Virus record (IMG/VR): IMGVR_UViG_3300042509_002617
Span: 1-56,793 of that record
Length of the DNA: 56,793 nt
DNA from: a virus
Direction: 5' to 3' (one strand)
Shown: in pieces, positions 1 to 56,793 of the stretch
Numbering within the stretch: position 1 is the first letter of the stretch
How the letters are laid out: each line of letters opens with the position of its first letter
Program-made: the position numbers and the translations under genes
The notes under the pieces: generated by a model
The model's input: the letters and a program-made list of their open reading frames with translations, nothing else
Database searches by the model: none
What the model was told of the DNA's origin: nothing

Positions 1-127
1 GCAGGCCGGTTTACCTGATCCTGTCCGACTACGGCAAAGGGATGTTTGATCGTGGTCTGTGGGCCCACTCGATCCGCGCGTCAGTCAAAGTCGTCGAGAG
101 CTTCGGGGACCCGCACCGGTCGCGGTC
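1..127. repeat. Terminal direct repeat, left copy
   Basis: Bases 1-127 are identical to 56667-56793. The kinase gene entering the right end continues in frame from base 128, so the two copies are one genomic segment seen twice. The length of 127 is a common assembler k-mer size, so this is most simply the overlap of a circular contig and not a physical terminal repeat. Confidence 0.95.
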
Positions 128-500
128 CTCGATGCGGGAGGCCTCTGAGTTGTTGGGCCGGTGCACGGTTCTGGCACAGGGGACGCAAGACCCATTGTGG
201 CACTCTGGCCTGAGCGATCGGAAGCTCATCAAACGCGGCCATAACGGCATGATGCTGTTCGACGATCTCGGTGCGTACGAATGGAGCCCGCAGCGATTCG
301 GCATGGACCCATCGACCGCGGTCGACACCTGCGGCTGTGGCGACATGGCAATCGCGGCTCTGGCGGTGGCTCGCTCCGAGGGCATGCGCTGGAACGACGC
401 CCTTAAGTTCGCGGTCGCGGCGGCGGCAGAGGAGGCCCTGGTCTGGGGTGCCGTGCCGGTGTCAAGGTCAGTTGTGAACGAGCGTCTGCGTCGGGGTTGA
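1..500 (+). CDS. PfkB-family sugar kinase, C-terminal part (HldE kinase-domain-like)
   Basis: This is the 3' part of the gene that starts at 56285; the joined product is 293 residues. The codon phase starts at base 3. The PfkB signature near the C terminus is at 324-344 and reads DTCGCGD, a variant of the usual DTxGAGD that carries the catalytic Asp and the anion hole. The family phosphorylates sugars using ATP in the cytoplasm. The nearby HldE-type nucleotidyltransferase gene suggests a heptose-7-phosphate kinase role; substrate identity is inferred. Ribokinase-like specificity for another sugar is the main alternative. Confidence 0.8.
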   Translation, partial: RPVYLILSDYGKGMFDRGLWAHSIRASVKVVESFGDPHRSRSSMREASELLGRCTVLAQGTQDPLWHSGLSDRKLIKRGHNGMMLFDDLGAYEWSPQRFGMDPSTAVDTCGCGDMAIAALAVARSEGMRWNDALKFAVAAAAEEALVWGAVPVSRSVVNERLRRG

Positions 501-533
501 CCCCGTGCCGGGATCGGGGAGGATTTGGGCCGA

Positions 534-1679
534 ATGGCCCATTCCCAGAGCCGCCTCCCGGAGACCTTCCAGTGGCCCCAATGTGGTGGTGGTTCGACGA
601 TGACGATTGGTACACGGATGACACGACGTCAGAGATCCAATGTCGGGTTTCAGTTGATTCGGGAGCTGCTCGACCGGCAGCCCGACTTGCCAAGCCGCGC
701 CGCAGCCCGCCGCCTGTACAAGCGAAATCCCGAGGTGTGGCCCAACCTAGAGGCGTGCCGTAGCATGCTGCGGTATTACCGGGGCACGAACGGGAAGAAA
801 ATGCGACGGGAGGTCCGGCAAAAGGTGGCCGACCGCCGCATGGAACAGACTCGCGAACGACGGCAGCCCAAGGAGGTGATCGAGACTCGGACATTCACGG
901 TCCCGTTGCCGACTCCCCACCTGCACGGGATCGACCGGGCCCCCATCCCATGCAACCAGCCGGGAATCTGGGGCATCATGAGCGACATCCACATCCCGTT
1001 CCATGATGCTTCCGCGCTCGAGACCGCCCTGAGTGAGATCGAGAAGGCCAGCCCGGTCGGCATCATCCTGCTGGGGGATGTGGCGGATTTCCACGCGATC
1101 AGCCGATGGGAGCACGACCCCAGGAACAGAGACTTCGAGGGGGAGCGGCAGGCGGTCGTTCAATTCCTGAAGCACCTGCGGGAGCGGTTTCCCACGCAGC
1201 GCATCGTCTACAAATTGGGCAACCACGAGGAAAGACTCGAGCGGTTCATGATGACCAAGGCCCCGGAGCTACTCGGCATGCAGTGCCTGCAATTCCGAGA
1301 GCTGGTCGAGGCGGATTCGTGCGGCATCGAGGTGGTCGGCGACCAGCGGCGGATTGCCCTCGGTCGGCTGACACTGATTCATGGGCACGAGTACCGGTTC
1401 GCGATCTCGAATCCCGTGGGGCCGGCGCGGGGGTTGTTCCTGAAATCCAACACCACCGCCATGTGCGGCCATTTCCACCAGACCAGCCAGTACTCGAAGC
1501 GGGCCCTGGACGACGTGCACCGTGCCTGCTGGTCCCTCGGGGCGTTGTGCCAGCTCGACCCCGAGTACCGGCCGATCAACGAATGGAACCACGGGTTCGC
1601 GATTGTGACGCTGGCGGCGAACGGATCGTTCGAGGTCAGCAACCGTCAACTGGATGAGCACGGGCGCAAGTACGCCTGA
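534..1679 (+). CDS. Calcineurin-like metallophosphoesterase
   Basis: A 381-residue protein. Visible metal-binding motifs in order are SDIH (about residue 150), LLGDVADF (about 181), GNHE (about 229), HGHE (about 283) and CGHFH (about 311), the full set for a binuclear metallophosphoesterase. The N-terminal 100 residues are basic and lack those motifs, possibly a nucleic-acid-binding region. The start chosen is ATG 534; TTG 525 and ATG 600 are alternatives, and a GGGGAGG tract lies at 515-521. It sits between the kinase and the nucleotidyltransferase, so it could supply the phosphatase step of a sugar-activation pathway, but a nucleotide or RNA phosphoesterase is equally possible. Confidence 0.82.
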   Translation: MAHSQSRLPETFQWPQCGGGSTMTIGTRMTRRQRSNVGFQLIRELLDRQPDLPSRAAARRLYKRNPEVWPNLEACRSMLRYYRGTNGKKMRREVRQKVADRRMEQTRERRQPKEVIETRTFTVPLPTPHLHGIDRAPIPCNQPGIWGIMSDIHIPFHDASALETALSEIEKASPVGIILLGDVADFHAISRWEHDPRNRDFEGERQAVVQFLKHLRERFPTQRIVYKLGNHEERLERFMMTKAPELLGMQCLQFRELVEADSCGIEVVGDQRRIALGRLTLIHGHEYRFAISNPVGPARGLFLKSNTTAMCGHFHQTSQYSKRALDDVHRACWSLGALCQLDPEYRPINEWNHGFAIVTLAANGSFEVSNRQLDEHGRKYA

Positions 1680-1688
1680 TTTTTTCGA

Positions 1689-1705
1689 CACTGGTTCAAC
1701 ACTGG
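1689..1705. promoter_or_regulatory. Operator-like direct repeats (CACTGG x2, 11-bp phase)
   Basis: CACTGG occurs at 1689-1694 and 1700-1705, exactly 11 bp apart, in the 34-base gap between the metallophosphoesterase and the next gene. The preceding TTTTTTCGACACTGGT matches the one at 13508-13523. It belongs to the half-site family found at other gene boundaries of this genome. Confidence 0.5.
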
Positions 1706-1713
1706 AGCAAGAC

Positions 1714-2415
1714 GTGACCAACATTCTGAGACGTGCCGATGCCATCGCGGGGGAGGATCGCGCCCGGGACTATGGCCACCCGAGGGACAACTTCCGGCGG
1801 ATCGCAGATCTGTGGAATGCGTACGTCAGCCACATGCCTGACGATCAGCCGGGGATCACCCCCGAAGACGTCGCGGCCATGATGATTCTCATGAAAATCG
1901 CACGGCAGCAGCACACCCCGAAGGATGACAACTTGGTCGACATCGCGGGGTACGTGAAGTGCTGGGACATGCTGGGGGACGATCCGCAGCCGGTCGACGC
2001 TCCCGGCCCGCTGGAGGTGCAGTCGCTTCGCATGCATGACGACGGGCAAGAGGCGCCCGACCCGGGGTTCTGGTATCTGGCCACGCCGTACCGGGCCTAC
2101 AAGGGGCTACGGGCGTCGGCGTTCACACAGGCCGCGCAGCAGGCCGCCATCTTGAGCGACTCCGGCATCTCGGTGTTCTCCCCGATCGTGCACAGCCACG
2201 TCATCGCCAGCCACACGGAACGACTTGTTGAGGAGTCCCCGGAGTGGATCGATCTCGACATGCCAATGGTTCGCGCAGCCCGGGGAGTGATCGTGTGCAT
2301 GCTGCCGGGCTGGGAACAATCGTCGGGGATCTACAGAGAATGCAACGAGGCGATCAAGCTGGGCAAGCCCGTCATCCACATGACCCCCGACACTATCCCC
2401 GAGGGCCTGAAGTGA
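1714..2415 (+). CDS. DUF6378-like / DUF1937-like two-domain protein
   Basis: A 233-residue protein with two recognisable parts. Residues 1-95 (containing RARDYGHPRDNFRRIADLW and KDDNLVDIAGY) resemble the phage DUF6378 family. Residues about 120-233 (WYLATPYRAY, VFSPIVHSH, MLPGWEQSSGIYRE, GKPVIHM) resemble DUF1937 / nucleoside 2-deoxyribosyltransferase-like folds. The start GTG 1714 is preferred because GGAG lies 8 bases upstream and this leaves the operator-like repeats intergenic; ATG 1654 would overlap the previous gene. A nucleotide-metabolism role is inferred from the second domain. The stop overlaps the next start (TGATG). Confidence 0.75.
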   Translation: MTNILRRADAIAGEDRARDYGHPRDNFRRIADLWNAYVSHMPDDQPGITPEDVAAMMILMKIARQQHTPKDDNLVDIAGYVKCWDMLGDDPQPVDAPGPLEVQSLRMHDDGQEAPDPGFWYLATPYRAYKGLRASAFTQAAQQAAILSDSGISVFSPIVHSHVIASHTERLVEESPEWIDLDMPMVRAARGVIVCMLPGWEQSSGIYRECNEAIKLGKPVIHMTPDTIPEGLK

Positions 2416-2900
2416 TGCAGACCCTGGACGAGCTGCGGGACCTGGTGCGGAGCTGGGATGGGAACTACCTCGCGCGAACCAATTTCACCAACGGCTGTTT
2501 CGACCTGCTGCACGTGGGGCACCTTCCTGTGCTCCGGGCCGGGTGCGAATGGGATGGGCGGATGGCCCGGGCGCGGCTGGTGGTCGCGATCGACAGCGAC
2601 CGGCGGTGTGCGTTCCTGAAGGGGTACGACCGTCCGATTATCCCGGCGGCCGAGCGGGCCGAGCTGCTGCTGTCGACTCGGTTCGTCTCGGCCGTCGTGC
2701 AGTTCGACTCGACCGAACAATTGCGGGAGATCCTGACGGTGGTCCGGCCCCATTTCGTGGTGCGGGGCCTCGGGGGGAAGCCTCCGCCCCAACCAGCTCC
2801 GTTCGGCGCGGAACTCGCCCGCCAGGTGCTCTGGGTCGAGACGCCGGACGTGCACACGAGCACGATTGTCGAGCGGATTCGGGCCTCGGGCGACCAGTAA
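2415..2900 (+). CDS. HldE/RfaE C-terminal-like nucleotidyltransferase (cytidylyltransferase superfamily)
   Basis: A 161-residue single-domain protein. It carries TNGCFDLLHVGH (about residues 25-36), the HxGH nucleotide-binding signature, and HTSTIVERI near the C terminus, equivalent to the ISSTxxI region of the family. HldE proteins join this domain to a PfkB kinase domain; here the kinase is a separate gene 1.9 kb upstream on the circle. The known reaction is transfer of AMP from ATP to heptose-1-phosphate giving ADP-heptose. A glycerol-phosphate or other sugar-phosphate substrate cannot be excluded. It overlaps the preceding gene by TGATG, implying translational coupling. Confidence 0.85.
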   Translation: MQTLDELRDLVRSWDGNYLARTNFTNGCFDLLHVGHLPVLRAGCEWDGRMARARLVVAIDSDRRCAFLKGYDRPIIPAAERAELLLSTRFVSAVVQFDSTEQLREILTVVRPHFVVRGLGGKPPPQPAPFGAELARQVLWVETPDVHTSTIVERIRASGDQ

Positions 2901-2934
2901 CAGCCCCCTCGGAAAAAAATCCAAAAATTCCCCC

Positions 2935-2962
2935 TTGCAATTCACCCGCAAGCGGGTAAGAT
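2935..2962 (+). promoter_or_regulatory. Predicted sigma70-type promoter
   Basis: TTGCAA (2935-2940), 16-bp spacer, TAAGAT (2957-2962). The spacer holds a perfect small palindrome, ACCCGC-AA-GCGGGT (2944-2957), which could be an operator. It lies in the 120-base gap after the nucleotidyltransferase gene and would drive the small genes from 3021 onward. Confidence 0.5.
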
Positions 2963-3020
2963 GCCGATATGAGTTATGTGACTCAGTTTTCACCACCCGC
3001 CAACCCCCTGCCCGAGAGTG

Positions 3021-3182
3021 ATGACGATGACGAATGAACAAGCTACCTCTGAACTGAACGCGGCCGGCGCTAAGCTGGAACGACGGGAAGACCGCAGCGG
3101 AAAAACGCTGGCTGGCTGGTGGCTCGATGGGGTGTTTCTTGGAAAAGATGCACGCACTGCCGCAGAAGGGGTAAGAGGGTAA
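3021..3182 (+). CDS. Small hypothetical protein (53 aa)
   Basis: An open frame of 53 residues (MTMTNEQATSELN...), charged, with a central KTLAGWWLDGVFLGKD stretch and no transmembrane segment. GAGAG lies just upstream; ATG 3027 is an alternative start with better spacing. It fills the gap between the promoter at 2935 and the next gene. No family is recognised. Confidence 0.45.
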   Translation: MTMTNEQATSELNAAGAKLERREDRSGKTLAGWWLDGVFLGKDARTAAEGVRG

Positions 3183-3245
3183 GACGGAAGTTGCCAACCC
3201 CCCGGCATCCCCGGGGGTTCCCCCTGACGATGGAGACGACGAGAG

Positions 3246-3494
3246 ATGAGCCGCATTCGCCTCAGTAACGCGATCGCCCGCCGATATTTTCTGCACGCCG
3301 CCGACATGAATGAAGATGGTTCGCGGTCCTGCTTTTTCGCTCAGCTTCCCCTGGACGACGACGGCTGGGGATTTTGGGTTGAGCCGGATGGAACCATCGA
3401 GGCGGACACCGCACCCTGCAACGGCAATTTGCCGAGCCGGCGAATCGTCGACGCCTGCAAACGGGCAGCAGTGAAATTTCTTGCGACCTGCTAA
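3246..3494 (+). CDS. Hypothetical protein (82 aa)
   Basis: An 82-residue soluble protein with an acidic middle (LPLDDDGWGFWVEPDG) and two cysteines near the C-terminal half. GGAG precedes the ATG. The leader contains a GC hairpin around 3199-3222 without a T-run. It forms a rightward run with the neighbouring small genes. Function unknown. Confidence 0.6.
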   Translation: MSRIRLSNAIARRYFLHAADMNEDGSRSCFFAQLPLDDDGWGFWVEPDGTIEADTAPCNGNLPSRRIVDACKRAAVKFLATC

Positions 3495-3546
3495 CCCACC
3501 CCCGCCCCTCGCACTCGCGGCGGGCTGACTCTTACATGAAACGCCA

Positions 3547-3747
3547 ATGGCCGTTCAAACCAGTCGGTACTGCAAAGCCTGTCGCCGCGCAACGCTACAT
3601 CAGAAATACCAATGGGTCAGTGATGGAATGGGCTGCCTCGTGACAATTGTGTCCGGTGGGCTGTTTCTGTTGCTGTGGTTTCCGTGCATCGTCTGGCAGG
3701 TGCTGTTTCCCAACTGGCGATGCCAGACCTGCGGACGAAGAAACTAA
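3547..3747 (+). CDS. Zinc-ribbon membrane protein (66 aa)
   Basis: A 66-residue protein with a CxxC knuckle (YCKACRR), one strongly hydrophobic segment (VSGGLFLLLWFPCIVWQVLF) and a second CxxC (CQTCGRR). Paired cysteines flanking one transmembrane helix suggest a small membrane-anchored zinc ribbon. Function unknown. Confidence 0.6.
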   Translation: MAVQTSRYCKACRRATLHQKYQWVSDGMGCLVTIVSGGLFLLLWFPCIVWQVLFPNWRCQTCGRRN

Positions 3748-3752
3748 AGCCA

Positions 3753-3953
3753 ATGACCACCCCCACCCCCTACACCACGGCCCAGGCAGCGGCAGTCCTC
3801 GGGCTCGACACCAGCAGCATCAGGCGACTGGCCAGAAAGCTCAAGCTGGGCCAGCGACTCGGCCGAGACTGGTTCTTCAGCCAGTCCGATCTCGACCGGA
3901 TGCGGTCCCGCCCGTCGCCCGGCAACCCATCGTTTGTTCAGCAGCGTAAGTGA
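3753..3953 (+). CDS. HTH_17/excisionase-like DNA-binding protein
   Basis: A 66-residue protein. YTTAQAAAVLGLDTSSIRRL followed by a basic turn and RDWFFSQSDLDRM is the usual helix-turn-helix plus wing layout of excisionase/MerR-like helix_turn_helix_17 proteins. It starts 5 bases after the previous stop. It could be a recombination directionality factor or a small regulator; two similar small HTH proteins occur at 7142 and 9165. Confidence 0.7.
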   Translation: MTTPTPYTTAQAAAVLGLDTSSIRRLARKLKLGQRLGRDWFFSQSDLDRMRSRPSPGNPSFVQQRK

Positions 3954-4021
3954 GTCCCGATTGACACGACCGCGTCCGCCCCCGTTTAATTTCCAGCGTC
4001 CACTTCCTCGGAGCCCTTCCA

Positions 4022-4300
4022 ATGGTCAAGTTTGCTGCTCTCGCCGGTCTCGTGCTGGGCCTCGGCATCTCGGCTGTCGCCACATATCAGCCTGCCCGCC
4101 AGCCGATCGCAATCCCCCCGCGTGTGGCGCCGTTCGCGACCAACAACGCCCCGCCGGCCAGCGACCCCGACGGCAGTTTCGCGATCGAGGTCGACGGGGT
4201 TAAGTACGGCGCAAACCGGTACGCGAACGACATCCCGTTCTATATGCAGGGCGGCAAGGTCATCTCGATCAACGGCAACGTCTCCAAGATCGGCGATTAG
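4022..4300 (+). CDS. Secreted or membrane-anchored small protein
   Basis: A 92-residue protein with an N-terminal hydrophobic segment (VKFAALAGLVLGLGISAVAT) typical of a signal peptide or anchor, a Pro/Ala-rich linker and a compact polar C-terminal domain ending GGKVISINGNVSKIGD. It is probably exported to the envelope. It could be a lysogenic-conversion product, but nothing identifies a function. Confidence 0.6.
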   Translation: MVKFAALAGLVLGLGISAVATYQPARQPIAIPPRVAPFATNNAPPASDPDGSFAIEVDGVKYGANRYANDIPFYMQGGKVISINGNVSKIGD

Positions 4301-4479
4301 TTGACGCTCGGCGGCCCGCGTTTGACCCTCTGGCTCTGCTCGTATCGCTCGCGCATCTCGCGGAGCTGCTCACTGGTCGTGATCTTCTGGCACTGCACAC
4401 ACCGGGCCCCCTCGGGCGTTTTCATCGCCAGCGGACACCCGCAGTGGTAGCACGGCCTAGTCTGGAGTTGTGGACTCAT
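4297..4479 (-). CDS. Small zinc-ribbon protein (60 aa)
   Basis: A leftward 60-residue protein. CYHCGCPLAMKTPEGARCVQC gives two CxxC pairs spaced as in a zinc ribbon, followed by a charged helix (LREMRERYEQSQRVKR). It is one of few leftward genes; its start overlaps the start of the divergent gene at 4478 by two bases. Possibly a regulatory protein. Confidence 0.55.
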   Translation of the reverse strand: MSPQLQTRPCYHCGCPLAMKTPEGARCVQCQKITTSEQLREMRERYEQSQRVKRGPPSVN

Positions 4480-4675
4480 GAATCGGATCTTTCGTCAGGT
4501 GGCGTGGCAGTCATTCCTCTGGTCCGCTCTGGCGGCGGCTGGCGGGTCATTCATGCAACCCGGCATGATCCCGGTGTACGTGCTGTCCCTCGCGGCGGTG
4601 TCGTGTTTGGCCGGTATTCTCGCCCTGCTGAACGCGGCCGATCTGCGGGCCAAAAACCGTAAACTGGACAGTTGA
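4478..4675 (+). CDS. Small two-helix membrane protein
   Basis: A 65-residue protein with two hydrophobic segments (FLWSALAAAGGSFM and VYVLSLAAVSCLAGILALL) and a basic tail. Small two-helix proteins in phages can be holins or superinfection-exclusion proteins. It lies far from the structural genes and next to the attP-side accessory genes, so a lysogeny-expressed membrane protein is a reasonable guess. Confidence 0.55.
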   Translation: MNRIFRQVAWQSFLWSALAAAGGSFMQPGMIPVYVLSLAAVSCLAGILALLNAADLRAKNRKLDS

Positions 4676-4699
4676 CGCCCGTTCCTTGTTGCGTATACT
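4672..4699 (+). promoter_or_regulatory. Strong predicted sigma70-type promoter
   Basis: TTGACG (4672-4677), 16-bp spacer, TATACT (4694-4699). A CCAGTGTC sequence at about 4709, close to the expected start point, resembles half of the genome's recurring operator. It drives the single gene at 4808, whose transcript is closed by the terminator at 5045. Confidence 0.7.
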
Positions 4700-4735
4700 G
4701 ACGGGCGTCCAGTGTCGGGAGTCCGGCACACGGTC

Positions 4736-4780
4736 GCCACCCCCCGCAACCAAGGCGGATCGAGGAATCCGCTGGGTGGC
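4736..4780 (+). ncRNA. Structured 5' leader of the 4808 gene
   Basis: The roughly 100-base leader between promoter and gene can fold with GCCACCC (4736-4742) pairing with GGGTGGC (4774-4780). A nested hairpin GCGGAT-cgagga-ATCCGC (4755-4772) lies inside it. Such a stable folded leader ahead of a single gene suggests regulation or RNA stabilisation. It does not match a riboswitch class I know. Confidence 0.4.
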
Positions 4781-4807
4781 AAGTCTCCAGTTGTGACGGA
4801 GACAGAG

Positions 4808-5038
4808 ATGAAGCGTCGGAAGAGTCTGCAGCAGTGGTTTGTTTTGGACGGCGGCTCGGTGGTATTCGGTCCCACGACCTGTGGTGGGGCTGGCCAGTTC
4901 GCCAGGATCTATGGGGGAGTCGTCGTGGCGACGCAGCCAGACGCGGTTCCCCGGCCCCCAGAGGGCTTCCCAGACGAACCGGGGTACAATCCCCCTCCCT
5001 GGATTGTCGAGTGCCGCAAACGGGCGGCAGCGAGCTGA
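4808..5038 (+). CDS. Orphan small protein in a stand-alone transcription unit (moron-like)
   Basis: A 76-residue soluble protein starting at ATG 4808 with GGAG 7 bases upstream. The N terminus is basic (MKRRKSLQQW), the middle is Gly-rich, and the C terminus is Pro-rich and ends CRKRAAAS. It has its own promoter, folded leader and terminator and sits beside attP, the typical arrangement of a prophage-expressed moron gene. No family recognised. Confidence 0.6.
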   Translation: MKRRKSLQQWFVLDGGSVVFGPTTCGGAGQFARIYGGVVVATQPDAVPRPPEGFPDEPGYNPPPWIVECRKRAAAS

Positions 5039-5044
5039 CAGCAG

Positions 5045-5074
5045 GCCCCTCGGTGGAACCGGGGGGCTTTTTTT
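5045..5074 (+). terminator. Intrinsic terminator
   Basis: A 10-bp stem (5045-5054 with 5058-5067, one G-U pair) and a three-base loop are followed by seven T (5068-5074). It lies directly after the 4808 gene. Confidence 0.9.
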
Positions 5075-5191
5075 GTTGGCAGACCGTTGGTTGACCACAG
5101 CGCCCACCCAATTGACCACCCGTTTTGGACACCGACCGACATGCACCGCCTGAAGTCGATTTTGCTCGGCCCTGGAAACACAGATCAGAAG

Positions 5192-5239
5192 TACTCCCGG
5201 CGTGATTCGAACACGCGACCGACGGATTAGAAATCCGTT
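5192..5239 (-). other. Probable attP core: 3' half of tRNA-Arg(UCU)
   Basis: Read leftward, this segment is the 3' half of a tRNA: anticodon arm ACGGA-TTTCTAA-TCCGT with anticodon UCU (5238-5222), variable loop CGGTC, T arm GCGTG-TTCGAAT-CACGC (5216-5200), acceptor 3' strand CGGGAGT (5199-5193) and discriminator A. The D arm and 5' acceptor strand are absent upstream (no ACTCCCG partner), so it cannot be a whole tRNA. A partial tRNA next to the integrase gene is the classic phage attachment site that rebuilds the host tRNA on integration. The inferred bacterial site is a tRNA-Arg(UCU) gene. Confidence 0.85.
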
Positions 5240-5295
5240 CACCATGCCTCTTTTTCCCGGCGATTCCACAAAGCGCCCACCGGAATGACCACCTG

Positions 5296-6435
5296 TTACG
5301 ACTCCCTGGTCGCATCGTAGGCTCTCCAGATATCTCGGGCCGTGGTGTCGGCGTCGAGGTCGACGTAGTACCGGAGAGTCGTTTCGAGTGACTCATGCCG
5401 CATCAGGGTCTGCAGGATCTGGGGCAGGACGCGGCGGGCCCAGCGGGTACCGAATGACCGACGGAAATCGTGGGCGCTGGCAAACTTCCCCGGGGCCACC
5501 TCCACCCCCGCCATCTGTCCCAGCTCGGTGATCTGCCGCGAGACCCAGCCCAGTGTCGGCCGGGCAGTGAGGTTCCGCTGCCGGGGCCAGGCGAAGACCC
5601 GGCCGGTCCGTTGTTCCGGGGGGACCCCTTGGAGCAGCTCGGCGAACTCCGGGGCCATTGGCAGAACCCGATCGCGGCGGCCCTTCTCGGCTTCGCTGGG
5701 GATGCGGAGGACGGGCCGCTCTGGCGACATGTCGGCACGGATCGACCGCGGATCGTCCCAAGACAGCCCGATTGCCTCATCAAGACGCAGGCCCGACCAC
5801 CAGAGGCCCCGGAGGGCGAACTCCCACGGGACGGCTCTGTCAGCCCCCACCACCTCGGGGAGCTTCGCCAGGATCGCGGCAAACTCGGCATCGGTGATCG
5901 GGCGGCCCTTCATCGCGCGCCCCCTGGAACCAGTCTTGGCGCGGGCGACGGCGGGGAATCGGGGGAGCTGGTCGAGCCAGCCCATCCGGTGAGCCCAGCG
6001 GATCGCCGATCGCAGGTGGCGGAGGTACCCGTCGATCGTCGACTCGGTGCGGGTGCCGTCGCGGAGCTTCGTCAGCCAGGCGGTGATGCTGGCGGCGCTG
6101 ATCGAGTTAAGCGCCGCGGGCCGCATGATCGACTCGTACGAATGGAGGGCGGTCACGTACCAAGGGGCGGTTCTGGGGCTGAGGGTCGGCAGGTGCTGCG
6201 ACAGGAACCGGACGAGGAAGTCCGCCCAGGCCATCCCCCCGAGGTGCAGGCGGGAGCGGTTGAGCAGATCGTCTTCGAGTCGCGCGGCGGCTCGGTCAGC
6301 CTCCCGGCGGACGGCAGTCTCGGCGGATCGCTCAAGCCACCTGTCGGTGCCGGGCTCGCGGTATCGAAGGTAGAAGGACCCGCGGCGCTTGACCCAGAGG
6401 ACCTTGACCCGTGGGGTGGATCGCTGCCTACCCAT
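5296..6435 (-). CDS. int: Tyrosine integrase
   Basis: A 379-residue tyrosine site-specific recombinase. The C-terminal catalytic domain shows the first Arg in SGLRLDEAIGLSW (about 216), the HxxR box HDFRRSFG (about 322), the later His in MRHES (about 347) and the nucleophile region LRYYVDL (about Tyr356-357). An N-terminal SAM-like core-binding domain precedes it. It ends 57 bp from the tRNA-Arg attP segment and is the last gene of a leftward three-gene operon. It would catalyse phage integration, and excision together with a directionality factor, perhaps one of the small HTH proteins. Confidence 0.95.
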   Translation of the reverse strand: MGRQRSTPRVKVLWVKRRGSFYLRYREPGTDRWLERSAETAVRREADRAAARLEDDLLNRSRLHLGGMAWADFLVRFLSQHLPTLSPRTAPWYVTALHSYESIMRPAALNSISAASITAWLTKLRDGTRTESTIDGYLRHLRSAIRWAHRMGWLDQLPRFPAVARAKTGSRGRAMKGRPITDAEFAAILAKLPEVVGADRAVPWEFALRGLWWSGLRLDEAIGLSWDDPRSIRADMSPERPVLRIPSEAEKGRRDRVLPMAPEFAELLQGVPPEQRTGRVFAWPRQRNLTARPTLGWVSRQITELGQMAGVEVAPGKFASAHDFRRSFGTRWARRVLPQILQTLMRHESLETTLRYYVDLDADTTARDIWRAYDATRES

Positions 6436-6586
6436 TGCGGCCGATGTTCCCGCTGGCGATTGCCACCCCCACGAACAGGCCCAGCAGCGCGGCCCACCCC
6501 CAGCTCATCCCGTTCCAACGGCCGATGAGCGTCACAACGAGCACACAAGCCCAGGCCAGAATCGTGGTCAGTTGGGAGAGCTTCAC
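6428..6586 (-). CDS. Small membrane protein upstream of integrase
   Basis: A 52-residue protein with two hydrophobic helices (LTTILAWACVLVVTLIG and WGWAALLGLFVGVAIASG). The GTG start at 6586 overlaps the stop of the upstream gene (GTGA), and its stop overlaps the integrase start, so the three genes are translationally coupled. Function unknown. Confidence 0.6.
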   Translation of the reverse strand: MKLSQLTTILAWACVLVVTLIGRWNGMSWGWAALLGLFVGVAIASGNIGRNG

Positions 6587-6930
6587 GGCTGGGGCTTTTT
6601 CGGTGCGGGTGCAGACTTTGAGACTTGGATCCCCCGCTTTTTGATGCCCTTCGAGGCTGCTTCGCGGGCGGCTCTGTCGACCATCAAATCCGCCTTCGAG
6701 CGGCGTTGTCCGGCCAGCGCTCGAGTCTGCTCGGTCACCTCGGCCACGAGCCTCGTCGACCACCCCTGCAGCTCCGCCACGCGGCGGTTGAAAATGTTGT
6801 CCCCGTGGCAATTCAGCTCTATCAGGTGATGTGATCGCATCATGGTGGCGACCTTTTCGAGGTCTTGCATGACCTGCGACAGCTCGCGGTGAACTGCCTC
6901 GAACTCTTCGACCGTGCGGTAGGTTCTCAC
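6583..6930 (-). CDS. Coiled-coil protein, first gene of the integrase operon
   Basis: A 115-residue, mainly helical charged protein with heptad-like stretches (EEFEAVHRELSQVMQDLEKV) and a basic Lys/Pro-rich tail. The GTG start at 6930 is chosen because GGAGAG lies about 8 bases upstream. It is the first gene of the leftward operon, starting just beyond the operator-like site at 6963. No family recognised. Confidence 0.55.
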   Translation of the reverse strand: MRTYRTVEEFEAVHRELSQVMQDLEKVATMMRSHHLIELNCHGDNIFNRRVAELQGWSTRLVAEVTEQTRALAGQRRSKADLMVDRAAREAASKGIKKRGIQVSKSAPAPKKPQP

Positions 6931-6962
6931 GTGACTGTCTCTCCAATGTGTGAAACGGGGAA

Positions 6963-6983
6963 ACCAGTGTTTCCAACTCTGGG
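6963..6983. promoter_or_regulatory. 21-bp inverted-repeat operator
   Basis: ACCAGTGTT-tcc-AACTCTGGG matches the consensus ACCAGTGTT-N3-AACACTGGT at 16 of 18 arm positions. It lies just upstream of the leftward integrase operon. A leftward TTGGAA (6976-6971) runs through its centre, in the same register as the -35 at 7077, although the matching -10 (TCACAC) is weak. Confidence 0.65.
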
Positions 6984-7069
6984 ACACCCGGAGCAATTTT
7001 CCCCGTTCCCCAAGTCGATAAAAGCCACAAAACGCCAATACCGGACGCAAAGGCGTGTAAAAGTGGCGA

Positions 7070-7090
7070 AACAGTATTGACAACACTGGT
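7070..7090. promoter_or_regulatory. 21-bp inverted-repeat operator over a -35 box
   Basis: AACAGTATT-gac-AACACTGGT matches the recurring consensus at 16 of 18 arm positions. Its centre contains the TTGACA of the rightward promoter, so binding of a protein here should block RNA polymerase. With the site at 6963 it brackets the divergent region between the leftward integrase operon and the rightward early genes. Confidence 0.7.
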
Positions 7091-7105
7091 TTCCCGCCCT
7101 ACAAA
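7077..7105 (+). promoter_or_regulatory. Strong rightward early promoter
   Basis: TTGACA (7077-7082), 17-bp spacer, TACAAA (7100-7105). The -35 box is embedded in the operator at 7070-7090. It would drive the 7142 gene and possibly the downstream early region. Confidence 0.8.
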
Positions 7106-7141
7106 AGTGCCAGGAGTTGCCACCGGAACCGAGTTTTACCA

Positions 7142-7393
7142 ATGAGCACATCAGCGAAACCCCGCACGAGAGCCGACTGGGAACCGATCGATCAGGGTCG
7201 GACCTACACCCGCGAGGCTCTGCGGAAGTGCGGTGTCGGCCCAGGGATTTGGGCGAAGCTGGTCCGCGCAGGGATGCCGGTCGACGTGATCGGAAACCGT
7301 GTGTTTCAGCGGGGGGCTGTGGTCTGCGAGTGGTTGCAGCGGCTGGCGGAGCAAAGCCGCAGCGCCAAGGAGGCGAGTGATTCTGGCCGGTAG
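7142..7393 (+). CDS. Winged-HTH / excisionase-like DNA-binding protein
   Basis: An 83-residue protein. TREALRKCGVGPGIWAKLVR reads as a helix-turn-helix and VIGNRVFQRGAVVCEWLQRL as a wing plus stabilising helix, as in excisionase-like proteins. It is the first gene behind the operator-controlled promoter at 7077, divergent from the integrase operon, where Cro- or Xis-type regulators often sit. Its role as regulator or directionality factor is inferred. Confidence 0.6.
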   Translation: MSTSAKPRTRADWEPIDQGRTYTREALRKCGVGPGIWAKLVRAGMPVDVIGNRVFQRGAVVCEWLQRLAEQSRSAKEASDSGR

Positions 7394-7441
7394 TCGATCG
7401 CCAAGGACGGCGGTCGGCTACCACCTTTTTCAGGAGCAGTC

Positions 7442-7534
7442 ATGCGGCGCTGGTTGAGCGGACTGTGGATCGAGTTGGCCGTCATCCTGTTGGGGGCCAC
7501 CGTTGCGTTTGCGTGTGAGGCGTTGAATCAGTGA
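7442..7534 (+). CDS. Tiny membrane peptide (30 aa)
   Basis: A 30-residue open frame with one transmembrane helix (LWIELAVILLGATVAFAC) and a good ribosome-binding site (AGGAG, 5 bases before the ATG). It lies immediately before the RNA cluster at 7636-7815. Function unknown. Confidence 0.5.
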   Translation: MRRWLSGLWIELAVILLGATVAFACEALNQ

Positions 7535-7635
7535 GCGGCTCTGGCTGGTGTAGTTGGTTGCTGCGCCAGACTGGGGAAGGGCCACACCTGCGGTGGTGAG
7601 AGAACCGGAGCCCGGCGGTTGCAGGCGGGCAATCT

Positions 7636-7700
7636 GGATTGCGGAGGTCCGGCCAGTGTTCCAATCCCACTGGTGGCGGGTTCGAGTCCCGTCAAATCCT
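7636..7700 (+). tRNA. Degenerate tRNA-like element A
   Basis: The 3' end is tRNA-like: T arm GCGGG-TTCGAGT-CCCGT ending at 7692, then CAAATCC and discriminator T (7693-7700). The 5' GGATTGC (7636-7642) pairs only over five bases. The anticodon position holds CCAGTG-TTCCAATCC-CACTGG, a stem with a nine-base loop containing TTCCAA (CCA would read Trp). The D arm is missing. It is probably not a normal elongator tRNA; a remnant or a tRNA-like structural RNA is more likely. Confidence 0.35.
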
Positions 7701-7702
7701 CT

Positions 7703-7815
7703 GGATCGGCGGAGTACCTGGTGGTGCTCAGCAAGTTTGTACAGCCGACTGGTGAATCGACCACGAAGTGAAGCAACTGAACCAGTCCAAGCAGGTTCGA
7801 TTCCTGCCCGATCCA
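7703..7815 (+). tRNA. tRNA-like element B (113 nt, expanded central domain)
   Basis: The acceptor stem GGATCGG (7703-7709) and CCGATCC (7808-7814) pair perfectly. A D arm GAGT-...-GCTC with GG in the loop and a T arm GCAGG-TTCGATT-CCTGC are present. Between the D and T arms are about 60 bases where a tRNA needs about 22, with a GACTGG...CCAGTC stem but no 7-base anticodon loop that closes. It begins two bases after element A. It could be a tRNA-like RNA with an unusual insertion; charging is uncertain. Confidence 0.45.
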
Positions 7816-7846
7816 CTGCGGAATTCCCCGCACTTTGGGAGCAAAC

Positions 7847-8749
7847 ATGTCGGAATTGAAGAGCAACGCGGAAGCGGTCGAGCGGCTGAAGTGGCAGAAG
7901 TTCCCCGTGCTGAACGACGGGTTTGTCTGCCTGGTCGATTGCATGGGCGACGATGCCGCGGTGGTTCAGGCCGCGCGGGTCTCGTACGGCGAGGGGACCC
8001 GGCACACATCAGACGGCGAGACCCTGATTCGCTACCTGATGCGGAATCGGCACACGACCCCCTTTGAGATGGTCGAGCTGAAGTTCCTGGTGCGGGTCCC
8101 GATGGATTGCTGGCGGCAGTGGATTCGGCATCGAACCGCCTCGGTGAACGAGTACAGCACGCGGTATTCGGTGGCGATCGACTCGGCACAGACGACCGAC
8201 CCTCGCGAGTGGCGACAGCAGGCGACGGACAACAAGCAGGGCAGCGGTGAGATGCTGCCCGATGCGGCTGGGCTCTTGCTGACCTTGGAAGAGCAGCATT
8301 TGCAGGAGCAGGCCCGGCAGGTCTACGCGTCGCGTCTGAAAGCGGGGGTGGCCCGCGAACAGGCCCGGAAGGATCTGCCGTTGTCCACGTACACCGAAGC
8401 CTACTGGAAGGTCGACCTGCACAACCTGCTGCATTTCCTCGCCCTGCGGCTGGATGATCACGCGCAGAAAGAGATCCGGTTGTACTCGCAGGCGATCGTT
8501 CAGATCGTCATGCAGTTGTTTCCGGCGGTGTGGCGGGCGTTTGAGGCATACCGACTGCGGTCTATGCAGTTGACGGCTCTGGACATCGGCGTGATTCAAC
8601 GACTGTCTGTGGGGATTCGTGGCTCTGGATTCGGCACGTGGGACGAGGAGGCGTTCGTTCAATGCCAAGACCCGTCATGGGTGGGCCTGGTGCGCTGCCG
8701 GGAGCGTGACGAATGCCGGGAGAAACTCAAGCGGCTCGGTCTGTTGTAA
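7847..8749 (+). CDS. thyX: FAD-dependent thymidylate synthase ThyX
   Basis: A 300-residue protein. RHRTASVNEYSTRYS (about residues 95-109) is the diagnostic ThyX signature that binds FAD and dUMP. ThyX methylates dUMP to dTMP using methylenetetrahydrofolate and NADPH in the cytoplasm. Phages carry it to raise the dTTP supply for genome replication. ATG 7847 is preferred over TTG 7835 because GGGAG lies 6 bases upstream. The gene lies between two clusters of structured RNAs. Confidence 0.95.
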   Translation: MSELKSNAEAVERLKWQKFPVLNDGFVCLVDCMGDDAAVVQAARVSYGEGTRHTSDGETLIRYLMRNRHTTPFEMVELKFLVRVPMDCWRQWIRHRTASVNEYSTRYSVAIDSAQTTDPREWRQQATDNKQGSGEMLPDAAGLLLTLEEQHLQEQARQVYASRLKAGVAREQARKDLPLSTYTEAYWKVDLHNLLHFLALRLDDHAQKEIRLYSQAIVQIVMQLFPAVWRAFEAYRLRSMQLTALDIGVIQRLSVGIRGSGFGTWDEEAFVQCQDPSWVGLVRCRERDECREKLKRLGLL

Positions 8750-8758
8750 CCAGCGAGG

Positions 8759-8820
8759 CGGGCGACACCTGCCCGGGACGATGTGGTGCGACAGCCGGAG
8801 AGACGGCAGCGTACACCTTG
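8759..8820 (+). ncRNA. Structured RNA repeat, copy 1
   Basis: First of two tandem imperfect copies of about 62 nt. Hairpin 1 is CGGGC-GACACCT-GCCCG (8759-8775). A linker ATGTGGTGCGACA leads to hairpin 2, GCCG-GAGAGA-CGGC (8794-8807), and GGTGCG can pair with CG..CACC outside it. The loops GAMACCT and GAGAGA are shared with copy 2 although the stems differ, as expected for conserved RNA structure. Function unknown. Confidence 0.4.
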
Positions 8821-8881
8821 AGAGGGCGAAACCTGCCCGCAAACTCATGTGGTTTGACAGCCGGGAGAGACCGGCAACATG
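8821..8881 (+). ncRNA. Structured RNA repeat, copy 2
   Basis: Second copy. Hairpin 1 is GGGC-GAAACCT-GCCC (8824-8838) and hairpin 2 is GCCGG-GAGAGA-CCGGC (8860-8875), enclosed by CATGT (8846-8850) pairing with ACATG (8877-8881). It ends exactly where tRNA-like element C begins. The compensating stem differences from copy 1 argue for selection on the RNA. Confidence 0.4.
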
Positions 8882-8978
8882 GGTCGGTAGCTCAGCGGTA
8901 GAGCGAGTCGTGACAGCGGCGTTCCCTGTCTTCAACGCTGCGGTGCACAGGTCGCCGGTTCGAATCCGGCCCGACTCA
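8881..8978 (+). tRNA. tRNA-like element C (98 nt)
   Basis: The acceptor GGGTCGG (8881-8887) and CCGACTC (8971-8977) pair over all 7 positions with one G-U. A canonical TA and D arm (GCTC-AGCGGTA-GAGC), variable AGGTC and T arm GCCGG-TTCGAAT-CCGGC are present. The anticodon region is about 26 bases too long and forms an 8-bp stem with the ten-base loop CCCTGTCTTC, which contains CTGTCTT (GUC would read Asp). It is the best tRNA-like element here but is not a standard fold. Confidence 0.5.
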
Positions 8979-9003
8979 CTGGTCTCCTTTCCCGGAGTCC
9001 AAC

Positions 9004-9129
9004 GCCTCAGTCACGAGAGGAAATCCACCCCAAGCGGCAGGGGTTCGTGACAGCCGCATTTGCCTCAACGTGGAGTGCAGCCCGGTTGGCCACCGTGGCA
9101 GGCGGCGGGTTCGATTCCCGCCTGAGGCT
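9004..9129 (+). tRNA. tRNA-like element D (up to 126 nt)
   Basis: The 3' end has T arm GCGGG-TTCGATT-CCCGC (9105-9121), then CTGAGGC and discriminator T (9122-9129). Two upstream GCCTCA strands could close the acceptor: 9004-9010 (7 of 7 pairs) and 9062-9068 (6 of 7). The inner choice gives a short 68-nt form with loop TTGGCCA (GGC would read Ala). The outer choice gives a long form carrying the same GTGACAGC core seen in element C. Which is made is unclear. Confidence 0.4.
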
Positions 9130-9164
9130 CTGCCGGAATGGTCCGGCTCAATGGAATGGACAGC

Positions 9165-9395
9165 ATGAAGCGACGAACAACCCCGGATCAGCCAAGCGTT
9201 CTGGCTCCACTGGCCCTCAGCACGCGACAGGCAGCGAAGTTGGCGAACGTCGGCACGAGCACCCTGTTGGCGGCGATCGCGGCGGGCCAACTCAGGGCGA
9301 AGTGTCTGGGGAAGACAAAGTTCCTGATCCGGCCAGCGGACCTGGAAGACTGGATCGACAACCTAGAAGACGCGAAGTCATCCGGAGCGAAGTAG
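9165..9395 (+). CDS. HTH_17/excisionase-like DNA-binding protein
   Basis: A 76-residue protein. LSTRQAAKLANVGTSTLLAAI, a GQLRAKCLGKTKFLI wing and RPADLEDWIDNL form a typical helix_turn_helix_17 domain. Start ATG 9165 is used (GGA 9 bases upstream); ATG 9138 or 9156 would add up to nine residues. It is followed directly by a terminator, so it may end the early transcript. It could be the excisionase or a regulator. Confidence 0.75.
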   Translation: MKRRTTPDQPSVLAPLALSTRQAAKLANVGTSTLLAAIAAGQLRAKCLGKTKFLIRPADLEDWIDNLEDAKSSGAK

Positions 9396-9405
9396 CTCTG
9401 GCGAA

Positions 9406-9431
9406 GCCGCCACGGAGGGCGGCGTTTTTTT
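9406..9431 (+). terminator. Intrinsic terminator before csrA
   Basis: GCCGCC (9406-9411) pairs with GGCGGC (9418-9423) across a six-base loop, followed by G and seven T (9425-9431). It lies between the HTH gene and csrA. Confidence 0.85.
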
Positions 9432-9445
9432 GTGGAGGCGGTGCG

Positions 9446-9643
9446 ATGCTCGTTTTGAAACGGAAGCCCGGCGAAAAGATCCTGGTCGGCGAAATCGCGT
9501 TCGAGATCGTTGAGGTCCGGGGGAACAAGGTGCGGGTGGGGATCACAGCCCCCCGGGAACAGCAGATCCTGCGGGGCGAGCTGGTCACCGGCCCGCCCGC
9601 AGAAAATGCGACCAGTGTTGAAAACACTGGTTCCCGCTGTTGA
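9446..9643 (+). CDS. csrA: CsrA/RsmA-family RNA-binding regulator
   Basis: A 65-residue protein. MLVLKRKPGEKILVG, the middle strand VRVGITAP and REQQILRGEL match the dimeric beta-barrel CsrA fold. It keeps the N-terminal RNA-contact strand, and the Arg of VRVGITAPRE that contacts GGA sites is present. CsrA binds GGA motifs near ribosome-binding sites and changes translation or mRNA stability. Phage copies are uncommon. GGAGG precedes the ATG. The last dozen codons contain the perfect 21-bp operator at 9611, so coding and regulatory sequence overlap. Confidence 0.93.
   Translation: MLVLKRKPGEKILVGEIAFEIVEVRGNKVRVGITAPREQQILRGELVTGPPAENATSVENTGSRC
9611..9631. promoter_or_regulatory. Perfect 21-bp inverted-repeat operator
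   Basis: ACCAGTGTT-gaa-AACACTGGT, a perfect 9+9 inverted repeat and the best copy of the recurring site. It lies in the 3' end of csrA, 8 bases upstream of the -35 box at 9640. The same spacing is seen at 15641. Confidence 0.85.
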
Positions 9644-9668
9644 CTTCAATTAAACGCCAGCGTACAAT
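9640..9668 (+). promoter_or_regulatory. Strong rightward promoter
   Basis: TTGACT (9640-9645), 17-bp spacer, TACAAT (9663-9668), close to the sigma70 consensus. It drives the recombination genes from 9707. The architecture (21-bp operator, 8 bases, -35, 17 bp, TACAAT) is repeated at 15641-15698. Confidence 0.88.
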
Positions 9669-9706
9669 TGAGACACAGTCAACGGAACCCCACACGGAGC
9701 AAACTG

Positions 9707-10033
9707 ATGTCGAAATTGACCAAGGAAATCCATGTTGAAGACGGCGACCGCGGTCTGGTGTTCGTGGTCGATGTGACCTACTCGGTCGACTCGGATGGGT
9801 CGGTTGAGGTGCATGCCGCCCGCCCCCTGCGTGGGTATGTGGTGCTGTCGATCATCGACCAACGGGAACGGATGGCACGCGGGCAGGACAAGACCGAGGA
9901 GTTCGAGTTCCCGGTTCCTTGCGATGCGGCGTTCCGCAAGCGGTTCCTGCAGGACTATGAGGCCGACTTGGTCAACGCCATTGACGAGATCCTGACCGAC
10001 AGCCGGGAGTGTGCCAGTGCCCGGGTCTGGTGA
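9707..10033 (+). CDS. Hypothetical early protein (108 aa)
   Basis: A 108-residue acidic protein, first gene after the operator-controlled promoter. It has alternating strands (HVEDGDRGLVFVVDVTYSVD) and a C-terminal helix (FRKRFLQDYEADLVNAIDEI). GGAG lies 8 bases before ATG 9707. Its stop lies beyond the start of the next gene, so it is coupled to the nuclease. No family recognised. Confidence 0.65.
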   Translation: MSKLTKEIHVEDGDRGLVFVVDVTYSVDSDGSVEVHAARPLRGYVVLSIIDQRERMARGQDKTEEFEFPVPCDAAFRKRFLQDYEADLVNAIDEILTDSRECASARVW

Positions 10034-10832
10034 CCAGAAGCCGTACCTCTCCCCATCGCAGATCGAAACCTATCTGCGGTGCGGGGAGGCGTACCGGCGG
10101 CGTTATGTCGACGGCGAGCGGATCGCCCCCGGCATCGTCGCGGTTCAGGGCACCGGGGTGCATGTCGGTGCCGAGGTCAATTTCAAACAGAAGATTGGGA
10201 CCGGCTCGGATTTGCCGGTCCGCGACATCATTGACGCCTCGGTCGATGGGTTCGACCGGGGGCTGACCGAGGGCTGGACTGTCGACCCCGAGGGGCCATC
10301 CGTGGGGGATGCTCGTGACGAAGTCGCCAGTCTGGCCACAGTTCTTGCCCAGGAGGTGTGTCCGGCATATCAGCCGACCCATGTCGAGCAGACCGTACGG
10401 ATCGAGTTGCCCGGAGCACACGACATGCTCGGGGTGATCGACCTGGCTGCCGACGGGAAAGTGATCGACCTCAAGACGACTGGAAAGACGATGACCCAAG
10501 GGCAGGTCGACAAGCTGCCCCAGATCACTTTCTACGCTGCTGCACACAAGGTTCTGACTGGGGAGATTGCCAATGAAGTCGTGATCGAGAACTTGGTGAA
10601 AAGCAAAAAGCCGAAGCGGGTTCGGATCGCATCGACCCGCGACAAACGCGACTTCTCGGCGCTGGCGGCCCGAATCAACGCCGTCAGCGCCGGGATTCAA
10701 GCCGGGGTGTTCGTACCGGCCGAGGCTGGATCATGGATGTGCTCGCCCAGGTGGTGCGGGTACTACGACAGTTGCCCCTACGTCAACGGGGCGAAGACCA
10801 CCATCGTTGATCTACACGTACCTGGAGAATGA
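10017..10832 (+). CDS. PD-(D/E)XK nuclease with Fe-S-type cysteines (RecB/Cas4-like)
   Basis: A 271-residue protein. The nuclease core is GVIDLA (about 140) and VIDLKTTGKT (about 149-158), the D...DxK pattern of the RecB/PDDEXK_1 family. One N-terminal cysteine (YLRCGEAYR) and three C-terminal ones (CSPRWCGYYDSC, about 242-253) match the 4Fe-4S arrangement of Cas4/AddB-type exonucleases. It probably processes DNA ends in phage recombination together with the next two genes. GTG 10017 has a GGGAG 7 bases upstream; GTG 10011 is the alternative. Confidence 0.88.
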   Translation: MPGSGDQKPYLSPSQIETYLRCGEAYRRRYVDGERIAPGIVAVQGTGVHVGAEVNFKQKIGTGSDLPVRDIIDASVDGFDRGLTEGWTVDPEGPSVGDARDEVASLATVLAQEVCPAYQPTHVEQTVRIELPGAHDMLGVIDLAADGKVIDLKTTGKTMTQGQVDKLPQITFYAAAHKVLTGEIANEVVIENLVKSKKPKRVRIASTRDKRDFSALAARINAVSAGIQAGVFVPAEAGSWMCSPRWCGYYDSCPYVNGAKTTIVDLHVPGE

Positions 10833-10833
10833 C

Positions 10834-11772
10834 ATGTCTGTGACTGCTGATGACTTTGTGGGCTCGAATCGGATTGCGGCGGTGAATGGCGGAGGGGCTT
10901 TGTCGCACGGGGCGGACGTGGACGGCCAGCGGTCGATTGCGGAGGTTCAGGCGGCGATGGCTGTCGCCAAGCGGTTCCCCCGCGACACTGTGGCCGCGAT
11001 TGAGCGGATCAAGAACGCTTGTACCCGGCCCCGGTTGGCTGAACAGTCGATGTACTCGTTCTCTCGTGGCGGATCGGACATCACTGGCCCCAGCATTCGG
11101 TTGGCTGAGGCGGTGGCGCAGCAATGGGGCAACGTGCAGTTCGGCATCGTTGAGAAGGAGTCCGGCCAAAAGGAATCTCTGGTCGAGGCGTTCTGCTGGG
11201 ACCTGGAAACCAACGTGCGTGTCTCGAAGGTGTTCTCGGTGCCCCATGTCCGGCACACGAAGCACGGGGCCAAGCCGCTGACCGACCCCCGCGACATCTA
11301 CGAGAACGTGGCCAACAACGGTGCTCGGCGGCTGCGGGCGTGCATCTTGGAAGTCATCCCGGGCGACGTGATCGAGGAGGCGGTCGCCTGCTGTCAGCAG
11401 ACGCTCGAAACGAAGTGTGACGTCGGTCCCGAGGCCCAGAAGAAACTGCTGACGGCGTTCCGGGAGCTGGGGATTTCGCGGGAGCAGATCGAGACCCGCA
11501 TCCAGCGGAAGGTCGAGTCGATCCAGCCCGCCCAGATGGTCCAGTTGCGGAAGATCTTCGCCAGCATCCGCGACGGGATGAGCATTGTCACCGACTGGTT
11601 CGAGGTGAAGCCCGCCGGTGACGGCTCGGGCAGCGGTAAGCCTGACCCGAAGGCCGACCCGACCGCCGACGCCCTGACCAGCGGGAAGGGGGCCGCGCTC
11701 GACCAACGGCCCGGCAAAAAGACCGCCGAGAAGACCCCGGACACTGCGACCAACGAGCCCACGGCGCAGTGA
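10834..11772 (+). CDS. Conserved phage recombination-module protein (annealing protein candidate)
   Basis: A 312-residue protein. Its core (EVQAAMAVAKRFPRD, YSFSRGGSDITGPSIRLAEA, LTDPRDIYENVANNGARRLR, VIPGDVIEEA) matches a conserved phage/prophage family I know mainly from recombination loci beside nucleases. The last 50 residues are a charged, probably disordered tail. Placement between a RecB-like nuclease and an SMC-like ATPase suggests ssDNA binding or annealing; that function is inferred. GGAG precedes ATG 10834. Confidence 0.7.
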   Translation: MSVTADDFVGSNRIAAVNGGGALSHGADVDGQRSIAEVQAAMAVAKRFPRDTVAAIERIKNACTRPRLAEQSMYSFSRGGSDITGPSIRLAEAVAQQWGNVQFGIVEKESGQKESLVEAFCWDLETNVRVSKVFSVPHVRHTKHGAKPLTDPRDIYENVANNGARRLRACILEVIPGDVIEEAVACCQQTLETKCDVGPEAQKKLLTAFRELGISREQIETRIQRKVESIQPAQMVQLRKIFASIRDGMSIVTDWFEVKPAGDGSGSGKPDPKADPTADALTSGKGAALDQRPGKKTAEKTPDTATNEPTAQ

Positions 11773-11880
11773 TCGGCCCGGGCATGCAGGTCGCCCCCCG
11801 GCTGACATACCGGGGGCCGCCGTTCGATCGGTGGATGCCCGTTTGAGTGTGTTCCATCTGTTTCCTTTCTGGAGAGTCTC

Positions 11881-13311
11881 ATGTCGAAAGTCGTTTTGGA
11901 GAATGTCGGCCCGGTCAAGTCGTTCGCGTTCGAGGTGCCCGAAGACGGCGGCATCGTGGTCCTGCGGGGCAGCAACGGGGCGGGCAAGAGCCATGTGCTG
12001 AACGCGGTGCAGTCACTCGTGTCGGGGGACGGATCGGTCCCCCTGCGTGACGGCCAGGCGAAGGGCCGGGTCGAGGGGCTCGGGGCCACGATCAAGTTGG
12101 CGAAGCGGACCACCCGCAGCGGGGCGCTCGAGGTCGAGAGCCTGACCGGGGACGTCGACCCGGCGACCCTGGTGGATCCGGGCATCGACAACCCGGAGCG
12201 GGCCGACGCGGCGCGGATCAAGGCTTTGCTGACCCTCGCGGGGGTTCAGGCCACCCCGGCGGACTTCATCCACAACCAGACGAAGATTGTGTTGCCCGAG
12301 GGCGAGACCGACCCGGTGAAGTTGGCGGGGCTGGCGGCCCGGGAGTACCAGCGGCTGGCGCGGGAGCAAGAGTCGGTGGTCGCGGACCTGGAGCGGCAAC
12401 TTGCCCAGCTCGGAACGGTTGACGTCGACTACAACGGCGAGACCGACCCCGAGGTGCTGGAGGAGCAGTTGATCGCGGCCCGGGCGAGTCTGCATTCCGC
12501 CAAGCAGCGGCAGCAGGATGCCGTTCTGCAGCAGGATGCCTACCTCAAGGCCCAGGCCGAACTGGAGGCGTCGGCGAACGGCATTGAGGAGCGTCTTGCG
12601 GCGGCGGTGGCACGGCGAGACGAAAGCATGTCGCTGTTTCAGCAGATGAACCACAAGGTGCAGGACGCCAAGGCCGCTCTCGCCACTGCGGAAGCACATT
12701 GCAAAGCGGCCGAGACGGAGGCGCTGCAGGCCAACCGCGACTGTGAGGCGGTCAAGCAGGAAGCCGGTCGGTTCGAGTCGCTGCGGGCTACCATTGCCAA
12801 GGGATGCCCCACGGCAATCACTGACGAGTTCGTGCAGTCGTACGAGAATGAGGTCGCGACCTGCCGCGACAACATGGAGAAGGCCGCCTTGGTCCGCAAG
12901 AACGACGAGGTCCGCGAGACGCGGGAGGAGCTGGGGAACGATCTGGCCCGAGCCCGGGGGCAGGCCACCCTCCTGCGGAGCTTCGGCCCCCGGTGCGAAG
13001 AAACCCTGTCACTGATGGTACGGAAGTCCGGCACGGGGCTGTTCGTCGAGGGAGGCCGTCTGCGGATCGCGACCGACCGCGGTCCTGATGAGTTGTTCGG
13101 TGAGTTGAGCCACGGCGAGCGGTGGAAGGCCGCGATTGACGTTTGCGTCAGCAGCGTTGGCAACAAGGCCCTGATCGTGATCCCCCAGGAAGCATGGGAA
13201 GGAATCGACCCGGTAAACCGGACGGAGCTGGCGGAGCACGCCCGCGCCAACCGGGTGACGATCCTGACTGCCGAGTGCGGCAACGGCCCCATCGAGGCGG
13301 AGCAGCTCTGA
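11881..13311 (+). CDS. SMC/RecF/SbcC-like ATPase
   Basis: A 476-residue protein. The Walker A is GSNGAGKS (residues 31-38). A long central coiled-coil follows (about 150-360, rich in Glu/Gln/Ala and including REQESVVADLERQLAQL). The C terminus has an ABC-type signature (ELSHGERWK, about 408) and a hydrophobic Walker B strand (KALIVIPQE). These are ABC-ATPase heads joined by a short coil, as in RecF/RecN/SbcC-like phage proteins. With the preceding nuclease it may form an SbcCD-like end-processing or recombination complex. Confidence 0.85.
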   Translation: MSKVVLENVGPVKSFAFEVPEDGGIVVLRGSNGAGKSHVLNAVQSLVSGDGSVPLRDGQAKGRVEGLGATIKLAKRTTRSGALEVESLTGDVDPATLVDPGIDNPERADAARIKALLTLAGVQATPADFIHNQTKIVLPEGETDPVKLAGLAAREYQRLAREQESVVADLERQLAQLGTVDVDYNGETDPEVLEEQLIAARASLHSAKQRQQDAVLQQDAYLKAQAELEASANGIEERLAAAVARRDESMSLFQQMNHKVQDAKAALATAEAHCKAAETEALQANRDCEAVKQEAGRFESLRATIAKGCPTAITDEFVQSYENEVATCRDNMEKAALVRKNDEVRETREELGNDLARARGQATLLRSFGPRCEETLSLMVRKSGTGLFVEGGRLRIATDRGPDELFGELSHGERWKAAIDVCVSSVGNKALIVIPQEAWEGIDPVNRTELAEHARANRVTILTAECGNGPIEAEQL

Positions 13312-13505
13312 TGAACACGATCGACACGGACTGTCGTGCAGACCTCCGGCGGATCTACCGTGACATCGAATCGCCCCCCCTGCCGAGGCGGGCTCTGGTG
13401 GTTTGCCAGCCCGAAGCGTCAGAGACCGCCCGGCAGGCGTTTGCGGACCTGGTCGATCGTGGCGAGGTGCGGATCATCTTGGACCGCCCCATCGTTTTCG
13501 GCTGA
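13311..13505 (+). CDS. Hypothetical protein (64 aa)
   Basis: A 64-residue protein whose ATG overlaps the stop of the ATPase (TGATG), so it is translationally coupled. It has a beta-alpha-beta-like pattern (RALVVCQPEASETARQAFADL and VRIILDRPIVFG). Last gene of the recombination operon. No family recognised. Confidence 0.55.
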   Translation: MNTIDTDCRADLRRIYRDIESPPLPRRALVVCQPEASETARQAFADLVDRGEVRIILDRPIVFG

Positions 13506-13515
13506 CTTTTTTCGA

Positions 13516-13543
13516 CACTGGTCCTACACTGGTGAAACACTGA
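13516..13543. promoter_or_regulatory. Operator-like triple direct repeat (11-bp phase)
   Basis: CACTGG (13516), CACTGG (13527) and CACTGA (13538) recur at exact 11-bp intervals, about one helical turn. The array is in the gap after the recombination operon and is preceded by the same TTTTTTCGACACTGGT as at 1684. Compare the CACTGT triplet at 45558. Confidence 0.55.
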
Positions 13544-13590
13544 GACTGGGGTGTGTGGTAGCCTCCGGTTCTGACAGCTTGAACAACCTC

Positions 13591-13643
13591 ACGCCACGCG
13601 GATGAACCGGCCTACCACCCGGGGATTCCGCGTGGCGTTTTTT
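13591..13643 (+). terminator. Intrinsic terminator or attenuator ahead of the replication gene
   Basis: A perfect 12-bp stem, ACGCCACGCGGA (13591-13602) with TCCGCGTGGCGT (13627-13638), a 24-base loop and six T (13638-13643). It ends only 9 bases before the likely ATG 13653 of the replication gene. It may end the recombination transcript, or act as an attenuator controlling replication-gene expression. Confidence 0.8.
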
Positions 13644-13652
13644 CATGCCGAC

Positions 13653-14636
13653 ATGGACGAGCCAAACACAGCAGAGAAGGCGGTCTATCCCAAGCGGCCC
13701 CCGTATTTCGCTCACAAGTTTGTCAGACGGCTGACCAAGAGCTGTGCCGCGTTGGAGATCGGCCCGGAGGCGTGCTGGCTCCTCACTGTGATCGCGTTTC
13801 AGGAAGACTCCTGCCGGTACAGGCGGGCCGTCATGTACTACGACGAGCCTCTGGCGTCTCTGGTGGGGCTCGGCTCGGCCAAGTCGCTGTCGCTGTGTCG
13901 CAAAAAGGCGGTCAGTGCGGGCTGGCTGCATTATGAGCCTGGCCGGAAGCGGGTCGCGGGTCGGTACTGGGTCATGATTCCAGAGCACGCCGAGGTGTTC
14001 GACGACTCTCCGATCGGGGTTGATGATCCGGAGTTTCTCGGCACCCGTGCCGAGAAACCGCCGAGCAAACGCCGAGCACAGGGAGGAGCAACCGCCGAGC
14101 AATGGGAGGAGCAACCGCCGAGCAATGGGGGTCCTTTCATACCTAACCCTATACCTAACCCTAACCCTAAGGGGGGGGAAGCGCGCGCAGAGAGCGCCGA
14201 TCCCGGATTCGATCCGAACCCCCCCCACGATCCTGCGGACGATGTGCGGGTGGAGGCTGACCCGCATTTCGACTGGCTGACCATCGAGCGGGAGTTCCTC
14301 GCGACCTGGAACGCCAGCCCGGACACGTGCAAGTACCCGACGATGCGGAACCACTCGCGGCCCTTCCGTCTGCTCTGGATGGACCCGCAGTGGCAGCTCG
14401 ACTGCTTCACGGCGATCGCGAAGCTGTCGACGGGGTTCTACGCTGGCAAAAAACTCGGACTATCCCAGTTTCTCAAACCTGAATTTGTGACGGAGGTGCT
14501 AGGTGGACGATGGGACAATCACGACGGAACACGCGGTGCCACTGCGGCGCGTCATGCTGGAGGCTCGCGAGAGATTCCGCTCCACCTGCGGCTCGGGGGG
14601 CGAGACCTCAAGCCCGCCGAGGGAGATCCCTTCTGA
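13653..14636 (+). CDS. Replication initiator / replisome organizer-like protein
   Basis: A 327-residue protein. Residues 1-110 look like a winged-helix DNA-binding domain (PPYFAHKFVRRLTKSCAAL, DEPLASLVGLGSAKSLSLC, AVSAGWLHYEPG). A Pro/Gln-rich linker holds the iterons at DNA level, and the C-terminal domain (FDWLTIEREFLATWNASP, KKLGLSQFLKPEFVTEVL) resembles phage replisome organizers. Organisation parallels lambda O: initiator, internal origin, then a helicase loader. ATG 13602 lies inside the terminator hairpin, so ATG 13653 is preferred, though neither has a clear Shine-Dalgarno. The 3' end overlaps the next gene by 134 bases. Confidence 0.78.
   Translation: MDEPNTAEKAVYPKRPPYFAHKFVRRLTKSCAALEIGPEACWLLTVIAFQEDSCRYRRAVMYYDEPLASLVGLGSAKSLSLCRKKAVSAGWLHYEPGRKRVAGRYWVMIPEHAEVFDDSPIGVDDPEFLGTRAEKPPSKRRAQGGATAEQWEEQPPSNGGPFIPNPIPNPNPKGGEARAESADPGFDPNPPHDPADDVRVEADPHFDWLTIEREFLATWNASPDTCKYPTMRNHSRPFRLLWMDPQWQLDCFTAIAKLSTGFYAGKKLGLSQFLKPEFVTEVLGGRWDNHDGTRGATAARHAGGSREIPLHLRLGGRDLKPAEGDPF
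14058..14170. other. Predicted replication origin: iterons plus CCCTAA tract
   Basis: CGCCGAGCA occurs four times in one orientation (14059, 14070, 14093, 14116), spaced 11, 23 and 23 bases, i.e. one or two helical turns. Two copies lie in a perfect 23-bp tandem repeat (14081-14103 and 14104-14126). An AT-richer tract of CCTAACC-type repeats follows (14140-14170). The 23-bp unit is not a multiple of three, so the two copies encode different peptides and the repeat is likely kept as DNA. Iterons inside the initiator gene are the lambda-type arrangement. Confidence 0.7.
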
Positions 14637-15198
14637 CTCGCCGGCGGCCCCCGCATGGCCCCTTGGCGTGGCCCAGGCGGTGCCGTCTGGGTCAGACCCC
14701 CAGATCCTCGCCCAGGTCGTGCAGGCGGCCCAGCATGGGCGTTGGCCGATCCTGCTGGCCGGGCCCTGCGGTGTGGGGAAGAGCTGCCTTGCCTGCCTGG
14801 TCGCCAGCCGGATCCCACACTGGCGGTTTGCTGCGGCGAGTGAGCTGGTCGGGTGTGTGAGCCAGGCCCGGTCGAGCGACACACGGACGGTTCTGGTGCG
14901 GACGATGGCGGGAGCCGAGATCGAGCGGAACGAGACTGACCTGATGCGGTGGGTGGAGTCGGCCCCGATTCTGGTGCTCGACGATGTGGGCGTGCGGCCG
15001 ATGACCGCGGTGCAGAGCGACATCCTGCTGAGGGTGCTCGACCTGCGGTTGGGGCGGCCGTTGATCGCGACGACAAACTGCACGGCGATCACGCTGCCGG
15101 AGCTGGTCGGGGAACGGTGTGCGAGTCGGCTCCGCGCGGGGTCGCAGTTTCGGATGAGCGGCGAAGATCGGCGGATCAGCCGAGGGGGTGCGCGATAA
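14503..15198 (+). CDS. DnaC/IstB-like helicase-loader ATPase
   Basis: A 231-residue AAA+ protein. Walker A is GPCGVGKS (about 87-94), Walker B is ILVLDDVG (about 156-163), and a sensor-like stretch reads PLIATTNC. This is the DnaC/IstB pattern. It would load the host replicative helicase at the origin defined by the upstream initiator. GTG 14503 has GGAGG 6 bases upstream; ATG 14554 is a shorter option that would remove most of the overlap with the initiator gene. Confidence 0.87.
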   Translation: MDDGTITTEHAVPLRRVMLEARERFRSTCGSGGETSSPPREIPSDSPAAPAWPLGVAQAVPSGSDPQILAQVVQAAQHGRWPILLAGPCGVGKSCLACLVASRIPHWRFAAASELVGCVSQARSSDTRTVLVRTMAGAEIERNETDLMRWVESAPILVLDDVGVRPMTAVQSDILLRVLDLRLGRPLIATTNCTAITLPELVGERCASRLRAGSQFRMSGEDRRISRGGAR

Positions 15199-15651
15199 AT
15201 GAGCACGACACGCAAAGCAGCACCGCGGAAACCCCGCCGCGATGAGCCCCAGGTTCGCGTGACTCTGCACTGGGCGTACTGGCGGTTTCTGTACCGCCAC
15301 TATCGCAAGCTCGACAAGTTCACGCTCCGGGACATCGACCGAGAGCCATTGGCCGAGGTGATGGCCGAGGCGGCAGACCGGGCCGAGAAGGCGATGCGGG
15401 CCGGGGGGACCGAGGAACTGGCGGACCCAGTCGAGGCGATGCGGCGAGAGAAGGCCGGAGAGTTCGGTCCGCAGCACGCGACAGTGTGGGGATCTCCCCA
15501 CGGGTTTGCAGTGCTGACCCAGTGGATGGCCAAAGAGCTGGCGGCGGTTGCCCCCAGCCTCACCAAAAACGCATGGGCCACCTGCGGCATGCTGCTGGTT
15601 CCGCAGCTCGCGGCTCAGGACTCCGGGCGGGGCTTCGAGGAACAGTGTTGA
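15199..15651 (+). CDS. Hypothetical protein (150 aa)
   Basis: A 150-residue protein with a basic N terminus (MSTTRKAAPRKPRRDEPQ), an aromatic-rich segment (TLHWAYWRFLYRHYRKLDKF) and a helical C-terminal half. It follows the helicase loader directly, so a replication accessory role is possible. Its last codons contain part of the operator at 15641. No family recognised. Confidence 0.55.
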   Translation: MSTTRKAAPRKPRRDEPQVRVTLHWAYWRFLYRHYRKLDKFTLRDIDREPLAEVMAEAADRAEKAMRAGGTEELADPVEAMRREKAGEFGPQHATVWGSPHGFAVLTQWMAKELAAVAPSLTKNAWATCGMLLVPQLAAQDSGRGFEEQC

Positions 15652-15661
15652 AATCACTGGT
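15641..15661. promoter_or_regulatory. 21-bp inverted-repeat operator
   Basis: AACAGTGTT-gaa-ATCACTGGT matches the recurring consensus at 16 of 18 arm positions. It lies 8 bases upstream of the -35 at 15670, the same geometry as the 9611 operator and 9640 promoter. Confidence 0.75.
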
Positions 15662-15669
15662 TCTCGGTG

Positions 15670-15698
15670 TTGACGGTAACTATTCGCGGGCGTACAAT
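15670..15698 (+). promoter_or_regulatory. Strong rightward promoter
   Basis: TTGACG (15670-15675), 17-bp spacer, TACAAT (15693-15698). The transcript would start about 15 bases before the AGGAGG ribosome-binding site of the nuclease gene. It probably drives the roughly 9.5-kb operon to 25292. Confidence 0.87.
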
Positions 15699-15717
15699 TA
15701 GGCCACAGGAGGCGACG

Positions 15718-16089
15718 ATGCCGGGACGGATCAAGTTTGCGAGAGGCGTTCGCCGGAAACCCGGCGAGATGAACAAGCTGGAAGAGAAGATGGCGGCCGA
15801 GTTGGACCTCCTGTGCAAGTCCGGCAAAGTGCTCAAATGGTGGTTCGAAGGAATCACCCTGCGGCTGGCCAAGGCGACCCGGTACACCCCGGATTTTCTG
15901 GTGATGCTTCCTGATGGCACCATCGAATGCTGGGAGGTCAAAGGCCACTGGGAAGACGATGCTCGGGTGAAGATCAAAGTCGCGGCGGAGATGTTCCCGA
16001 TGCGGTTCAAGGCGTTTTCCCCGAAGCCGAAACGGGACGGCGGGGGATGGAAAATCGAAGAGTTTGGAGGTGATGTCGATGAATGCTGA
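15718..16089 (+). CDS. PD-(D/E)XK endonuclease-like protein (phage resolvase type)
   Basis: A 123-residue basic protein. KATRYTPDFLVMLPDG and ECWEVKGHWEDD (about 52-82) give the PDF...ExK core of small phage PD-(D/E)XK enzymes such as T7 endonuclease I-like or DUF1064 proteins. It is likely a junction-resolving or debranching nuclease for replication intermediates. It has an ideal AGGAGG ribosome-binding site and is first in the long operon. Confidence 0.75.
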   Translation: MPGRIKFARGVRRKPGEMNKLEEKMAAELDLLCKSGKVLKWWFEGITLRLAKATRYTPDFLVMLPDGTIECWEVKGHWEDDARVKIKVAAEMFPMRFKAFSPKPKRDGGGWKIEEFGGDVDEC

Positions 16090-16525
16090 ACGGGCGAAGC
16101 GGCGGGAGAAGATTGCGGTGCAGATGATGGCGGCGTTGTGTTCGCCACAGCACACGTTTGGGAGTTGGGAGGATCAGGCCCACGATGCCTTGGCGATGGC
16201 CGATGCGTTGATGGCAAAGCTCGACGAGGCAGCTCTGGCCGACACCCCGGACGCTCAATTGGCAGATCCACTCCGTGAACTGCATGACCTGCAGGAAACC
16301 AAGGACGCTGCTGTCAATCGGTCCGTCGCCAAATCAATCCTGATTTGGCAGAGGGACCGGCAGATTGCGGACTTGGAAGAGCAGTTGGCGGCCCTAGAGC
16401 ACAAGCTGGCGACACTCACGGAGTTTGCCGAGAGTGTCCGGGCCGAGGCTGAAGACGACGACGAGCTGTACGGGCCTTTCGTTGGCCTGGTGCGAGACCT
16501 CGACGCGAAAGTGGGTGCGAAGTGA
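16079..16525 (+). CDS. Hypothetical coiled-coil protein (148 aa)
   Basis: A 148-residue protein with a central coiled-coil (WQRDRQIADLEEQLAALEHK) and acidic C terminus. It overlaps the end of the nuclease gene; ATG 16073 is an alternative start with GGAGG closer. No family recognised. Confidence 0.55.
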   Translation: MNAERAKRREKIAVQMMAALCSPQHTFGSWEDQAHDALAMADALMAKLDEAALADTPDAQLADPLRELHDLQETKDAAVNRSVAKSILIWQRDRQIADLEEQLAALEHKLATLTEFAESVRAEAEDDDELYGPFVGLVRDLDAKVGAK

Positions 16526-16962
16526 CCCCGACGATCCGCATTCAAAGCTGGTACATCCGCGAGATCGACGACCGCGACGTCCCCGAGCTGCGGACGCTGT
16601 CGAAGCACGCGGCGGACATCTGGACTGAGCTGTCGAGAGCCTACACCGGTTACGGCCTGTGGGACACGGCCCGCCGGATGATGGTCGGGGTGATCCTGGT
16701 CCACTGGCGGCAGGAGGATGTCGCGTGGGTCTGCAAGATCGACCGCCTCGGGCAAGACTACGGCATCGACGCCGAGCTGGTGAAGCACGTGCAGGTGCTG
16801 GTCGCCAACCGAGACGGCTGCCTGTGCTGCATTGCGGGGACTGAGCGGACGGACTTCTTCCGGTCGGTGGGGTTCAAGGCCGCGAAACTGTACCGCAATC
16901 GGGAATCGCACCACGACGCGTGGCAGATGACGTGGGACCCCAGGAAGGCGGTGGAAGCATGA
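16522..16962 (+). CDS. GNAT-family acetyltransferase-like protein
   Basis: A 146-residue protein. IREIDDRDVPELRTLSKHA at the N terminus and FFRSVGFKAAKLYRNRE near the C terminus match the first and last elements of the GNAT fold. The central acetyl-CoA loop is not a clean RxxGxG. The substrate is unknown; a second GNAT protein is encoded at 24659. It overlaps both neighbours by ATGA-type junctions. Confidence 0.6.
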   Translation: MTPTIRIQSWYIREIDDRDVPELRTLSKHAADIWTELSRAYTGYGLWDTARRMMVGVILVHWRQEDVAWVCKIDRLGQDYGIDAELVKHVQVLVANRDGCLCCIAGTERTDFFRSVGFKAAKLYRNRESHHDAWQMTWDPRKAVEA

Positions 16963-17240
16963 GCGCAGAGCAGTTCCAAAACGACCCGTCCAGACTGCCC
17001 CAGAACGTGACGGGGTGGATCGAGCTGAACGACGAGCTGCGGGACTCCTTCGAGTTCGAGCACGGTTCGGTCTGGCTGATGGCCGTGCCCGTGTATGACC
17101 GCCGCGATCTGAAGTCATGGGACTACGAGCTGCAGGTGATAACCGTCGATTGCGACGGCCCTCTGAGGCTCGAATGCAACGACTCGGATTGGGGTTGGGA
17201 CTGGTCTGACGTGGCATACATGGCCCCTTTGAGGAAGTGA
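16959..17240 (+). CDS. Hypothetical acidic protein (93 aa)
   Basis: A 93-residue protein rich in Asp and Trp (ECNDSDWGWDWSDVAYM), probably a small beta-rich soluble protein. Its start overlaps the stop of the GNAT gene. No family recognised. Confidence 0.55.
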   Translation: MSAEQFQNDPSRLPQNVTGWIELNDELRDSFEFEHGSVWLMAVPVYDRRDLKSWDYELQVITVDCDGPLRLECNDSDWGWDWSDVAYMAPLRK

Positions 17241-17241
17241 C

Positions 17242-18012
17242 ATGAGCGTTGCCGACAAGATGGCTGATCACTTTGTACCTGAAGTCGACCCTGATCCGGC
17301 GGAACCGCGAATGGTGATCTGGTCGACACTGCGGTGTTTGGAGCTGCAAATCGACCAGCACGAAGAGCTGCACAATTCCACCGGCGTGGTCAGTTGGGAG
17401 TTGCTCAAACACATGCTTCGCCTGGCCAAACGCCACGCGCACGAGGAGGGCAACAAGATTGGGGCGGCCGAACGGGAAACCGACGAATGGCGGACGCGGG
17501 CCGATGAGGCGAACGCGACGCTGCGGGAGACCGAGCAGGAATTGCAGCGGCTGCGGCAGCGGCACGTGGAGGTGCAATCGGAGGAAGTCGCGGCGGCCCG
17601 AGCGGAGATCGAGACGCTGCGGAAGCAACTGGCCAACGCTCAGCAAGAGCTGTCCGAGCAGGGGCTGGTGCATGGCGTCGAGCTACAGCGGGAGACGGCA
17701 GACGTGCGGCAGCAACTCGACGCGGCACTTGCGGATATCGAGACCCTGCGGAAACAACTTGCGGCGGCACAGCGAGCACTGACACGCAAATTCCAGCGCG
17801 CCGTAGAGCAACTCGCCGAACGCAAGGCGGGCACCACTGAGCCCGCCCCGGTGGCCGAGCCCGTCTTCTGCCCGGAGAGCGAGCGGCTACAGGCGTTTGT
17901 CGCAAAGGGTTGGGGGGCACGCGACAACTACAAGTGGCCAGATGAACTCGACGCGGGAACCATCCAGCCCACCCCGGTCGCCGAGCCTCTCGACGCGGAG
18001 GGTGCGAAGTAA
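17242..18012 (+). CDS. Coiled-coil protein with internal repeats
   Basis: A 256-residue protein. Residues about 75-195 form a long coiled-coil in which EIETLRKQLA appears twice (about 117 and 166), indicating a duplicated segment. The N terminus is globular and the C terminus Pro/Ala-rich (two similar P[AT]PVAEP[VL] units). It could be a scaffold for the operon's other small proteins; no family recognised. Confidence 0.55.
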   Translation: MSVADKMADHFVPEVDPDPAEPRMVIWSTLRCLELQIDQHEELHNSTGVVSWELLKHMLRLAKRHAHEEGNKIGAAERETDEWRTRADEANATLRETEQELQRLRQRHVEVQSEEVAAARAEIETLRKQLANAQQELSEQGLVHGVELQRETADVRQQLDAALADIETLRKQLAAAQRALTRKFQRAVEQLAERKAGTTEPAPVAEPVFCPESERLQAFVAKGWGARDNYKWPDELDAGTIQPTPVAEPLDAEGAK

Positions 18013-18620
18013 TGGCCAAATCAATTCGCGATCAATTCCTGAAAGACGTCGCCCAACACCAAATGGACATCCAATTGGATCAGGGGGCATTCCGGCACGT
18101 GGTGTTCAAGCGGCCGGACACAATCCACCAGCTTTTTTCGCTGACCACCACCCCGGGCCGCCTCGTTTTTGGCGGTGACATGGGCTGTTTCGTGTTCGAG
18201 CGGACTGAAGACATGTTTGCGTTCTTCAGGCGAGACATGGACCGGTTCGACCCGAACTTTGGCTATTGGCACGAAAAACTGGTGGCCCTCGATCGACATG
18301 GGGGATCGATGAGTCCATCTGTCGAAAAATTCCGGGAAAACCTCGAACAGTACATCGAGCAATACGATGATCTGACCGGGGAGGAAATTGGCCAAGTTCG
18401 CGAGTTCATCGACGAAGCGGTCACTCTGTTTGAAGACGAGTGTCCCCATGATGCGTACGTCGCTGTGGGGAACTTCGAATTGCGAGACGACCCGTTCTTC
18501 ACGGACTTCTGGGAAACGTCGAACGACGACTACACCATCCGCTACCAGTGGGCTTGCCACGCGATTCAGTGGGGCGTCGCCCAGTACGACGCGGCGAAAC
18601 AGGCGGAGGGCGGAGCATGA
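18012..18620 (+). CDS. Conserved phage hypothetical protein (202 aa)
   Basis: A 202-residue protein resembling a family common in prophages (FRHVVFKRPDTIHQLFSLTT, GGDMGCFVFERTEDMFAFFR, FGYWHEKLVALD). The family is widespread but has no assigned function that I know. The C-terminal part is acidic. It overlaps the preceding stop by one base. Confidence 0.65.
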   Translation: MAKSIRDQFLKDVAQHQMDIQLDQGAFRHVVFKRPDTIHQLFSLTTTPGRLVFGGDMGCFVFERTEDMFAFFRRDMDRFDPNFGYWHEKLVALDRHGGSMSPSVEKFRENLEQYIEQYDDLTGEEIGQVREFIDEAVTLFEDECPHDAYVAVGNFELRDDPFFTDFWETSNDDYTIRYQWACHAIQWGVAQYDAAKQAEGGA

Positions 18621-18826
18621 CACTCATTCGAGCGGCGATCCGTCGACTCTGCCAGACAGTCGTCGCGTGGCTGGATCGGACCGAACCCGTGCAATGCACC
18701 GGAGTCTCAGCGGTGTGGTGCCCGGTGTGCGGCAATTGCACGTGTGCAGATCGCGAACAGTCGCTCGACGATCCGTGCTGCCCGCTGCACGGTGAGCACA
18801 GCAGGCACGCGGAGGGCGGAGCATGA
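18617..18826 (+). CDS. Small cysteine-rich protein (69 aa)
   Basis: A 69-residue protein with a Cys/His cluster (WCPVCGNCTCADREQ and DPCCPLHGEH) suggesting a zinc-binding or disulfide-rich fold, preceded by a basic amphipathic helix. It overlaps both neighbours by ATGA. Function unknown. Confidence 0.5.
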   Translation: MTLIRAAIRRLCQTVVAWLDRTEPVQCTGVSAVWCPVCGNCTCADREQSLDDPCCPLHGEHSRHAEGGA

Positions 18827-19065
18827 GCGAGCCGGAATTCATCCCGATCGAGGCGGAGACGCTTGTGGGAACCGCCGAAATGGTCGCGCAAATTGCCAGT
18901 CTGTTGCACTACGACCAACAAGACGGCAACACGCTAAATTTCACGGGACTGCTGCGGGCAGTGCAGGTGCTAAAAAGGGACTGCGGCTGGGTGGCCCGGC
19001 GGGTGCAGGAATTGATAGCCGAGAATCACAAGTTGAAGAAGCAGGCGGAGGGCAACCAGCCATGA
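18823..19065 (+). CDS. Hypothetical protein (80 aa)
   Basis: An 80-residue mainly helical protein (LVGTAEMVAQIASLLHYDQQ, VQELIAENHKLKKQAEG). The C-terminal Glu/Lys-rich helix may be a short coiled-coil. Part of a chain of overlapping small genes. No family recognised. Confidence 0.5.
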   Translation: MSEPEFIPIEAETLVGTAEMVAQIASLLHYDQQDGNTLNFTGLLRAVQVLKRDCGWVARRVQELIAENHKLKKQAEGNQP

Positions 19066-19286
19066 GAATCAGCCCCGGACCCTGGACAGCACACCACTTC
19101 GAACCGGAATGGATCACTATCATGGCGGCGAACGGGCGGGTGGTCTGCAAAATTCCGAATGAAGGACTGACAGACGATGCGGAACTGATCGAGGTGGTGC
19201 CGCAACTGGTGAGCCGCTACTTGGGCACCATGCCGCCCTACATGAGCCTAAGAGAGCTGGTGAACAATGCGAGGGCGATCACATGA
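19062..19286 (+). CDS. Hypothetical protein (74 aa)
   Basis: A 74-residue protein beginning MRISPGPWTAHHFEPEW, similar in style to small phage proteins of accessory operons. The GRVVCKIPN stretch resembles the equivalent segment of the 19333 product (GFPVAKCSTVPNAMLIEVAADL), so the two may be distant paralogues. Function unknown. Confidence 0.5.
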   Translation: MRISPGPWTAHHFEPEWITIMAANGRVVCKIPNEGLTDDAELIEVVPQLVSRYLGTMPPYMSLRELVNNARAIT

Positions 19287-19336
19287 CAGTTCACCTCGGC
19301 AGCGTGATTCAGCGGGCGGAGGAGGGCGGGCAGTGA
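19283..19336 (+). CDS. Possible 17-residue peptide
   Basis: ATG at 19283 overlaps the preceding stop (ATGA) and the frame ends by overlapping the next GTG (GTGA). It encodes MTVHLGSVIQRAEEGGQ. The exact junctions fit the operon's pattern, but such a short frame may only relay translating ribosomes to the next gene. Confidence 0.3.
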   Translation: MTVHLGSVIQRAEEGGQ

Positions 19337-19683
19337 GCACGCAGAAAACCCTGTTCTTCGAGCCAGAGCCAGAGCCAGAGCCCGAACCGGACTTTCCGCC
19401 ACCGCGCGACGATGACCCCTCGACATGGTTGATCACAATGGAAGACGACGAACACGGGGCGAGGCCCTGGCGGCGAATCAACGAGACGGAAATCGTCGAC
19501 TCGAACGGCTTCCCTGTGGCCAAATGCAGCACGGTCCCGAATGCGATGCTGATCGAGGTCGCGGCCGATCTGTACGAGCTGGTCGAGGACTGGAGCTACC
19601 GCAACAAATGCCGCTGCGAGAAGCCCGAGTGTCGCAAGTGCGGAGCGGCCCGGATTGTCAAGCAGGTGAGGGGAGAGCAATGA
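19333..19683 (+). CDS. Small protein with Glu-Pro repeat and zinc ribbon
   Basis: A 116-residue protein. The N terminus has an (EP)n run (FEPEPEPEPEPDFPPP) encoded by near-identical hexanucleotide repeats, a polyproline-like spacer. The middle is an alpha/beta segment and the C terminus has four cysteines (CRCEKPECRKCG). GTG 19333 overlaps the preceding stop. Function unknown. Confidence 0.5.
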   Translation: MSTQKTLFFEPEPEPEPEPDFPPPRDDDPSTWLITMEDDEHGARPWRRINETEIVDSNGFPVAKCSTVPNAMLIEVAADLYELVEDWSYRNKCRCEKPECRKCGAARIVKQVRGEQ

Positions 19684-19934
19684 CCGCGCCGCAAATCATC
19701 AGCCCTGACCAGTGGGTGGTCACCGGCGGCGACGCAAACTACCGCCGGACTTGGTCGGTCACCGTCCGGGCCAGCACGCTGGAGAATGCCGAGCGGGTCG
19801 CCTGGCAAACTCCGGGACGCCCGGCGTGGGTCTCGATCCATACTCTGCGGGCCGCCCTGGCGACCGTCCGCAACGATCCTGTGCTGCGCGACATGCTCCG
19901 CAGCGGTTACGCGAAAGAGGTGCTCCATGGGTGA
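19680..19934 (+). CDS. Hypothetical protein (84 aa)
   Basis: An 84-residue protein with a beta-rich N-terminal half (YRRTWSVTVRASTLENAERV) and helical C-terminal half. It overlaps the next gene by 8 bases. No family recognised. Confidence 0.5.
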   Translation: MTAPQIISPDQWVVTGGDANYRRTWSVTVRASTLENAERVAWQTPGRPAWVSIHTLRAALATVRNDPVLRDMLRSGYAKEVLHG

Positions 19935-20676
19935 GTCGACGAAAATCTCTTGGACCGATCACACGTTCAACCCGTGGATGGGTTGTGAGCGTGTGAGCGA
20001 GGGCTGCCGCAACTGTTACGCGGCGACGTTCGTCACGGGTCGGATGGGACTCCAAGTGTGGGGCAAGCAGGCTCCCCGGCAGGTCACGAAAACGCCGTGG
20101 CAGCAGGTCCGCACCTGGAACCGCAAGGCGGCCGAAAGCGGCGTTCGCCGCAAGGTGTTCTGCGCCAGCCTCTGCGACATTTTCGAGGATCACCCCACCG
20201 CCGACGCGACCCGGCCCCGCGTGTGGGACATGATCCGGGAATGCACGGCGCTCGACTGGCAGATCCTGACCAAGCGCAGCCACCGGATCGCGAGCTGTCT
20301 GCCCAGCGACTGGGGCGACGGCTGGCCCCATGTGTGGCTGGGGGTCTCGGTCGAGGACATGCGGGTGGCCTGCCGGGTCGACGACCTGCGGAGCATACCG
20401 GCTGCCGTGCGGTTCATCTCGTACGAGCCGGCACTGGGGTCGTTGCAAGGTCTGGACCTGACTGGCATCGATTGGGTGATCTACGGCGGGGAGAGCGGCC
20501 CAGGGTATCGCCCGGATAGTGAAGTGTGGGCCTGGCAAATGTACCTCAACTGCCGAGCGTCTGGGGCCGCATTTTTTTACAAACAATCGTCCGGACCCAA
20601 ACCCGGAACGGGAATCAAACTGCGGGGCCACGTGATTCAGGAGTTCCCATTGCCTCGGCCGGAGGTGACGCGATGA
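19927..20676 (+). CDS. DUF5131 (phage Gp37/Gp68) family protein
   Basis: A 249-residue protein. TKISWTDHTFNPWMGCERVS, the cysteine triad CERVSEGCRNCYA (CxxxxxxCxxC), WQILTKRSHRI, WLGVSVED and DWVIYGGESGP are the hallmarks of the phage Gp37/Gp68 family DUF5131. The cysteine cluster and barrel-like strands recall radical-SAM proteins, but the chemistry is not known to me. It is usually found in phage accessory operons, as here. Confidence 0.88.
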   Translation: MGESTKISWTDHTFNPWMGCERVSEGCRNCYAATFVTGRMGLQVWGKQAPRQVTKTPWQQVRTWNRKAAESGVRRKVFCASLCDIFEDHPTADATRPRVWDMIRECTALDWQILTKRSHRIASCLPSDWGDGWPHVWLGVSVEDMRVACRVDDLRSIPAAVRFISYEPALGSLQGLDLTGIDWVIYGGESGPGYRPDSEVWAWQMYLNCRASGAAFFYKQSSGPKPGTGIKLRGHVIQEFPLPRPEVTR

Positions 20677-20969
20677 TTCCCGAACAGCGTGAACTGAGCG
20701 CGATGTTCTTCCTGTTGTTTGTCGCCTGCGCTGTGCTGGTTGCATCCATCCTGAGCTACCGGGTTGACGCTCGCTATGCGGCAGAGCGGAAACGGAAATT
20801 TGAGGAGGACATGCAACGCTGGGACGCTGAAAACCGAGCCCGGCGCGAACAGCGGATGCAAGAGGAGCGGATCGAACGCCAGCGCATGGCCGAGGAGGCC
20901 CGCGACCTGTCGGAGCGGAACCGGGTCGCGTTGGCCCACATGATCCAGAAACCGGAGGTTCCGTCGTGA
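20673..20969 (+). CDS. Membrane-anchored coiled-coil protein
   Basis: A 98-residue protein with an N-terminal transmembrane helix (MFFLLFVACAVLVASILSY) followed by a long charged helix (ERKRKFEEDMQRWDAENR) rich in Arg and Glu. It resembles small spanin-like or Rz-like proteins in layout, but it sits in a metabolic operon. Function unknown. Confidence 0.5.
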   Translation: MIPEQRELSAMFFLLFVACAVLVASILSYRVDARYAAERKRKFEEDMQRWDAENRARREQRMQEERIERQRMAEEARDLSERNRVALAHMIQKPEVPS

Positions 20970-21070
20970 TCGAATGCACGTTGAGAGAATTCGTCATTGT
21001 GGCAACGGCGTTTGTGTTGTGGGTCGTTTTGCCAGCGATTGCCCGATGGGCGGAAGGCGGTGACGAATGA
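20966..21070 (+). CDS. Small single-helix membrane protein (34 aa)
   Basis: A 34-residue frame from GTG 20966 with one hydrophobic helix (FVIVATAFVLWVVLPAIA). Start and stop both overlap neighbours (GTGA and ATGA), which supports a real coupled gene in spite of its size. Function unknown. Confidence 0.45.
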   Translation: MIECTLREFVIVATAFVLWVVLPAIARWAEGGDE

Positions 21071-22539
21071 CACTGAAAGCAGCCGATCTGTTCTGTGGTG
21101 CCGGCGGGACTTCCTGCGGTGCCGAGTCAACCGGGGCCGCGCGAGTTGCGTTTGCCCTGAACCACTGGTCGACTGCGGTCGAGACCCACAGCAGAAACTT
21201 CCCCCACGCCAAGCACGTGAACTCGCGGCTGGACCAGACCAGCCCGGGGGAGTGCGGGAAGATCGATCTCCTGTTCGCCTCCCCGGAATGCACACATCAC
21301 AGCCGAGCCCGAGGCGGTCGCCCCACCAGCGATCAACAGCGGTCTGGGGCGTGGGACGTGATGAAGTGGATTGAGCATCACCGGCCTTCGTGGGTGGTGG
21401 TCGAGAACGTCGTGGAGTTCGAGCAGTGGGGGCCGGTCGATGACCGAGGCATCCCGCTGAAGTCTCGCCGGGGGGCGTTCTTCCATGCGTGGATCGCTGC
21501 CATCGAGGCGGCCGGGTACGTGGTCGACTGGCGACACCTGAACGCGGCGGACTTTGGCGCGGCGACCAGTCGCAACCGTTTGTTTGTGGTGGCGAGGAAA
21601 GGGCGGAGAGCCCCGGTGTTCCCGGAGCCCACCCGCCGCAAGGGAACTGGTCGGACACTCCCAGGCATGGGCCTTCCAAGCTGGCGGACGGCTGCCGAGG
21701 TGATCGATTGGAGCCTGCCGTGTCCGTCGATCTTCAGCCGCAAGCGACCTCTGGCGGACAAGACCATTGCCCGGATTGAGGCTGGCCTGCGGCGATTCGT
21801 GGGGCCGTTCGTGGCCAGTTGGACGAACACCGAGAGCAGCTCGAACTACGAGTACTCCCCAGATCGCCCCCTGCCGACAGTGTTGACGAAGGCCCACATG
21901 GGGCTGGCCGTGCCGTACACGGTCGAGGTGAACCACGGCGGCAATGATTCCCGGACAGCTACGCTCGATGCTCCGATTGGAACGGCGAGCTGCAAGAACG
22001 GCCGGGGGCTGGCCCTGCCGTACATCGTGCCGAACTTCGGCGAACGTGACGGCCAGACTCCACGGACCCACGGGGTCGACGTTCCAGCGCCGGCCATCAC
22101 GGGCCACGGGGCGGGGCAACTGGCGGTGCCGTACATGGTTCGGTCAGCGCACGGCGACAATGGCGGCGATCGCATCCATGAGTTGAAAGCCGCGTTGCCA
22201 ACTGTGACGACATCGAAAGATTTCGCTTTGGCCGTACCGTTCCTGACCCACTTCTATGGCAACTCCGGGGCGTCGCCCATTTCCGATCCGGTCGACACCA
22301 TCACCACAGTTGACCGGCACTCACTCGCCGTCGCCAGCCTGGTGAAGACCATGCACGAACTGCACGTCGTCGACGTGGGGTTCCGGATGTTGCAGAACCA
22401 CGAGCTGGCGGCCGCTCAGGGGTTCCCAGGCGAGTATGTGTTCTGCGGCAGCAAGGCCGACATCACCCGCCAGATCGGCAACTCGGTCTCCCCGCCGGTC
22501 GCGGCGGCGATCACCCGAGCAATTGCGGGGGTGGCATGA
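21067..22539 (+). CDS. C5-cytosine DNA methyltransferase
   Basis: A 490-residue Dcm-type enzyme. Motif I is DLFCGAGG (7-14), motif IV is ASPECTHHS (about 71-79), where PEC replaces the usual PCQ with the catalytic Cys kept in a phage-type variant, motif VI is VVENVVEF (about 112), and late motifs include AAQGFPGEY and QIGNSVSPPVA. The recognition region (about 260-410) contains three or four similar LAVPY-type units. It methylates cytosine C5, probably to protect phage DNA from host restriction. No partner endonuclease is seen. Confidence 0.93.
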   Translation: MTLKAADLFCGAGGTSCGAESTGAARVAFALNHWSTAVETHSRNFPHAKHVNSRLDQTSPGECGKIDLLFASPECTHHSRARGGRPTSDQQRSGAWDVMKWIEHHRPSWVVVENVVEFEQWGPVDDRGIPLKSRRGAFFHAWIAAIEAAGYVVDWRHLNAADFGAATSRNRLFVVARKGRRAPVFPEPTRRKGTGRTLPGMGLPSWRTAAEVIDWSLPCPSIFSRKRPLADKTIARIEAGLRRFVGPFVASWTNTESSSNYEYSPDRPLPTVLTKAHMGLAVPYTVEVNHGGNDSRTATLDAPIGTASCKNGRGLALPYIVPNFGERDGQTPRTHGVDVPAPAITGHGAGQLAVPYMVRSAHGDNGGDRIHELKAALPTVTTSKDFALAVPFLTHFYGNSGASPISDPVDTITTVDRHSLAVASLVKTMHELHVVDVGFRMLQNHELAAAQGFPGEYVFCGSKADITRQIGNSVSPPVAAAITRAIAGVA

Positions 22540-22754
22540 TGGTTCCCGATATCGTGCCCCGGCTGCCAGAATCCATTTGGGTCGTCGGCACCAAAAAGTA
22601 CGGCGGCTGGATGATCCTCGGCATTGAGTACGACGCCAATTCGGCAGTCATGCTGAAGCGCCACAAAAAACGCGAGGGGATTGAGGCAACGATCGTGCGA
22701 TACCCGATTGAGGGGCATCGCATTCACAAAAACAACGGCGGCGGCGCTCGTTGA
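22536..22754 (+). CDS. Hypothetical protein (72 aa)
   Basis: A 72-residue basic protein (GWMILGIEYDANSAVMLKRH) probably forming a small beta-barrel. Its ATG overlaps the methyltransferase stop. It precedes the sliding-clamp gene by 31 bases. No family recognised. Confidence 0.5.
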   Translation: MMVPDIVPRLPESIWVVGTKKYGGWMILGIEYDANSAVMLKRHKKREGIEATIVRYPIEGHRIHKNNGGGAR

Positions 22755-22785
22755 AGAGTTCGTAACACAACAGGAGTCGAGTCGA

Positions 22786-23916
22786 GTGGAAAACGTCATC
22801 CAGTGCCCCCGCGAACAATTGGCCCGAGCATTCCGGGCAATCGAGCCACTGCAAGGCCGGTCGACCATCTCGGCACACGGTCTGGCCGATCTCGTGATCC
22901 GCGAGGGCCGACCCGCGCAGCTGATCGCGATGAACGGCGACATGCACGTCTGGCAGGACCTGGAGGCGACCGGCCGACGGGACGGGTCGGTCCTGCTGCC
23001 GATCGGCCGGGTCTCGCAGATGCTGAAGGCCCTGACCGGCGAGACGGTCGAGATCGAGATCCGAAAGGCGTCGATCAAGATCAGCGACAAGGACCGGGAC
23101 AACGGCTACGTCATCGGCTGGACCGAGGACAACTGGCCAGAGCCCCCGACCGACACGGTCGAGCCGACGATCCACATCAACGCGGGCCATTTCCTGACGA
23201 TGATGGAGCGGGTGTTGTTCGCCTGCGACACCGAGTCGACCAAGTACGCTCTGAGTGGGATCTGCCTGGATGTGGAGGACAATGTCCTGCGGGCCGTCGC
23301 GACCGATACGCGGCGGCTGGTGGGCTGTTTCCGGGCCTGCCTGACCACCGGGGAGCGAAAGAGCCCCTCGGTAATCATCCCATTGTCAGCCGTGCGGGTT
23401 CTGCAGCGGATGGTTCCGAACACGCCCGCGGACATCAATCTGCACTGGGACGACCGGTCATTCACCGCGATCTGGGACGGTGGCCGCATGCGGTCGAAAT
23501 CGGTCGACGGCAGGTTCCCCGCGTGGGAGAGCTGCATGCCGGCGCCCGAGTCGATCACCGAGCGGATCGAGCTACCCAGCGCCCCGCTGAAGGCGGCCCT
23601 CAACGCGGCCCGGGTGGTCCACAACGCGGAGTCCCACGGGGTCGACCTTCGGTTCCGGAACAACGTGCTGACCGTGATTGCGGAGTCGACCGATGGGAAA
23701 GCCTCGATGGAGCTGCCGGTCTGTGCGCAGCAGTCGGAACAGTTCACAATCTCGATCGACCCGAAGTTCGTGCTCGAATGGCTGGCGACCCACCCGGCGA
23801 CAACGACCATCGTTGCCGAGCTGCAGGACAGCGAAAGCGGGATGGTCCTGCGTCCGCAGGGTGCCGACCAGATGAATGAGTTCAACATTGTCATGCCACT
23901 TTCACGGGACCGATGA
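22786..23916 (+). CDS. dnaN: DNA polymerase III beta subunit (sliding clamp)
   Basis: A 376-residue protein of normal DnaN length. Three clamp-type repeats are visible: the N-terminal domain (REQLARAFRAIEP, DGSVLLPIGRVSQMLKAL), a middle domain (GHFLTMMERVLFACDTESTKYALSGICLDV, ATDTRRLVGC) and a C-terminal domain (VDGRFPAWESCMP, LKAALNAARVV, ending FNIVMPLSRDR). The clamp encircles DNA and gives polymerase processivity. No phage DNA polymerase is found in this genome, so it must work with, or redirect, the host replisome. GTG 22786 has GGAG 9 bases upstream. Confidence 0.9.
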   Translation: MENVIQCPREQLARAFRAIEPLQGRSTISAHGLADLVIREGRPAQLIAMNGDMHVWQDLEATGRRDGSVLLPIGRVSQMLKALTGETVEIEIRKASIKISDKDRDNGYVIGWTEDNWPEPPTDTVEPTIHINAGHFLTMMERVLFACDTESTKYALSGICLDVEDNVLRAVATDTRRLVGCFRACLTTGERKSPSVIIPLSAVRVLQRMVPNTPADINLHWDDRSFTAIWDGGRMRSKSVDGRFPAWESCMPAPESITERIELPSAPLKAALNAARVVHNAESHGVDLRFRNNVLTVIAESTDGKASMELPVCAQQSEQFTISIDPKFVLEWLATHPATTTIVAELQDSESGMVLRPQGADQMNEFNIVMPLSRDR

Positions 23917-24662
23917 GCATGCAAACAAAACTGGAAGTGACCTGGACCCGGCCAGCCGAGATTGTCGAGGTGGTCACGTGGAACACCCTGCGGCTGCGGG
24001 TTGATGTGGGGTTTCACACCTGGCGGCGAGTGGCTGCCAACCTGACCGACGGCTGGTTCTCCAGTCCGAGCGAATCGGTGGACCTCGTGGAGAAGTGGGT
24101 CGAGTCGCACAGCGGGTTCACAGTGCGGACCAAGAAACGCTCCGAGAAACACCGCGATCACGCCGACTACCTGGTGCAGGTGCAGGGGACCAACAACCAG
24201 ACCGGCGAGCGGGACGATCTGCTTTACGATTTGACTCGGGCGATGCGGCCCCACTCGAAGAATCCCCCCGCGAAGCCCGAGACCCTGGCGGTCGACTGGA
24301 CGTTCAGTGCCGACATGACCCGCCTGGTCGACGGCGACACGCAGGAGCTGACGGTCGACGCCGGATTCCACACCGACCGAGCTGTCACACTGCGGCTGCT
24401 GGGGGTCAACACTCCGGAGGTCAAGGGGGCGAGCCGGCCCGCCGGACTGGCCGCCTCTGAGTTCTCTCGCCTGTGGTACGAGTCCCACGACGATCTGGTG
24501 ATCCAGACCCGGAAGGACGTGAAGCGGTCGACCGACGCTTTCCGGCGGTACCTGGTCACAGTCCAAGGCCGCAACGTCACCACCAACGTTCGCGAAGACC
24601 TCGCCCAGGCGTTGCTGGGGGCCCACCACGCGGTGCCGTTCATGGAGGACAAGTCGCAGTGA
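23913..24662 (+). CDS. SNase-like (staphylococcal nuclease fold) protein, duplicated
   Basis: A 249-residue protein with two related halves. The C-terminal half has the SNase signature LVDGDTQELTVDAGF ... LRLLGVNTPEVKG (about 145-170). The N-terminal half repeats the layout (EVVTWNTLRLRVDVGFHTWRRV) without the TPE segment and looks degenerate. It could be a DNA/RNA nuclease or only a nucleic-acid-binding protein. It lies between the sliding clamp and a GNAT gene, overlapping both by ATGA/GTGA. Confidence 0.72.
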   Translation: MSMQTKLEVTWTRPAEIVEVVTWNTLRLRVDVGFHTWRRVAANLTDGWFSSPSESVDLVEKWVESHSGFTVRTKKRSEKHRDHADYLVQVQGTNNQTGERDDLLYDLTRAMRPHSKNPPAKPETLAVDWTFSADMTRLVDGDTQELTVDAGFHTDRAVTLRLLGVNTPEVKGASRPAGLAASEFSRLWYESHDDLVIQTRKDVKRSTDAFRRYLVTVQGRNVTTNVREDLAQALLGAHHAVPFMEDKSQ

Positions 24663-25120
24663 ACACTGTCGCACGGATGCAGCTCAGGCGAATGTCGCCA
24701 GTGAATCTCCCTCAGGTATTGCAGATCGAGGAGGCCAGCTTCGCAACGCATTGGAATCAACACGACTTCGAAAGGGTGATGGCGAACACCGCCCGCCTGT
24801 ATTCGTGCCGCGTCATCACCGGGGCCATCCCCGGGAAGGTGCTGGCCTATGCAGTGTGGGAGCGGCATGAAGACCACTGGCAACTGCTCAACCTGGCGGT
24901 TGACCCAGACCACCGGCGAATGGGGCTGGGGCGGAAAATGATCGAGACGACGGCGAAGCACGGGCTGCCGTTGACCGCCAACGTCGTCGAGACCAACCTC
25001 CCGGCACAGATCTGGCTGCGGGAAATCGGCTGGCGTTGCACGATGATCCTGTCCGGGATCTACGCCGACTCCGACCGATCCGCGTACCGATTCGAGAAGC
25101 ACCATGACTGTGAAGCCTGA
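24659..25120 (+). CDS. GNAT acetyltransferase (RimI-like)
   Basis: A 153-residue protein. VLQIEEASFATHW matches the RimI N terminus, and LLNLAVDPDHRRMGLGRKMI contains the acetyl-CoA binding RRxGxG motif, followed by VVETNLPAQIWLREIGW. It acetylates an amino group on a protein or small molecule; the target is unknown. The GTG start overlaps the SNase stop. Confidence 0.88.
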   Translation: MNTVARMQLRRMSPVNLPQVLQIEEASFATHWNQHDFERVMANTARLYSCRVITGAIPGKVLAYAVWERHEDHWQLLNLAVDPDHRRMGLGRKMIETTAKHGLPLTANVVETNLPAQIWLREIGWRCTMILSGIYADSDRSAYRFEKHHDCEA

Positions 25121-25292
25121 GCACGATCCCGAGTGGATCCGGTGGATGAACGGCACCGCGGTCAAGCGTCTGGCGATGGCACACCGCATTCCCGAGATGC
25201 AGGCCCAACGGTGGCTCGACACGGCACGGACGGCGTTTCAGGGACGGACCACGGGCCCCGACTATAGGCCCCCACCAACGCAAAATCGGTGA
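25104..25292 (+). CDS. Hypothetical protein (62 aa)
   Basis: A 62-residue protein overlapping the acetyltransferase end by 17 bases. It contains a possible HTH-like helix pair (AVKRLAMAHRIPEMQAQRWL) and a Pro-rich tail. It ends directly at the operator at 25292, closing the long operon. No family recognised. Confidence 0.5.
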   Translation: MTVKPEHDPEWIRWMNGTAVKRLAMAHRIPEMQAQRWLDTARTAFQGRTTGPDYRPPPTQNR

Positions 25293-25312
25293 CCAGTGTT
25301 GTCGTCACTGGT
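25292..25312. promoter_or_regulatory. 21-bp inverted-repeat operator
   Basis: ACCAGTGTT-gtc-GTCACTGGT matches the recurring consensus at 16 of 18 arm positions. It starts at the end of the 25104 gene. A possible -35 (TTGTCG) runs through the centre with TGCAAA 18 bases on, and a terminator follows. Confidence 0.7.
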
Positions 25313-25331
25313 TAAAAACTGTTGCAAAAGA

Positions 25332-25375
25332 CCGACCGGTTTGGCAGACTGAAGCCTTGACCGGTCGGGTTTTTT
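25332..25375 (+). terminator. Intrinsic terminator
   Basis: CCGACCGGT (25332-25340) pairs with ACCGGTCGG (25360-25368) across a 19-base loop, followed by G and six T (25370-25375). It separates the metabolic operon from the membrane and lysis-type genes. Confidence 0.88.
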
Positions 25376-25397
25376 CATTCTCGCGAGACGCCCCATC

Positions 25398-25607
25398 ATG
25401 CAACAGACCATCGTTGCCGCCCTGGAACGGGCGATTCTCAACCTGCTCCCAAAGCTCGAACCGCTGTTGCTTCAGGCCGCGCGGAACGTGGCGGTCGGCA
25501 TGATCAACGCAGCCAAGTCGCACTCGCTGCCGGACCGGTACAAGTGGGCCGAGCCCATCATCGATCAGGTCGGCGACCAGCTCTTGGCGGCAATCAATCA
25601 GCCCTGA
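25398..25607 (+). CDS. Hypothetical helical protein (69 aa)
   Basis: A 69-residue amphipathic helical protein (ALERAILNLLPKLEPLLLQA). It is the first gene after the terminator and begins the membrane/lysis-type region. It could be a cytosolic partner of the following membrane proteins. No family recognised. Confidence 0.5.
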   Translation: MQQTIVAALERAILNLLPKLEPLLLQAARNVAVGMINAAKSHSLPDRYKWAEPIIDQVGDQLLAAINQP

Positions 25608-25611
25608 TGCG

Positions 25612-25833
25612 ATGGACCCCTACGCCGCCTGGCTTGTGGCGCAGGCCACAACGTCGCAGTCGGCAGCGGCTGAAACCCTCGCCCGGTTGATTCTGTCGAC
25701 CACGGCGGTCGGTCTGCTGATGGGGTTGGTTCTGGTGACGGTGTTTGCGGTTTGGATCTCGGTTCGGCTGAGGAGGATGGAACAGTGTCTCGAACGGATG
25801 CGGGAGAACCGCGAGTCGGAGCGGACCCGGTAA
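25612..25833 (+). CDS. Small membrane protein (holin candidate)
   Basis: A 73-residue protein with one strong transmembrane helix (STTAVGLLMGLVLVTVFAVWI) and a basic charged tail (RLRRMEQCLERMRENRE). Its size, single helix and position upstream of a secreted-type protease make it one of several holin candidates in this region. Function inferred from context only. Confidence 0.5.
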   Translation: MDPYAAWLVAQATTSQSAAAETLARLILSTTAVGLLMGLVLVTVFAVWISVRLRRMEQCLERMRENRESERTR

Positions 25834-26048
25834 ACCCGGGGATTCCGCCCGCCTCGATCAGCCTGATGTTGCGGTGGTGGAACTGGCTCTGGGGAACTGA
25901 GACGCCAGCCCCCGCGCCGGCACCGCCTCCCGAGCCCCCGCCACCTCGCCCCCCGGAACAGCCCGTCGCCATGCGTGGCGATATGTCTGGCGATGACTGG
26001 CCGTCCATCGTGCCATTCCACAGCGAGGGCCCCACCCGTGACTGCTGA
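25785..26048 (+). CDS. Proline-rich small protein (87 aa)
   Basis: An 87-residue protein from GTG 25785 with a very good AGGAGG 8 bases upstream, overlapping the previous gene by 49 bases. It has a short hydrophobic aromatic segment (ISLMLRWWNWLWG) and a long Pro/Ala/Glu linker (PAPAPAPPPEPPPPRPPEQP). Pro-rich spans can cross the periplasm. Function unknown. Confidence 0.45.
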   Translation: MSRTDAGEPRVGADPVNPGIPPASISLMLRWWNWLWGTETPAPAPAPPPEPPPPRPPEQPVAMRGDMSGDDWPSIVPFHSEGPTRDC

Positions 26049-26466
26049 ACAGAGCATTCACCCGCCGATGCCAAGCGTGGCCCCAGTGCCGGGGGAGGAT
26101 ATCCGGTGGACGACTGCCAAGGCGTTGCTGGGGTGGGCCAGCACCCAAAACCCGCTGGTCGTGCTCTGCCTGATGATGCTGGGCCTCGCGGGGTACATGG
26201 CGCACTACTCGATCAACACCGCGATCCCCGCCCACCTGGAGTCGATCCAGAAGGGGTACGAGACGATCCAACACGAGCACGCAAAGGAACGCGAGCGTGC
26301 CGACCGCGAGCATCGTCAGCACTACGAGACACTGGCAACACAGATGCAGCAGACGGCCAAAGAGATCCGCGACGTGACCAAAGCGCAGGAGACCCTCATC
26401 CGCGAGTTCCTGTTGCCAGCCGGACGCAGGCCCGCGGGCGTCGGATCCCCCCGGGAGGCCGAATGA
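26038..26466 (+). CDS. Membrane protein with coiled-coil
   Basis: A 142-residue protein from GTG 26038. One transmembrane helix (PLVVLCLMMLGLAGYMAHYS) is followed by a charged coiled-coil (IQHEHAKERERADREHRQHY). This layout is compatible with an i-spanin-like protein. A lipoprotein that could act as the partner is encoded at 26935. Assignment is tentative. Confidence 0.5.
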   Translation: MTAEQSIHPPMPSVAPVPGEDIRWTTAKALLGWASTQNPLVVLCLMMLGLAGYMAHYSINTAIPAHLESIQKGYETIQHEHAKERERADREHRQHYETLATQMQQTAKEIRDVTKAQETLIREFLLPAGRRPAGVGSPREAE

Positions 26467-26942
26467 TGGCCACCTTGTTGCAACTGATCGCGTCCCTGGC
26501 CCAGTGGGTGATGCTGGCCCTCGGGGGCATCAACGCGACCCGGCTGAGCACACCCGACACGGAGGCCAGCCCCGGGGACTACGCGGCTTACGTTGGGGGG
26601 CCCTTGGCAGCGTCAGCGGTGAGCTGGATTGTGCGGCGGCTGACCAAGGCGATGAAGGCACCGGCCGACCCTGCGCCGGCTGCCGTCACTCCGAGCCCCC
26701 TCGGGGAGTTCCTGCGGGAGGTGTTCACCGCACCGCCTGGAATTACGGCGACCCCAGCTCCCCCCCTTGCGCCCGGAGCTGCTCCCCTTGTGCCGGTAGC
26801 TCCCCCTCTTGCGCCCCCGCCTCCCCCGGCCGACTGGTTGCATGCCGACGCGGGGCGGATCGTTGCTCGACTCACCCAGGAGGGCCGCATCAACGACGCC
26901 GAGCGGTTCCTCGGCTTGCTGAAGGAGACCGGCCATGAGTGA
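26463..26942 (+). CDS. Membrane protein with proline-rich linker
   Basis: A 159-residue protein. The N terminus has one or two hydrophobic helices (LLQLIASLAQWVMLALGGI and GGPLAASAVSWIV). A Pro/Ala-rich spacer (about 100-125) follows, then a C-terminal helical domain (GRIVARLTQEGRINDAERFL). Starts and ends overlap neighbours by ATGA. It could be a holin or envelope-spanning protein. No family recognised. Confidence 0.5.
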   Translation: MMATLLQLIASLAQWVMLALGGINATRLSTPDTEASPGDYAAYVGGPLAASAVSWIVRRLTKAMKAPADPAPAAVTPSPLGEFLREVFTAPPGITATPAPPLAPGAAPLVPVAPPLAPPPPPADWLHADAGRIVARLTQEGRINDAERFLGLLKETGHE

Positions 26943-27417
26943 GAGAAAACTCGGCCCCGTCGAGCTGGCGGTGTACGTCGTCTGCCTGATGCTGCTCGTG
27001 GTTGGCATGTCGCTGTTGTTTGCGGGCTGCGCCCCCGAGGGAGGGACCGCCAAGGCCCGCAAGATTCAACCCCAGGAGCACAGCGACGACCCCAAGCCCC
27101 CGGATCCCGAGCCCCAGCGGAAACGGTCGGTGACCCCGGCCGAGTTCCGGTCGCCACAGGCCAAGCGGATCGACGCGGCGTTCGAATCGTACAGGCTGGG
27201 GATGGGCAAGGGGTGGCGGGATGCGGCCAATCAACAGCCCCCTGCCAAGTCGTGGGACGAAGCCTATGCCCGCGTGAAACGCAACAACTTCGCCGAGCGG
27301 GAGGCAGCGTTTGCCCCGTTCGCGGAGGACCTGGACAAGCTGACCGAGGGGAAGCAGTTCTCGCCCGAGCTGTTCCGCGAGATTGCCGACACCGTCGCCA
27401 AGGCCCTGGAGGAGTGA
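26935..27417 (+). CDS. Membrane lipoprotein candidate
   Basis: A 160-residue protein with a hydrophobic N-terminal segment (VYVVCLMLLVVGMSLLFAGC) ending in a lipobox LFAGC, cleavage predicted before Cys about 31. The mature part is Pro-rich and then helical. It could be an outer-membrane partner of the coiled-coil membrane protein at 26038 or of the protease downstream. Function inferred. Confidence 0.6.
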   Translation: MSERKLGPVELAVYVVCLMLLVVGMSLLFAGCAPEGGTAKARKIQPQEHSDDPKPPDPEPQRKRSVTPAEFRSPQAKRIDAAFESYRLGMGKGWRDAANQQPPAKSWDEAYARVKRNNFAEREAAFAPFAEDLDKLTEGKQFSPELFREIADTVAKALEE

Positions 27418-27418
27418 C

Positions 27419-28303
27419 ATGAGTCTCGACGCAGTGGCCCCCCTCCCCCCGGGTCTCGGTCTGGGGTGGAACGCGGAGGCCGAACAGCGACACACCCAGG
27501 CCCTCTCGCGTCTCGAGCGCCCGCTGGTCTCGGTCTCGGACACCGTCCGTCTCCCCCGCGAGTTGTGTCTGCGTCACTGGATGGAACTGGAGTTTCAGGG
27601 GGAGGTCCCCCAGTGTGCTGGAGCGGCGGTCACCCATGCGGCGCAGGCCCATGCGTGGGTGGTCGAGGGGCTCGACACGACCCAGCAGTCAATCGATCTG
27701 TCGATGAGCTTCAGTTGGCTGGCGGGCCGTGCTCTCGATGGCACCAGCCCGGCGGAGTACGACGCGGGCGCCACGATCTCGGGCGTGTGCCTCGCGGCCC
27801 ACACCACGGGCATGGTCACGGAGCAGCAGTTCCCATCGATCAAAGACCGGCGGCAGTGGAACGCCAGACAGCTGGCGGTGCTGAATCCGTCGAGTCTCGG
27901 CCAGTACTCGGCAATGCGAATCCGCGGACAAGCCCCGGTGCAATCGGCCGACCATGCGGAAGTGGTCATGGGGACCGGGCAGGGGTTTATCGTGTTCGGC
28001 GTGATGTGGAATGAGGGGTGGGCCTCGGTTGGCGACAAACCGATCGAGTCGATTCCCGGGGGTCGCAGTTACGGTGGTCATGCCCTCGCGCTGCTGGGGT
28101 ACACCCGGACGCACAGCGGGACCCTGTACCTGACGATCGCCAACAGCCACGGCCCGCGGTGGGGCCAGGGTGGATACCAGCGCATCCGGGCCGATCTCTG
28201 GTGGCAGATCATGCAGACCAGTCCGTTCGGTGCCCGCGTGCTGAGTGTCACGGATGAATTTTTCATTCGGCCGTTTCGAGGCTGGAAAGGAGTGCAAGGA
28301 TGA
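27419..28303 (+). CDS. Papain-like (C1-type) cysteine protease
   Basis: A 294-residue protein. Catalytic elements of the papain fold are visible: oxyanion Gln and nucleophile in QGEVPQCAGAAV (Cys about 66), the His box SYGGHALALLGY (His about 221) and the Asn box IANSHGPRWGQGGY (Asn about 242). A signal peptide is not obvious. In this position, after small membrane proteins and a lipoprotein and before a membrane thioredoxin-like protein, it may cleave envelope proteins or peptidoglycan peptides at lysis. No other endolysin was recognised in the genome. Confidence 0.82.
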   Translation: MSLDAVAPLPPGLGLGWNAEAEQRHTQALSRLERPLVSVSDTVRLPRELCLRHWMELEFQGEVPQCAGAAVTHAAQAHAWVVEGLDTTQQSIDLSMSFSWLAGRALDGTSPAEYDAGATISGVCLAAHTTGMVTEQQFPSIKDRRQWNARQLAVLNPSSLGQYSAMRIRGQAPVQSADHAEVVMGTGQGFIVFGVMWNEGWASVGDKPIESIPGGRSYGGHALALLGYTRTHSGTLYLTIANSHGPRWGQGGYQRIRADLWWQIMQTSPFGARVLSVTDEFFIRPFRGWKGVQG

Positions 28304-29130
28304 GATCGAGAGCGTGGAGCGTGTACCAAACGGCCATGTACCTCGGGGCGCTGGAGTGGATCTTGCTGGCGGGAATCATCGCGTGGGCCTGCGTGGGCTA
28401 CTGCGTGACGACCGAGGCCGCTCCCCCATTTTCGATTGCGAGCGAAGAGGCACCACCGATCAGTGGGACGAGGCAAGGAGTCGAACAGGCCACCGGAACG
28501 CCGCCACAGGATGTCGCGGTGACGAAGGACCTGCGTCCCCTGATCGTGGTGTACTCGAGCGCGAATTGCCCCGCCTGTGTCAGGTGGTCGACCTGGTGGC
28601 GAGAAAACCAGCGGGCCAGTCCGTTTCGGTTTGAGGTGTTGCCGACACCGGGGTGGGTGACCAGCTTCCCGGCGTTCCATTTCCAAAAACAGGATGGAAC
28701 ATGGGCGGTGGTCTATGGATGGAATGGGATCGATCCACTCCGGGCAGCCTGGCAGGCAAACAATCCTCGATGGGAGCCGGGGCCGGTTGACCAGACCGTG
28801 GGGGCCCCCGACCTGCAGGAGATCCTGCCTGTGGTGCAGCGGTTCGCGGGGAAGACTGGCAGATTCACGTTCGAGCCGGATTCGCCGGTCGACGCCCAAA
28901 TCAAGGACGGTCTGACCATCCGGTACCAATCGATCTCCGGCCGCTACGACGCCTCAGGTGAGCGACCGCGGGTTGTGTTTGACCAGCCGGTCCCGTCCGG
29001 CACCGTGACGGTCCCCTACACCCTTGGCGCGTGGCGGGTCGGCTACAAGGTCGAGTCGGCCACCCTGGAGCCCGGAGCAGTCGTCGTCGACACCAACCTG
29101 AAACGTGTGCGGATCGCCCTGGAGGACTGA
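28300..29130 (+). CDS. Membrane-anchored thioredoxin-like protein
   Basis: A 276-residue protein. An N-terminal transmembrane helix (WILLAGIIAWACVGYCV) precedes a thioredoxin-like domain with IVVYSSANCPACVRW, CPAC redox motif about residues 90-93, and a cis-Pro-like SFPAFHF. A C-terminal beta-rich domain (about 180-276) follows. It should face the periplasm and exchange disulfides. It overlaps the cysteine-protease gene by ATGA, so it may keep the protease cysteine reduced or assist its folding; this link is inferred. Confidence 0.8.
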   Translation: MRSRAWSVYQTAMYLGALEWILLAGIIAWACVGYCVTTEAAPPFSIASEEAPPISGTRQGVEQATGTPPQDVAVTKDLRPLIVVYSSANCPACVRWSTWWRENQRASPFRFEVLPTPGWVTSFPAFHFQKQDGTWAVVYGWNGIDPLRAAWQANNPRWEPGPVDQTVGAPDLQEILPVVQRFAGKTGRFTFEPDSPVDAQIKDGLTIRYQSISGRYDASGERPRVVFDQPVPSGTVTVPYTLGAWRVGYKVESATLEPGAVVVDTNLKRVRIALED

Positions 29131-29558
29131 TGTCGAACCAACCAACCAACACCACCCAGCTCGCGGCGGTCATCCGGCAGGATGCTCCCGAGTCGATCCT
29201 GAAGTACGTCACCGAGGAGCAGCTCAACCGGATTGCCGGTCTGGTCGCTCATCACGGGGCGAGAGTCGAGGCGTCCGGCGAGTTCAACGGCAGCGGAACG
29301 AACACGGCGCAGGAACGCCGTCGCCAACGCCGAGCCCTGCGGAAGCGGGTGAAGGCCGACACCGTCGGATTCGGGATCGGGTCGGTCGTGCTGATGGCGG
29401 TCATCTCGTGGTGCGTGCAGCGGTTCCTCGACTGGTGCTGGACCAACCGGGACCGGGCTCAGGCCTGCGCCGCGATCGGGCAGCAGCTTCCTCCATGGGG
29501 CGACGAGGACCGGGCCGCTGTGGCAGCGGTCGGAACCGACGACGATGACGGTGATTGA
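29130..29558 (+). CDS. Small membrane protein (142 aa)
   Basis: A 142-residue protein. A soluble N-terminal part and a basic stretch (RRRQRRALRKRVK) precede one transmembrane helix (VGFGIGSVVLMAVISWCVQRF) and an acidic tail (TDDDDGD). It overlaps the thioredoxin gene stop. It could be a holin-class or scaffold protein. No family recognised. Confidence 0.5.
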   Translation: MSNQPTNTTQLAAVIRQDAPESILKYVTEEQLNRIAGLVAHHGARVEASGEFNGSGTNTAQERRRQRRALRKRVKADTVGFGIGSVVLMAVISWCVQRFLDWCWTNRDRAQACAAIGQQLPPWGDEDRAAVAAVGTDDDDGD

Positions 29559-29803
29559 TGGCGATGCCGATGGACTTCTGCGTGGTGTTGATCCCCCCGA
29601 GCGGCAAGGGCCGTGTGTACGAGGAGATCAGCACCAGCGCGTGGACGATCGCGGCCAACCTCGCACTGCTGGAGCACCCGGGGCACACCGTCGAGACGAT
29701 CTACGAGCACTCGGTCAGCCCTGTGGGGCAGTGCGCGATTTGCGGCCAGTGGCAGCAGCAGTTTTCCGACGCCCGACGGAGGATCTGCCGTGACTGCCGG
29801 TGA
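29558..29803 (+). CDS. Small zinc-ribbon protein (81 aa)
   Basis: An 81-residue protein ending in two CxxC pairs (QCAICGQWQQQF and RRICRDCR), a zinc-ribbon pattern. Its last 89 bases overlap the convergent regulator gene at 29715. Last rightward gene before the terminase block. Function unknown. Confidence 0.5.
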   Translation: MAMPMDFCVVLIPPSGKGRVYEEISTSAWTIAANLALLEHPGHTVETIYEHSVSPVGQCAICGQWQQQFSDARRRICRDCR

Positions 29804-30071
29804 GACGCAGACCGTAGTACTCCGCGATCCGCTCGCAGATTTCGGCAGACGGCCGGGTCGACGGCTTGTAGGCGAGTCGGCAGAGGACCGGGTAGGAGAC
29901 CCCAATCAGTTTGGCCAGGCCGTTGAACGACTGCCCCCCAATTTTGGGATCCAGACTGTCCGCCAAGGCCTGCAGCAGGGGGCCCATGATCGGTCCGGTC
30001 TGCAATCGCATTTCATGCAAGGTCTCGTCATCAAGGGCGGAAACGGGGCCGGTGTGAAGAACGCGGGGCAT
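29715..30071 (-). CDS. XRE/Cro-type helix-turn-helix regulator
   Basis: A 118-residue leftward protein. GQSFNGLAKLIGVSYPVLCR and RPSAEICERIAEYYGLRL are the HTH core of the XRE family. The N terminus is helical and the C terminus basic (SVGRRKTAAATGRKSR). Start ATG at 30071 has GGAG 6 bases upstream. It is divergent from the terminase genes and has its own promoter. It is the best candidate for a lysogeny-type repressor in the genome and could be the protein that binds the 21-bp operators; neither is proven. Confidence 0.75.
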   Translation of the reverse strand: MPRVLHTGPVSALDDETLHEMRLQTGPIMGPLLQALADSLDPKIGGQSFNGLAKLIGVSYPVLCRLAYKPSTRPSAEICERIAEYYGLRLTGSHGRSSVGRRKTAAATGRKSRTAPQG

Positions 30072-30106
30072 CAAATCTCCTGTGTGCAATTGAACGAGCC
30101 CGAATA

Positions 30107-30134
30107 ATTGTACGGCCACAACCCCGAAACGCAA
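30107..30134 (-). promoter_or_regulatory. Leftward promoter of the XRE regulator
   Basis: On the minus strand: TTGCGT (30134-30129), 16-bp spacer, TACAAT (30112-30107). The -10 is identical to those at 9663 and 15693. The -35 starts two bases from the terminase ATG, so the two transcription units share control DNA. Confidence 0.65.
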
Positions 30135-30135
30135 C

Positions 30136-30609
30136 ATGCCTAAACCGACCGCCCAAGAAATCTCCCGCCGAGTGAATGAAATCTGCGAGATGATGCGCGG
30201 TGGGTGTACCCTCGGGCAGATTCGCCAGCATCTGAAGAAGGCGTACAGGATCACCACCCGTTCATGCGACAGATACCTGTCTCGCGCGCGAGCTCGAATC
30301 TACCACGCCACCAAGCGGACCGATGACGATCTGCGTGCTGAGTCGCTGGCGTTCTACGAGGGGGTGCGGGCGGACCTCGACCAGCACATCCAGTGGCGGC
30401 TGAAGGCACAGGAGCGGCTGGATTCCCTGATGGCCCTGGACAAACCGAAGAAGGTCGCCCTCACCGACGCGAACGGCGGGCCCGCGACGATACGGCTTCA
30501 GGCGGACCAGTTGGAGAAGACCGATCCAGATGTGTTGGCTCAGCTCTCGGCGGCGTTCGATCAGTTGCAGAAAATCGGAGTGGAACAGGCCGCCGGGGAG
30601 CAGGGCTGA
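30136..30609 (+). CDS. Terminase small subunit-like protein
   Basis: A 157-residue protein with an N-terminal HTH-like region (QEISRRVNEICEMMRGGCTL and YRITTRSCDRYLSRARARI) and a helical oligomerisation-type region. It overlaps the large subunit start by one base. Small subunits recognise packaging DNA and stimulate the large-subunit ATPase. Assignment rests on the HTH and synteny. Confidence 0.75.
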   Translation: MPKPTAQEISRRVNEICEMMRGGCTLGQIRQHLKKAYRITTRSCDRYLSRARARIYHATKRTDDDLRAESLAFYEGVRADLDQHIQWRLKAQERLDSLMALDKPKKVALTDANGGPATIRLQADQLEKTDPDVLAQLSAAFDQLQKIGVEQAAGEQG

Positions 30610-32297
30610 TGGCCACGACGGCGCTGTCACCCCAGCAGATTCAGGAGTTGGCCCCGCAACTGGCAGGAGCCAAGCTGGCTCACGTGCGGAACCTCGCACG
30701 GCAGGGAGACGTTCTGCCGTTCATCGCGTTCCAGTGGCCTGGTGTGCTGCTCGATGACTTCCAGCGCGACGCAATCGCCAGTCTGTTCGATCCGACGATG
30801 AAGCGAGTGTTCCTCAAGGGCAACACCGGTTGTGGCAAGTCGTGCATCGCGGGCCTGTCGGTTTGCATCTGGTTTTCGATCTGGCCGGACGCGAAGGCGA
30901 TCCTCACGAGCAGCACGTTCGACCATGCGTCGGGCGTGCTCTTCGCCGAGGTCGCCCAGTGGTACAAGTCCATGCGGGTCCCCCCCGGTGACAAACTGTG
31001 GGCGGCAGGCATTGGGGACGCGGCGGACCAAAGGTATGTCGAAGTGATCAACCCCGGAAACGACGAGGCGTTCTCGGGTCGTCACGGTGAGCATGTGCTG
31101 TTCGTGTTCGACGAGGCGACCGGCATCCCTGACAGCAAATGGAGGCTGTCGAAGACGCAGTACACGAAGTTCCTCGCCCAGGCGAACCCTCGAACTCTGT
31201 CGGGGGCCTTCCGGCAGGCATTCCCTCTCGATGATCCCGATTCCTGCGTGACCCGGCTGACCCCCGAGGGGAAGTCGCGGTTCATCACGATCTCGGGGCA
31301 GGACTGCATGAACGTCCGGCTCAAGCGGCTGGACACACCCCTCGCTCCGCCGGGAGGCGTGGAGGCCGAGGGCCGGCGCTACCAGCACGGGGAGACGATC
31401 CCGCCCGAGGTGTACCAGCAGCATTTCCGGCCGATCATCCCCGGCCAAATCTGCTACGACCAGTTTCTCTCGCTGTGTGCGACCGCGGATCCCCGGTGGG
31501 TCGGCGTGTTTGCCCATGGTCGGTTCCCGTCGGAGAACCCAGACACCCAGCTGGTCTTGGCGAGCTGGCTGCGGCGTGCGTACGACGCATGGGGGCGATA
31601 CAGCCAGCTCTGCGAGCGGATCGCAGGGCGGCCCGGCCTGGTGCGTCTGCTGCGGCGTCTGATCCCGGTGACGGCGTTCGGTCTCGACGTGGCGGCCAGT
31701 TCGCACGGGGACGCCTCAGTCCTGACCGCCGGGGCCAATCGCGGCATCCTGCGGCAGCATGTCACCCGCTACGCCTCGACGATGGACACGGTGGGTTGGG
31801 TGATCCGCACCGCCAAGACCGAGCACGGCGTTGATCTGACCACAGGGGAGGTCCCTGTCGCGGTGGACGTCGACGGTCTGGGGAAGGGGGTCGCGGATCG
31901 CCTGCGAGAGCAGCGGGTGCGGGTCATCGAGTGCCGGGGGAACGATTCCCCGAGCGACCCGAAACGGTTCGCCAACCGTCGCGCCGAGCGGTACTCGGAC
32001 ATTGGCGACCGGCTCAACCCCGAGGGGCCACTGGGGACCACCGTCTTCTGGCTCCCCGAGGATCCCGAGCTGGGGCAAGAGCTGTGTGCGGTCGAGCGGG
32101 TGTATCAGGGGTCGGACGGATTCAAGTTCGCGGTGACCCCCAAGCGGAAGGCCCCCGGCAGCAGCTACGAGGGGCCGACGGTGGAGGGGAAGATCGGCCG
32201 GTCTCCGGATAAGGGGGACTCGGCCGCCTATTGCCTGGAGGCCATCCTTCACGCGGGTCGTGGGAACCTGGTGGGGTGGCTCGATGTTCTCGGGTGA
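30609..32297 (+). CDS. terL: Terminase large subunit
   Basis: A 562-residue DNA-packaging motor. The ATPase half has Walker A GNTGCGKS (about 71-78) and Walker B VLFVFDEATG (about 163-172). The RNase H-like nuclease half shows acidic strands FGLDVAASSHGD (about 358), VAVDVDGLGKG (about 418) and SPDKGDSAAY near the C terminus. It cuts and pumps DNA into the portal encoded three genes downstream. Confidence 0.93.
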   Translation: MATTALSPQQIQELAPQLAGAKLAHVRNLARQGDVLPFIAFQWPGVLLDDFQRDAIASLFDPTMKRVFLKGNTGCGKSCIAGLSVCIWFSIWPDAKAILTSSTFDHASGVLFAEVAQWYKSMRVPPGDKLWAAGIGDAADQRYVEVINPGNDEAFSGRHGEHVLFVFDEATGIPDSKWRLSKTQYTKFLAQANPRTLSGAFRQAFPLDDPDSCVTRLTPEGKSRFITISGQDCMNVRLKRLDTPLAPPGGVEAEGRRYQHGETIPPEVYQQHFRPIIPGQICYDQFLSLCATADPRWVGVFAHGRFPSENPDTQLVLASWLRRAYDAWGRYSQLCERIAGRPGLVRLLRRLIPVTAFGLDVAASSHGDASVLTAGANRGILRQHVTRYASTMDTVGWVIRTAKTEHGVDLTTGEVPVAVDVDGLGKGVADRLREQRVRVIECRGNDSPSDPKRFANRRAERYSDIGDRLNPEGPLGTTVFWLPEDPELGQELCAVERVYQGSDGFKFAVTPKRKAPGSSYEGPTVEGKIGRSPDKGDSAAYCLEAILHAGRGNLVGWLDVLG

Positions 32298-32310
32298 GGA
32301 GCGGCGGAGC

Positions 32311-32523
32311 ATGGCGGTGATTCATGACGACTACGGGAATCAGGTGGTGCACATCTCGCACCGCCAGACGGTGTATCACGTGAGCCTCGCGGGCGACCAA
32401 GAGTCGGCCGTCTGTCTGGAGACCAGCCAGCGGGTGGAGGGCCGCAGCCGGGCCGAGTGCCTGCAGAAGATGGCGGCGTTGATTGACCAGCGTCCGTGCA
32501 GCAGTCTGGGGGTGTGCGGATGA
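32311..32523 (+). CDS. Hypothetical protein (70 aa)
   Basis: A 70-residue protein (MAVIHDDYGNQVVHISHRQT) with a helical C terminus. AGGAG lies 9 bases before ATG 32311; ATG 32284 is possible and would overlap the terminase end. It is coupled to the next gene by ATGA. No family recognised. Confidence 0.5.
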   Translation: MAVIHDDYGNQVVHISHRQTVYHVSLAGDQESAVCLETSQRVEGRSRAECLQKMAALIDQRPCSSLGVCG

Positions 32524-33047
32524 CTGGCGTTCCTGCCGCGTTGCGCGGCCCAAAAGAACTACTGCGGGGGCAACGGCACCTCCCCGAGGATCTGCGGCAG
32601 TCGGTCGTGTTGCTCACGTTCCGCGAGCCCCTGCCGCGGTACGTGGTGTCCCAGTTCCTGCGGATCCATCTGCAGCGGGTGCAGCTCGAACGCGGCGAGG
32701 CGTCGGCCTACTTGCCGGAGGTGTTCCAACCACATCGTGTCGGGCCCAAGCCCTGCCCGAAGTGCGGCAACATCATGCACCCCATGAGCGAATCATGGTC
32801 GAAGTGCGCCAACCCGGCGTGTGAGCTGTTTACCAAACGGGTCATGCACGGCCCCCTGATCGGCGTGGTCAACGTGCTGACCTGGACCGACTCGGTCGTC
32901 GGCCACACGGCGACCGGCGAAGAGCTGGTGAAGAACTGCGGGCTGGTCATGGATCGGCGGTACGACGAAACGACACTGGCGGCGGTCTACCGCACTGCCG
33001 AGGCCCTCGCGGAATTTCTGGAGCGCCCCCTTGCAAACCCTGCGTAA
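32520..33047 (+). CDS. Zinc-ribbon protein in the packaging operon
   Basis: A 175-residue protein. A central zinc ribbon CPKCGNIMHP ... KCANPAC (about 79-102) separates a basic N-terminal half from a mixed C-terminal half. Position between terminase and portal suggests a packaging or head-assembly accessory role; this is inferred. Confidence 0.55.
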   Translation: MTGVPAALRGPKELLRGQRHLPEDLRQSVVLLTFREPLPRYVVSQFLRIHLQRVQLERGEASAYLPEVFQPHRVGPKPCPKCGNIMHPMSESWSKCANPACELFTKRVMHGPLIGVVNVLTWTDSVVGHTATGEELVKNCGLVMDRRYDETTLAAVYRTAEALAEFLERPLANPA

Positions 33048-33255
33048 GCGAATCTGGACGTGGTGGCACACCCGCCGGCGGCTGTGTGAAGAGCTGGCCG
33101 TCGAGCGGCAGCGGTGCCGACTACTGGAGGAGGAGATCGACCACCTGCGGCGGATCCTCACACTGCACACGGACCGGGTCGACTGTGACACCTGGCACCA
33201 ACGTGCGTGGGGGGCCCAGGCCAAACTCACCGTGCAGGATCTGTCACAGCGTTGA
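33031..33255 (+). CDS. Small coiled-coil protein (74 aa)
   Basis: A 74-residue basic protein from TTG 33031 (GGAG 8 bases upstream) with a heptad helix (LAVERQRCRLLEEEIDHLRR). It overlaps the preceding gene by 17 bases and ends 11 bases before the operator at 33267. No family recognised. Confidence 0.45.
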   Translation: MQTLRKRIWTWWHTRRRLCEELAVERQRCRLLEEEIDHLRRILTLHTDRVDCDTWHQRAWGAQAKLTVQDLSQR

Positions 33256-33266
33256 ATCAATCTCGC

Positions 33267-33287
33267 ACCAGTGTTGGCAAAACTGTA
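33267..33287. promoter_or_regulatory. 21-bp inverted-repeat operator (weaker right arm)
   Basis: ACCAGTGTT-ggc-AAAACTGTA matches the recurring consensus at 15 of 18 arm positions, with a perfect left arm. It lies in the 65-base gap before the portal gene. No clear promoter is associated with it. Confidence 0.6.
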
Positions 33288-33320
33288 TCCTGAGCCCACC
33301 CAGTCCCAGGAGTGACCGCG

Positions 33321-34769
33321 ATGCCCAGCTTCCTCGACACCTTCCAGCCGTTCCCGGCCGTCGCCCAGGCTGCGCCCGCCTCCCCGGTGCTGACGGCCCT
33401 GACGACCCTCGACCCCGTGCAGCGGAACATCCGCAACACGATCCGCACGGCCCGGGAGCAGGTGTTTCACTTCACCGAGTGGAACTATGTGTCGATTGAC
33501 TGGCTGGCGTGGCGGTTCTCGCAGCTCTGCCCGTACTTCGGGTCGGTCTCCGCCCCCCGGACTCGGCAGCGTTTCAGTTTGAGTGAACTGCAACACCTGC
33601 GGCAACACTACCCCCGGGTCATGCGGCAGGCGATGGCGTACGGGCACGACACCCCCGAGCCCCTGGAGGCGTCGCACCCCATCGTCCAGCTGTTCGAGAA
33701 CGTCAACCAGATCGACTGGTATCAGGCATTCGCGTACGAGCTGATGATGTGGCTGGAGTTGACCGGCCGGTGTTACATCTGGATGACCAACTCGGCTGTT
33801 CCGTCGCGGAACGGGCGAGGGTACATCCCGGCCGAGATGCACATCGTGCCGACCACCTGGATTGAGCCGTACGTCGACAAACCCGGCATGCCCCAGACCG
33901 GTTGGGTGATCACGCCTGAGGGGGATTACACCCGCAGGGAAATTGTCGCGCTCGAGGATGTGGAGTTCCTGCGGTACAAGTCCCCGCTCTCGAAATGGGA
34001 CGGCTTCTCGCCATTGCAGGGCGGATCGCGGTGGACCGAAAATGCCGAGTCGATCGAGATGTCCCGCCAGATGCAATTCCGCAACGGCGGCAACCCTGAT
34101 GTGCTGGTCGAGCTGGACGGCGAGGTCCACAGCAACCCGAGCCGCGAAGTGATCGACCGGGTCAAGGAAATGGTCATGCAGCGGACCAGCGGTCTGCGGC
34201 GGACCGGCGAGCCCCTGATCAGCCCACCCGGGATGAAGTACTCGAAGTGGAGCAACACCCCCCGGGAGATGGACTACGAGACGTCCGCGACCCAGGCCCG
34301 GGACGCGGTGTTGGCTCTGCGTGGGACTCCCAAGGTGTTGTTCGGCATCACCGAGGACGTCAACCGCGCCAGCATCGAGGGGGCGAACATCATCGCGGGG
34401 CAGAACCTCGACCCGAAGGCGGCCTACATTGCGGGGTTCTTTCATGAGCGGATTCTGTCGCGGTTCGGGCAGGGGTTCTGCATGTGGTTCGATTCGGCGG
34501 TGCCGAAGGACGCGGCTGAAAAGCGAGCCGAGCAACAGTTTCAGTTTGCGTGCGGGGCGCTCTCGCCGGATGAGATTCGCATCGCGGCGGGGATGGAGCC
34601 GTTCGAAAGTCCGGCATCCCAGTCCGGCTACCTCCCGAGCGGCCTGATGCCACTCGACCCCGAGGCGATGCCTGAGCCGCCGCCCGATGAGCCCGGGGCC
34701 GACACCGGGGAAGACCCGCCCGAGGATCCTGAGGACACCGAGGACACTGACCCCCAGGAGGATGCGTGA
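33321..34769 (+). CDS. Phage portal protein (HK97-type)
   Basis: A 482-residue protein with typical portal elements: an N-terminal region with WNYVSIDWLAWRF, HPIVQLFENVN followed by WYQAFAYELMMWLELTGRCY, the crown/stem region with LRYKSPLSKWDGFSPL, then GTPKVLFGITEDVNRASIEG. The C terminus is acidic and Pro-rich. It forms the dodecameric DNA gate at the capsid vertex. AGGAG lies 8 bases before the ATG. It overlaps the MuF gene by four bases. Confidence 0.92.
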   Translation: MPSFLDTFQPFPAVAQAAPASPVLTALTTLDPVQRNIRNTIRTAREQVFHFTEWNYVSIDWLAWRFSQLCPYFGSVSAPRTRQRFSLSELQHLRQHYPRVMRQAMAYGHDTPEPLEASHPIVQLFENVNQIDWYQAFAYELMMWLELTGRCYIWMTNSAVPSRNGRGYIPAEMHIVPTTWIEPYVDKPGMPQTGWVITPEGDYTRREIVALEDVEFLRYKSPLSKWDGFSPLQGGSRWTENAESIEMSRQMQFRNGGNPDVLVELDGEVHSNPSREVIDRVKEMVMQRTSGLRRTGEPLISPPGMKYSKWSNTPREMDYETSATQARDAVLALRGTPKVLFGITEDVNRASIEGANIIAGQNLDPKAAYIAGFFHERILSRFGQGFCMWFDSAVPKDAAEKRAEQQFQFACGALSPDEIRIAAGMEPFESPASQSGYLPSGLMPLDPEAMPEPPPDEPGADTGEDPPEDPEDTEDTDPQEDA

Positions 34770-36748
34770 TCGCTCTCCGCAGCATCCGCCAGCGTGCTCA
34801 GGCCAAGGCTGTGGCCGACCGGCACGCCCTGTTCCTGCGGCAGCATGCCCGGCAGGAACGCCGGGTCCAGATCGACATGCAGCGGTGGCGGGCCCCAATC
34901 CTCGACCGCATCGCGACAACGCTCGAGAACTGGCCGAACAGCAACCCGGTGGCGGGCCTGGTATGGCAGCCGACTGCCGAGGATGAGCGGTCATTCCGGG
35001 CGATGATCCGCCGGGCTCTGGTCCGGATGCAACTGGCGGGGGCGTCCCTCGAATCGCAGTACCTCGACACGGCTCTGGGGCGGGACCAGTCCAAGCAATC
35101 GTGGCGCCAGCTTCAGGGGCGGTTTCGCTCCGAGCGGCAGATTGCCCCGGTGACCCCCGTTGGCAACGAGCTGGACCCGGACGACATCTACATCGAGTTC
35201 AGCCCCGAGATGCGGACGGCCGTTGACACCTGGACCTCCGCGCGGGAGGTGGGTCTCTGGCAGAAGATCCAGTCGGGGACCTCGCGGGCCTTGTCCAAGG
35301 CGATCTCCACCGGACTTGCCGAGGGATTGTCGATCGATGACCTGATGAAGGCGGTCATGGCAGAGATCACCGAATACGACAAGGTGCAGGCCCGCCGCGT
35401 GGCCCGCACTGAGGCGACTGGGGCGATGAATCACGGTGCCTACCTGGAGCAGGTGGATGCCGAGGTCCCGTTCCGCGAGTGGCTGCGAACGATCGATCTG
35501 AGAACCCGCGGATTCAATCCCGACAAAAAAGAGAAGTTCAACCACTACAACGCAAATCAGGTTGTGCCCGCCACAGAGCCGTTTGTGGTCAGCGGCGAGC
35601 GGATGAACTACCCCGGGGACACGACGTTCGGGGCCAGTGCCGGGAACGTGATCAACTGCCGGTGCAGTTGTGCGGCCAATTTCGACGGGCCGAGAAAGGC
35701 CCGAAAGAAAGAATCTCCCGGAAGCACAAAGCCGCCAGAACAACCTCCCAGTGCCGAAGTTACGGAAGCCAAGCCGGTTGAAAAGAAAACCCTGCGCGAA
35801 CGCATTGATTCCGCGATTAGCAGCGACAGAAATAAACAGATGAGGGATGACCTGCGGGGAATTCACATCGCTTACGAGCCGCGAATCAAAAAAGCAAAGG
35901 ACACTTACGAGAAGGCTGCAGATGCATATGAGCAATTGGCCAAAGAGTTCAAGGGAATCGCTTTGTCGCCAGAGGTGTTTACAGATGCTGGCAGGCAAAA
36001 GAAAAACATTATGTGGGATAAACTGAAAGCCCAAGAGCCAAAGCTCGAAAGACTGCGGAATAAGTATAAAGAGGAGGTCGAGAAAAGACGGATGGCAATG
36101 CACGATGTGCTCGGAAGAGGTTCGAAATCCCCATTTTCATTGGACTTCGGCTTGAAGAATCCCGACGCAATTGCAACAGCAGCAAGCCACATTGAGTCGG
36201 CTCAAAGAAAGGTTCTGTATCCACCATCGGACACCTTTGTATCTAAAACACAAAAGGCTGACGAATTCCTTGCTCGCTTTTGGTCTCGCGACGACCTCGC
36301 CAATAGGGCGTATGCCATACAATTGCAAAACGGAAACCGTGCGTGTGCATACCGTGGGGCAGCATTTGCAACGGATCAGAATGACATTTCCATATTCGTT
36401 CACGAATTTGGCCATGTGATCGAACACACCGACAAGGAAGTCATGGCGTTGTGTCGGGAGTATGTCGAATCCCGGATTACAAAAGCGTCGACGCGAGACT
36501 ATCTGCTGACGGATTTGTTTCCAGATTCCGGGTTCGACGCAGACGAGATTGGAAACGCGGACGACTTCTTTAAGCTGTTTGGCCAACATGGTGCGGATCC
36601 ATACTATGTTGGAAAACGATACGCTGACGGGCAAAACGAACTGTTGTCTATGACACTGCAGTACCTATATGCTGATCCACATGCGGTCGCCACGAAGGAT
36701 TTCGAGCTTTTCTCATTTGTCATGTCAATGGCGGAGGGAACCCTGTGA
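34766..36748 (+). CDS. MuF head protein fused to a HExxH metallopeptidase-like domain
   Basis: A 660-residue protein, much longer than a plain MuF minor head protein. Residues about 1-310 are the phage MuF domain: ARRVARTEATGAMNHGAY (about 209-226) and the C-terminal signature NCRCSC (about 297). After a Lys/Glu/Pro linker, residues about 345-660 form a new domain with HEFGHVIEH (546-554, HExxH zinc site) and a possible third ligand in QNELLSMTLQYLYADP (about 623). This C-terminal half is AT-richer than its surroundings. It resembles the MuF polymorphic toxins of temperate phages, where the virion carries an effector. The target is unknown. Confidence 0.85.
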   Translation: MIALRSIRQRAQAKAVADRHALFLRQHARQERRVQIDMQRWRAPILDRIATTLENWPNSNPVAGLVWQPTAEDERSFRAMIRRALVRMQLAGASLESQYLDTALGRDQSKQSWRQLQGRFRSERQIAPVTPVGNELDPDDIYIEFSPEMRTAVDTWTSAREVGLWQKIQSGTSRALSKAISTGLAEGLSIDDLMKAVMAEITEYDKVQARRVARTEATGAMNHGAYLEQVDAEVPFREWLRTIDLRTRGFNPDKKEKFNHYNANQVVPATEPFVVSGERMNYPGDTTFGASAGNVINCRCSCAANFDGPRKARKKESPGSTKPPEQPPSAEVTEAKPVEKKTLRERIDSAISSDRNKQMRDDLRGIHIAYEPRIKKAKDTYEKAADAYEQLAKEFKGIALSPEVFTDAGRQKKNIMWDKLKAQEPKLERLRNKYKEEVEKRRMAMHDVLGRGSKSPFSLDFGLKNPDAIATAASHIESAQRKVLYPPSDTFVSKTQKADEFLARFWSRDDLANRAYAIQLQNGNRACAYRGAAFATDQNDISIFVHEFGHVIEHTDKEVMALCREYVESRITKASTRDYLLTDLFPDSGFDADEIGNADDFFKLFGQHGADPYYVGKRYADGQNELLSMTLQYLYADPHAVATKDFELFSFVMSMAEGTL

Positions 36749-36996
36749 GAGCGTTAACTCTGAGCAAGGACCTAGACGTCGTCGCGACGTTGTCCGACCA
36801 ATGCGTATGGACATGCGACGCTATTCCGGAAATGGCAACTTTACTGAATAATTTTACGGCGCGGGTCGTAGAGAATTTGTCTCCATCCGACGGAGATCCA
36901 CCTTCGGTAGTGCTTGCCTTGGCTGCACAGCATTTTGCGCCTGCCACGGCACAGCACCAACAAGTCCCACCAATCGCAACGGGTGTTACCCCATAG
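36745..36996 (+). CDS. Small protein overlapping the MuF fusion (immunity candidate)
   Basis: An 83-residue protein. GTG 36745 overlaps the MuF stop (GTGA), and the 5' part shares the lower-GC composition of the metallopeptidase domain. It has an N-terminal strand-rich part (RALTLSKDLDVVATLSDQCV) and a low-complexity C terminus. Immunity genes of polymorphic toxins usually sit directly behind the toxin, so that role is proposed from position and composition only. Confidence 0.5.
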   Translation: MRALTLSKDLDVVATLSDQCVWTCDAIPEMATLLNNFTARVVENLSPSDGDPPSVVLALAAQHFAPATAQHQQVPPIATGVTP

Positions 36997-37003
36997 GACA
37001 GCG

Positions 37004-37369
37004 ATGAGCACAATTTTTCGTGTGACCTACCAGCAGCGCACCAGCCCCCAGTTGCACTCCGCCAGCGTGCTGTGCCAGTCGAGAGATCTGGACGCCGTCG
37101 CGTTGACCGGTATTCTGGGAGCCCTGGTCGCCAAGACAGGTCTTGACCAGTCCGACATTCACATCAGCGGCATCGACCGCCTTGACGAGGTCCTGGAGGC
37201 CCACCATGAGCAACACCGACCTGATTCAACTGACCCCCAGCCAGCTCAAGGGCCTGCTGCGTCGGGAACGCCGAGTGGGCAGCCGTCAGCGCCAGCGAGC
37301 CCCGCAGCCGGGCCAGCCCCTGCCCGTGCCCCAGGGGGGAATCCGTCTCGCAAATCCTCTGGGCGTTGA
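37004..37369 (+). CDS. Hypothetical protein overlapping the protease gene
   Basis: A 121-residue frame from ATG 37004. The first 70 residues look protein-like (IFRVTYQQRTSPQLHSASVL, DAVALTGILGALVAKTG). The final 50 residues are Pro/Ala/Ser-rich and lie entirely over the protease gene in another frame. The 164-base overlap is unusual for this genome. It may be real with an unstructured tail, or the true product may differ. Confidence 0.4.
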   Translation: MSTIFRVTYQQRTSPQLHSASVLCQSRDLDAVALTGILGALVAKTGLDQSDIHISGIDRLDEVLEAHHEQHRPDSTDPQPAQGPAASGTPSGQPSAPASPAAGPAPARAPGGNPSRKSSGR

Positions 37370-38405
37370 CGCCTGGCAGGATGAAGACACCGTCGAGGCG
37401 TGGAGCTACGAAGCTCAGGCACTCGACGGGCGGGAGGTGCTCGACGTGCTGGCCACCACCAGCCCCGGCTGCCTGACCCAGACCGGCTACCCGTTCTCCG
37501 CCTGTCAGGCGGCGAGCGTGAAGGCCAAGGACCCCAGCAAGATGTCGGCGACGTTTGCCGTGGTCACCCGTGGGAAGGCCCCCAACCGGCACGGCAACAT
37601 GGTGCAGATTGCCGAGGGCCCGAACGGCCGCGGCATGACCATCGACGACTGGGCGGCCAACCCGGTGGTGCTGTTCGATCACGGCATGGGGCTCTCGATG
37701 CCCATTGGCACGGCCATGCGTGACGGCGAGCTGTACTGGCGGGCCTCGAAGAATCAGGCGGTCAGCACGGTGTTTTTCTCGCAGTCTCTCCCCGAGGCGG
37801 CGGCGATCTACGCCCTGATTGACGAGGGAATTCTTCGCGCGGCCTCCGTGCAGTTCATCCCCACCAAGGCAATGCGGCTGAACATGAAGAACGACAAGCT
37901 CCCGGACGGGGTGCAGTCGCTCGACTACGCCGGGTACGACTTCGTTGAGAGCCAGCTTCTGGAATGGTCGGTCGTGGCGATCCCGGCCGACCCGGGAGCC
38001 CTGAAGAAGTCGCTCGATGCGGGTAAGGTCGCTGGGCAGAAGATCGGCGCAGGTCTGAAGTGGGCTCTCGCCCAACGGCTGGCCCCGACTCCCGCGCAGG
38101 GGATCGGCGTGACCTTCGACAAGGCCGAACCCGCCGCGACTGAAAATGGCGAAACTGTTCGCCATTCCCAAACCAGTGTTGACAGCACTGGGGATAAATC
38201 TACCCTTGCTCCATCTGTGGTGGTCGACGCGATCGACTACCGCGAGTTGGCTGGCAAGGTTCGCCAGTCACTGTCCCAGCCAGAGCCGACGATCGACGCG
38301 GCGGCAGTGGTGAAGGAAGTGCAGTCAGTGCTCGGAGGTCTGACAGTCGTCGCTCAGGGACAGCAGTCCCTGGCCAAACGGCTGGCCCAGATCGCCGGAC
38401 ACTGA
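37206..38405 (+). CDS. HK97-family prohead protease
   Basis: A 399-residue protein. PVVLFDHGMGLSMPIGTAM (about 155-173), AASVQFIPTKA and LLEWSVVAIPADP mark the HK97-type prohead serine protease fold, with the His in FDHG and a Ser in the SVQF strand as likely catalytic residues. The C-terminal 130 residues may act as a scaffold. It matures the prohead by cleaving capsid and scaffold. GGAGG precedes ATG 37206. The operator at 38172 lies inside this gene. Confidence 0.88.
   Translation: MSNTDLIQLTPSQLKGLLRRERRVGSRQRQRAPQPGQPLPVPQGGIRLANPLGVDAWQDEDTVEAWSYEAQALDGREVLDVLATTSPGCLTQTGYPFSACQAASVKAKDPSKMSATFAVVTRGKAPNRHGNMVQIAEGPNGRGMTIDDWAANPVVLFDHGMGLSMPIGTAMRDGELYWRASKNQAVSTVFFSQSLPEAAAIYALIDEGILRAASVQFIPTKAMRLNMKNDKLPDGVQSLDYAGYDFVESQLLEWSVVAIPADPGALKKSLDAGKVAGQKIGAGLKWALAQRLAPTPAQGIGVTFDKAEPAATENGETVRHSQTSVDSTGDKSTLAPSVVVDAIDYRELAGKVRQSLSQPEPTIDAAAVVKEVQSVLGGLTVVAQGQQSLAKRLAQIAGH
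38172..38192. promoter_or_regulatory. 21-bp inverted-repeat operator inside the protease gene
   Basis: ACCAGTGTT-gac-AGCACTGGG matches the consensus at 16 of 18 arm positions, with a perfect left arm and TTGACA through the centre. No -10 lies at 16-18 bp, so this may be a transcription-blocking site and not a promoter operator. It is about 290 bases ahead of the capsid gene. Confidence 0.6.
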
Positions 38406-38458
38406 AAAACCCGTTTCAGTTTTCCCATTGGCCCATAACTAGGGCCCGGAGAAACACC

Positions 38459-39949
38459 ATGAGTCTCGCGACTGCCGCCGCTCCGGCCCCCGAAGCGGCC
38501 ACTCCCGCCAGCAATGGACAGGCGGAACTGTTGTCCGCGATTCGGCAGACGGTGTCTGACCAAATCGCTCCCATCCAGCAGGCCCACGCGGCTCTGCAGA
38601 CGCAGGTCGAGAGCCTGCTGAAGCCCACGCCCCAGGCCCAGTCGGCCGCATCGAGCCTGTTCGGTGCTCCGGGGGCTGCCCCTGGAATCCGACAGGGTGA
38701 AGACCCGCTGGGGTCCCGTGGCTACTCGTTCGCCAAGGCGGCTGCCCTCCGGCAGAACGCCATCAGCCGCGATCAATGCAAGGTCGAGCTGCAGATGCAC
38801 GACTTGCTGTCGACCGTGATGCGGCAGCAGGGGTTCGTGCCGGATGCGGGCGATTCGATTCTGGTTCCGCTGTGGATCGATGGCATTCCCGGCCTCTCGA
38901 CCACTCAACGGGCTGAGGTGCGGGCGACGATTCAGCAGGGCGTGCATGGCCTCGACATGGACCATGTGCGACAGGTGGCCAGGGCTGCGGCCATTCGACA
39001 GGGCCTGTCGCAGTACGACGACACCGGTCTCGGCGTGCTGCTCGGCCCCACCACGATGGGTGACCTGGTCGATCTGATCCGGGCGAAGGAAGTCTTCAGC
39101 CGCGCCGGGTCGACTCAGCTGGCTCTGCCGCCCAACGGTCGGCTGCGGTTCCCCCGCCAGACCGGTGCGACCACCGCGTACTGGGTGGGCGAGTCGGGCA
39201 CGGTCACGTCGAGCGAGCCCACTTCGGGCGACATCGACATGATCGCCAAGAAGCTGGCCACGCTGGTCAAGCTGCCGAACGAGTTGCTGCGGTTCGGCAA
39301 CCCGTCGGTCGAGGCGTTCGTCCGCAACGACATGGCCCGTGTCATGGCTCTGGCGGCGGACGCGGCGTTCCTGGTTGGTCCGGGGTCGACCGTTCGGCCC
39401 AAGGGCTTGCTCTCGTACGCTGGCGTGCAGTCGCACACCGCGAGCACGGTCGGCACCGACGGCAACACGTTCGAGCCCGAGGACGTCAACCTCATGCTCG
39501 GCAAGTTGCAGGAAGCCAACCACGACACCGACGGTCTTGGCGCGGCGTGGGTCATGCGTCCCCTGATGCGGGCCGGGCTCAGCAATCGCCGGGCGTCGGT
39601 CTACAACGGGACCACAGTCGTCGCCAAGGGCGAGTTCCTGTTCGACATGGACCGCGGTGCTCAGCAGAACGGCATGCAGGGTCGGCTGTCGGGCTCCCCG
39701 ATCGTCACGTCGACGCAGGTGCCGAACAACCGCACCAAGGGTTCCGGCACCACCCTCACGCAGATCCTGTGTGGTGTGTTCGCGCATCACATGATCGGCC
39801 GTGTGGGCGTGGCGGAGTTCGCCACCTCGACCCAAGGCGACACGCCGTTCACGACCGACCAGACCTGGATGCGGGTCATCCAGCATATGGACGCCGGTCT
39901 CCGGTATGAGGATGCGTTCATCCAGTGCGACCAGATCATCAACGGCTGA
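38459..39949 (+). CDS. Major capsid protein (HK97 fold)
   Basis: A 496-residue protein. Residues about 1-95 form a helical, probably cleaved delta/scaffold region. The rest shows HK97 capsid features: RFPRQTGATTAYWVGESGTV, KKLATLVKLPNELLRFGNPSVEAFV, AADAAFLVGPGSTVRPKGLL, AAWVMRPLMRAGL, and a C-terminal P-domain strand. It is the main shell subunit, after the protease gene as usual. Confidence 0.93.
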   Translation: MSLATAAAPAPEAATPASNGQAELLSAIRQTVSDQIAPIQQAHAALQTQVESLLKPTPQAQSAASSLFGAPGAAPGIRQGEDPLGSRGYSFAKAAALRQNAISRDQCKVELQMHDLLSTVMRQQGFVPDAGDSILVPLWIDGIPGLSTTQRAEVRATIQQGVHGLDMDHVRQVARAAAIRQGLSQYDDTGLGVLLGPTTMGDLVDLIRAKEVFSRAGSTQLALPPNGRLRFPRQTGATTAYWVGESGTVTSSEPTSGDIDMIAKKLATLVKLPNELLRFGNPSVEAFVRNDMARVMALAADAAFLVGPGSTVRPKGLLSYAGVQSHTASTVGTDGNTFEPEDVNLMLGKLQEANHDTDGLGAAWVMRPLMRAGLSNRRASVYNGTTVVAKGEFLFDMDRGAQQNGMQGRLSGSPIVTSTQVPNNRTKGSGTTLTQILCGVFAHHMIGRVGVAEFATSTQGDTPFTTDQTWMRVIQHMDAGLRYEDAFIQCDQIING

Positions 39950-40011
39950 TCGCGGTCTGACGCCTGACGCCTGATTTCTTCACACACCATTTGCCCTGAG
40001 GGGATTGAACC

Positions 40012-40416
40012 ATGAGTGTTTCGTTTGATGCACGCAACCAGCTGGGGGGAGGCCCCAGCCAACTGCCGGGGAGTACTGCCCTGTCCGGCACGACTGCCGC
40101 CAACGGCAGCTCGGTCGACTGTGACCTGATCGACGGGCCGATCACCCTGTTCGTGTTCACCGGGACGGCCACCGGATCGCCGACCAGCTTTTCTGTGGCT
40201 GCCAAGCTGCAGGAGAGCGACGACGGGTCGAGCGGCTGGACCGATTTGGCCACGCAGGAAACCCTGTCGATGACCTCCGGCGGGTCTCGCGGTGCTCTGC
40301 GGGGAATCCGCACCAAGCGGTATTGCCGCAGCGTGCTGACCCCGGCGTTCGTCGGCGGATCGTCGCCGACGGTGCCGACCACCAGTTTTGTGACCGGAAA
40401 CCTGCGGCGGACCTGA
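40012..40416 (+). CDS. Head decoration-type protein
   Basis: A 134-residue Ser/Thr/Gly-rich, mainly beta protein (SFSVAAKLQESDDGSSGWTD, IRTKRYCRSVL). Its position directly after the major capsid gene, before a terminator, fits a highly expressed decoration or stabilisation protein. Inferred from position and composition. Confidence 0.55.
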   Translation: MSVSFDARNQLGGGPSQLPGSTALSGTTAANGSSVDCDLIDGPITLFVFTGTATGSPTSFSVAAKLQESDDGSSGWTDLATQETLSMTSGGSRGALRGIRTKRYCRSVLTPAFVGGSSPTVPTTSFVTGNLRRT

Positions 40417-40446
40417 TCCGTCGAGAGTCTTCTGTTTGCCCGCACC

Positions 40447-40487
40447 GGCCCGGGCTGTGGTGAGTGCCGCAGCCCGGGCCGTCTTTT
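40447..40487 (+). terminator. Intrinsic terminator after the capsid genes
   Basis: GGCCCGGGCTG (40447-40457) pairs perfectly with CAGCCCGGGCC (40470-40480), loop 12 bases, then GTC and four T (40484-40487). The 11-bp stem is very stable but the T-run is short. It may reduce read-through from the highly expressed capsid genes. Confidence 0.72.
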
Positions 40488-40498
40488 AGGAATCCTCG

Positions 40499-40777
40499 AT
40501 GCCTCGCACACTCGAACAAATCGACACGGCACTGACTGCCCTGCAAGGCACCGTCAACACACTGGCTGGCACGGTGGCGCAGCTCAACCGATCAGTGACG
40601 ACACTGACCACCGATCTGAACGGGCTCCGAAACGGGCTGGCGACGGTCCCCGCCCCAGCGACCTCACTGGCCAAGGCTGCCGCCAGCCTGGAGGCCATCC
40701 ACGGGCACCTGGCCCCGCTGGCTGACCATGCCAAGGCGATCCTCAAGGTGCAAGCCGGTTCGATGGGGGTTGGCTGA
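40499..40777 (+). CDS. Small coiled-coil protein (92 aa)
   Basis: A 92-residue helical protein with hydrophobic heptads (LTALQGTVNTLAGTVAQLNR). It is likely a trimeric or dimeric structural accessory of the head region. The next gene starts at its final base. No family recognised. Confidence 0.55.
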   Translation: MPRTLEQIDTALTALQGTVNTLAGTVAQLNRSVTTLTTDLNGLRNGLATVPAPATSLAKAAASLEAIHGHLAPLADHAKAILKVQAGSMGVG

Positions 40778-41286
40778 TGAACAACGGATATCTCCTTGTC
40801 CCCGGACGTGCCTGGCCAGTTGGTGTGGAGTTCCCCTCAGCTGCGGTCTTGGTGCCGGAGGGGACAACCAACATTCGTTTTTCGCTGGTGTCCTACCAGC
40901 CGACTCGCGAAAGGCCGCAATTTGGCGGCCGAATGCAGGCGCTGTGGACCGATGCGACGAAGAGCCGCCTTGCTCGCGCTGGAGTGTGGCAGCTCTTACC
41001 CCGCGACGCATGGGACCCGATTGAGCTGGCGGAAGGCTTGCCCAAAGCGGGCCACGAGGTGGGTCAAGCCAACGGAATCGTCCCCCACAACGTTGGGGCG
41101 TTCGAATACGACCCGCGAGACAGTCCGGCTGTCGATGGAAACGACCGTCCCGAGTGGGCTACCCACGCTCTGGTGATCTACGAGCTGTGGGGCGGGAACA
41201 ACGGCAGTGAGGTGCATGTTTCCGTGGTGGCGGAGGCATTTGCGGCACAGCCGGGCGGCGAGATGACTCCGCTGGAGTTTTCCTGA
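40777..41286 (+). CDS. Hypothetical structural-region protein (169 aa)
   Basis: A 169-residue soluble protein with beta-strand pattern (VLVPEGTTNIRFSLVSYQPT, HVSVVAEAFAAQPG). It resembles small head or decoration proteins only by position. It overlaps both neighbours by one base. No family recognised. Confidence 0.55.
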   Translation: MNNGYLLVPGRAWPVGVEFPSAAVLVPEGTTNIRFSLVSYQPTRERPQFGGRMQALWTDATKSRLARAGVWQLLPRDAWDPIELAEGLPKAGHEVGQANGIVPHNVGAFEYDPRDSPAVDGNDRPEWATHALVIYELWGGNNGSEVHVSVVAEAFAAQPGGEMTPLEFS

Positions 41287-42674
41287 TGCCGATTGTCCAG
41301 ACCAAGGTCCAAGCGATCACCAGCTCGTCCAACAGCCATCAGGTGCAGTTCGCCGCCCCTGTAACGCTGGGCAACTGGGTGGTGATCATTTGGAGACAGT
41401 TCACCACCGGCAGAACTCCTGGCGTGCCGTCTCCTGCGGCAGGCACGTGGAGCGGTGTGCAGGACTTTCTGGCGACCCCCGGCGGGACATCTGGCCGAAT
41501 CTATTGCTGGTCCGCTCAGCAGACTGGGGCGGCGACCGACACGTACACGATCACGATTTCCGGGGGGCTCACCGGCCTCGGGGGAATTGTGGCCTACGAG
41601 CTGTCTGGGGTCGACGTGACCGGCACGCCACGGGGCGCACGCGGTACGCAAACCCTATCAAGTACGACCTCCTGGAATCTGATCGCGTCCCCCGGGATCT
41701 CTCTCACCAGTGGGGACGTCATCATCGGGGCGGCTGGCGTTGACGCCGCCTCATGGGGCACCCTGACGGCCCCGAGCGGATTCGACACTGAGCACAGCTC
41801 GACGGTGTCACCGTGGACGTCGACGTGGGTCGGTGACCGCACGACTGCGGGCAGCGGCATCACGGGGGCGGCCAGCAACACGACGAGCCGGGTAATCTAC
41901 ACCGGGTATCAGGTCTACCTGCAGGCATCATCCGGCACATCGATCTCGGTGTCCGACTCCGGCAGCGGCTCGGACGCCGCGCCGTCGATCTCGTGCAGCC
42001 TGTCGCAAGAGGAAACCAGTTCAGGCACTGACGGAAGCCCCTCAATCTCGTGCAGCTTGTCCCAGGCCGACAGCGGGGCGGGGCTCGATTCTGCTCCGTC
42101 GTGCTCCGTCTCGCTGTCCCTCCTGGAGTCGTCGCAGGCGTCGGATTTTCTCGGCACTCTCGATGTGCTGCTGGCGGCGATCACCGACAGCGGAAGCGGT
42201 TCGGACTTCGTCGCCCAGATCCAGCAAGGGATTCTGATTGCGATCGCGGAGGCTGGTCTCGGGACCGACGCGATCACCAATCTGGCCTGTTCGTTGTCGA
42301 CCGCGGACGACTGCACCGGGGCAGATGAGGCGGCGGTGTCCGTCCAGTTGCAACAGATCCTCGACGCCTGTGTGGGCTCGGACACCGTCGAGTGTGCCGC
42401 CAGCCTGTCGCTGATCGAAACCGCCGCGGGTGTCGAGGCGGTCGCCTGCTCCGTGCAGCTCTCCCTGTCGGACTCAGCCACGGGGCTCGACCTGCTGACC
42501 AGTTTGGCGGCTGTCATCGCCATCGCGGAGCAATGCAACGGGATCGACACGATCAACGTGCAGACCGGTAGCGCCAGCTCTGGCCGGGTCGCCACGATCT
42601 CATTCACCGCGCAGGCCAAGTCTGCGGCGTTCGCACCTGCCGCCAAGTCCGCCACTTTCACCCCCACCACCTGA
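41286..42674 (+). CDS. Structural protein with about eleven 19-20-residue repeats
   Basis: A 462-residue protein. The first 215 residues are a beta-rich domain. Residues about 218-435 are about eleven tandem repeats with the pattern x-D/E-x-G/S-x-G-x-D followed by alternating hydrophobic residues, e.g. SDSGSGSDAAPSISCSL and ITDSGSGSDFVAQIQQGIL. The C terminus is Ala/Lys-rich. The repeats suggest an elongated beta-solenoid or fibre on the virion surface, perhaps a head fibre given its place between capsid and connector genes. Confidence 0.65.
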   Translation: MPIVQTKVQAITSSSNSHQVQFAAPVTLGNWVVIIWRQFTTGRTPGVPSPAAGTWSGVQDFLATPGGTSGRIYCWSAQQTGAATDTYTITISGGLTGLGGIVAYELSGVDVTGTPRGARGTQTLSSTTSWNLIASPGISLTSGDVIIGAAGVDAASWGTLTAPSGFDTEHSSTVSPWTSTWVGDRTTAGSGITGAASNTTSRVIYTGYQVYLQASSGTSISVSDSGSGSDAAPSISCSLSQEETSSGTDGSPSISCSLSQADSGAGLDSAPSCSVSLSLLESSQASDFLGTLDVLLAAITDSGSGSDFVAQIQQGILIAIAEAGLGTDAITNLACSLSTADDCTGADEAAVSVQLQQILDACVGSDTVECAASLSLIETAAGVEAVACSVQLSLSDSATGLDLLTSLAAVIAIAEQCNGIDTINVQTGSASSGRVATISFTAQAKSAAFAPAAKSATFTPTT

Positions 42675-42681
42675 GGAAACC

Positions 42682-43239
42682 ATGACGCTCCTGAAAGAAC
42701 TGATCCGGCGACTTGCCAAGCACATGGAGGTTGCCGGTTCGCTGGCCCGGGCGGCCCTGCTGCGGGAACGATTCCGGTACCGCACGGAATGGACCATCAC
42801 GAAGTACGCCAGCGACGCGGACTTCGCGGAGGGCCGCGCTTACGAGGTGTGTCCGCTCCCGGGGAACGTCCTGGTGAACGGCGGTCTGCAGCTCATGATC
42901 GATCTGCTGATCGGGGCCGGGGGAACGGTCTACAGCAACGCCAACGCCTATCTGGGGGTCGGTGACAGCTCGACGGCCGAGGGGGCCAGCCAGACCGATC
43001 TGCAGGCCACCACCAACAAGCTGCGCAAGGCCATGTCGGCGAGCTACCCGGCGCGCTCCAGCCAGACCGTGACGTTCCGGGCGGCGTTCGGTTCGAGCGA
43101 TGCCAACCATGCGTGGAATGAGTTCGCTGTTTTCAACGCCTCGACAGCCGGCACCATGCTGAACCGCAAGGTCAGCTCCCAAGGGACCAAGGCCAGCGGC
43201 CAGACCTGGACCCTCGACCTCGCCATCACGTTTTCCTGA
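42682..43239 (+). CDS. Phage structural protein (185 aa)
   Basis: A 185-residue protein. VNGGLQLMIDLLIGAGGT, YLGVGDSSTAEGASQTDL and VTFRAAFGSSDANHAWNEFA are features of a family of small phage virion proteins often near head or tail fibres. It probably adopts a beta-sandwich. It lies between the repeat protein and the connector. Precise role unknown. Confidence 0.65.
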   Translation: MTLLKELIRRLAKHMEVAGSLARAALLRERFRYRTEWTITKYASDADFAEGRAYEVCPLPGNVLVNGGLQLMIDLLIGAGGTVYSNANAYLGVGDSSTAEGASQTDLQATTNKLRKAMSASYPARSSQTVTFRAAFGSSDANHAWNEFAVFNASTAGTMLNRKVSSQGTKASGQTWTLDLAITFS

Positions 43240-43251
43240 TCGGATCTCCCC

Positions 43252-44202
43252 ATGTGGACCGTCAACCAGAATGACAGCTTCCGAATCCCGGTCTCGTTCA
43301 AGGACGAAGCCGGGGTCGCGGTCGCCCCCACGTCGATCTCCTACACGATCCTCGACGTGGAGACTGGGACCACGGTCCGCGCGGCGACTCCGGTCACTCC
43401 CGCGGCGTCCTCGATCACGATCACCCTGACCTTCGACGACACCGCCCTGGTCGGCTCGGGGCGGAGGTCAGAGGAACGCCTCCTGCGGGTGACTGCGGTC
43501 TACGGCACGGATGCGGCTGGTGACCCGATCCAGAAGACTGACGAGTATGCGTTCCTGGTAGTCAAGCTGGGGCTCACGACTCTGTCGCGGCTCAAGCTGG
43601 CTCTCGGGAAGTCGGTGACCGACACCAGCGAAGATGACAAGCTCCTGACTCTGCTCGATGCGGCGGAGGCAACGGTCGCCCGCTACCTCAACCGGAACCT
43701 GCTGCAGGCGACCTACACCGAGTACTTCGACGGCATGGGGCGTCCGACGCTGGTCCTCTCGCATCGTCCGGTGGTCTCGGTGACTGGGGTCTGGGTCGAC
43801 CCGGTCGGGTACTACGGCCAGTCTGCTGGCGGGTTCGCGGCCTCGACCGCACTCACCCAGGGGCAGGACTGGGCGTTGATGGCTCCCGGGACCAACGAGA
43901 AGAACCCCGGGACCCTCAAGATGCTCTCCGCCCTGTGGGACGGCACCGGCCTGTCCAATTGGCCCCAGGGGCAGGGGAACATCAAGGTGACGTACGTCGC
44001 GGGATACACCCAAGTCCCGGCCGATGTGTCTCAGGCGGTGGCGATGATCGTCGGCCAGATGATCGCCCAGGCGGGGAACGGTCTCCCGATGCAGTCCGAG
44101 ACGCTCGGCGAGTACTCGTACACCCTGTTGACCGGGGAGCCTGGCCAAATGATGGCGGGGGCGCGGCAACTGCTCAACGCCTATCGTGAGGTGGTCGTAT
44201 GA
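43252..44202 (+). CDS. Head-tail connector with N-terminal Ig-like domain
   Basis: A 316-residue protein. Residues 1-105 look like a BppU/Ig-like beta domain (FRIPVSFKDEAGVAVAPTSI, ASSITITLTFDDTALVG). Residues about 110-316 match gp6-like connectors: KLALGKSVTDTSEDDKLLTL, AEATVARYLNRNLLQ, and a C-terminal helix. It forms the adaptor ring under the portal. The extra N-terminal domain may decorate the neck. Confidence 0.78.
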   Translation: MWTVNQNDSFRIPVSFKDEAGVAVAPTSISYTILDVETGTTVRAATPVTPAASSITITLTFDDTALVGSGRRSEERLLRVTAVYGTDAAGDPIQKTDEYAFLVVKLGLTTLSRLKLALGKSVTDTSEDDKLLTLLDAAEATVARYLNRNLLQATYTEYFDGMGRPTLVLSHRPVVSVTGVWVDPVGYYGQSAGGFAASTALTQGQDWALMAPGTNEKNPGTLKMLSALWDGTGLSNWPQGQGNIKVTYVAGYTQVPADVSQAVAMIVGQMIAQAGNGLPMQSETLGEYSYTLLTGEPGQMMAGARQLLNAYREVVV

Positions 44203-44558
44203 GCCTCCAGAGCCTGCTCTCCCAGACCTGCACGATCCGCCGGGCATCGGTCTCGGTCGGGGCGACCGGCATCCCCTCGGTCACGTACACCGATCTGGAG
44301 ACCGGCGTGCGGTGTCTGCTGCAGGCAAAGGCGGGCCGCGCTCCCAACTCTGCGATGGGGCTCGACTTCGTGTTCGACGCGGTGCTGTTTGTCGGGCCAG
44401 ACACGGATCTCCAACCGGGCCAGAACGACGGCATCCACCCGGATCAGGTGGTCATCGGCGCGGCGACCTACACCGTGCAGGCGGTGATCGACCGGTCGGG
44501 GAAGCTCAACCACAAGACAGCCTATCTCAAGGGCTTCCGGCCCGTGGCAGGAGCGTGA
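44199..44558 (+). CDS. Head closure / head-tail joining protein
   Basis: A 119-residue beta-rich protein of the Phage_H_T_join type: LLSQTCTIRRASVSVGATGI at the start and a short helical tail. It overlaps the connector gene by ATGA. It seals the connector and binds the tail terminator. Confidence 0.8.
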   Translation: MSLQSLLSQTCTIRRASVSVGATGIPSVTYTDLETGVRCLLQAKAGRAPNSAMGLDFVFDAVLFVGPDTDLQPGQNDGIHPDQVVIGAATYTVQAVIDRSGKLNHKTAYLKGFRPVAGA

Positions 44559-44561
44559 AGC

Positions 44562-45104
44562 ATGCAAGTCACTCTCAATGGCCTGGACCGAGATATGAAG
44601 ACCTTCACCGAGGCTCTGCAGTTCTGGTCGGCCGAGACCCAGAAGCGGTTTCTGGTGGCCAACAAGCAGGCGGGGCAGTACTGGGTGGCCGAGGCGAAAA
44701 AGCGGGTGCCGGTCGATGAGGGGCGACTCAGGTCGTCGCTGCGGACCAACACCTACATCGACGGTGACGGGGTGATCGTCACCGAGGTCGGCAGCAACGT
44801 CGAGTACTCGAAACACCTCGAGTTCGGCACCAAGTGGATTGCCGGAGGGGCCGTGAAGGAACTCGGGCTGCGCCCCGACATCACGGACACCCAGGCGATC
44901 CACGATTGGCCAGCGAAGGACGCTGAGGCCACTGACGCCACATCCGCCATGATCGATTCGCGCGGGCGTCGACGAACAAAAGGCGGTCAGTTCGCGTCTG
45001 TGCAGGAACAGATGCCCTACCTGCGGCCCGCCTTCATGAAGATCCGGCAGTGGGTGATAGACCGATTCAACGCGGCGCTCGAGCCCCCGGACCCGAAGAA
45101 CTGA
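44562..45104 (+). CDS. HK97 gp10-like tail component
   Basis: A 180-residue protein. AKKRVPVDEGRLRSSLRTNT followed by VGSNVEYSKHLEFGTKWIAG is the HK97 gp10-like / minor tail protein signature. It acts at the head-tail interface during tail completion. Synteny with the next gene (tail terminator) supports the call. Confidence 0.9.
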   Translation: MQVTLNGLDRDMKTFTEALQFWSAETQKRFLVANKQAGQYWVAEAKKRVPVDEGRLRSSLRTNTYIDGDGVIVTEVGSNVEYSKHLEFGTKWIAGGAVKELGLRPDITDTQAIHDWPAKDAEATDATSAMIDSRGRRRTKGGQFASVQEQMPYLRPAFMKIRQWVIDRFNAALEPPDPKN

Positions 45105-45105
45105 C

Positions 45106-45549
45106 ATGCCACCCCAGAACCTCACCGAGATCTACCAGACCCTCCGCACGGCGATTGTCGGCAACGCGGGGGTGACGGCCCTGCTGTCGGCAGCGGATGC
45201 CGTGTATCAGGAGGGGGCTGCCGATGTGCGGATTGTGGCGCCGGCGATCATCATTCGGATCATGTCCGAGGGGCGGCAGATCCAGATTGATGGACAGGGC
45301 AAATTCCGGCCGGCGCTGCGGATCACCATCATGGCTCAGCAGACTGACCGGTGCCGTGCGATCGAAGCGGCGCTGCAGTCCGTCCTGGATATTCCCCGCA
45401 CGGTCTCCACCGCCCTGGTGGGGGCCACGATGCGGATCGAGAGCCTGATGCAGGTGGATGCCAACGAAGGGGCATCATTCCCCACCGCAGACCAGAGCCG
45501 GACATCGGTTCTGGAAACGGTCTGGAACTGTTCCGTTCGGGCGTTATGA
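45106..45549 (+). CDS. Tail terminator-like protein (DUF3168 type)
   Basis: A 147-residue protein. LTEIYQTLRTAIVGNAGVTALL and IIIRIMSEGRQIQIDG with the following ALRITIMAQQTDRCRAIEAA strand-helix unit resemble DUF3168 / tail-terminator proteins that cap the tail tube and join it to the head. It directly precedes the major tail protein, as expected. Confidence 0.75.
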   Translation: MPPQNLTEIYQTLRTAIVGNAGVTALLSAADAVYQEGAADVRIVAPAIIIRIMSEGRQIQIDGQGKFRPALRITIMAQQTDRCRAIEAALQSVLDIPRTVSTALVGATMRIESLMQVDANEGASFPTADQSRTSVLETVWNCSVRAL

Positions 45550-45557
45550 TCTGCCAT

Positions 45558-45585
45558 CACTGTTTCGGCACTGTTGAAACACTGT
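45558..45585. promoter_or_regulatory. Operator-like triple direct repeat (CACTGT, 11-bp phase)
   Basis: CACTGT occurs at 45558, 45569 and 45580, exactly 11 bp apart, in the 73-base gap before the major tail gene. It has the same geometry as the CACTGG array at 13516. It may be bound cooperatively on one face of the helix. Confidence 0.55.
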
Positions 45586-45622
45586 CCCCCAGTTGTCCCA
45601 AAACGGGACAGGAGAACGAGCC

Positions 45623-46141
45623 ATGCCCAAAAGCGTCGACAACATCACCTCCGGCCCCGCCAAGATCCTGCTCGGGGCGACGGAAATTCCACACACCGAG
45701 AACGGGGTTGCGATCAAGGTGTCCCCCAAGAACCGCATGCGGATGGTCGACAAGTTCGGCGTCGGCAATGTGGCGGTGATCCACACCGGCGACGACGTTC
45801 GGGTGAACACCTCCATCGCGGAATGGGCGGCCGACTCGCTCTCAATCGTCTACAACCCCGGAAACAACGCCACCGCCGCGACAGGCTCGGGATCGGGGGT
45901 GCGGTACATCGGGATCGGTCGGTCTGCCGGGTACATCTACACCACGACCACGATGGATGTCGTGCCGTTCCTGACCGCGGACGCGGGGCGTGGGGCGTTC
46001 TTCGAAAAAGTGACCCCCATCGGGGAGTTCACCCTCGACCACAAGCCTGAGAACGACCGCATCTTCGCCTGCGAGTGGGTCGCACTGGTGAAAGAGAGCA
46101 ACACCGACGGCGAGCTGATCGGCAAGATCCGGCTGCCGTGA
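45623..46141 (+). CDS. Major tail protein
   Basis: A 172-residue protein after the tail terminator and before the tail chaperones, the canonical major-tail position. It is beta-rich (GPAKILLGATEIPHTENGVA, VTPIGEFTLDHKPENDRIFA), consistent with a tube protein. GGAG precedes ATG 45623. The call rests mainly on order and composition. Confidence 0.75.
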   Translation: MPKSVDNITSGPAKILLGATEIPHTENGVAIKVSPKNRMRMVDKFGVGNVAVIHTGDDVRVNTSIAEWAADSLSIVYNPGNNATAATGSGSGVRYIGIGRSAGYIYTTTTMDVVPFLTADAGRGAFFEKVTPIGEFTLDHKPENDRIFACEWVALVKESNTDGELIGKIRLP

Positions 46142-46174
46142 TTCGCCTGACCTGAACCTTCCCGGGAGTCGCAC

Positions 46175-46513
46175 ATGAATCGATCGAGTGTTTGGGCGGG
46201 ACGCCTCTTCGCCGAGCTGGGGACCCTCGACGACATCCTCACCGTGGGGGTGACGGACCGGGCCCGGCTGCTCTACGCCGAACTGAGCCGAGAGCACGGC
46301 GGCAAGCCTGACGACTCTGTGCGGCTCCCCTGGAATGCGTTGTGTCTGGCCATCGACCGGCAGGACTCGGAGGAGGCCGTCGCGGCTGGCGAAACGCTGC
46401 TGGCTGCCCTGGAGGCTGAGTTCGATCTGCATCCCGCGCCGGCCGTGGTCACCGAGGGAGCGATTCCCGACGGTGTTGCGGCGTCTGACGCTGTGTCCGT
46501 TTTGCGAGAGTGA
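46175..46513 (+). CDS. Hypothetical tail-region protein (112 aa)
   Basis: A 112-residue mainly helical protein (LFAELGTLDDILTVGVTD, AVAAGETLLAALEAEFDL) between the major tail protein and the tail chaperones. It could be part of tail assembly. No family recognised. Confidence 0.55.
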   Translation: MNRSSVWAGRLFAELGTLDDILTVGVTDRARLLYAELSREHGGKPDDSVRLPWNALCLAIDRQDSEEAVAAGETLLAALEAEFDLHPAPAVVTEGAIPDGVAASDAVSVLRE

Positions 46514-46519
46514 GGAGCA

Positions 46520-46987
46520 ATGAGTTCGGAGCGAGAGCGAATCGTGGAAACTTCCGCCGGATCGGTCCTGGTCCGGCGGATTTCGTGGGCGGGCTGGAAG
46601 ATCGTGAAATCGCAGGTGCTGCGGTTTCTCGAATCCCGTCTGGCGGAGCTGATCAAGAACGCCAGCCTGCCTGGTGGGGAGTCCCCCGTGCAGCTCGGTT
46701 GGAAGCTCGTGCCAGAGCTGGCCCGCATGGTCGCGGAGGAGTCGGACCAGTGGGCGGGCGAGTTCGTGAAAGCGTGCGGGGTGTCGGCCGAGATCATCGA
46801 CAAACTCGACGCGATTGACATGGTCCGGTTGCGGGATGCAGCCGTCGCGGTGTCGGAGTTCCAGACGCTGGTGGAAGCCGAAAAAAACTTGCTGGCCCAA
46901 CTGGTCCTGAAAACTCTCGGGGCGGTTGGGATGCCACTCCCACAATTGCCGAGTCTCTCCCCCACACCGGGTGGGAGTCCCTCCTGA
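46520..46987 (+). CDS. Tail assembly chaperone, zero-frame product (G-type)
   Basis: A 155-residue helical protein (VRRISWAGWKIVKSQVLRFL, LVEAEKNLLAQLVLKTLGAV) upstream of the tape measure gene. It contains A-AAA-AAC (46882-46888) in the correct phase for -1 slippage. Without slippage, translation ends at 46987. In lambda the equivalent gpG and gpGT guide tail-tube assembly on the tape measure. Confidence 0.85.
   Translation: MSSERERIVETSAGSVLVRRISWAGWKIVKSQVLRFLESRLAELIKNASLPGGESPVQLGWKLVPELARMVAEESDQWAGEFVKACGVSAEIIDKLDAIDMVRLRDAAVAVSEFQTLVEAEKNLLAQLVLKTLGAVGMPLPQLPSLSPTPGGSPS
46882..46888 (+). other. -1 programmed frameshift heptamer
   Basis: A-AAA-AAC, with AAA (46883-46885) and AAC (46886-46888) as zero-frame codons, is a canonical X-XXY-YYZ slippery site. 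The -1 frame is open from here to 47388 and lacks its own good start. Synteny (major tail, chaperone, tape measure) is exactly where siphophages use this device. Confidence 0.9.
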
Positions 46988-47388
46988 TTCAGGCGGGTTG
47001 GCAGCGGAGCGAGATTCTCGCCACCCCTGCCGACGAGGTTCTGGCCCACATCATCCACTCCCGGAGAGCTCTCAGTGAAACCCGCCTGTTTGCCCTCCAT
47101 GCGGCGGCCTACCCGGACCTCGACCCGACGGCCCAGAGACGGCTTTACGCCGCCACGCAGGCGATTGCCGACATTGGCCGTCCCCGCCTCAGCGCCTACG
47201 AGCGGGTCACCGACTCGGAAAGGATCCTCATGATCGGTGGCGATGCCAACGCGGCTCCCGAGGCGTTCGCAAGTGCTCACCCGGAGCAGATCCGCTGGCT
47301 GCACACCCAGGGGCTGACCATCGACGAAGCCAAGCAGCGGTCGGCCGCGTGGCTGGCGGAGCAACTCAAGACCATTCGCGAGCTGTAA
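46888..47388 (+). CDS. Tail assembly chaperone, -1 frame extension (T-type)
   Basis: The -1 frame from the slippery site to TAA 47386-47388 adds 166 residues, giving a fusion of about 289 residues. The extension past the zero-frame stop reads LIQAGWQRSEILATPADEVL and continues as a helical domain with no ATG until 47232, so it can only be fully made by frameshifting. The tape measure follows one gene later. Confidence 0.85.
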   Translation, partial: LAGPTGPENSRGGWDATPTIAESLPHTGWESLLIQAGWQRSEILATPADEVLAHIIHSRRALSETRLFALHAAAYPDLDPTAQRRLYAATQAIADIGRPRLSAYERVTDSERILMIGGDANAAPEAFASAHPEQIRWLHTQGLTIDEAKQRSAAWLAEQLKTIREL

Positions 47389-47391
47389 CCC

Positions 47392-47781
47392 ATGCCAGGC
47401 ACCTCGACAGTCAGCTTCCAGATCGGTGGGACCACGGTCACGGTCAATGGCCCGCCTGGTCCGACCGATGTGTCCGCGTTGCCGCAGCACACGGTGGACC
47501 GCGCCGCGGATCACACGCTCTGGTCGTACCAGCACACCACCACCAAGCTCTGGCTGTGGACAATCGGCTTGCGTGACCTGACCGCGGCCCAGAAGTCAGC
47601 CCTCGAGAACTTTTTCCTCGATACGGCGGTCGGGCCGAAGAACCCGTTCACGTACACCCACACCGACGGGACGGCTTACGCAAACTGCCGATTCGTGCAG
47701 CCTCAACTGCAGTTTCAGCGGGTCAATGAGGCGGTTTGGGATGTGCAGATCCAGATTCAATCCCCGACGCAGGTGGCGTGA
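47392..47781 (+). CDS. Tail protein between chaperone and tape measure
   Basis: A 129-residue beta-rich protein (STVSFQIGGTTVTVNGPPGP, RFVQPQLQFQRVNEAVWDVQ). It ends with a strand pattern reminiscent of phage minor tail or tube-like proteins. It overlaps the tape-measure start by one base. Exact role unknown. Confidence 0.6.
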   Translation: MPGTSTVSFQIGGTTVTVNGPPGPTDVSALPQHTVDRAADHTLWSYQHTTTKLWLWTIGLRDLTAAQKSALENFFLDTAVGPKNPFTYTHTDGTAYANCRFVQPQLQFQRVNEAVWDVQIQIQSPTQVA

Positions 47782-50651
47782 TGGGCCAGACGATTCATGA
47801 GCTTCGCGGCGTCATCGGGGGCGACGCCTCCGGGTGGCTGCGTGCGGTCAAGCAGTCGATCAACGCGGGGCAGGATTTCCTATCGTCGTGGGGTCGGGCG
47901 GCGTCCGAGGTGGTCAGCCTTTCGACGAAAGTCGCGGTCGGGGTCACCGGGATGGCGACGGCGATCGGCACGGCCGTCGCGGTCACCGGCACCAAGTTCA
48001 ACGCGCTGCAGCAGAACGCCACGATCGCATTCTCGACACTGCTGCGCGACGGGACGAAGGCCAAGGCGTTCCTGCAAGAGCTGCAGAAGTTTGCAGCGGA
48101 AACCCCCTTCTCGTTCGGCGGGCTGATCAAGAACTCTCAGTTCCTGCTCGCGACTGGCACCAGCCTGGCGGAGATCATCCCCACCCTGCGGGTTCTCGGC
48201 GACACGATGGCGGGGTTGGGGAAGGGCGAGGAGGAGCTGAAGCTCGTCGCCACGGCCCTGTCGCAGATCCGGGGGAGTGCCCAGCTCTCCGCGGCGGACA
48301 TGGCCCAGCTGACCAATCAGGGGATCCCCGCCTGGAAGATGCTGGCCGACGCGATCGGGAAGACCGTTGGCGAGACTCGCAAGCTGTCGGAGCAGGGAGC
48401 GTTCGGCGGGGAGCAGGCGTTCCAGATCCTCATGCAGGGGATGCAGCAGCGATTTGGCGGCGGCATGGCGGCGGCTGGGGGCTCGTTCGACCAGCTGCTC
48501 TCCAACCTGAAAGACACGTTCGACATCCGGGCAGCGGAGGTCACCAAGCCGCTGTTCGACGCTCTGATCCGGGTGTTCCAGCAGTTCTCCGAGTTTCTCG
48601 GCTCGCCCCAGTTCTCGGGGGTCATTCAAGAGCTGACGGGGCAGTTTGCTCGGGCTGGGTCCGCGATCGAGCGATGGCTCGGGGGCAACCGGCAGCAGAT
48701 CGTGGAGGGGCTGACGTCGGCTCTGCGGGGGATGGCCGAGGGGGTGACCAACCTCATCCAGTACGTGCAGGAGGCCGGGCCCAGCATGGTGCGCTTCGCC
48801 CAGGTGCTGGCGGATGTGGCGGGGGCGGTCGGTCGGTTCGCCAGCAAACACCCCGAGGTGTTGGCGGCCCTGCTGCTATTTCAGGGGGCCTCGATGCTCG
48901 GCGTGGTCTCGACGCTGGGATCTCTCGGAAATGCTCTGGTCTCGACCATCAGCCTGTTTGTGAAACTGGTCCCGGCCATTGCGGGGGCGAGCACGGCCAC
49001 CGCCTCATTCACCGCACTGCTGGGGCCTGGTATTGCTCTGGCGATTGCCGGGGGGTTCTTCGCGATCCTGATCAACGCGGCGAGAGAACTCCGGGCTGAG
49101 TTCGACGAGTTCATCAAGAGCACCGAGAAGGTCCGCAATCTGGGGCTGGAGGGCGTGCGGGCGGGGATGGATCGGTCCGGCGGTATTCAGGACCCTCAAG
49201 CACGGCGGAACGCTCTGCGGGTCGATCTGGAGGCTGCCAAGCAGGAGTTGGAAAACGCCCAACGGGACATGGAGGCGAGGCGACTGGAGCGGGAGAAGAT
49301 TGGCCGGGACATGTCGGTCGGCGACAAGATCTCGGCGTTCCTGCCGGAATCGATCGGTGGGTTCGATGCCAGGACCGAGGCGGGCAAGGAGGCGGAGCGG
49401 GCCCAGGCACGCTGGGAACGAGCGTCCGCAGTCATCAGTGAGATCGAGGCGAAGATCAAGGAGACCGAGGCCCAGATCAAATCCGGGGTGGCCGGCGCCG
49501 GGGCCATGGGTGGCGGGGCGGCAATGCCTCCCGACGTGGCCGCGACCGGCCCGATCCAGAAGCAGGCGGTCGACGCTGTCAAGGCCTGGAACGACATGGT
49601 CGGCGACGTGACCACCAAGATGGAGTCGATGGCGATGAAGCTGGCCGACATGGGCCTGTACATGGACCCCATGCAGATCCAGATGGTCGCCGACTCGATG
49701 CAGCGGCTGGGGGATGCGTTCCTCAACGGCGAGATCACCGAGGCCCAGTTCAACCAGCTCACCAGCGGGCTCCAGCGGGTGGCCGATCAGGCGGGCAACT
49801 TCTCGGAGAGGATCCAGACGGCGGCGGAGAACGGAAAGATCTCTGCCGACCAGCTCGGGGTGCTGAACACTTCGCTCTCGCAGTTGCTCGGCCAGTACCA
49901 GCAGGGGGCGATCACATCCGATGGGTTTGCCCGTGGGCTGCAGCAACTCAACGCCCAGATGGAGGCGGGGGCCGCACAGGCGGAGCGGGAAGCCGCGGCG
50001 AAAGAGCGGGCGCGGCTGATGTCCGGGCAGTTCACCCAGGATGAGTTCCGCACGGCGTTCGAGGACAAGCTCATCGCGTTCCAGCGGGCGCGCATGCAGC
50101 AGATGGTCGACATGCAGTTCCTGCAGTGGCAGCGAATGAACGGCTTTATGACCGACACGGGCAACAACTTCGGCCGCCTCAACGGCATGATGGGCGGTTT
50201 CGGGACTCAGGTGCAGCGGGCGACCGGATTCCTGCGGGGAATGGGTGGCGACGGGGCCAACGCGATCAACTGGAACCAGATCGCGGGGGCGTTCAACAGC
50301 CCCCAGGCCCAGCGGGACATGCTGTTCAACGAACTGCAGATGCTCTTGCAGTACTTCCGGCCGAACACCAGCCCCTACTCGATGGGGTTGGATCCAGAGC
50401 GGGCGGCCCGATATCAGGGACGCATCGACGAGATCCAGTCCATCCTCAACGCCCCTCCCCCGCCCCCGATGTTCACGGGCATCAGCGGTGACCAGATCAT
50501 CGGCGACCCGGGGTTGCAGTCGCAATCGGCCCGCGCGGGGGGCTCCATCAACGTGAACCTGCCCAACATCTCGCGGATCACCAACAGCGACATCCGGCAG
50601 ATCACCGACGCCCTCACGAACGAACTGGCCCGCCAAGGGAGACGGCTGTAA
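47781..50651 (+). CDS. Tape measure protein
   Basis: A 956-residue protein. The N-terminal domain (GQTIHELRGVIGGDASGWLR, FLQELQKFAAETPFSFGGLI, LGDTMAGLGKGEEELKLVATAL, MLADAIGKTVGETRKLSEQG) matches the conserved tape-measure N-terminal region. Hydrophobic helices lie around residues 370-435, and long coiled-coils continue to about 770. Length sets tail length: at roughly 1.5 angstrom per residue it predicts a tail near 140 nm. It is ejected with DNA and may form a membrane channel. Confidence 0.93.
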   Translation: MGQTIHELRGVIGGDASGWLRAVKQSINAGQDFLSSWGRAASEVVSLSTKVAVGVTGMATAIGTAVAVTGTKFNALQQNATIAFSTLLRDGTKAKAFLQELQKFAAETPFSFGGLIKNSQFLLATGTSLAEIIPTLRVLGDTMAGLGKGEEELKLVATALSQIRGSAQLSAADMAQLTNQGIPAWKMLADAIGKTVGETRKLSEQGAFGGEQAFQILMQGMQQRFGGGMAAAGGSFDQLLSNLKDTFDIRAAEVTKPLFDALIRVFQQFSEFLGSPQFSGVIQELTGQFARAGSAIERWLGGNRQQIVEGLTSALRGMAEGVTNLIQYVQEAGPSMVRFAQVLADVAGAVGRFASKHPEVLAALLLFQGASMLGVVSTLGSLGNALVSTISLFVKLVPAIAGASTATASFTALLGPGIALAIAGGFFAILINAARELRAEFDEFIKSTEKVRNLGLEGVRAGMDRSGGIQDPQARRNALRVDLEAAKQELENAQRDMEARRLEREKIGRDMSVGDKISAFLPESIGGFDARTEAGKEAERAQARWERASAVISEIEAKIKETEAQIKSGVAGAGAMGGGAAMPPDVAATGPIQKQAVDAVKAWNDMVGDVTTKMESMAMKLADMGLYMDPMQIQMVADSMQRLGDAFLNGEITEAQFNQLTSGLQRVADQAGNFSERIQTAAENGKISADQLGVLNTSLSQLLGQYQQGAITSDGFARGLQQLNAQMEAGAAQAEREAAAKERARLMSGQFTQDEFRTAFEDKLIAFQRARMQQMVDMQFLQWQRMNGFMTDTGNNFGRLNGMMGGFGTQVQRATGFLRGMGGDGANAINWNQIAGAFNSPQAQRDMLFNELQMLLQYFRPNTSPYSMGLDPERAARYQGRIDEIQSILNAPPPPPMFTGISGDQIIGDPGLQSQSARAGGSINVNLPNISRITNSDIRQITDALTNELARQGRRL

Positions 50652-53234
50652 ATGGCTCGGACACTGACGGCAGCCGCGACCACCCAGAAGGACCGCACGA
50701 ACGGGGCGCACCCGGTGTACGTGCTCCAGATCGACTGGGGCGGGGCCACCGGGACCAAGTACTACGCGGGCGAGGCGTTGACCATCGGCACCGGCGGCTC
50801 TGCCATCACCACCGAGGGCCGGGTGATGGACTGGGGGGCCATCCAGATCGGGGCCGACCCCGGGCGGGCTGGTGGACACGGGCAGGTCAATGTCACGCTG
50901 ACCGATGCCGACTTGGTGCTGAAACCGCTGATCGAGACGAAGCCCGGGCCGATCAACAAAAAGTGTTGGATCTGGCTGTACTTTCAGGGGACGACGTGGC
51001 CCACGGATCGCGTCGGCGTCTTCGGCGGTGTGATCGACGCCCCCAGCGAATGGGACGACTCGACCGCCCAATGGCGGCTGACCCTGCGGGGGCTGGAGGC
51101 CCTGTACAACCGGCAGATCGGGCGACTGATCGACCGCGATGTGTTCCCGGATGTGATCTGCGACGAATGCGAGGGGGAGATCATCCCCATCGTTTACGGG
51201 AACCCTGTCCGGAGGGTGCCAAGCTGCATCATCGAGCGGCCGGGCCAGTCGAACCTGCTGTCGTACTTCGGGCCGTTCGACGACTCGCTGTACATCGAGA
51301 ACACCGCAGCAGACGACCGGCATACCACGACCGGCACCAGAACACTCGTGATTGGCTACCCGGGAAACACGGTGCGCGTCACTGGGACATGGGACTCGGT
51401 CACACCCAACAAGTTCAACATCTCGACGCGGAACGATTGGCAGGCCAGCGGCACGATCTCCACGCTGCTGGGGGACGATGGGGTCTTGTACCTCATGATC
51501 CCGAAGGCGGACATCACGGCACCAGATGCCTCACGCTGCGGCTACCCGATCTCCCTATACGTGGGGGGCACGTGGTACATCTATGTCATCTCGTTCTGGA
51601 CGGTCCGCGGTGACGACATCGCGGTGCTGTGGCAGCAGGGGACCGGGGCCAATGTCGGGACCACGTACAGGATCGGCCGATATGCTGGCCAGATGCCCCA
51701 CTGGCAGGCCGGAACCCCGGTGTACGAGGTCGACACCTGGAAGTGGGCGGTCAACTTCCTGCCGTCGCAGTCCGTCGACCTGGTCGAGTGCAAGACGAAG
51801 TATCAGGTGCCAGGGGGAGGGACGGCGGAAGGGTACGTGCAGCTCGGCAGCACGTACTACTCGGTGAACCTCAACGACAAAGCGTACAACACGTCACTCG
51901 GCCGTCTGTCGACCGATCCGGGCATCACCACCATTACGATGACTGCCCCGCCGATTGATGCGGGGGTGGATGCCACGCGGCTGCTGGTGACACTCAAGGG
52001 GATCACCGACGACAACACCCCGACCGGCACAGTGCTGAATGATCCCGCCGACGTGATCAAAAACCTGCTGGGGAACTCGTTTCTCGGCAAGGTCCCCGCA
52101 GGAGAGATCGACTCCGCGAGCTTCACGGCGGCTGCCTCGGCGATCACGCAAAACCTCGAGCTGGCGATCACCAGTCAGCAGCGGTTGACCGACCTGTGCG
52201 GAGAGCTGGCGTTCCAAGCCGGGGCGGTGATGTTCTGGGACGGGGGGCAGGCCCGGATCAAGAAGCTGGCCCACACCCTCAGCTCCGGGGATTCGCAATA
52301 CACGTTCGACGTCTCGAAGTACGCGGCACGGACACTGCGAGTGCGAGAGCAGGGGCTGACCAACACCCCGACACAAGTCACCGGGAAGTTCCGCACCAGC
52401 CTGGTGGCGCCCGAGTCGAAGCTGGTCCGGCGGTGCGACGATGCCATCACGGAGTTCGGGTGGCGAGACAGAACGCTCGACATGTGGGCCCACCAAGACC
52501 CGGTCGACGTCGCGGCGATCATCGAGTTCTGGCTGAAGTTCGATCTGCAGATCAACCAGACCATCCAGTTCGATACGTTCCTGAACGGCGTCCACCTGCA
52601 GCCGGGCGACACGGTCACGATCAACGTGGTCCACGCCTCGGGGACACCGGTCAACAACGTGCTGGGCCGGGTGAAGTCGCTGCGGCATCAGCCGGGCAGC
52701 TCCCAGGGACGTGGGGACCGGATCCAAGTCGAGTGCGAGGTCAAGCTCTACGACTGGACGGTCACCGCGGTCACCCCGACGACACGCAACTGCAACCCCT
52801 CGACCGGGGTGCCGGACCAGCGGCTCGGCCCGGGGACGGCGGTCACCTCAGGGAGCGGGTGGGTCTACATCCCGGGGCGGGGGGCCGTTCCACTGCCGCA
52901 GTTCCGCAGTTCGGTCAGCTTCCCGGGGTCTGGGTCTGGCTCTGGCTCAGGGAGCGGGTCGGGGTCTGGTTCAGGCAGCGCCAGCGGCAGCGGGACCGGG
53001 TCGGGGTCGTCCGGCTCTGGTCTGGTCTACCCGTTTCTCGCCGGGGCCGGGACGGGCGTCTGGAGCAAGGGCACCACCCGGACGGTCAGCCCAATCAACA
53101 CCTCTGGTTCGGGTCTCGGTCTGGGATCGGTCGTTGCCTACAACGGCCACAAGAACGTCCCATCGTCTGGCACAGTGATCGTGTACCAGATCGCCGGGGG
53201 CGAGGTGGTTGCCATGGAATTCTCCTGCACGTGA
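50652..53234 (+). CDS. Tail-tip / hub protein with Gly-Ser repeat linker
   Basis: An 860-residue protein directly after the tape measure, the distal-tail/hub position. The first 700 residues are mainly beta with hub-like segments (VTLTDADLVLKPLIETKPGP, LRGLEALYNRQIGRLIDRD). A (GS)n-rich linker of about 35 residues (about 760-795) joins a small C-terminal beta domain that could bind a receptor. The Ser/Thr-rich linker is a plausible O-glycosylation target. The domain calls are approximate. Confidence 0.72.
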   Translation: MARTLTAAATTQKDRTNGAHPVYVLQIDWGGATGTKYYAGEALTIGTGGSAITTEGRVMDWGAIQIGADPGRAGGHGQVNVTLTDADLVLKPLIETKPGPINKKCWIWLYFQGTTWPTDRVGVFGGVIDAPSEWDDSTAQWRLTLRGLEALYNRQIGRLIDRDVFPDVICDECEGEIIPIVYGNPVRRVPSCIIERPGQSNLLSYFGPFDDSLYIENTAADDRHTTTGTRTLVIGYPGNTVRVTGTWDSVTPNKFNISTRNDWQASGTISTLLGDDGVLYLMIPKADITAPDASRCGYPISLYVGGTWYIYVISFWTVRGDDIAVLWQQGTGANVGTTYRIGRYAGQMPHWQAGTPVYEVDTWKWAVNFLPSQSVDLVECKTKYQVPGGGTAEGYVQLGSTYYSVNLNDKAYNTSLGRLSTDPGITTITMTAPPIDAGVDATRLLVTLKGITDDNTPTGTVLNDPADVIKNLLGNSFLGKVPAGEIDSASFTAAASAITQNLELAITSQQRLTDLCGELAFQAGAVMFWDGGQARIKKLAHTLSSGDSQYTFDVSKYAARTLRVREQGLTNTPTQVTGKFRTSLVAPESKLVRRCDDAITEFGWRDRTLDMWAHQDPVDVAAIIEFWLKFDLQINQTIQFDTFLNGVHLQPGDTVTINVVHASGTPVNNVLGRVKSLRHQPGSSQGRGDRIQVECEVKLYDWTVTAVTPTTRNCNPSTGVPDQRLGPGTAVTSGSGWVYIPGRGAVPLPQFRSSVSFPGSGSGSGSGSGSGSGSGSASGSGTGSGSSGSGLVYPFLAGAGTGVWSKGTTRTVSPINTSGSGLGLGSVVAYNGHKNVPSSGTVIVYQIAGGEVVAMEFSCT

Positions 53235-53244
53235 GACCGAGCCA

Positions 53245-54237
53245 ATGTGCCTGTGTTTTTACGCACTCAAGGGGACGCGGGAATCGTCGTCGCCAGATGC
53301 CCTGTGGGCCTACGATCCCGGAAAGGGCTCCACATCGAGCAGTCGTTGGGCACAACATGCGATCGGCCCTGCCCCGTCTGGGCAAAGCTGCATCGGGCTG
53401 CGCGATGTCAGCAATACTCTGGGGCGGGTGTTCGATCGCGACGGGTACATCACCAGCACTTTCTCGCTGACAAACTTGGCAACCGCCGATCCTGTGTCGG
53501 CGTGGAACGGTACGGACACCGCGTGGTTCCTGGCGACTGCCACCGGAGGCACGACCAACTGGTATGCGTTCAATCTGTCCGGCACACAGCTCAGCTCTTC
53601 CCGCTACGACTCAGGGTCACGGTTCCGGGCGGCGTGCAATTCGTCCGGCGACCTGATCGCCTACAACGCATCGACCTCGCCACAACGCATGGAGAGGCGG
53701 GCCCGCGGAGGCACGGTGTCGGCGTCCTCCTCCTCGGTGCCGAGTAGCGTGCTGTGCGTCGATGCGTCAGACAACATTTTGACGGCACAGGCATCGTCGC
53801 TGGTCAAATACAACGGATCATTCACACAACAGTGGTCAACGAGCTATTCGCAGTTTGGCGCATCGGTTTTGGCGGTTGTGGCCGACTCATCATCCAATGC
53901 GTATGTTCTGTATGCACAATCACCGCCGGGAACAGCGGTGAAGATCGAAAAGTACAACTCGTCTGGAACGTCTCAGTCCGTCACGACAATAACCACCTTC
54001 AACGGACTGTATGATCAATTTGTTGATTTTTGGTGCGATGGCACAAACCTGTACCTGGCGTTCTTCAGGAATGTTGGGTTGGGAACAATGGGCCTGACGG
54101 TCATCAAGTACAATGGATCGGTCTCAGAGGTGTGGGCCAGAAACCCGTGGTACGAAGACGGCACGGCCAATCGCACAGCAAAAAGCGTGCGTTCAGACGG
54201 CACGGTCTTGACGTTGGCCGGGGTTCGTGGTCAGTGA
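53245..54237 (+). CDS. Putative tail fibre / receptor-binding protein
   Basis: A 330-residue protein of repeated short strands with propeller-like units (DALWAYDPG, DTAWFLATATGGTTNWYAFN, NILTAQASSLVKYNGSFTQQ, IEKYNSSGTSQSVTT, VIKYNGSVSEVW). It is very rich in Ser and Thr. The last 400 bases are less GC-rich than most of the genome, common in exchanged receptor-binding genes. It is the last tail gene before the glycosyltransferase. Confidence 0.65.
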   Translation: MCLCFYALKGTRESSSPDALWAYDPGKGSTSSSRWAQHAIGPAPSGQSCIGLRDVSNTLGRVFDRDGYITSTFSLTNLATADPVSAWNGTDTAWFLATATGGTTNWYAFNLSGTQLSSSRYDSGSRFRAACNSSGDLIAYNASTSPQRMERRARGGTVSASSSSVPSSVLCVDASDNILTAQASSLVKYNGSFTQQWSTSYSQFGASVLAVVADSSSNAYVLYAQSPPGTAVKIEKYNSSGTSQSVTTITTFNGLYDQFVDFWCDGTNLYLAFFRNVGLGTMGLTVIKYNGSVSEVWARNPWYEDGTANRTAKSVRSDGTVLTLAGVRGQ

Positions 54238-54434
54238 TCGAAGACCCCCCCGTCGACTGCCTCCACCGCCTGGAACCGCGAGGCACCATCGAGTGCAGCT
54301 ACTGCGGCCTGCGCGGGCAGGAGGCCCCACTTTACGGGTGCAGCGTCTTCGGGCTCTGCACGGTTGGAAAACGGCACGCCAACGTGCGGGCCTGCATTGC
54401 GTGTGAACGTCGCGAGGAACCCCCGGATGCCTGA
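54234..54434 (+). CDS. Small zinc-finger-like protein (66 aa)
   Basis: A 66-residue protein from GTG 54234 overlapping the fibre stop (GTGA). It has three Cys groups (ECSYCGLRG, YGCSVFGLCTV, ACIACERRE), a zinc-binding pattern. It overlaps the glycosyltransferase start by 8 bases, so it is likely co-expressed. A similar short Cys-rich protein (56091) lies further along the same operon. Confidence 0.55.
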   Translation: MIEDPPVDCLHRLEPRGTIECSYCGLRGQEAPLYGCSVFGLCTVGKRHANVRACIACERREEPPDA

Positions 54435-55362
54435 GACCATCGTCCTGAACGCCGACCTGCACGGGTTCGGTGATGCCTGTATCACAGCGGTCATCGCGGA
54501 GAACTCCAAGGACCGGCCCGTCCGGCTGATCCACCGGGCAACCGGCGAGATGCGGGTGTTCCTGGAAATGCTCGGCCAGGAGGTGGTGGACCACGACCCG
54601 GAGCAATGTGCGGACACATTCTTGCCGTACCACACCCACGAGGTGCAGCTTGAGCGCGGCGAGGTCCCCAGGGTGCTGTCGCGGGCGCGAGCTCTCGGAA
54701 TCGATCTGTCCGACCTGACCCCAGAGACCATCCGGATGCCGACCGTCACCGTGGGGGAGGAGGCGACGATCTGGGCCAAGCGGGTGTGTGATGAAATGCG
54801 GGCGTTCGGGCACGCGAAAGCTGTCGCGCTGTGGCCCCAGACGTGCTACCAGTCGCGGGAGTGGCCGACGGGCCACTGGCACGATCTGGCGTGGGGCCTC
54901 CGGTCTCACGGTATCGGCTCGCGGTTCTTCCTCGGCACCAACGAAGAGCGGTGGCACAACACCCCGGGGTTTGTGTTCGGGATGGGCTGGGAGAAGTGGG
55001 CGGCGATGATGCTGGAGGCTGATCTCAATGTCGCGATCAGCTCCGGCCCAGCCAGCCTTGCGGCAATTGCACGGGCGGGTACAATTGTGCTCGAAGGGCC
55101 AACGAAGCCGACGATCTGGTGGCACGCCCCCCAGATCGAGACCATGCAGGTCGGGACTGACCGCGTGAGTTGTGTCGGGTGTCACTTTGGAAGCCCCTTT
55201 CGGAGTGCCTGCGATTTTGGATGTTTCGCGCTCGCGGCACTGACCCCGGATCTGGTTTTGTCGCGAGTCATACAGAGACTCGATGTCAGAGGAATTGAGC
55301 GTGTCCAGTTGCACCACTGGACCACACGGGATGTTGGTGCGCTCCGCCTCCCCGTGGCGTGA
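54427..55362 (+). CDS. GT9/heptosyltransferase-like glycosyltransferase
   Basis: A 311-residue GT-B type protein. AVALWPQTCYQSREWPTGHW, LEADLNVAISSGPASLAAIA and GTIVLEGPTKP correspond to the nucleotide-sugar binding C-terminal domain of ADP-heptose:LPS heptosyltransferases (GT9). A four-Cys cluster, CxxC (249, 252) and CxxxC (262, 266), near the C terminus recalls the metal finger of autotransporter protein heptosyltransferases. It sits directly behind tail genes and ahead of a kinase and nucleotidyltransferase of the HldE type. The acceptor (virion protein or host glycan) is unknown. Confidence 0.8.
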   Translation: MPETIVLNADLHGFGDACITAVIAENSKDRPVRLIHRATGEMRVFLEMLGQEVVDHDPEQCADTFLPYHTHEVQLERGEVPRVLSRARALGIDLSDLTPETIRMPTVTVGEEATIWAKRVCDEMRAFGHAKAVALWPQTCYQSREWPTGHWHDLAWGLRSHGIGSRFFLGTNEERWHNTPGFVFGMGWEKWAAMMLEADLNVAISSGPASLAAIARAGTIVLEGPTKPTIWWHAPQIETMQVGTDRVSCVGCHFGSPFRSACDFGCFALAALTPDLVLSRVIQRLDVRGIERVQLHHWTTRDVGALRLPVA

Positions 55363-56104
55363 GCAGGACGAGAAGGTAATTCGCGAGGTCATTGACCAAG
55401 ACTGCTACGACCTCGCGTCGTTGGCGGACATGGTCAATCAAGACGACGATGTCGCACCCACAATCGTCGACGTGGGAGCCCACATCGGATCGTTTGCGAA
55501 AGCCTGCGAACTGCAATTCAGCAGGTTACGTCGAAGGGTGGTCTACCACGGTTTCGAACTGAACGCCAAGAACGTCCCGTTGCTGGTGAGGAACGTCGCT
55601 GCCAAGAACTTCGCCATGTTCGACGCACGGGCCTTCCACGCGGCGATTGAGCAGGGCCGGACCAGTGACGAGTACTGGTTCATGGACTCGATCCTGAAAA
55701 ATGGCGACCGGGCGACAGCCACCGGGGCCAGCCAGCTCCGTCCGAAGGGGGCCCGGCCCGTGATCAGCGACCACGCGGTGAGCGCCGCCCCTGCGGAGCA
55801 GATCCCGGTGATCGACATGATGACCGTGATCGACTGCATCGTTCGGGGTGAGATCTCGATTCTCAAACTGGATTGCGAGGGGGCTGAATTCCGCCTCCTC
55901 GACGCGCCGTGCAGTTGGCTCGATTCGGTCTCGGTGATCGTCGGCGAGTACCACGACCGGGAGCGGTGGGAGGAGTTCCTCAACAACCATTCCCGGCTGG
56001 CGATGTGGGACTATCGCGAGGTCAGCCGGCGCGAGGACAAACCCATCGGGATCTTCCACCTGATCAACCCCAACAAAGTGCAGGTGGGCCATGAGAACGA
56101 ATAG
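55283..56104 (+). CDS. FkbM-family methyltransferase
   Basis: A 273-residue SAM-dependent methyltransferase. Motif I is IVDVGAHIGSF (about 61-71), and ISILKLDCEGAEFRLL (about 191-206) is the FkbM signature. The family O-methylates sugars and other small groups, often in glycan loci. It overlaps the glycosyltransferase by 80 bases with ATG 55283; ATG 55331 is a shorter alternative. It may methylate the transferred sugar. Confidence 0.88.
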   Translation: MSEELSVSSCTTGPHGMLVRSASPWREQDEKVIREVIDQDCYDLASLADMVNQDDDVAPTIVDVGAHIGSFAKACELQFSRLRRRVVYHGFELNAKNVPLLVRNVAAKNFAMFDARAFHAAIEQGRTSDEYWFMDSILKNGDRATATGASQLRPKGARPVISDHAVSAAPAEQIPVIDMMTVIDCIVRGEISILKLDCEGAEFRLLDAPCSWLDSVSVIVGEYHDRERWEEFLNNHSRLAMWDYREVSRREDKPIGIFHLINPNKVQVGHENE

Positions 56105-56288
56105 CCAACCGAATCCACATCGACATCTGTCGTACTGGGCCGCCATGCTGCTGGCCGCCAGCATTCACCAGCGAGACCCCCGCGAGCTGAAGCGGCACAA
56201 CGTCGAGACGTGCTATCAGTGCGGGGCCAGGATCGGCCGGGGCCGCGCCGGGCGGAAGTGCCGCAAATGCCGGGAGGTGCAGCAGTGA
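56091..56288 (+). CDS. Small zinc-ribbon protein (65 aa)
   Basis: A 65-residue basic protein with CYQCGARIGRGRAGRKCRKC, two CxxC pairs of a zinc ribbon. It overlaps the methyltransferase end and, by GTGA, the kinase start. Role in the glycan operon unknown. Confidence 0.55.
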   Translation: MRTNSQPNPHRHLSYWAAMLLAASIHQRDPRELKRHNVETCYQCGARIGRGRAGRKCRKCREVQQ

Positions 56289-56793
56289 GCCAACCTCTGA
56301 TTGTGGTGGTCGGGGAAACGATCCTCGACATGGACTACGAACTGCAGAAGCCGCCCGAGACCTCGCCGGATGGCTTCCCGGTGTACCCAGTCGGCTACTA
56401 TGCGACCCGCAAGAATGTCGGGGGAGCGGCGGCCGTGGCGGGCATGGCGAAGGCCTTCGGGGCCGATGTGCGACTCGTCACCCAGTACGACCCGGCGTAT
56501 GTGCCAGATCCTGCGGGCATCACACAAGGGCTGTGGTGGCGCGGCCCAGTGTGCGAGAAGCGGCGGTTCATCCACGACGGAAAGGTGGTGTTCCGTCTGG
56601 ATACCGATGTGCGGATCACGAGACTTCCGTTGTCGGTGCTTGAGGCGATCCGCGAGGAGTGCAACGGCAGGCCGGTTTACCTGATCCTGTCCGACTACGG
56701 CAAAGGGATGTTTGATCGTGGTCTGTGGGCCCACTCGATCCGCGCGTCAGTCAAAGTCGTCGAGAGCTTCGGGGACCCGCACCGGTCGCGGTC
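56285..56793 (+). CDS. PfkB-family sugar kinase, N-terminal part (HldE kinase-domain-like)
   Basis: The 5' part of the gene that continues at base 128 of the window. The GTG start overlaps the previous stop. IVVVGETILDMDYEL and YYATRKNVGGAAAVAGMAKAFG match the first strand and the GGA(A)NVA substrate box of HldE/RfaE-type PfkB kinases. The full 293-residue protein is close to the kinase domain length of HldE. Proposed reaction: heptose-7-phosphate plus ATP to heptose-1,7-bisphosphate. Confidence 0.8.
   Translation, partial: MSQPLIVVVGETILDMDYELQKPPETSPDGFPVYPVGYYATRKNVGGAAAVAGMAKAFGADVRLVTQYDPAYVPDPAGITQGLWWRGPVCEKRRFIHDGKVVFRLDTDVRITRLPLSVLEAIREECNGRPVYLILSDYGKGMFDRGLWAHSIRASVKVVESFGDPHRSR
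56667..56793. repeat. Terminal direct repeat, right copy
   Basis: Exact copy of bases 1-127. It marks the join of the circular sequence inside the PfkB kinase gene. Confidence 0.95.

Follow-up and report, generated by a model that had tools for sequence, protein, structure and literature searches.

A conserved cassette of HldA-like, HldC-like, GT9-like and FkbM genes behind the tail-tip genes of a tailed phage, with a probable role in tail protein glycosylation

Genes for heptose activation are common in viral metagenomes, where annotation generally puts them among the LPS "auxiliary metabolic genes". Among the closest described systems are those of the cyanomyoviruses. In P-SSM2 and S-SSM7 the nucleotidyltransferase (T4-GC304) and the kinase (GC305) are encoded side by side, and both phages also have an HldD epimerase (GC308) and a HAD phosphatase (GC306). 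It was reported in 2010 that, in P-SSM2, S-SM2 and S-SSM7, GC304, 305, 307 and 308 are found together and with others, their function being unknown, and at that time it was not known whether the cyanophage heptose genes were functional or stuffer DNA (PMC3037559). The separation of HldA from HldC is also normal in bacteria (PMC5387315). On the transfer side, TibC, a GT9-like enzyme, adds heptose to serines (PMC4358343), and a secondary citation describes phage glycosyltransferases that decorate capsid and tail protein in mycobacteriophages (Freeman 2023, cited in PMC12619734).

The split arrangement was also surveyed in 158 distinct viral nucleotidyltransferase loci, where 85 were split (70 of them with adjacent genes), 63 encoded a fused HldE and 10 lacked a kinase; these are not population frequencies, since the loci were drawn from the best 80 matches of pattern scans. 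Given these 85 loci and the cyanophages reported in 2010, a split module in a phage is not new.

The window, that is, the whole stretch of DNA that was analysed (56,793 bp), has identical first and last 127 bases by sequence comparison, and therefore represents a circular contig of 56,666 bp, with a GC content of 64%. The kinase gene is cut by this junction. L002, an independent IMG/VR contig from another sample, is 100% identical to the unit from position 46285 to 58393, reading across the junction, and encodes the kinase as a single 293-aa ORF (L002:10001-10879, 100% identity), so that the kinase is a real, uninterrupted gene. Tyrosine integrase, terminase, portal, major capsid, neck and tape measure proteins were recognised, and by its gene content the phage is tailed and integrase-bearing; ThyX is also encoded. 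The features considered here are the following, where no strand is given for four of them:

47736-50651: tape measure protein
50652-53234, + strand: tail protein of tail-tip type, 860 aa, candidate acceptor, directly 3' of the tape measure gene; weak match to PF13550 (Phage-tail_3)
52929-53021, + strand: Ser/Thr-Gly tract, residues 760-790 of the tail protein, with mixed TCN and AGC serine codons
53245-54237: fibre-like protein, 330 aa, between the 860-aa tail protein and the GT9-like gene
54427-55362, + strand: GT9-like (heptosyltransferase-type, GT-B) glycosyltransferase, 311 aa, assigned by PF01075, profile and fold
55283-56104, + strand: FkbM-family methyltransferase, 273 aa, its start overlapping the GT9-like gene; TIGR01444 42.4 bits (cut-off 37.7), PF05050 29.6 bits (cut-off 22.7)
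56091-56288, + strand: 65-aa ORF with a CxxC...CxxC zinc-ribbon pattern, overlapping the FkbM and kinase genes; weak match to a DksA-like PHROG (E 0.026)
56285-56793, + strand: HldA-like PfkB kinase, first part (residues 1-169), continuing across the junction to 500
3-500, + strand: HldA-like PfkB kinase, second part (1-127 duplicate the window end), with GCGD and the predicted catalytic Asp242; PF00294 40-42 bits
525-1679, + strand: calcineurin-like metallophosphoesterase, phrog_221 at 139.9 bits, judged outside the cassette
1654-2415, + strand: DUF6378 + DUF1937 (nucleoside 2-deoxyribosyltransferase-like) protein, between the metallophosphoesterase and the nucleotidyltransferase
2415-2900, + strand: HldC / HldE-C-like nucleotidyltransferase, 161 aa, stand-alone; TIGR02199, and phrog_7878 at 63.8 bits
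5296-6435: integrase
21067-22539: DNA methyltransferase

Downstream of the fibre-like protein, the genes follow in the order GT9-like, FkbM, 65-aa CxxC ORF, kinase, metallophosphoesterase, DUF6378/DUF1937 and nucleotidyltransferase, with overlaps between most adjacent genes in the style of one operon. The gene set and order around the junction agree with the original prediction, and the families are supported by Pfam and NCBIfam; the 65-aa ORF and the DUF6378 + DUF1937 gene had been omitted there.

This order is preserved in relatives. A near-complete relative, G001 (56,260 bp), is colinear with the window over most of its length, and both G001 and a second contig, L175, carry the genes in the same order, with protein identities of 63-64% for GT9, 39% for FkbM, 31% for the kinase and 51% for the nucleotidyltransferase. 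Since two related contigs have kept this order at protein identities of 31-64%, it is not due to chance, and the comparison shows that the GT9-like, FkbM, HldA-like and HldC-like genes, so assigned by sequence and fold prediction, form a conserved cassette directly after the tail-tip genes. In L174 and L175 the kinase and nucleotidyltransferase genes overlap, and L174 has a different small ORF at the position of the 65-aa CxxC ORF. The DUF6378/DUF1937 gene, like that of the metallophosphoesterase, is absent from G001 and L175, and was judged to lie outside the cassette because it has no counterpart between kinase and nucleotidyltransferase in L174/L175. A host was sought by means of prophages, and genome contigs scanned with profiles from the GT9 and tail-tip alignments yielded no relatives.

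Among PfkB kinases, the phage enzyme is nearest to HldA, as judged by family scores, profile and modelled fold. Its best NCBIfam model is TIGR02198, heptose-7-phosphate kinase, at 62.1 bits, in comparison with 35.7 for hexose kinase and 23.8 for ribokinase, and the equivalog cut-off of 345 bits is reached neither by this kinase nor by those of the relative (124.6 bits) and of cyanophages (112-148 bits). By using a profile of 67 phage kinases, HldA (PDB 4e84) was found at 3.5e-61 and ribokinase, the next match, at 3.6e-20. The AF2 model (pTM 0.87) gave HldA as Foldseek matches 1-7 (E 4e-20 to 7e-18), followed by ribokinase at 8e-15, with similar TM-scores for the two groups. Both the family profile and the fold were needed, because a single-sequence PDB search with the kinase (phmmer) gave only weak, C-terminal matches, with ribokinase first; among named phages, tblastn found no such kinase and profile searches alone did. 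The catalytic motifs KxR...RxD (K92, R94, R104, D106), SDYxKG (S136-G141) and G(A/C)GD (G239-D242) are kept. The NxxE motif is changed to GxxD (G188/D191) and the otherwise near-invariant Arg of RxSPE to Glu25, each in 1 of 62 sequences, and with these losses the activity of the window kinase is not assured, while the L174 kinase retains NxxE.

For the nucleotidyltransferase, the best model is TIGR02199, the HldE C-terminal domain, with 73.5 bits against 17.2 for TIGR01518, glycerol-3-phosphate cytidylyltransferase. The HxGH and KGxxRP motifs are present (NGCFDLLHVGH, LKGYDRPI), the match stops at position 103 of 144 and lies under the equivalog cut-off of 181.5 bits, and the C-terminal KGGDY/STT sugar-site segment is gone from the window and L174 proteins; the window protein has RGLGG and TST in its place. 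The scores of TIGR02198 and TIGR02199, the kinase profile and the kinase fold bear out the prediction that these enzymes are HldA-like and HldC-like; neither appears to be of ribokinase or glycerol-phosphate type, an outcome that does not go against the heptose reading.

The assignment of the transferase as GT9-like, with a GT-B fold, is supported by profile and model comparisons. The protein itself scored 18.1 bits with PF01075, below the cut-off of 22, and a 32% identical homologue in L213 scored 44.8 bits, above the Pfam cut-off. A five-sequence GT9 profile found WaaC at 3.6e-7 and WaaF at 0.001. Foldseek matches of the AF2 model (pTM 0.76) include WaaC, WaaF, a Veillonella GT9 and TibC, the best TM-score among the matches listed being 0.54, for TibC. 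Where WaaC has KHWP and DTGxxH, the phage protein has REWP (Lys to Arg) and SSGxxS. A GT9-methyltransferase fusion in L213 and an FkbM domain fused to an extra domain in L203 both lie beside an HldC+HldA pair, which ties transfer and methylation to activation. Separately, L213 has a calcineurin-like ORF, dissimilar to that of the window, approximately 0.9 kb after the kinase.

Three further steps of the heptose pathway were searched for in the window, namely GmhA (SIS), an HldD-type epimerase and a histidinol-phosphatase/GmhB-type HAD, and none was found; the epimerase search was validated by its recovery of the P-SSM2 epimerase, and TIGR01656 (HAD-type GmhB) had no match in the window or relatives. 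The host would therefore have to supply these steps, as had been proposed for heptose-7-phosphate and the epimerase. All scores are far under the equivalog cut-offs. As kinase, nucleotidyltransferase and GT9 each differ from their canonical counterparts at conserved positions, with signature residues lost in all three, we can only infer ADP-heptose, and the sugar is best called heptose-like.

Another polyol or sugar phosphate could be activated by the kinase and nucleotidyltransferase, and the resulting donor used by the GT9-like enzyme, a possibility that we consider rather unlikely. The altered sugar-site segments of nucleotidyltransferase and GT9 and the lost substrate-side Arg of the kinase would agree with it, as would the L174 nucleotidyltransferase, which in the PDB matches the two-domain ethanolamine-phosphate cytidylyltransferase (55 bits) at least as well as HldC (41 bits). 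However, the best curated families of kinase and nucleotidyltransferase, as well as the best folds of kinase and GT9, are those of the heptose pathway, and a heptose-type reading of the cassette is plausible on these comparisons.

With regard to the acceptor, attention is drawn by the neighbouring 860-aa tail protein, which is 62-86% identical in relatives. The Ser/Thr-Gly tract is found at the same place in four lineage members (window, L174, L175 and L176), with exchange of Ser and Thr between relatives within it, and its pattern was matched in 2 of 238 other loci examined. Such tracts can be plain linkers. Phage L185, which is unrelated, encodes in its tail region a protein with an extended stretch rich in serine; behind it come ORFs for GT9, an HldC-like protein (165.9 bits), an epimerase-family protein, a second GT9, methyltransferase-like proteins and an HldA-like kinase (143.4 bits). 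Across 154 distinct loci, a Ser/Thr-rich tract was present in 4 of the 12 with GT9 and in 0 of the 142 without; the associated Fisher value of 2e-5 is exploratory and not taken at face value, since the threshold was set after inspection of the data and three of the four positives come from one lineage, the four tract loci representing two lineages. L213 and L203 have no Ser/Thr tract. What may be new here is the placement of GT9, HldC and HldA genes behind a Ser/Thr-Gly- or Ser-rich tail protein, as seen in this lineage and in L185, the tract being otherwise rare in such loci.

A pathway can be proposed in which D-glycero-D-manno-heptose 7-phosphate, or a closely related compound, would come from the host, as would the phosphatase. 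The HldA-like kinase would phosphorylate C1, the HldC-like nucleotidyltransferase would make the NDP-sugar, the GT9-like enzyme would move the sugar onto the acceptor, and FkbM would O-methylate the product. The most likely acceptor would be the hydroxyls of the Ser/Thr-Gly tract, in the manner of TibC-type GT9 enzymes on serines. That the cassette serves sugar activation, transfer and O-methylation, probably for the virion tail protein, is the reading to which we give somewhat better than even chances. More tentatively, and with the balance against it in this full form, the phage would activate a heptose-type sugar, and O-glycosylate with the GT9-like enzyme and then O-methylate its own tail-tip tract, in what would be the phage equivalent of autotransporter heptosylation; this might also account more generally for the unexplained "LPS genes" of many aquatic phages.

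The original prediction had left open whether virion proteins or the host surface are glycosylated. Classically, phage glycosyltransferases serve serotype conversion, and the usual target of GT9 enzymes is the LPS core; together with the integrase, this would agree with a cassette that adds a methylated heptose-like sugar to a glycan of the host envelope, be it LPS, capsule or S-layer, and that might, for instance, keep other phages out during the prophage state. Serotype conversion has also been proposed for pelagimyophages carrying rfaE (PMC7029224). However, the scanned proteins included no recognisable O-antigen flippase, polymerase or membrane glycosyltransferase, and in both phages the cassette has the tail genes on one side and the early genes on the other. 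In addition, cyanophages carry similar modules although cyanobacterial LPS is reported to be without heptose (PMC4390846), which makes a host-LPS role doubtful there. We regard modification of the host surface as unlikely, with the comparisons pointing rather to the tail protein.

DNA is a frequent substrate of phage glycosyltransferases, and a DNA methyltransferase and ThyX are encoded here, so that the sugar could be placed on modified bases of virion DNA against restriction. This is very unlikely: a thymidylate-synthase-family (PF00303-type) hydroxymethylase, which would give a base with a hydroxyl to glycosylate, was searched for and not found, the relative keeps the tail-side placement of the cassette, and, to our knowledge, GT9 enzymes are not DNA glucosyltransferases.

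The earlier idea that the metallophosphoesterase replaces GmhB as heptose bisphosphate phosphatase is hardly credible: its gene does lie between those of kinase and nucleotidyltransferase, but the protein is widespread in phages (relatives in 967 named records, 844 of mycobacteriophages), its carriers are almost disjoint from those of the nucleotidyltransferase, it adjoins a nucleotide kinase in phage P8625, and neither near-complete G001 nor any other heptose-type viral locus examined contains it. It is judged, from these distributions, to be an unrelated phage neighbour gene in a chance position. The activation-to-transfer chain that had been put forward thus stands for the kinase, nucleotidyltransferase and GT9-like genes, as a conserved cassette, and is given up for its phosphatase.

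Taken together, gene order and comparison suggest that glycosylation of the tail protein is to be favoured over modification of the host surface or of DNA. A cassette in which sugar activation, GT9 transfer and methylation are linked directly with a tail protein that has a Ser/Thr-Gly tract offers a small, testable system for the destination of the sugar, and the pairing with this tail protein is its testable new element.

In comparison with known systems, the window resembles cyanomyoviruses P-SSM2 and S-SSM7 in its stand-alone HldC-like and HldA-like genes, which in P-SSM2 are near tail fibre genes. The cyanomyoviruses add the HldD epimerase and HAD phosphatase, neither of which is in the window, and lack its GT9/FkbM order, whereas kinase and nucleotidyltransferase genes are 1.9 kb apart here. 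Among bacterial enzymes, Burkholderia HldA (PDB 4e84) is the best sequence and fold match of the kinase family, with approximately 21% identity to the window kinase, which is without its NxxE and RxSPE Arg. Among single-domain PDB entries, the nucleotidyltransferase matches Burkholderia HldC (5x9q) best; the split organisation is shared, while the C-terminal part of the phage protein has diverged. The virion glycosylation of mycobacteriophages concerns different phages and enzymes. Finally, the GT9-like protein has 12-14% identity to WaaC, WaaF and TibC and lacks the N-terminal beta-barrel of TibC, a protein heptosyltransferase (BAHT) that is also marked by an iron finger and a dodecameric assembly; it carries a C-terminal CxxC...CxxxC cluster, in a region that models poorly, and TibC also has a four-Cys cluster, of other spacing. 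With WaaC, WaaF and TibC it shares the predicted GT-B fold, the Asp of GFGD at the catalytic-base position, the WP motif and the GPT loop.

The repeat TTCGACACTGGTTCAACACTGG, of which no occurrence is expected by chance, is perhaps a phage promoter or operator, and it is found in the window as follows:
1684-1705, first copy, where the genes for the calcineurin-like metallophosphoesterase and the DUF6378 protein meet
13511-13532, second copy
25297-25330, weaker copy
A separate unit that includes the HldC-like nucleotidyltransferase could begin at the first copy. Two further proteins are encoded in the window:
9047-9643, protein of 198 aa in which residues 134-180 form a CsrA RNA-binding domain (56 bits); this CsrA portion is kept in the near-complete relative G001
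19786-20676, DUF5131 protein (220.9 bits, phrog_2045)

In two other viral loci, L203 and L213, fusion proteins share an extra domain with the motif SGPxxSGNRLMAxILVRSGC, which by eye has a P-loop- or sulfotransferase-like look and possibly represents a further step in glycan modification:
L203:8649-9995, fused to FkbM
L213:7920-9998, fused to a GT9-methyltransferase

Fused HldE was also found in other records. The canonical form in MT838225 ('Bacteriophage sp.', unverified) lies on a 5.5-kb record that may be of bacterial instead of phage origin. A full version is carried by the 595-kb huge phage LR756511, which also encodes four epimerase-family proteins:
L008:8972-10390, fused HldE, 239 bits across the whole model

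The GmhB-type step in P-SSM2 is probably supplied by the following protein:
L012:11095-11439, PSSM2_311 (T4-GC306), annotated as 'phosphoheptose isomerase'
Contrary to this annotation, PSSM2_311 resembles HAD-type capsule phosphatases, with a match to TIGR01689, and no SIS-domain match was found in P-SSM2. Among the distinct viral loci examined, where counts reflect the best 80 hits of pattern scans and not population frequencies, a T4-GC306 homologue accompanies 47 of the 85 split loci versus 1 of the 63 fused loci.
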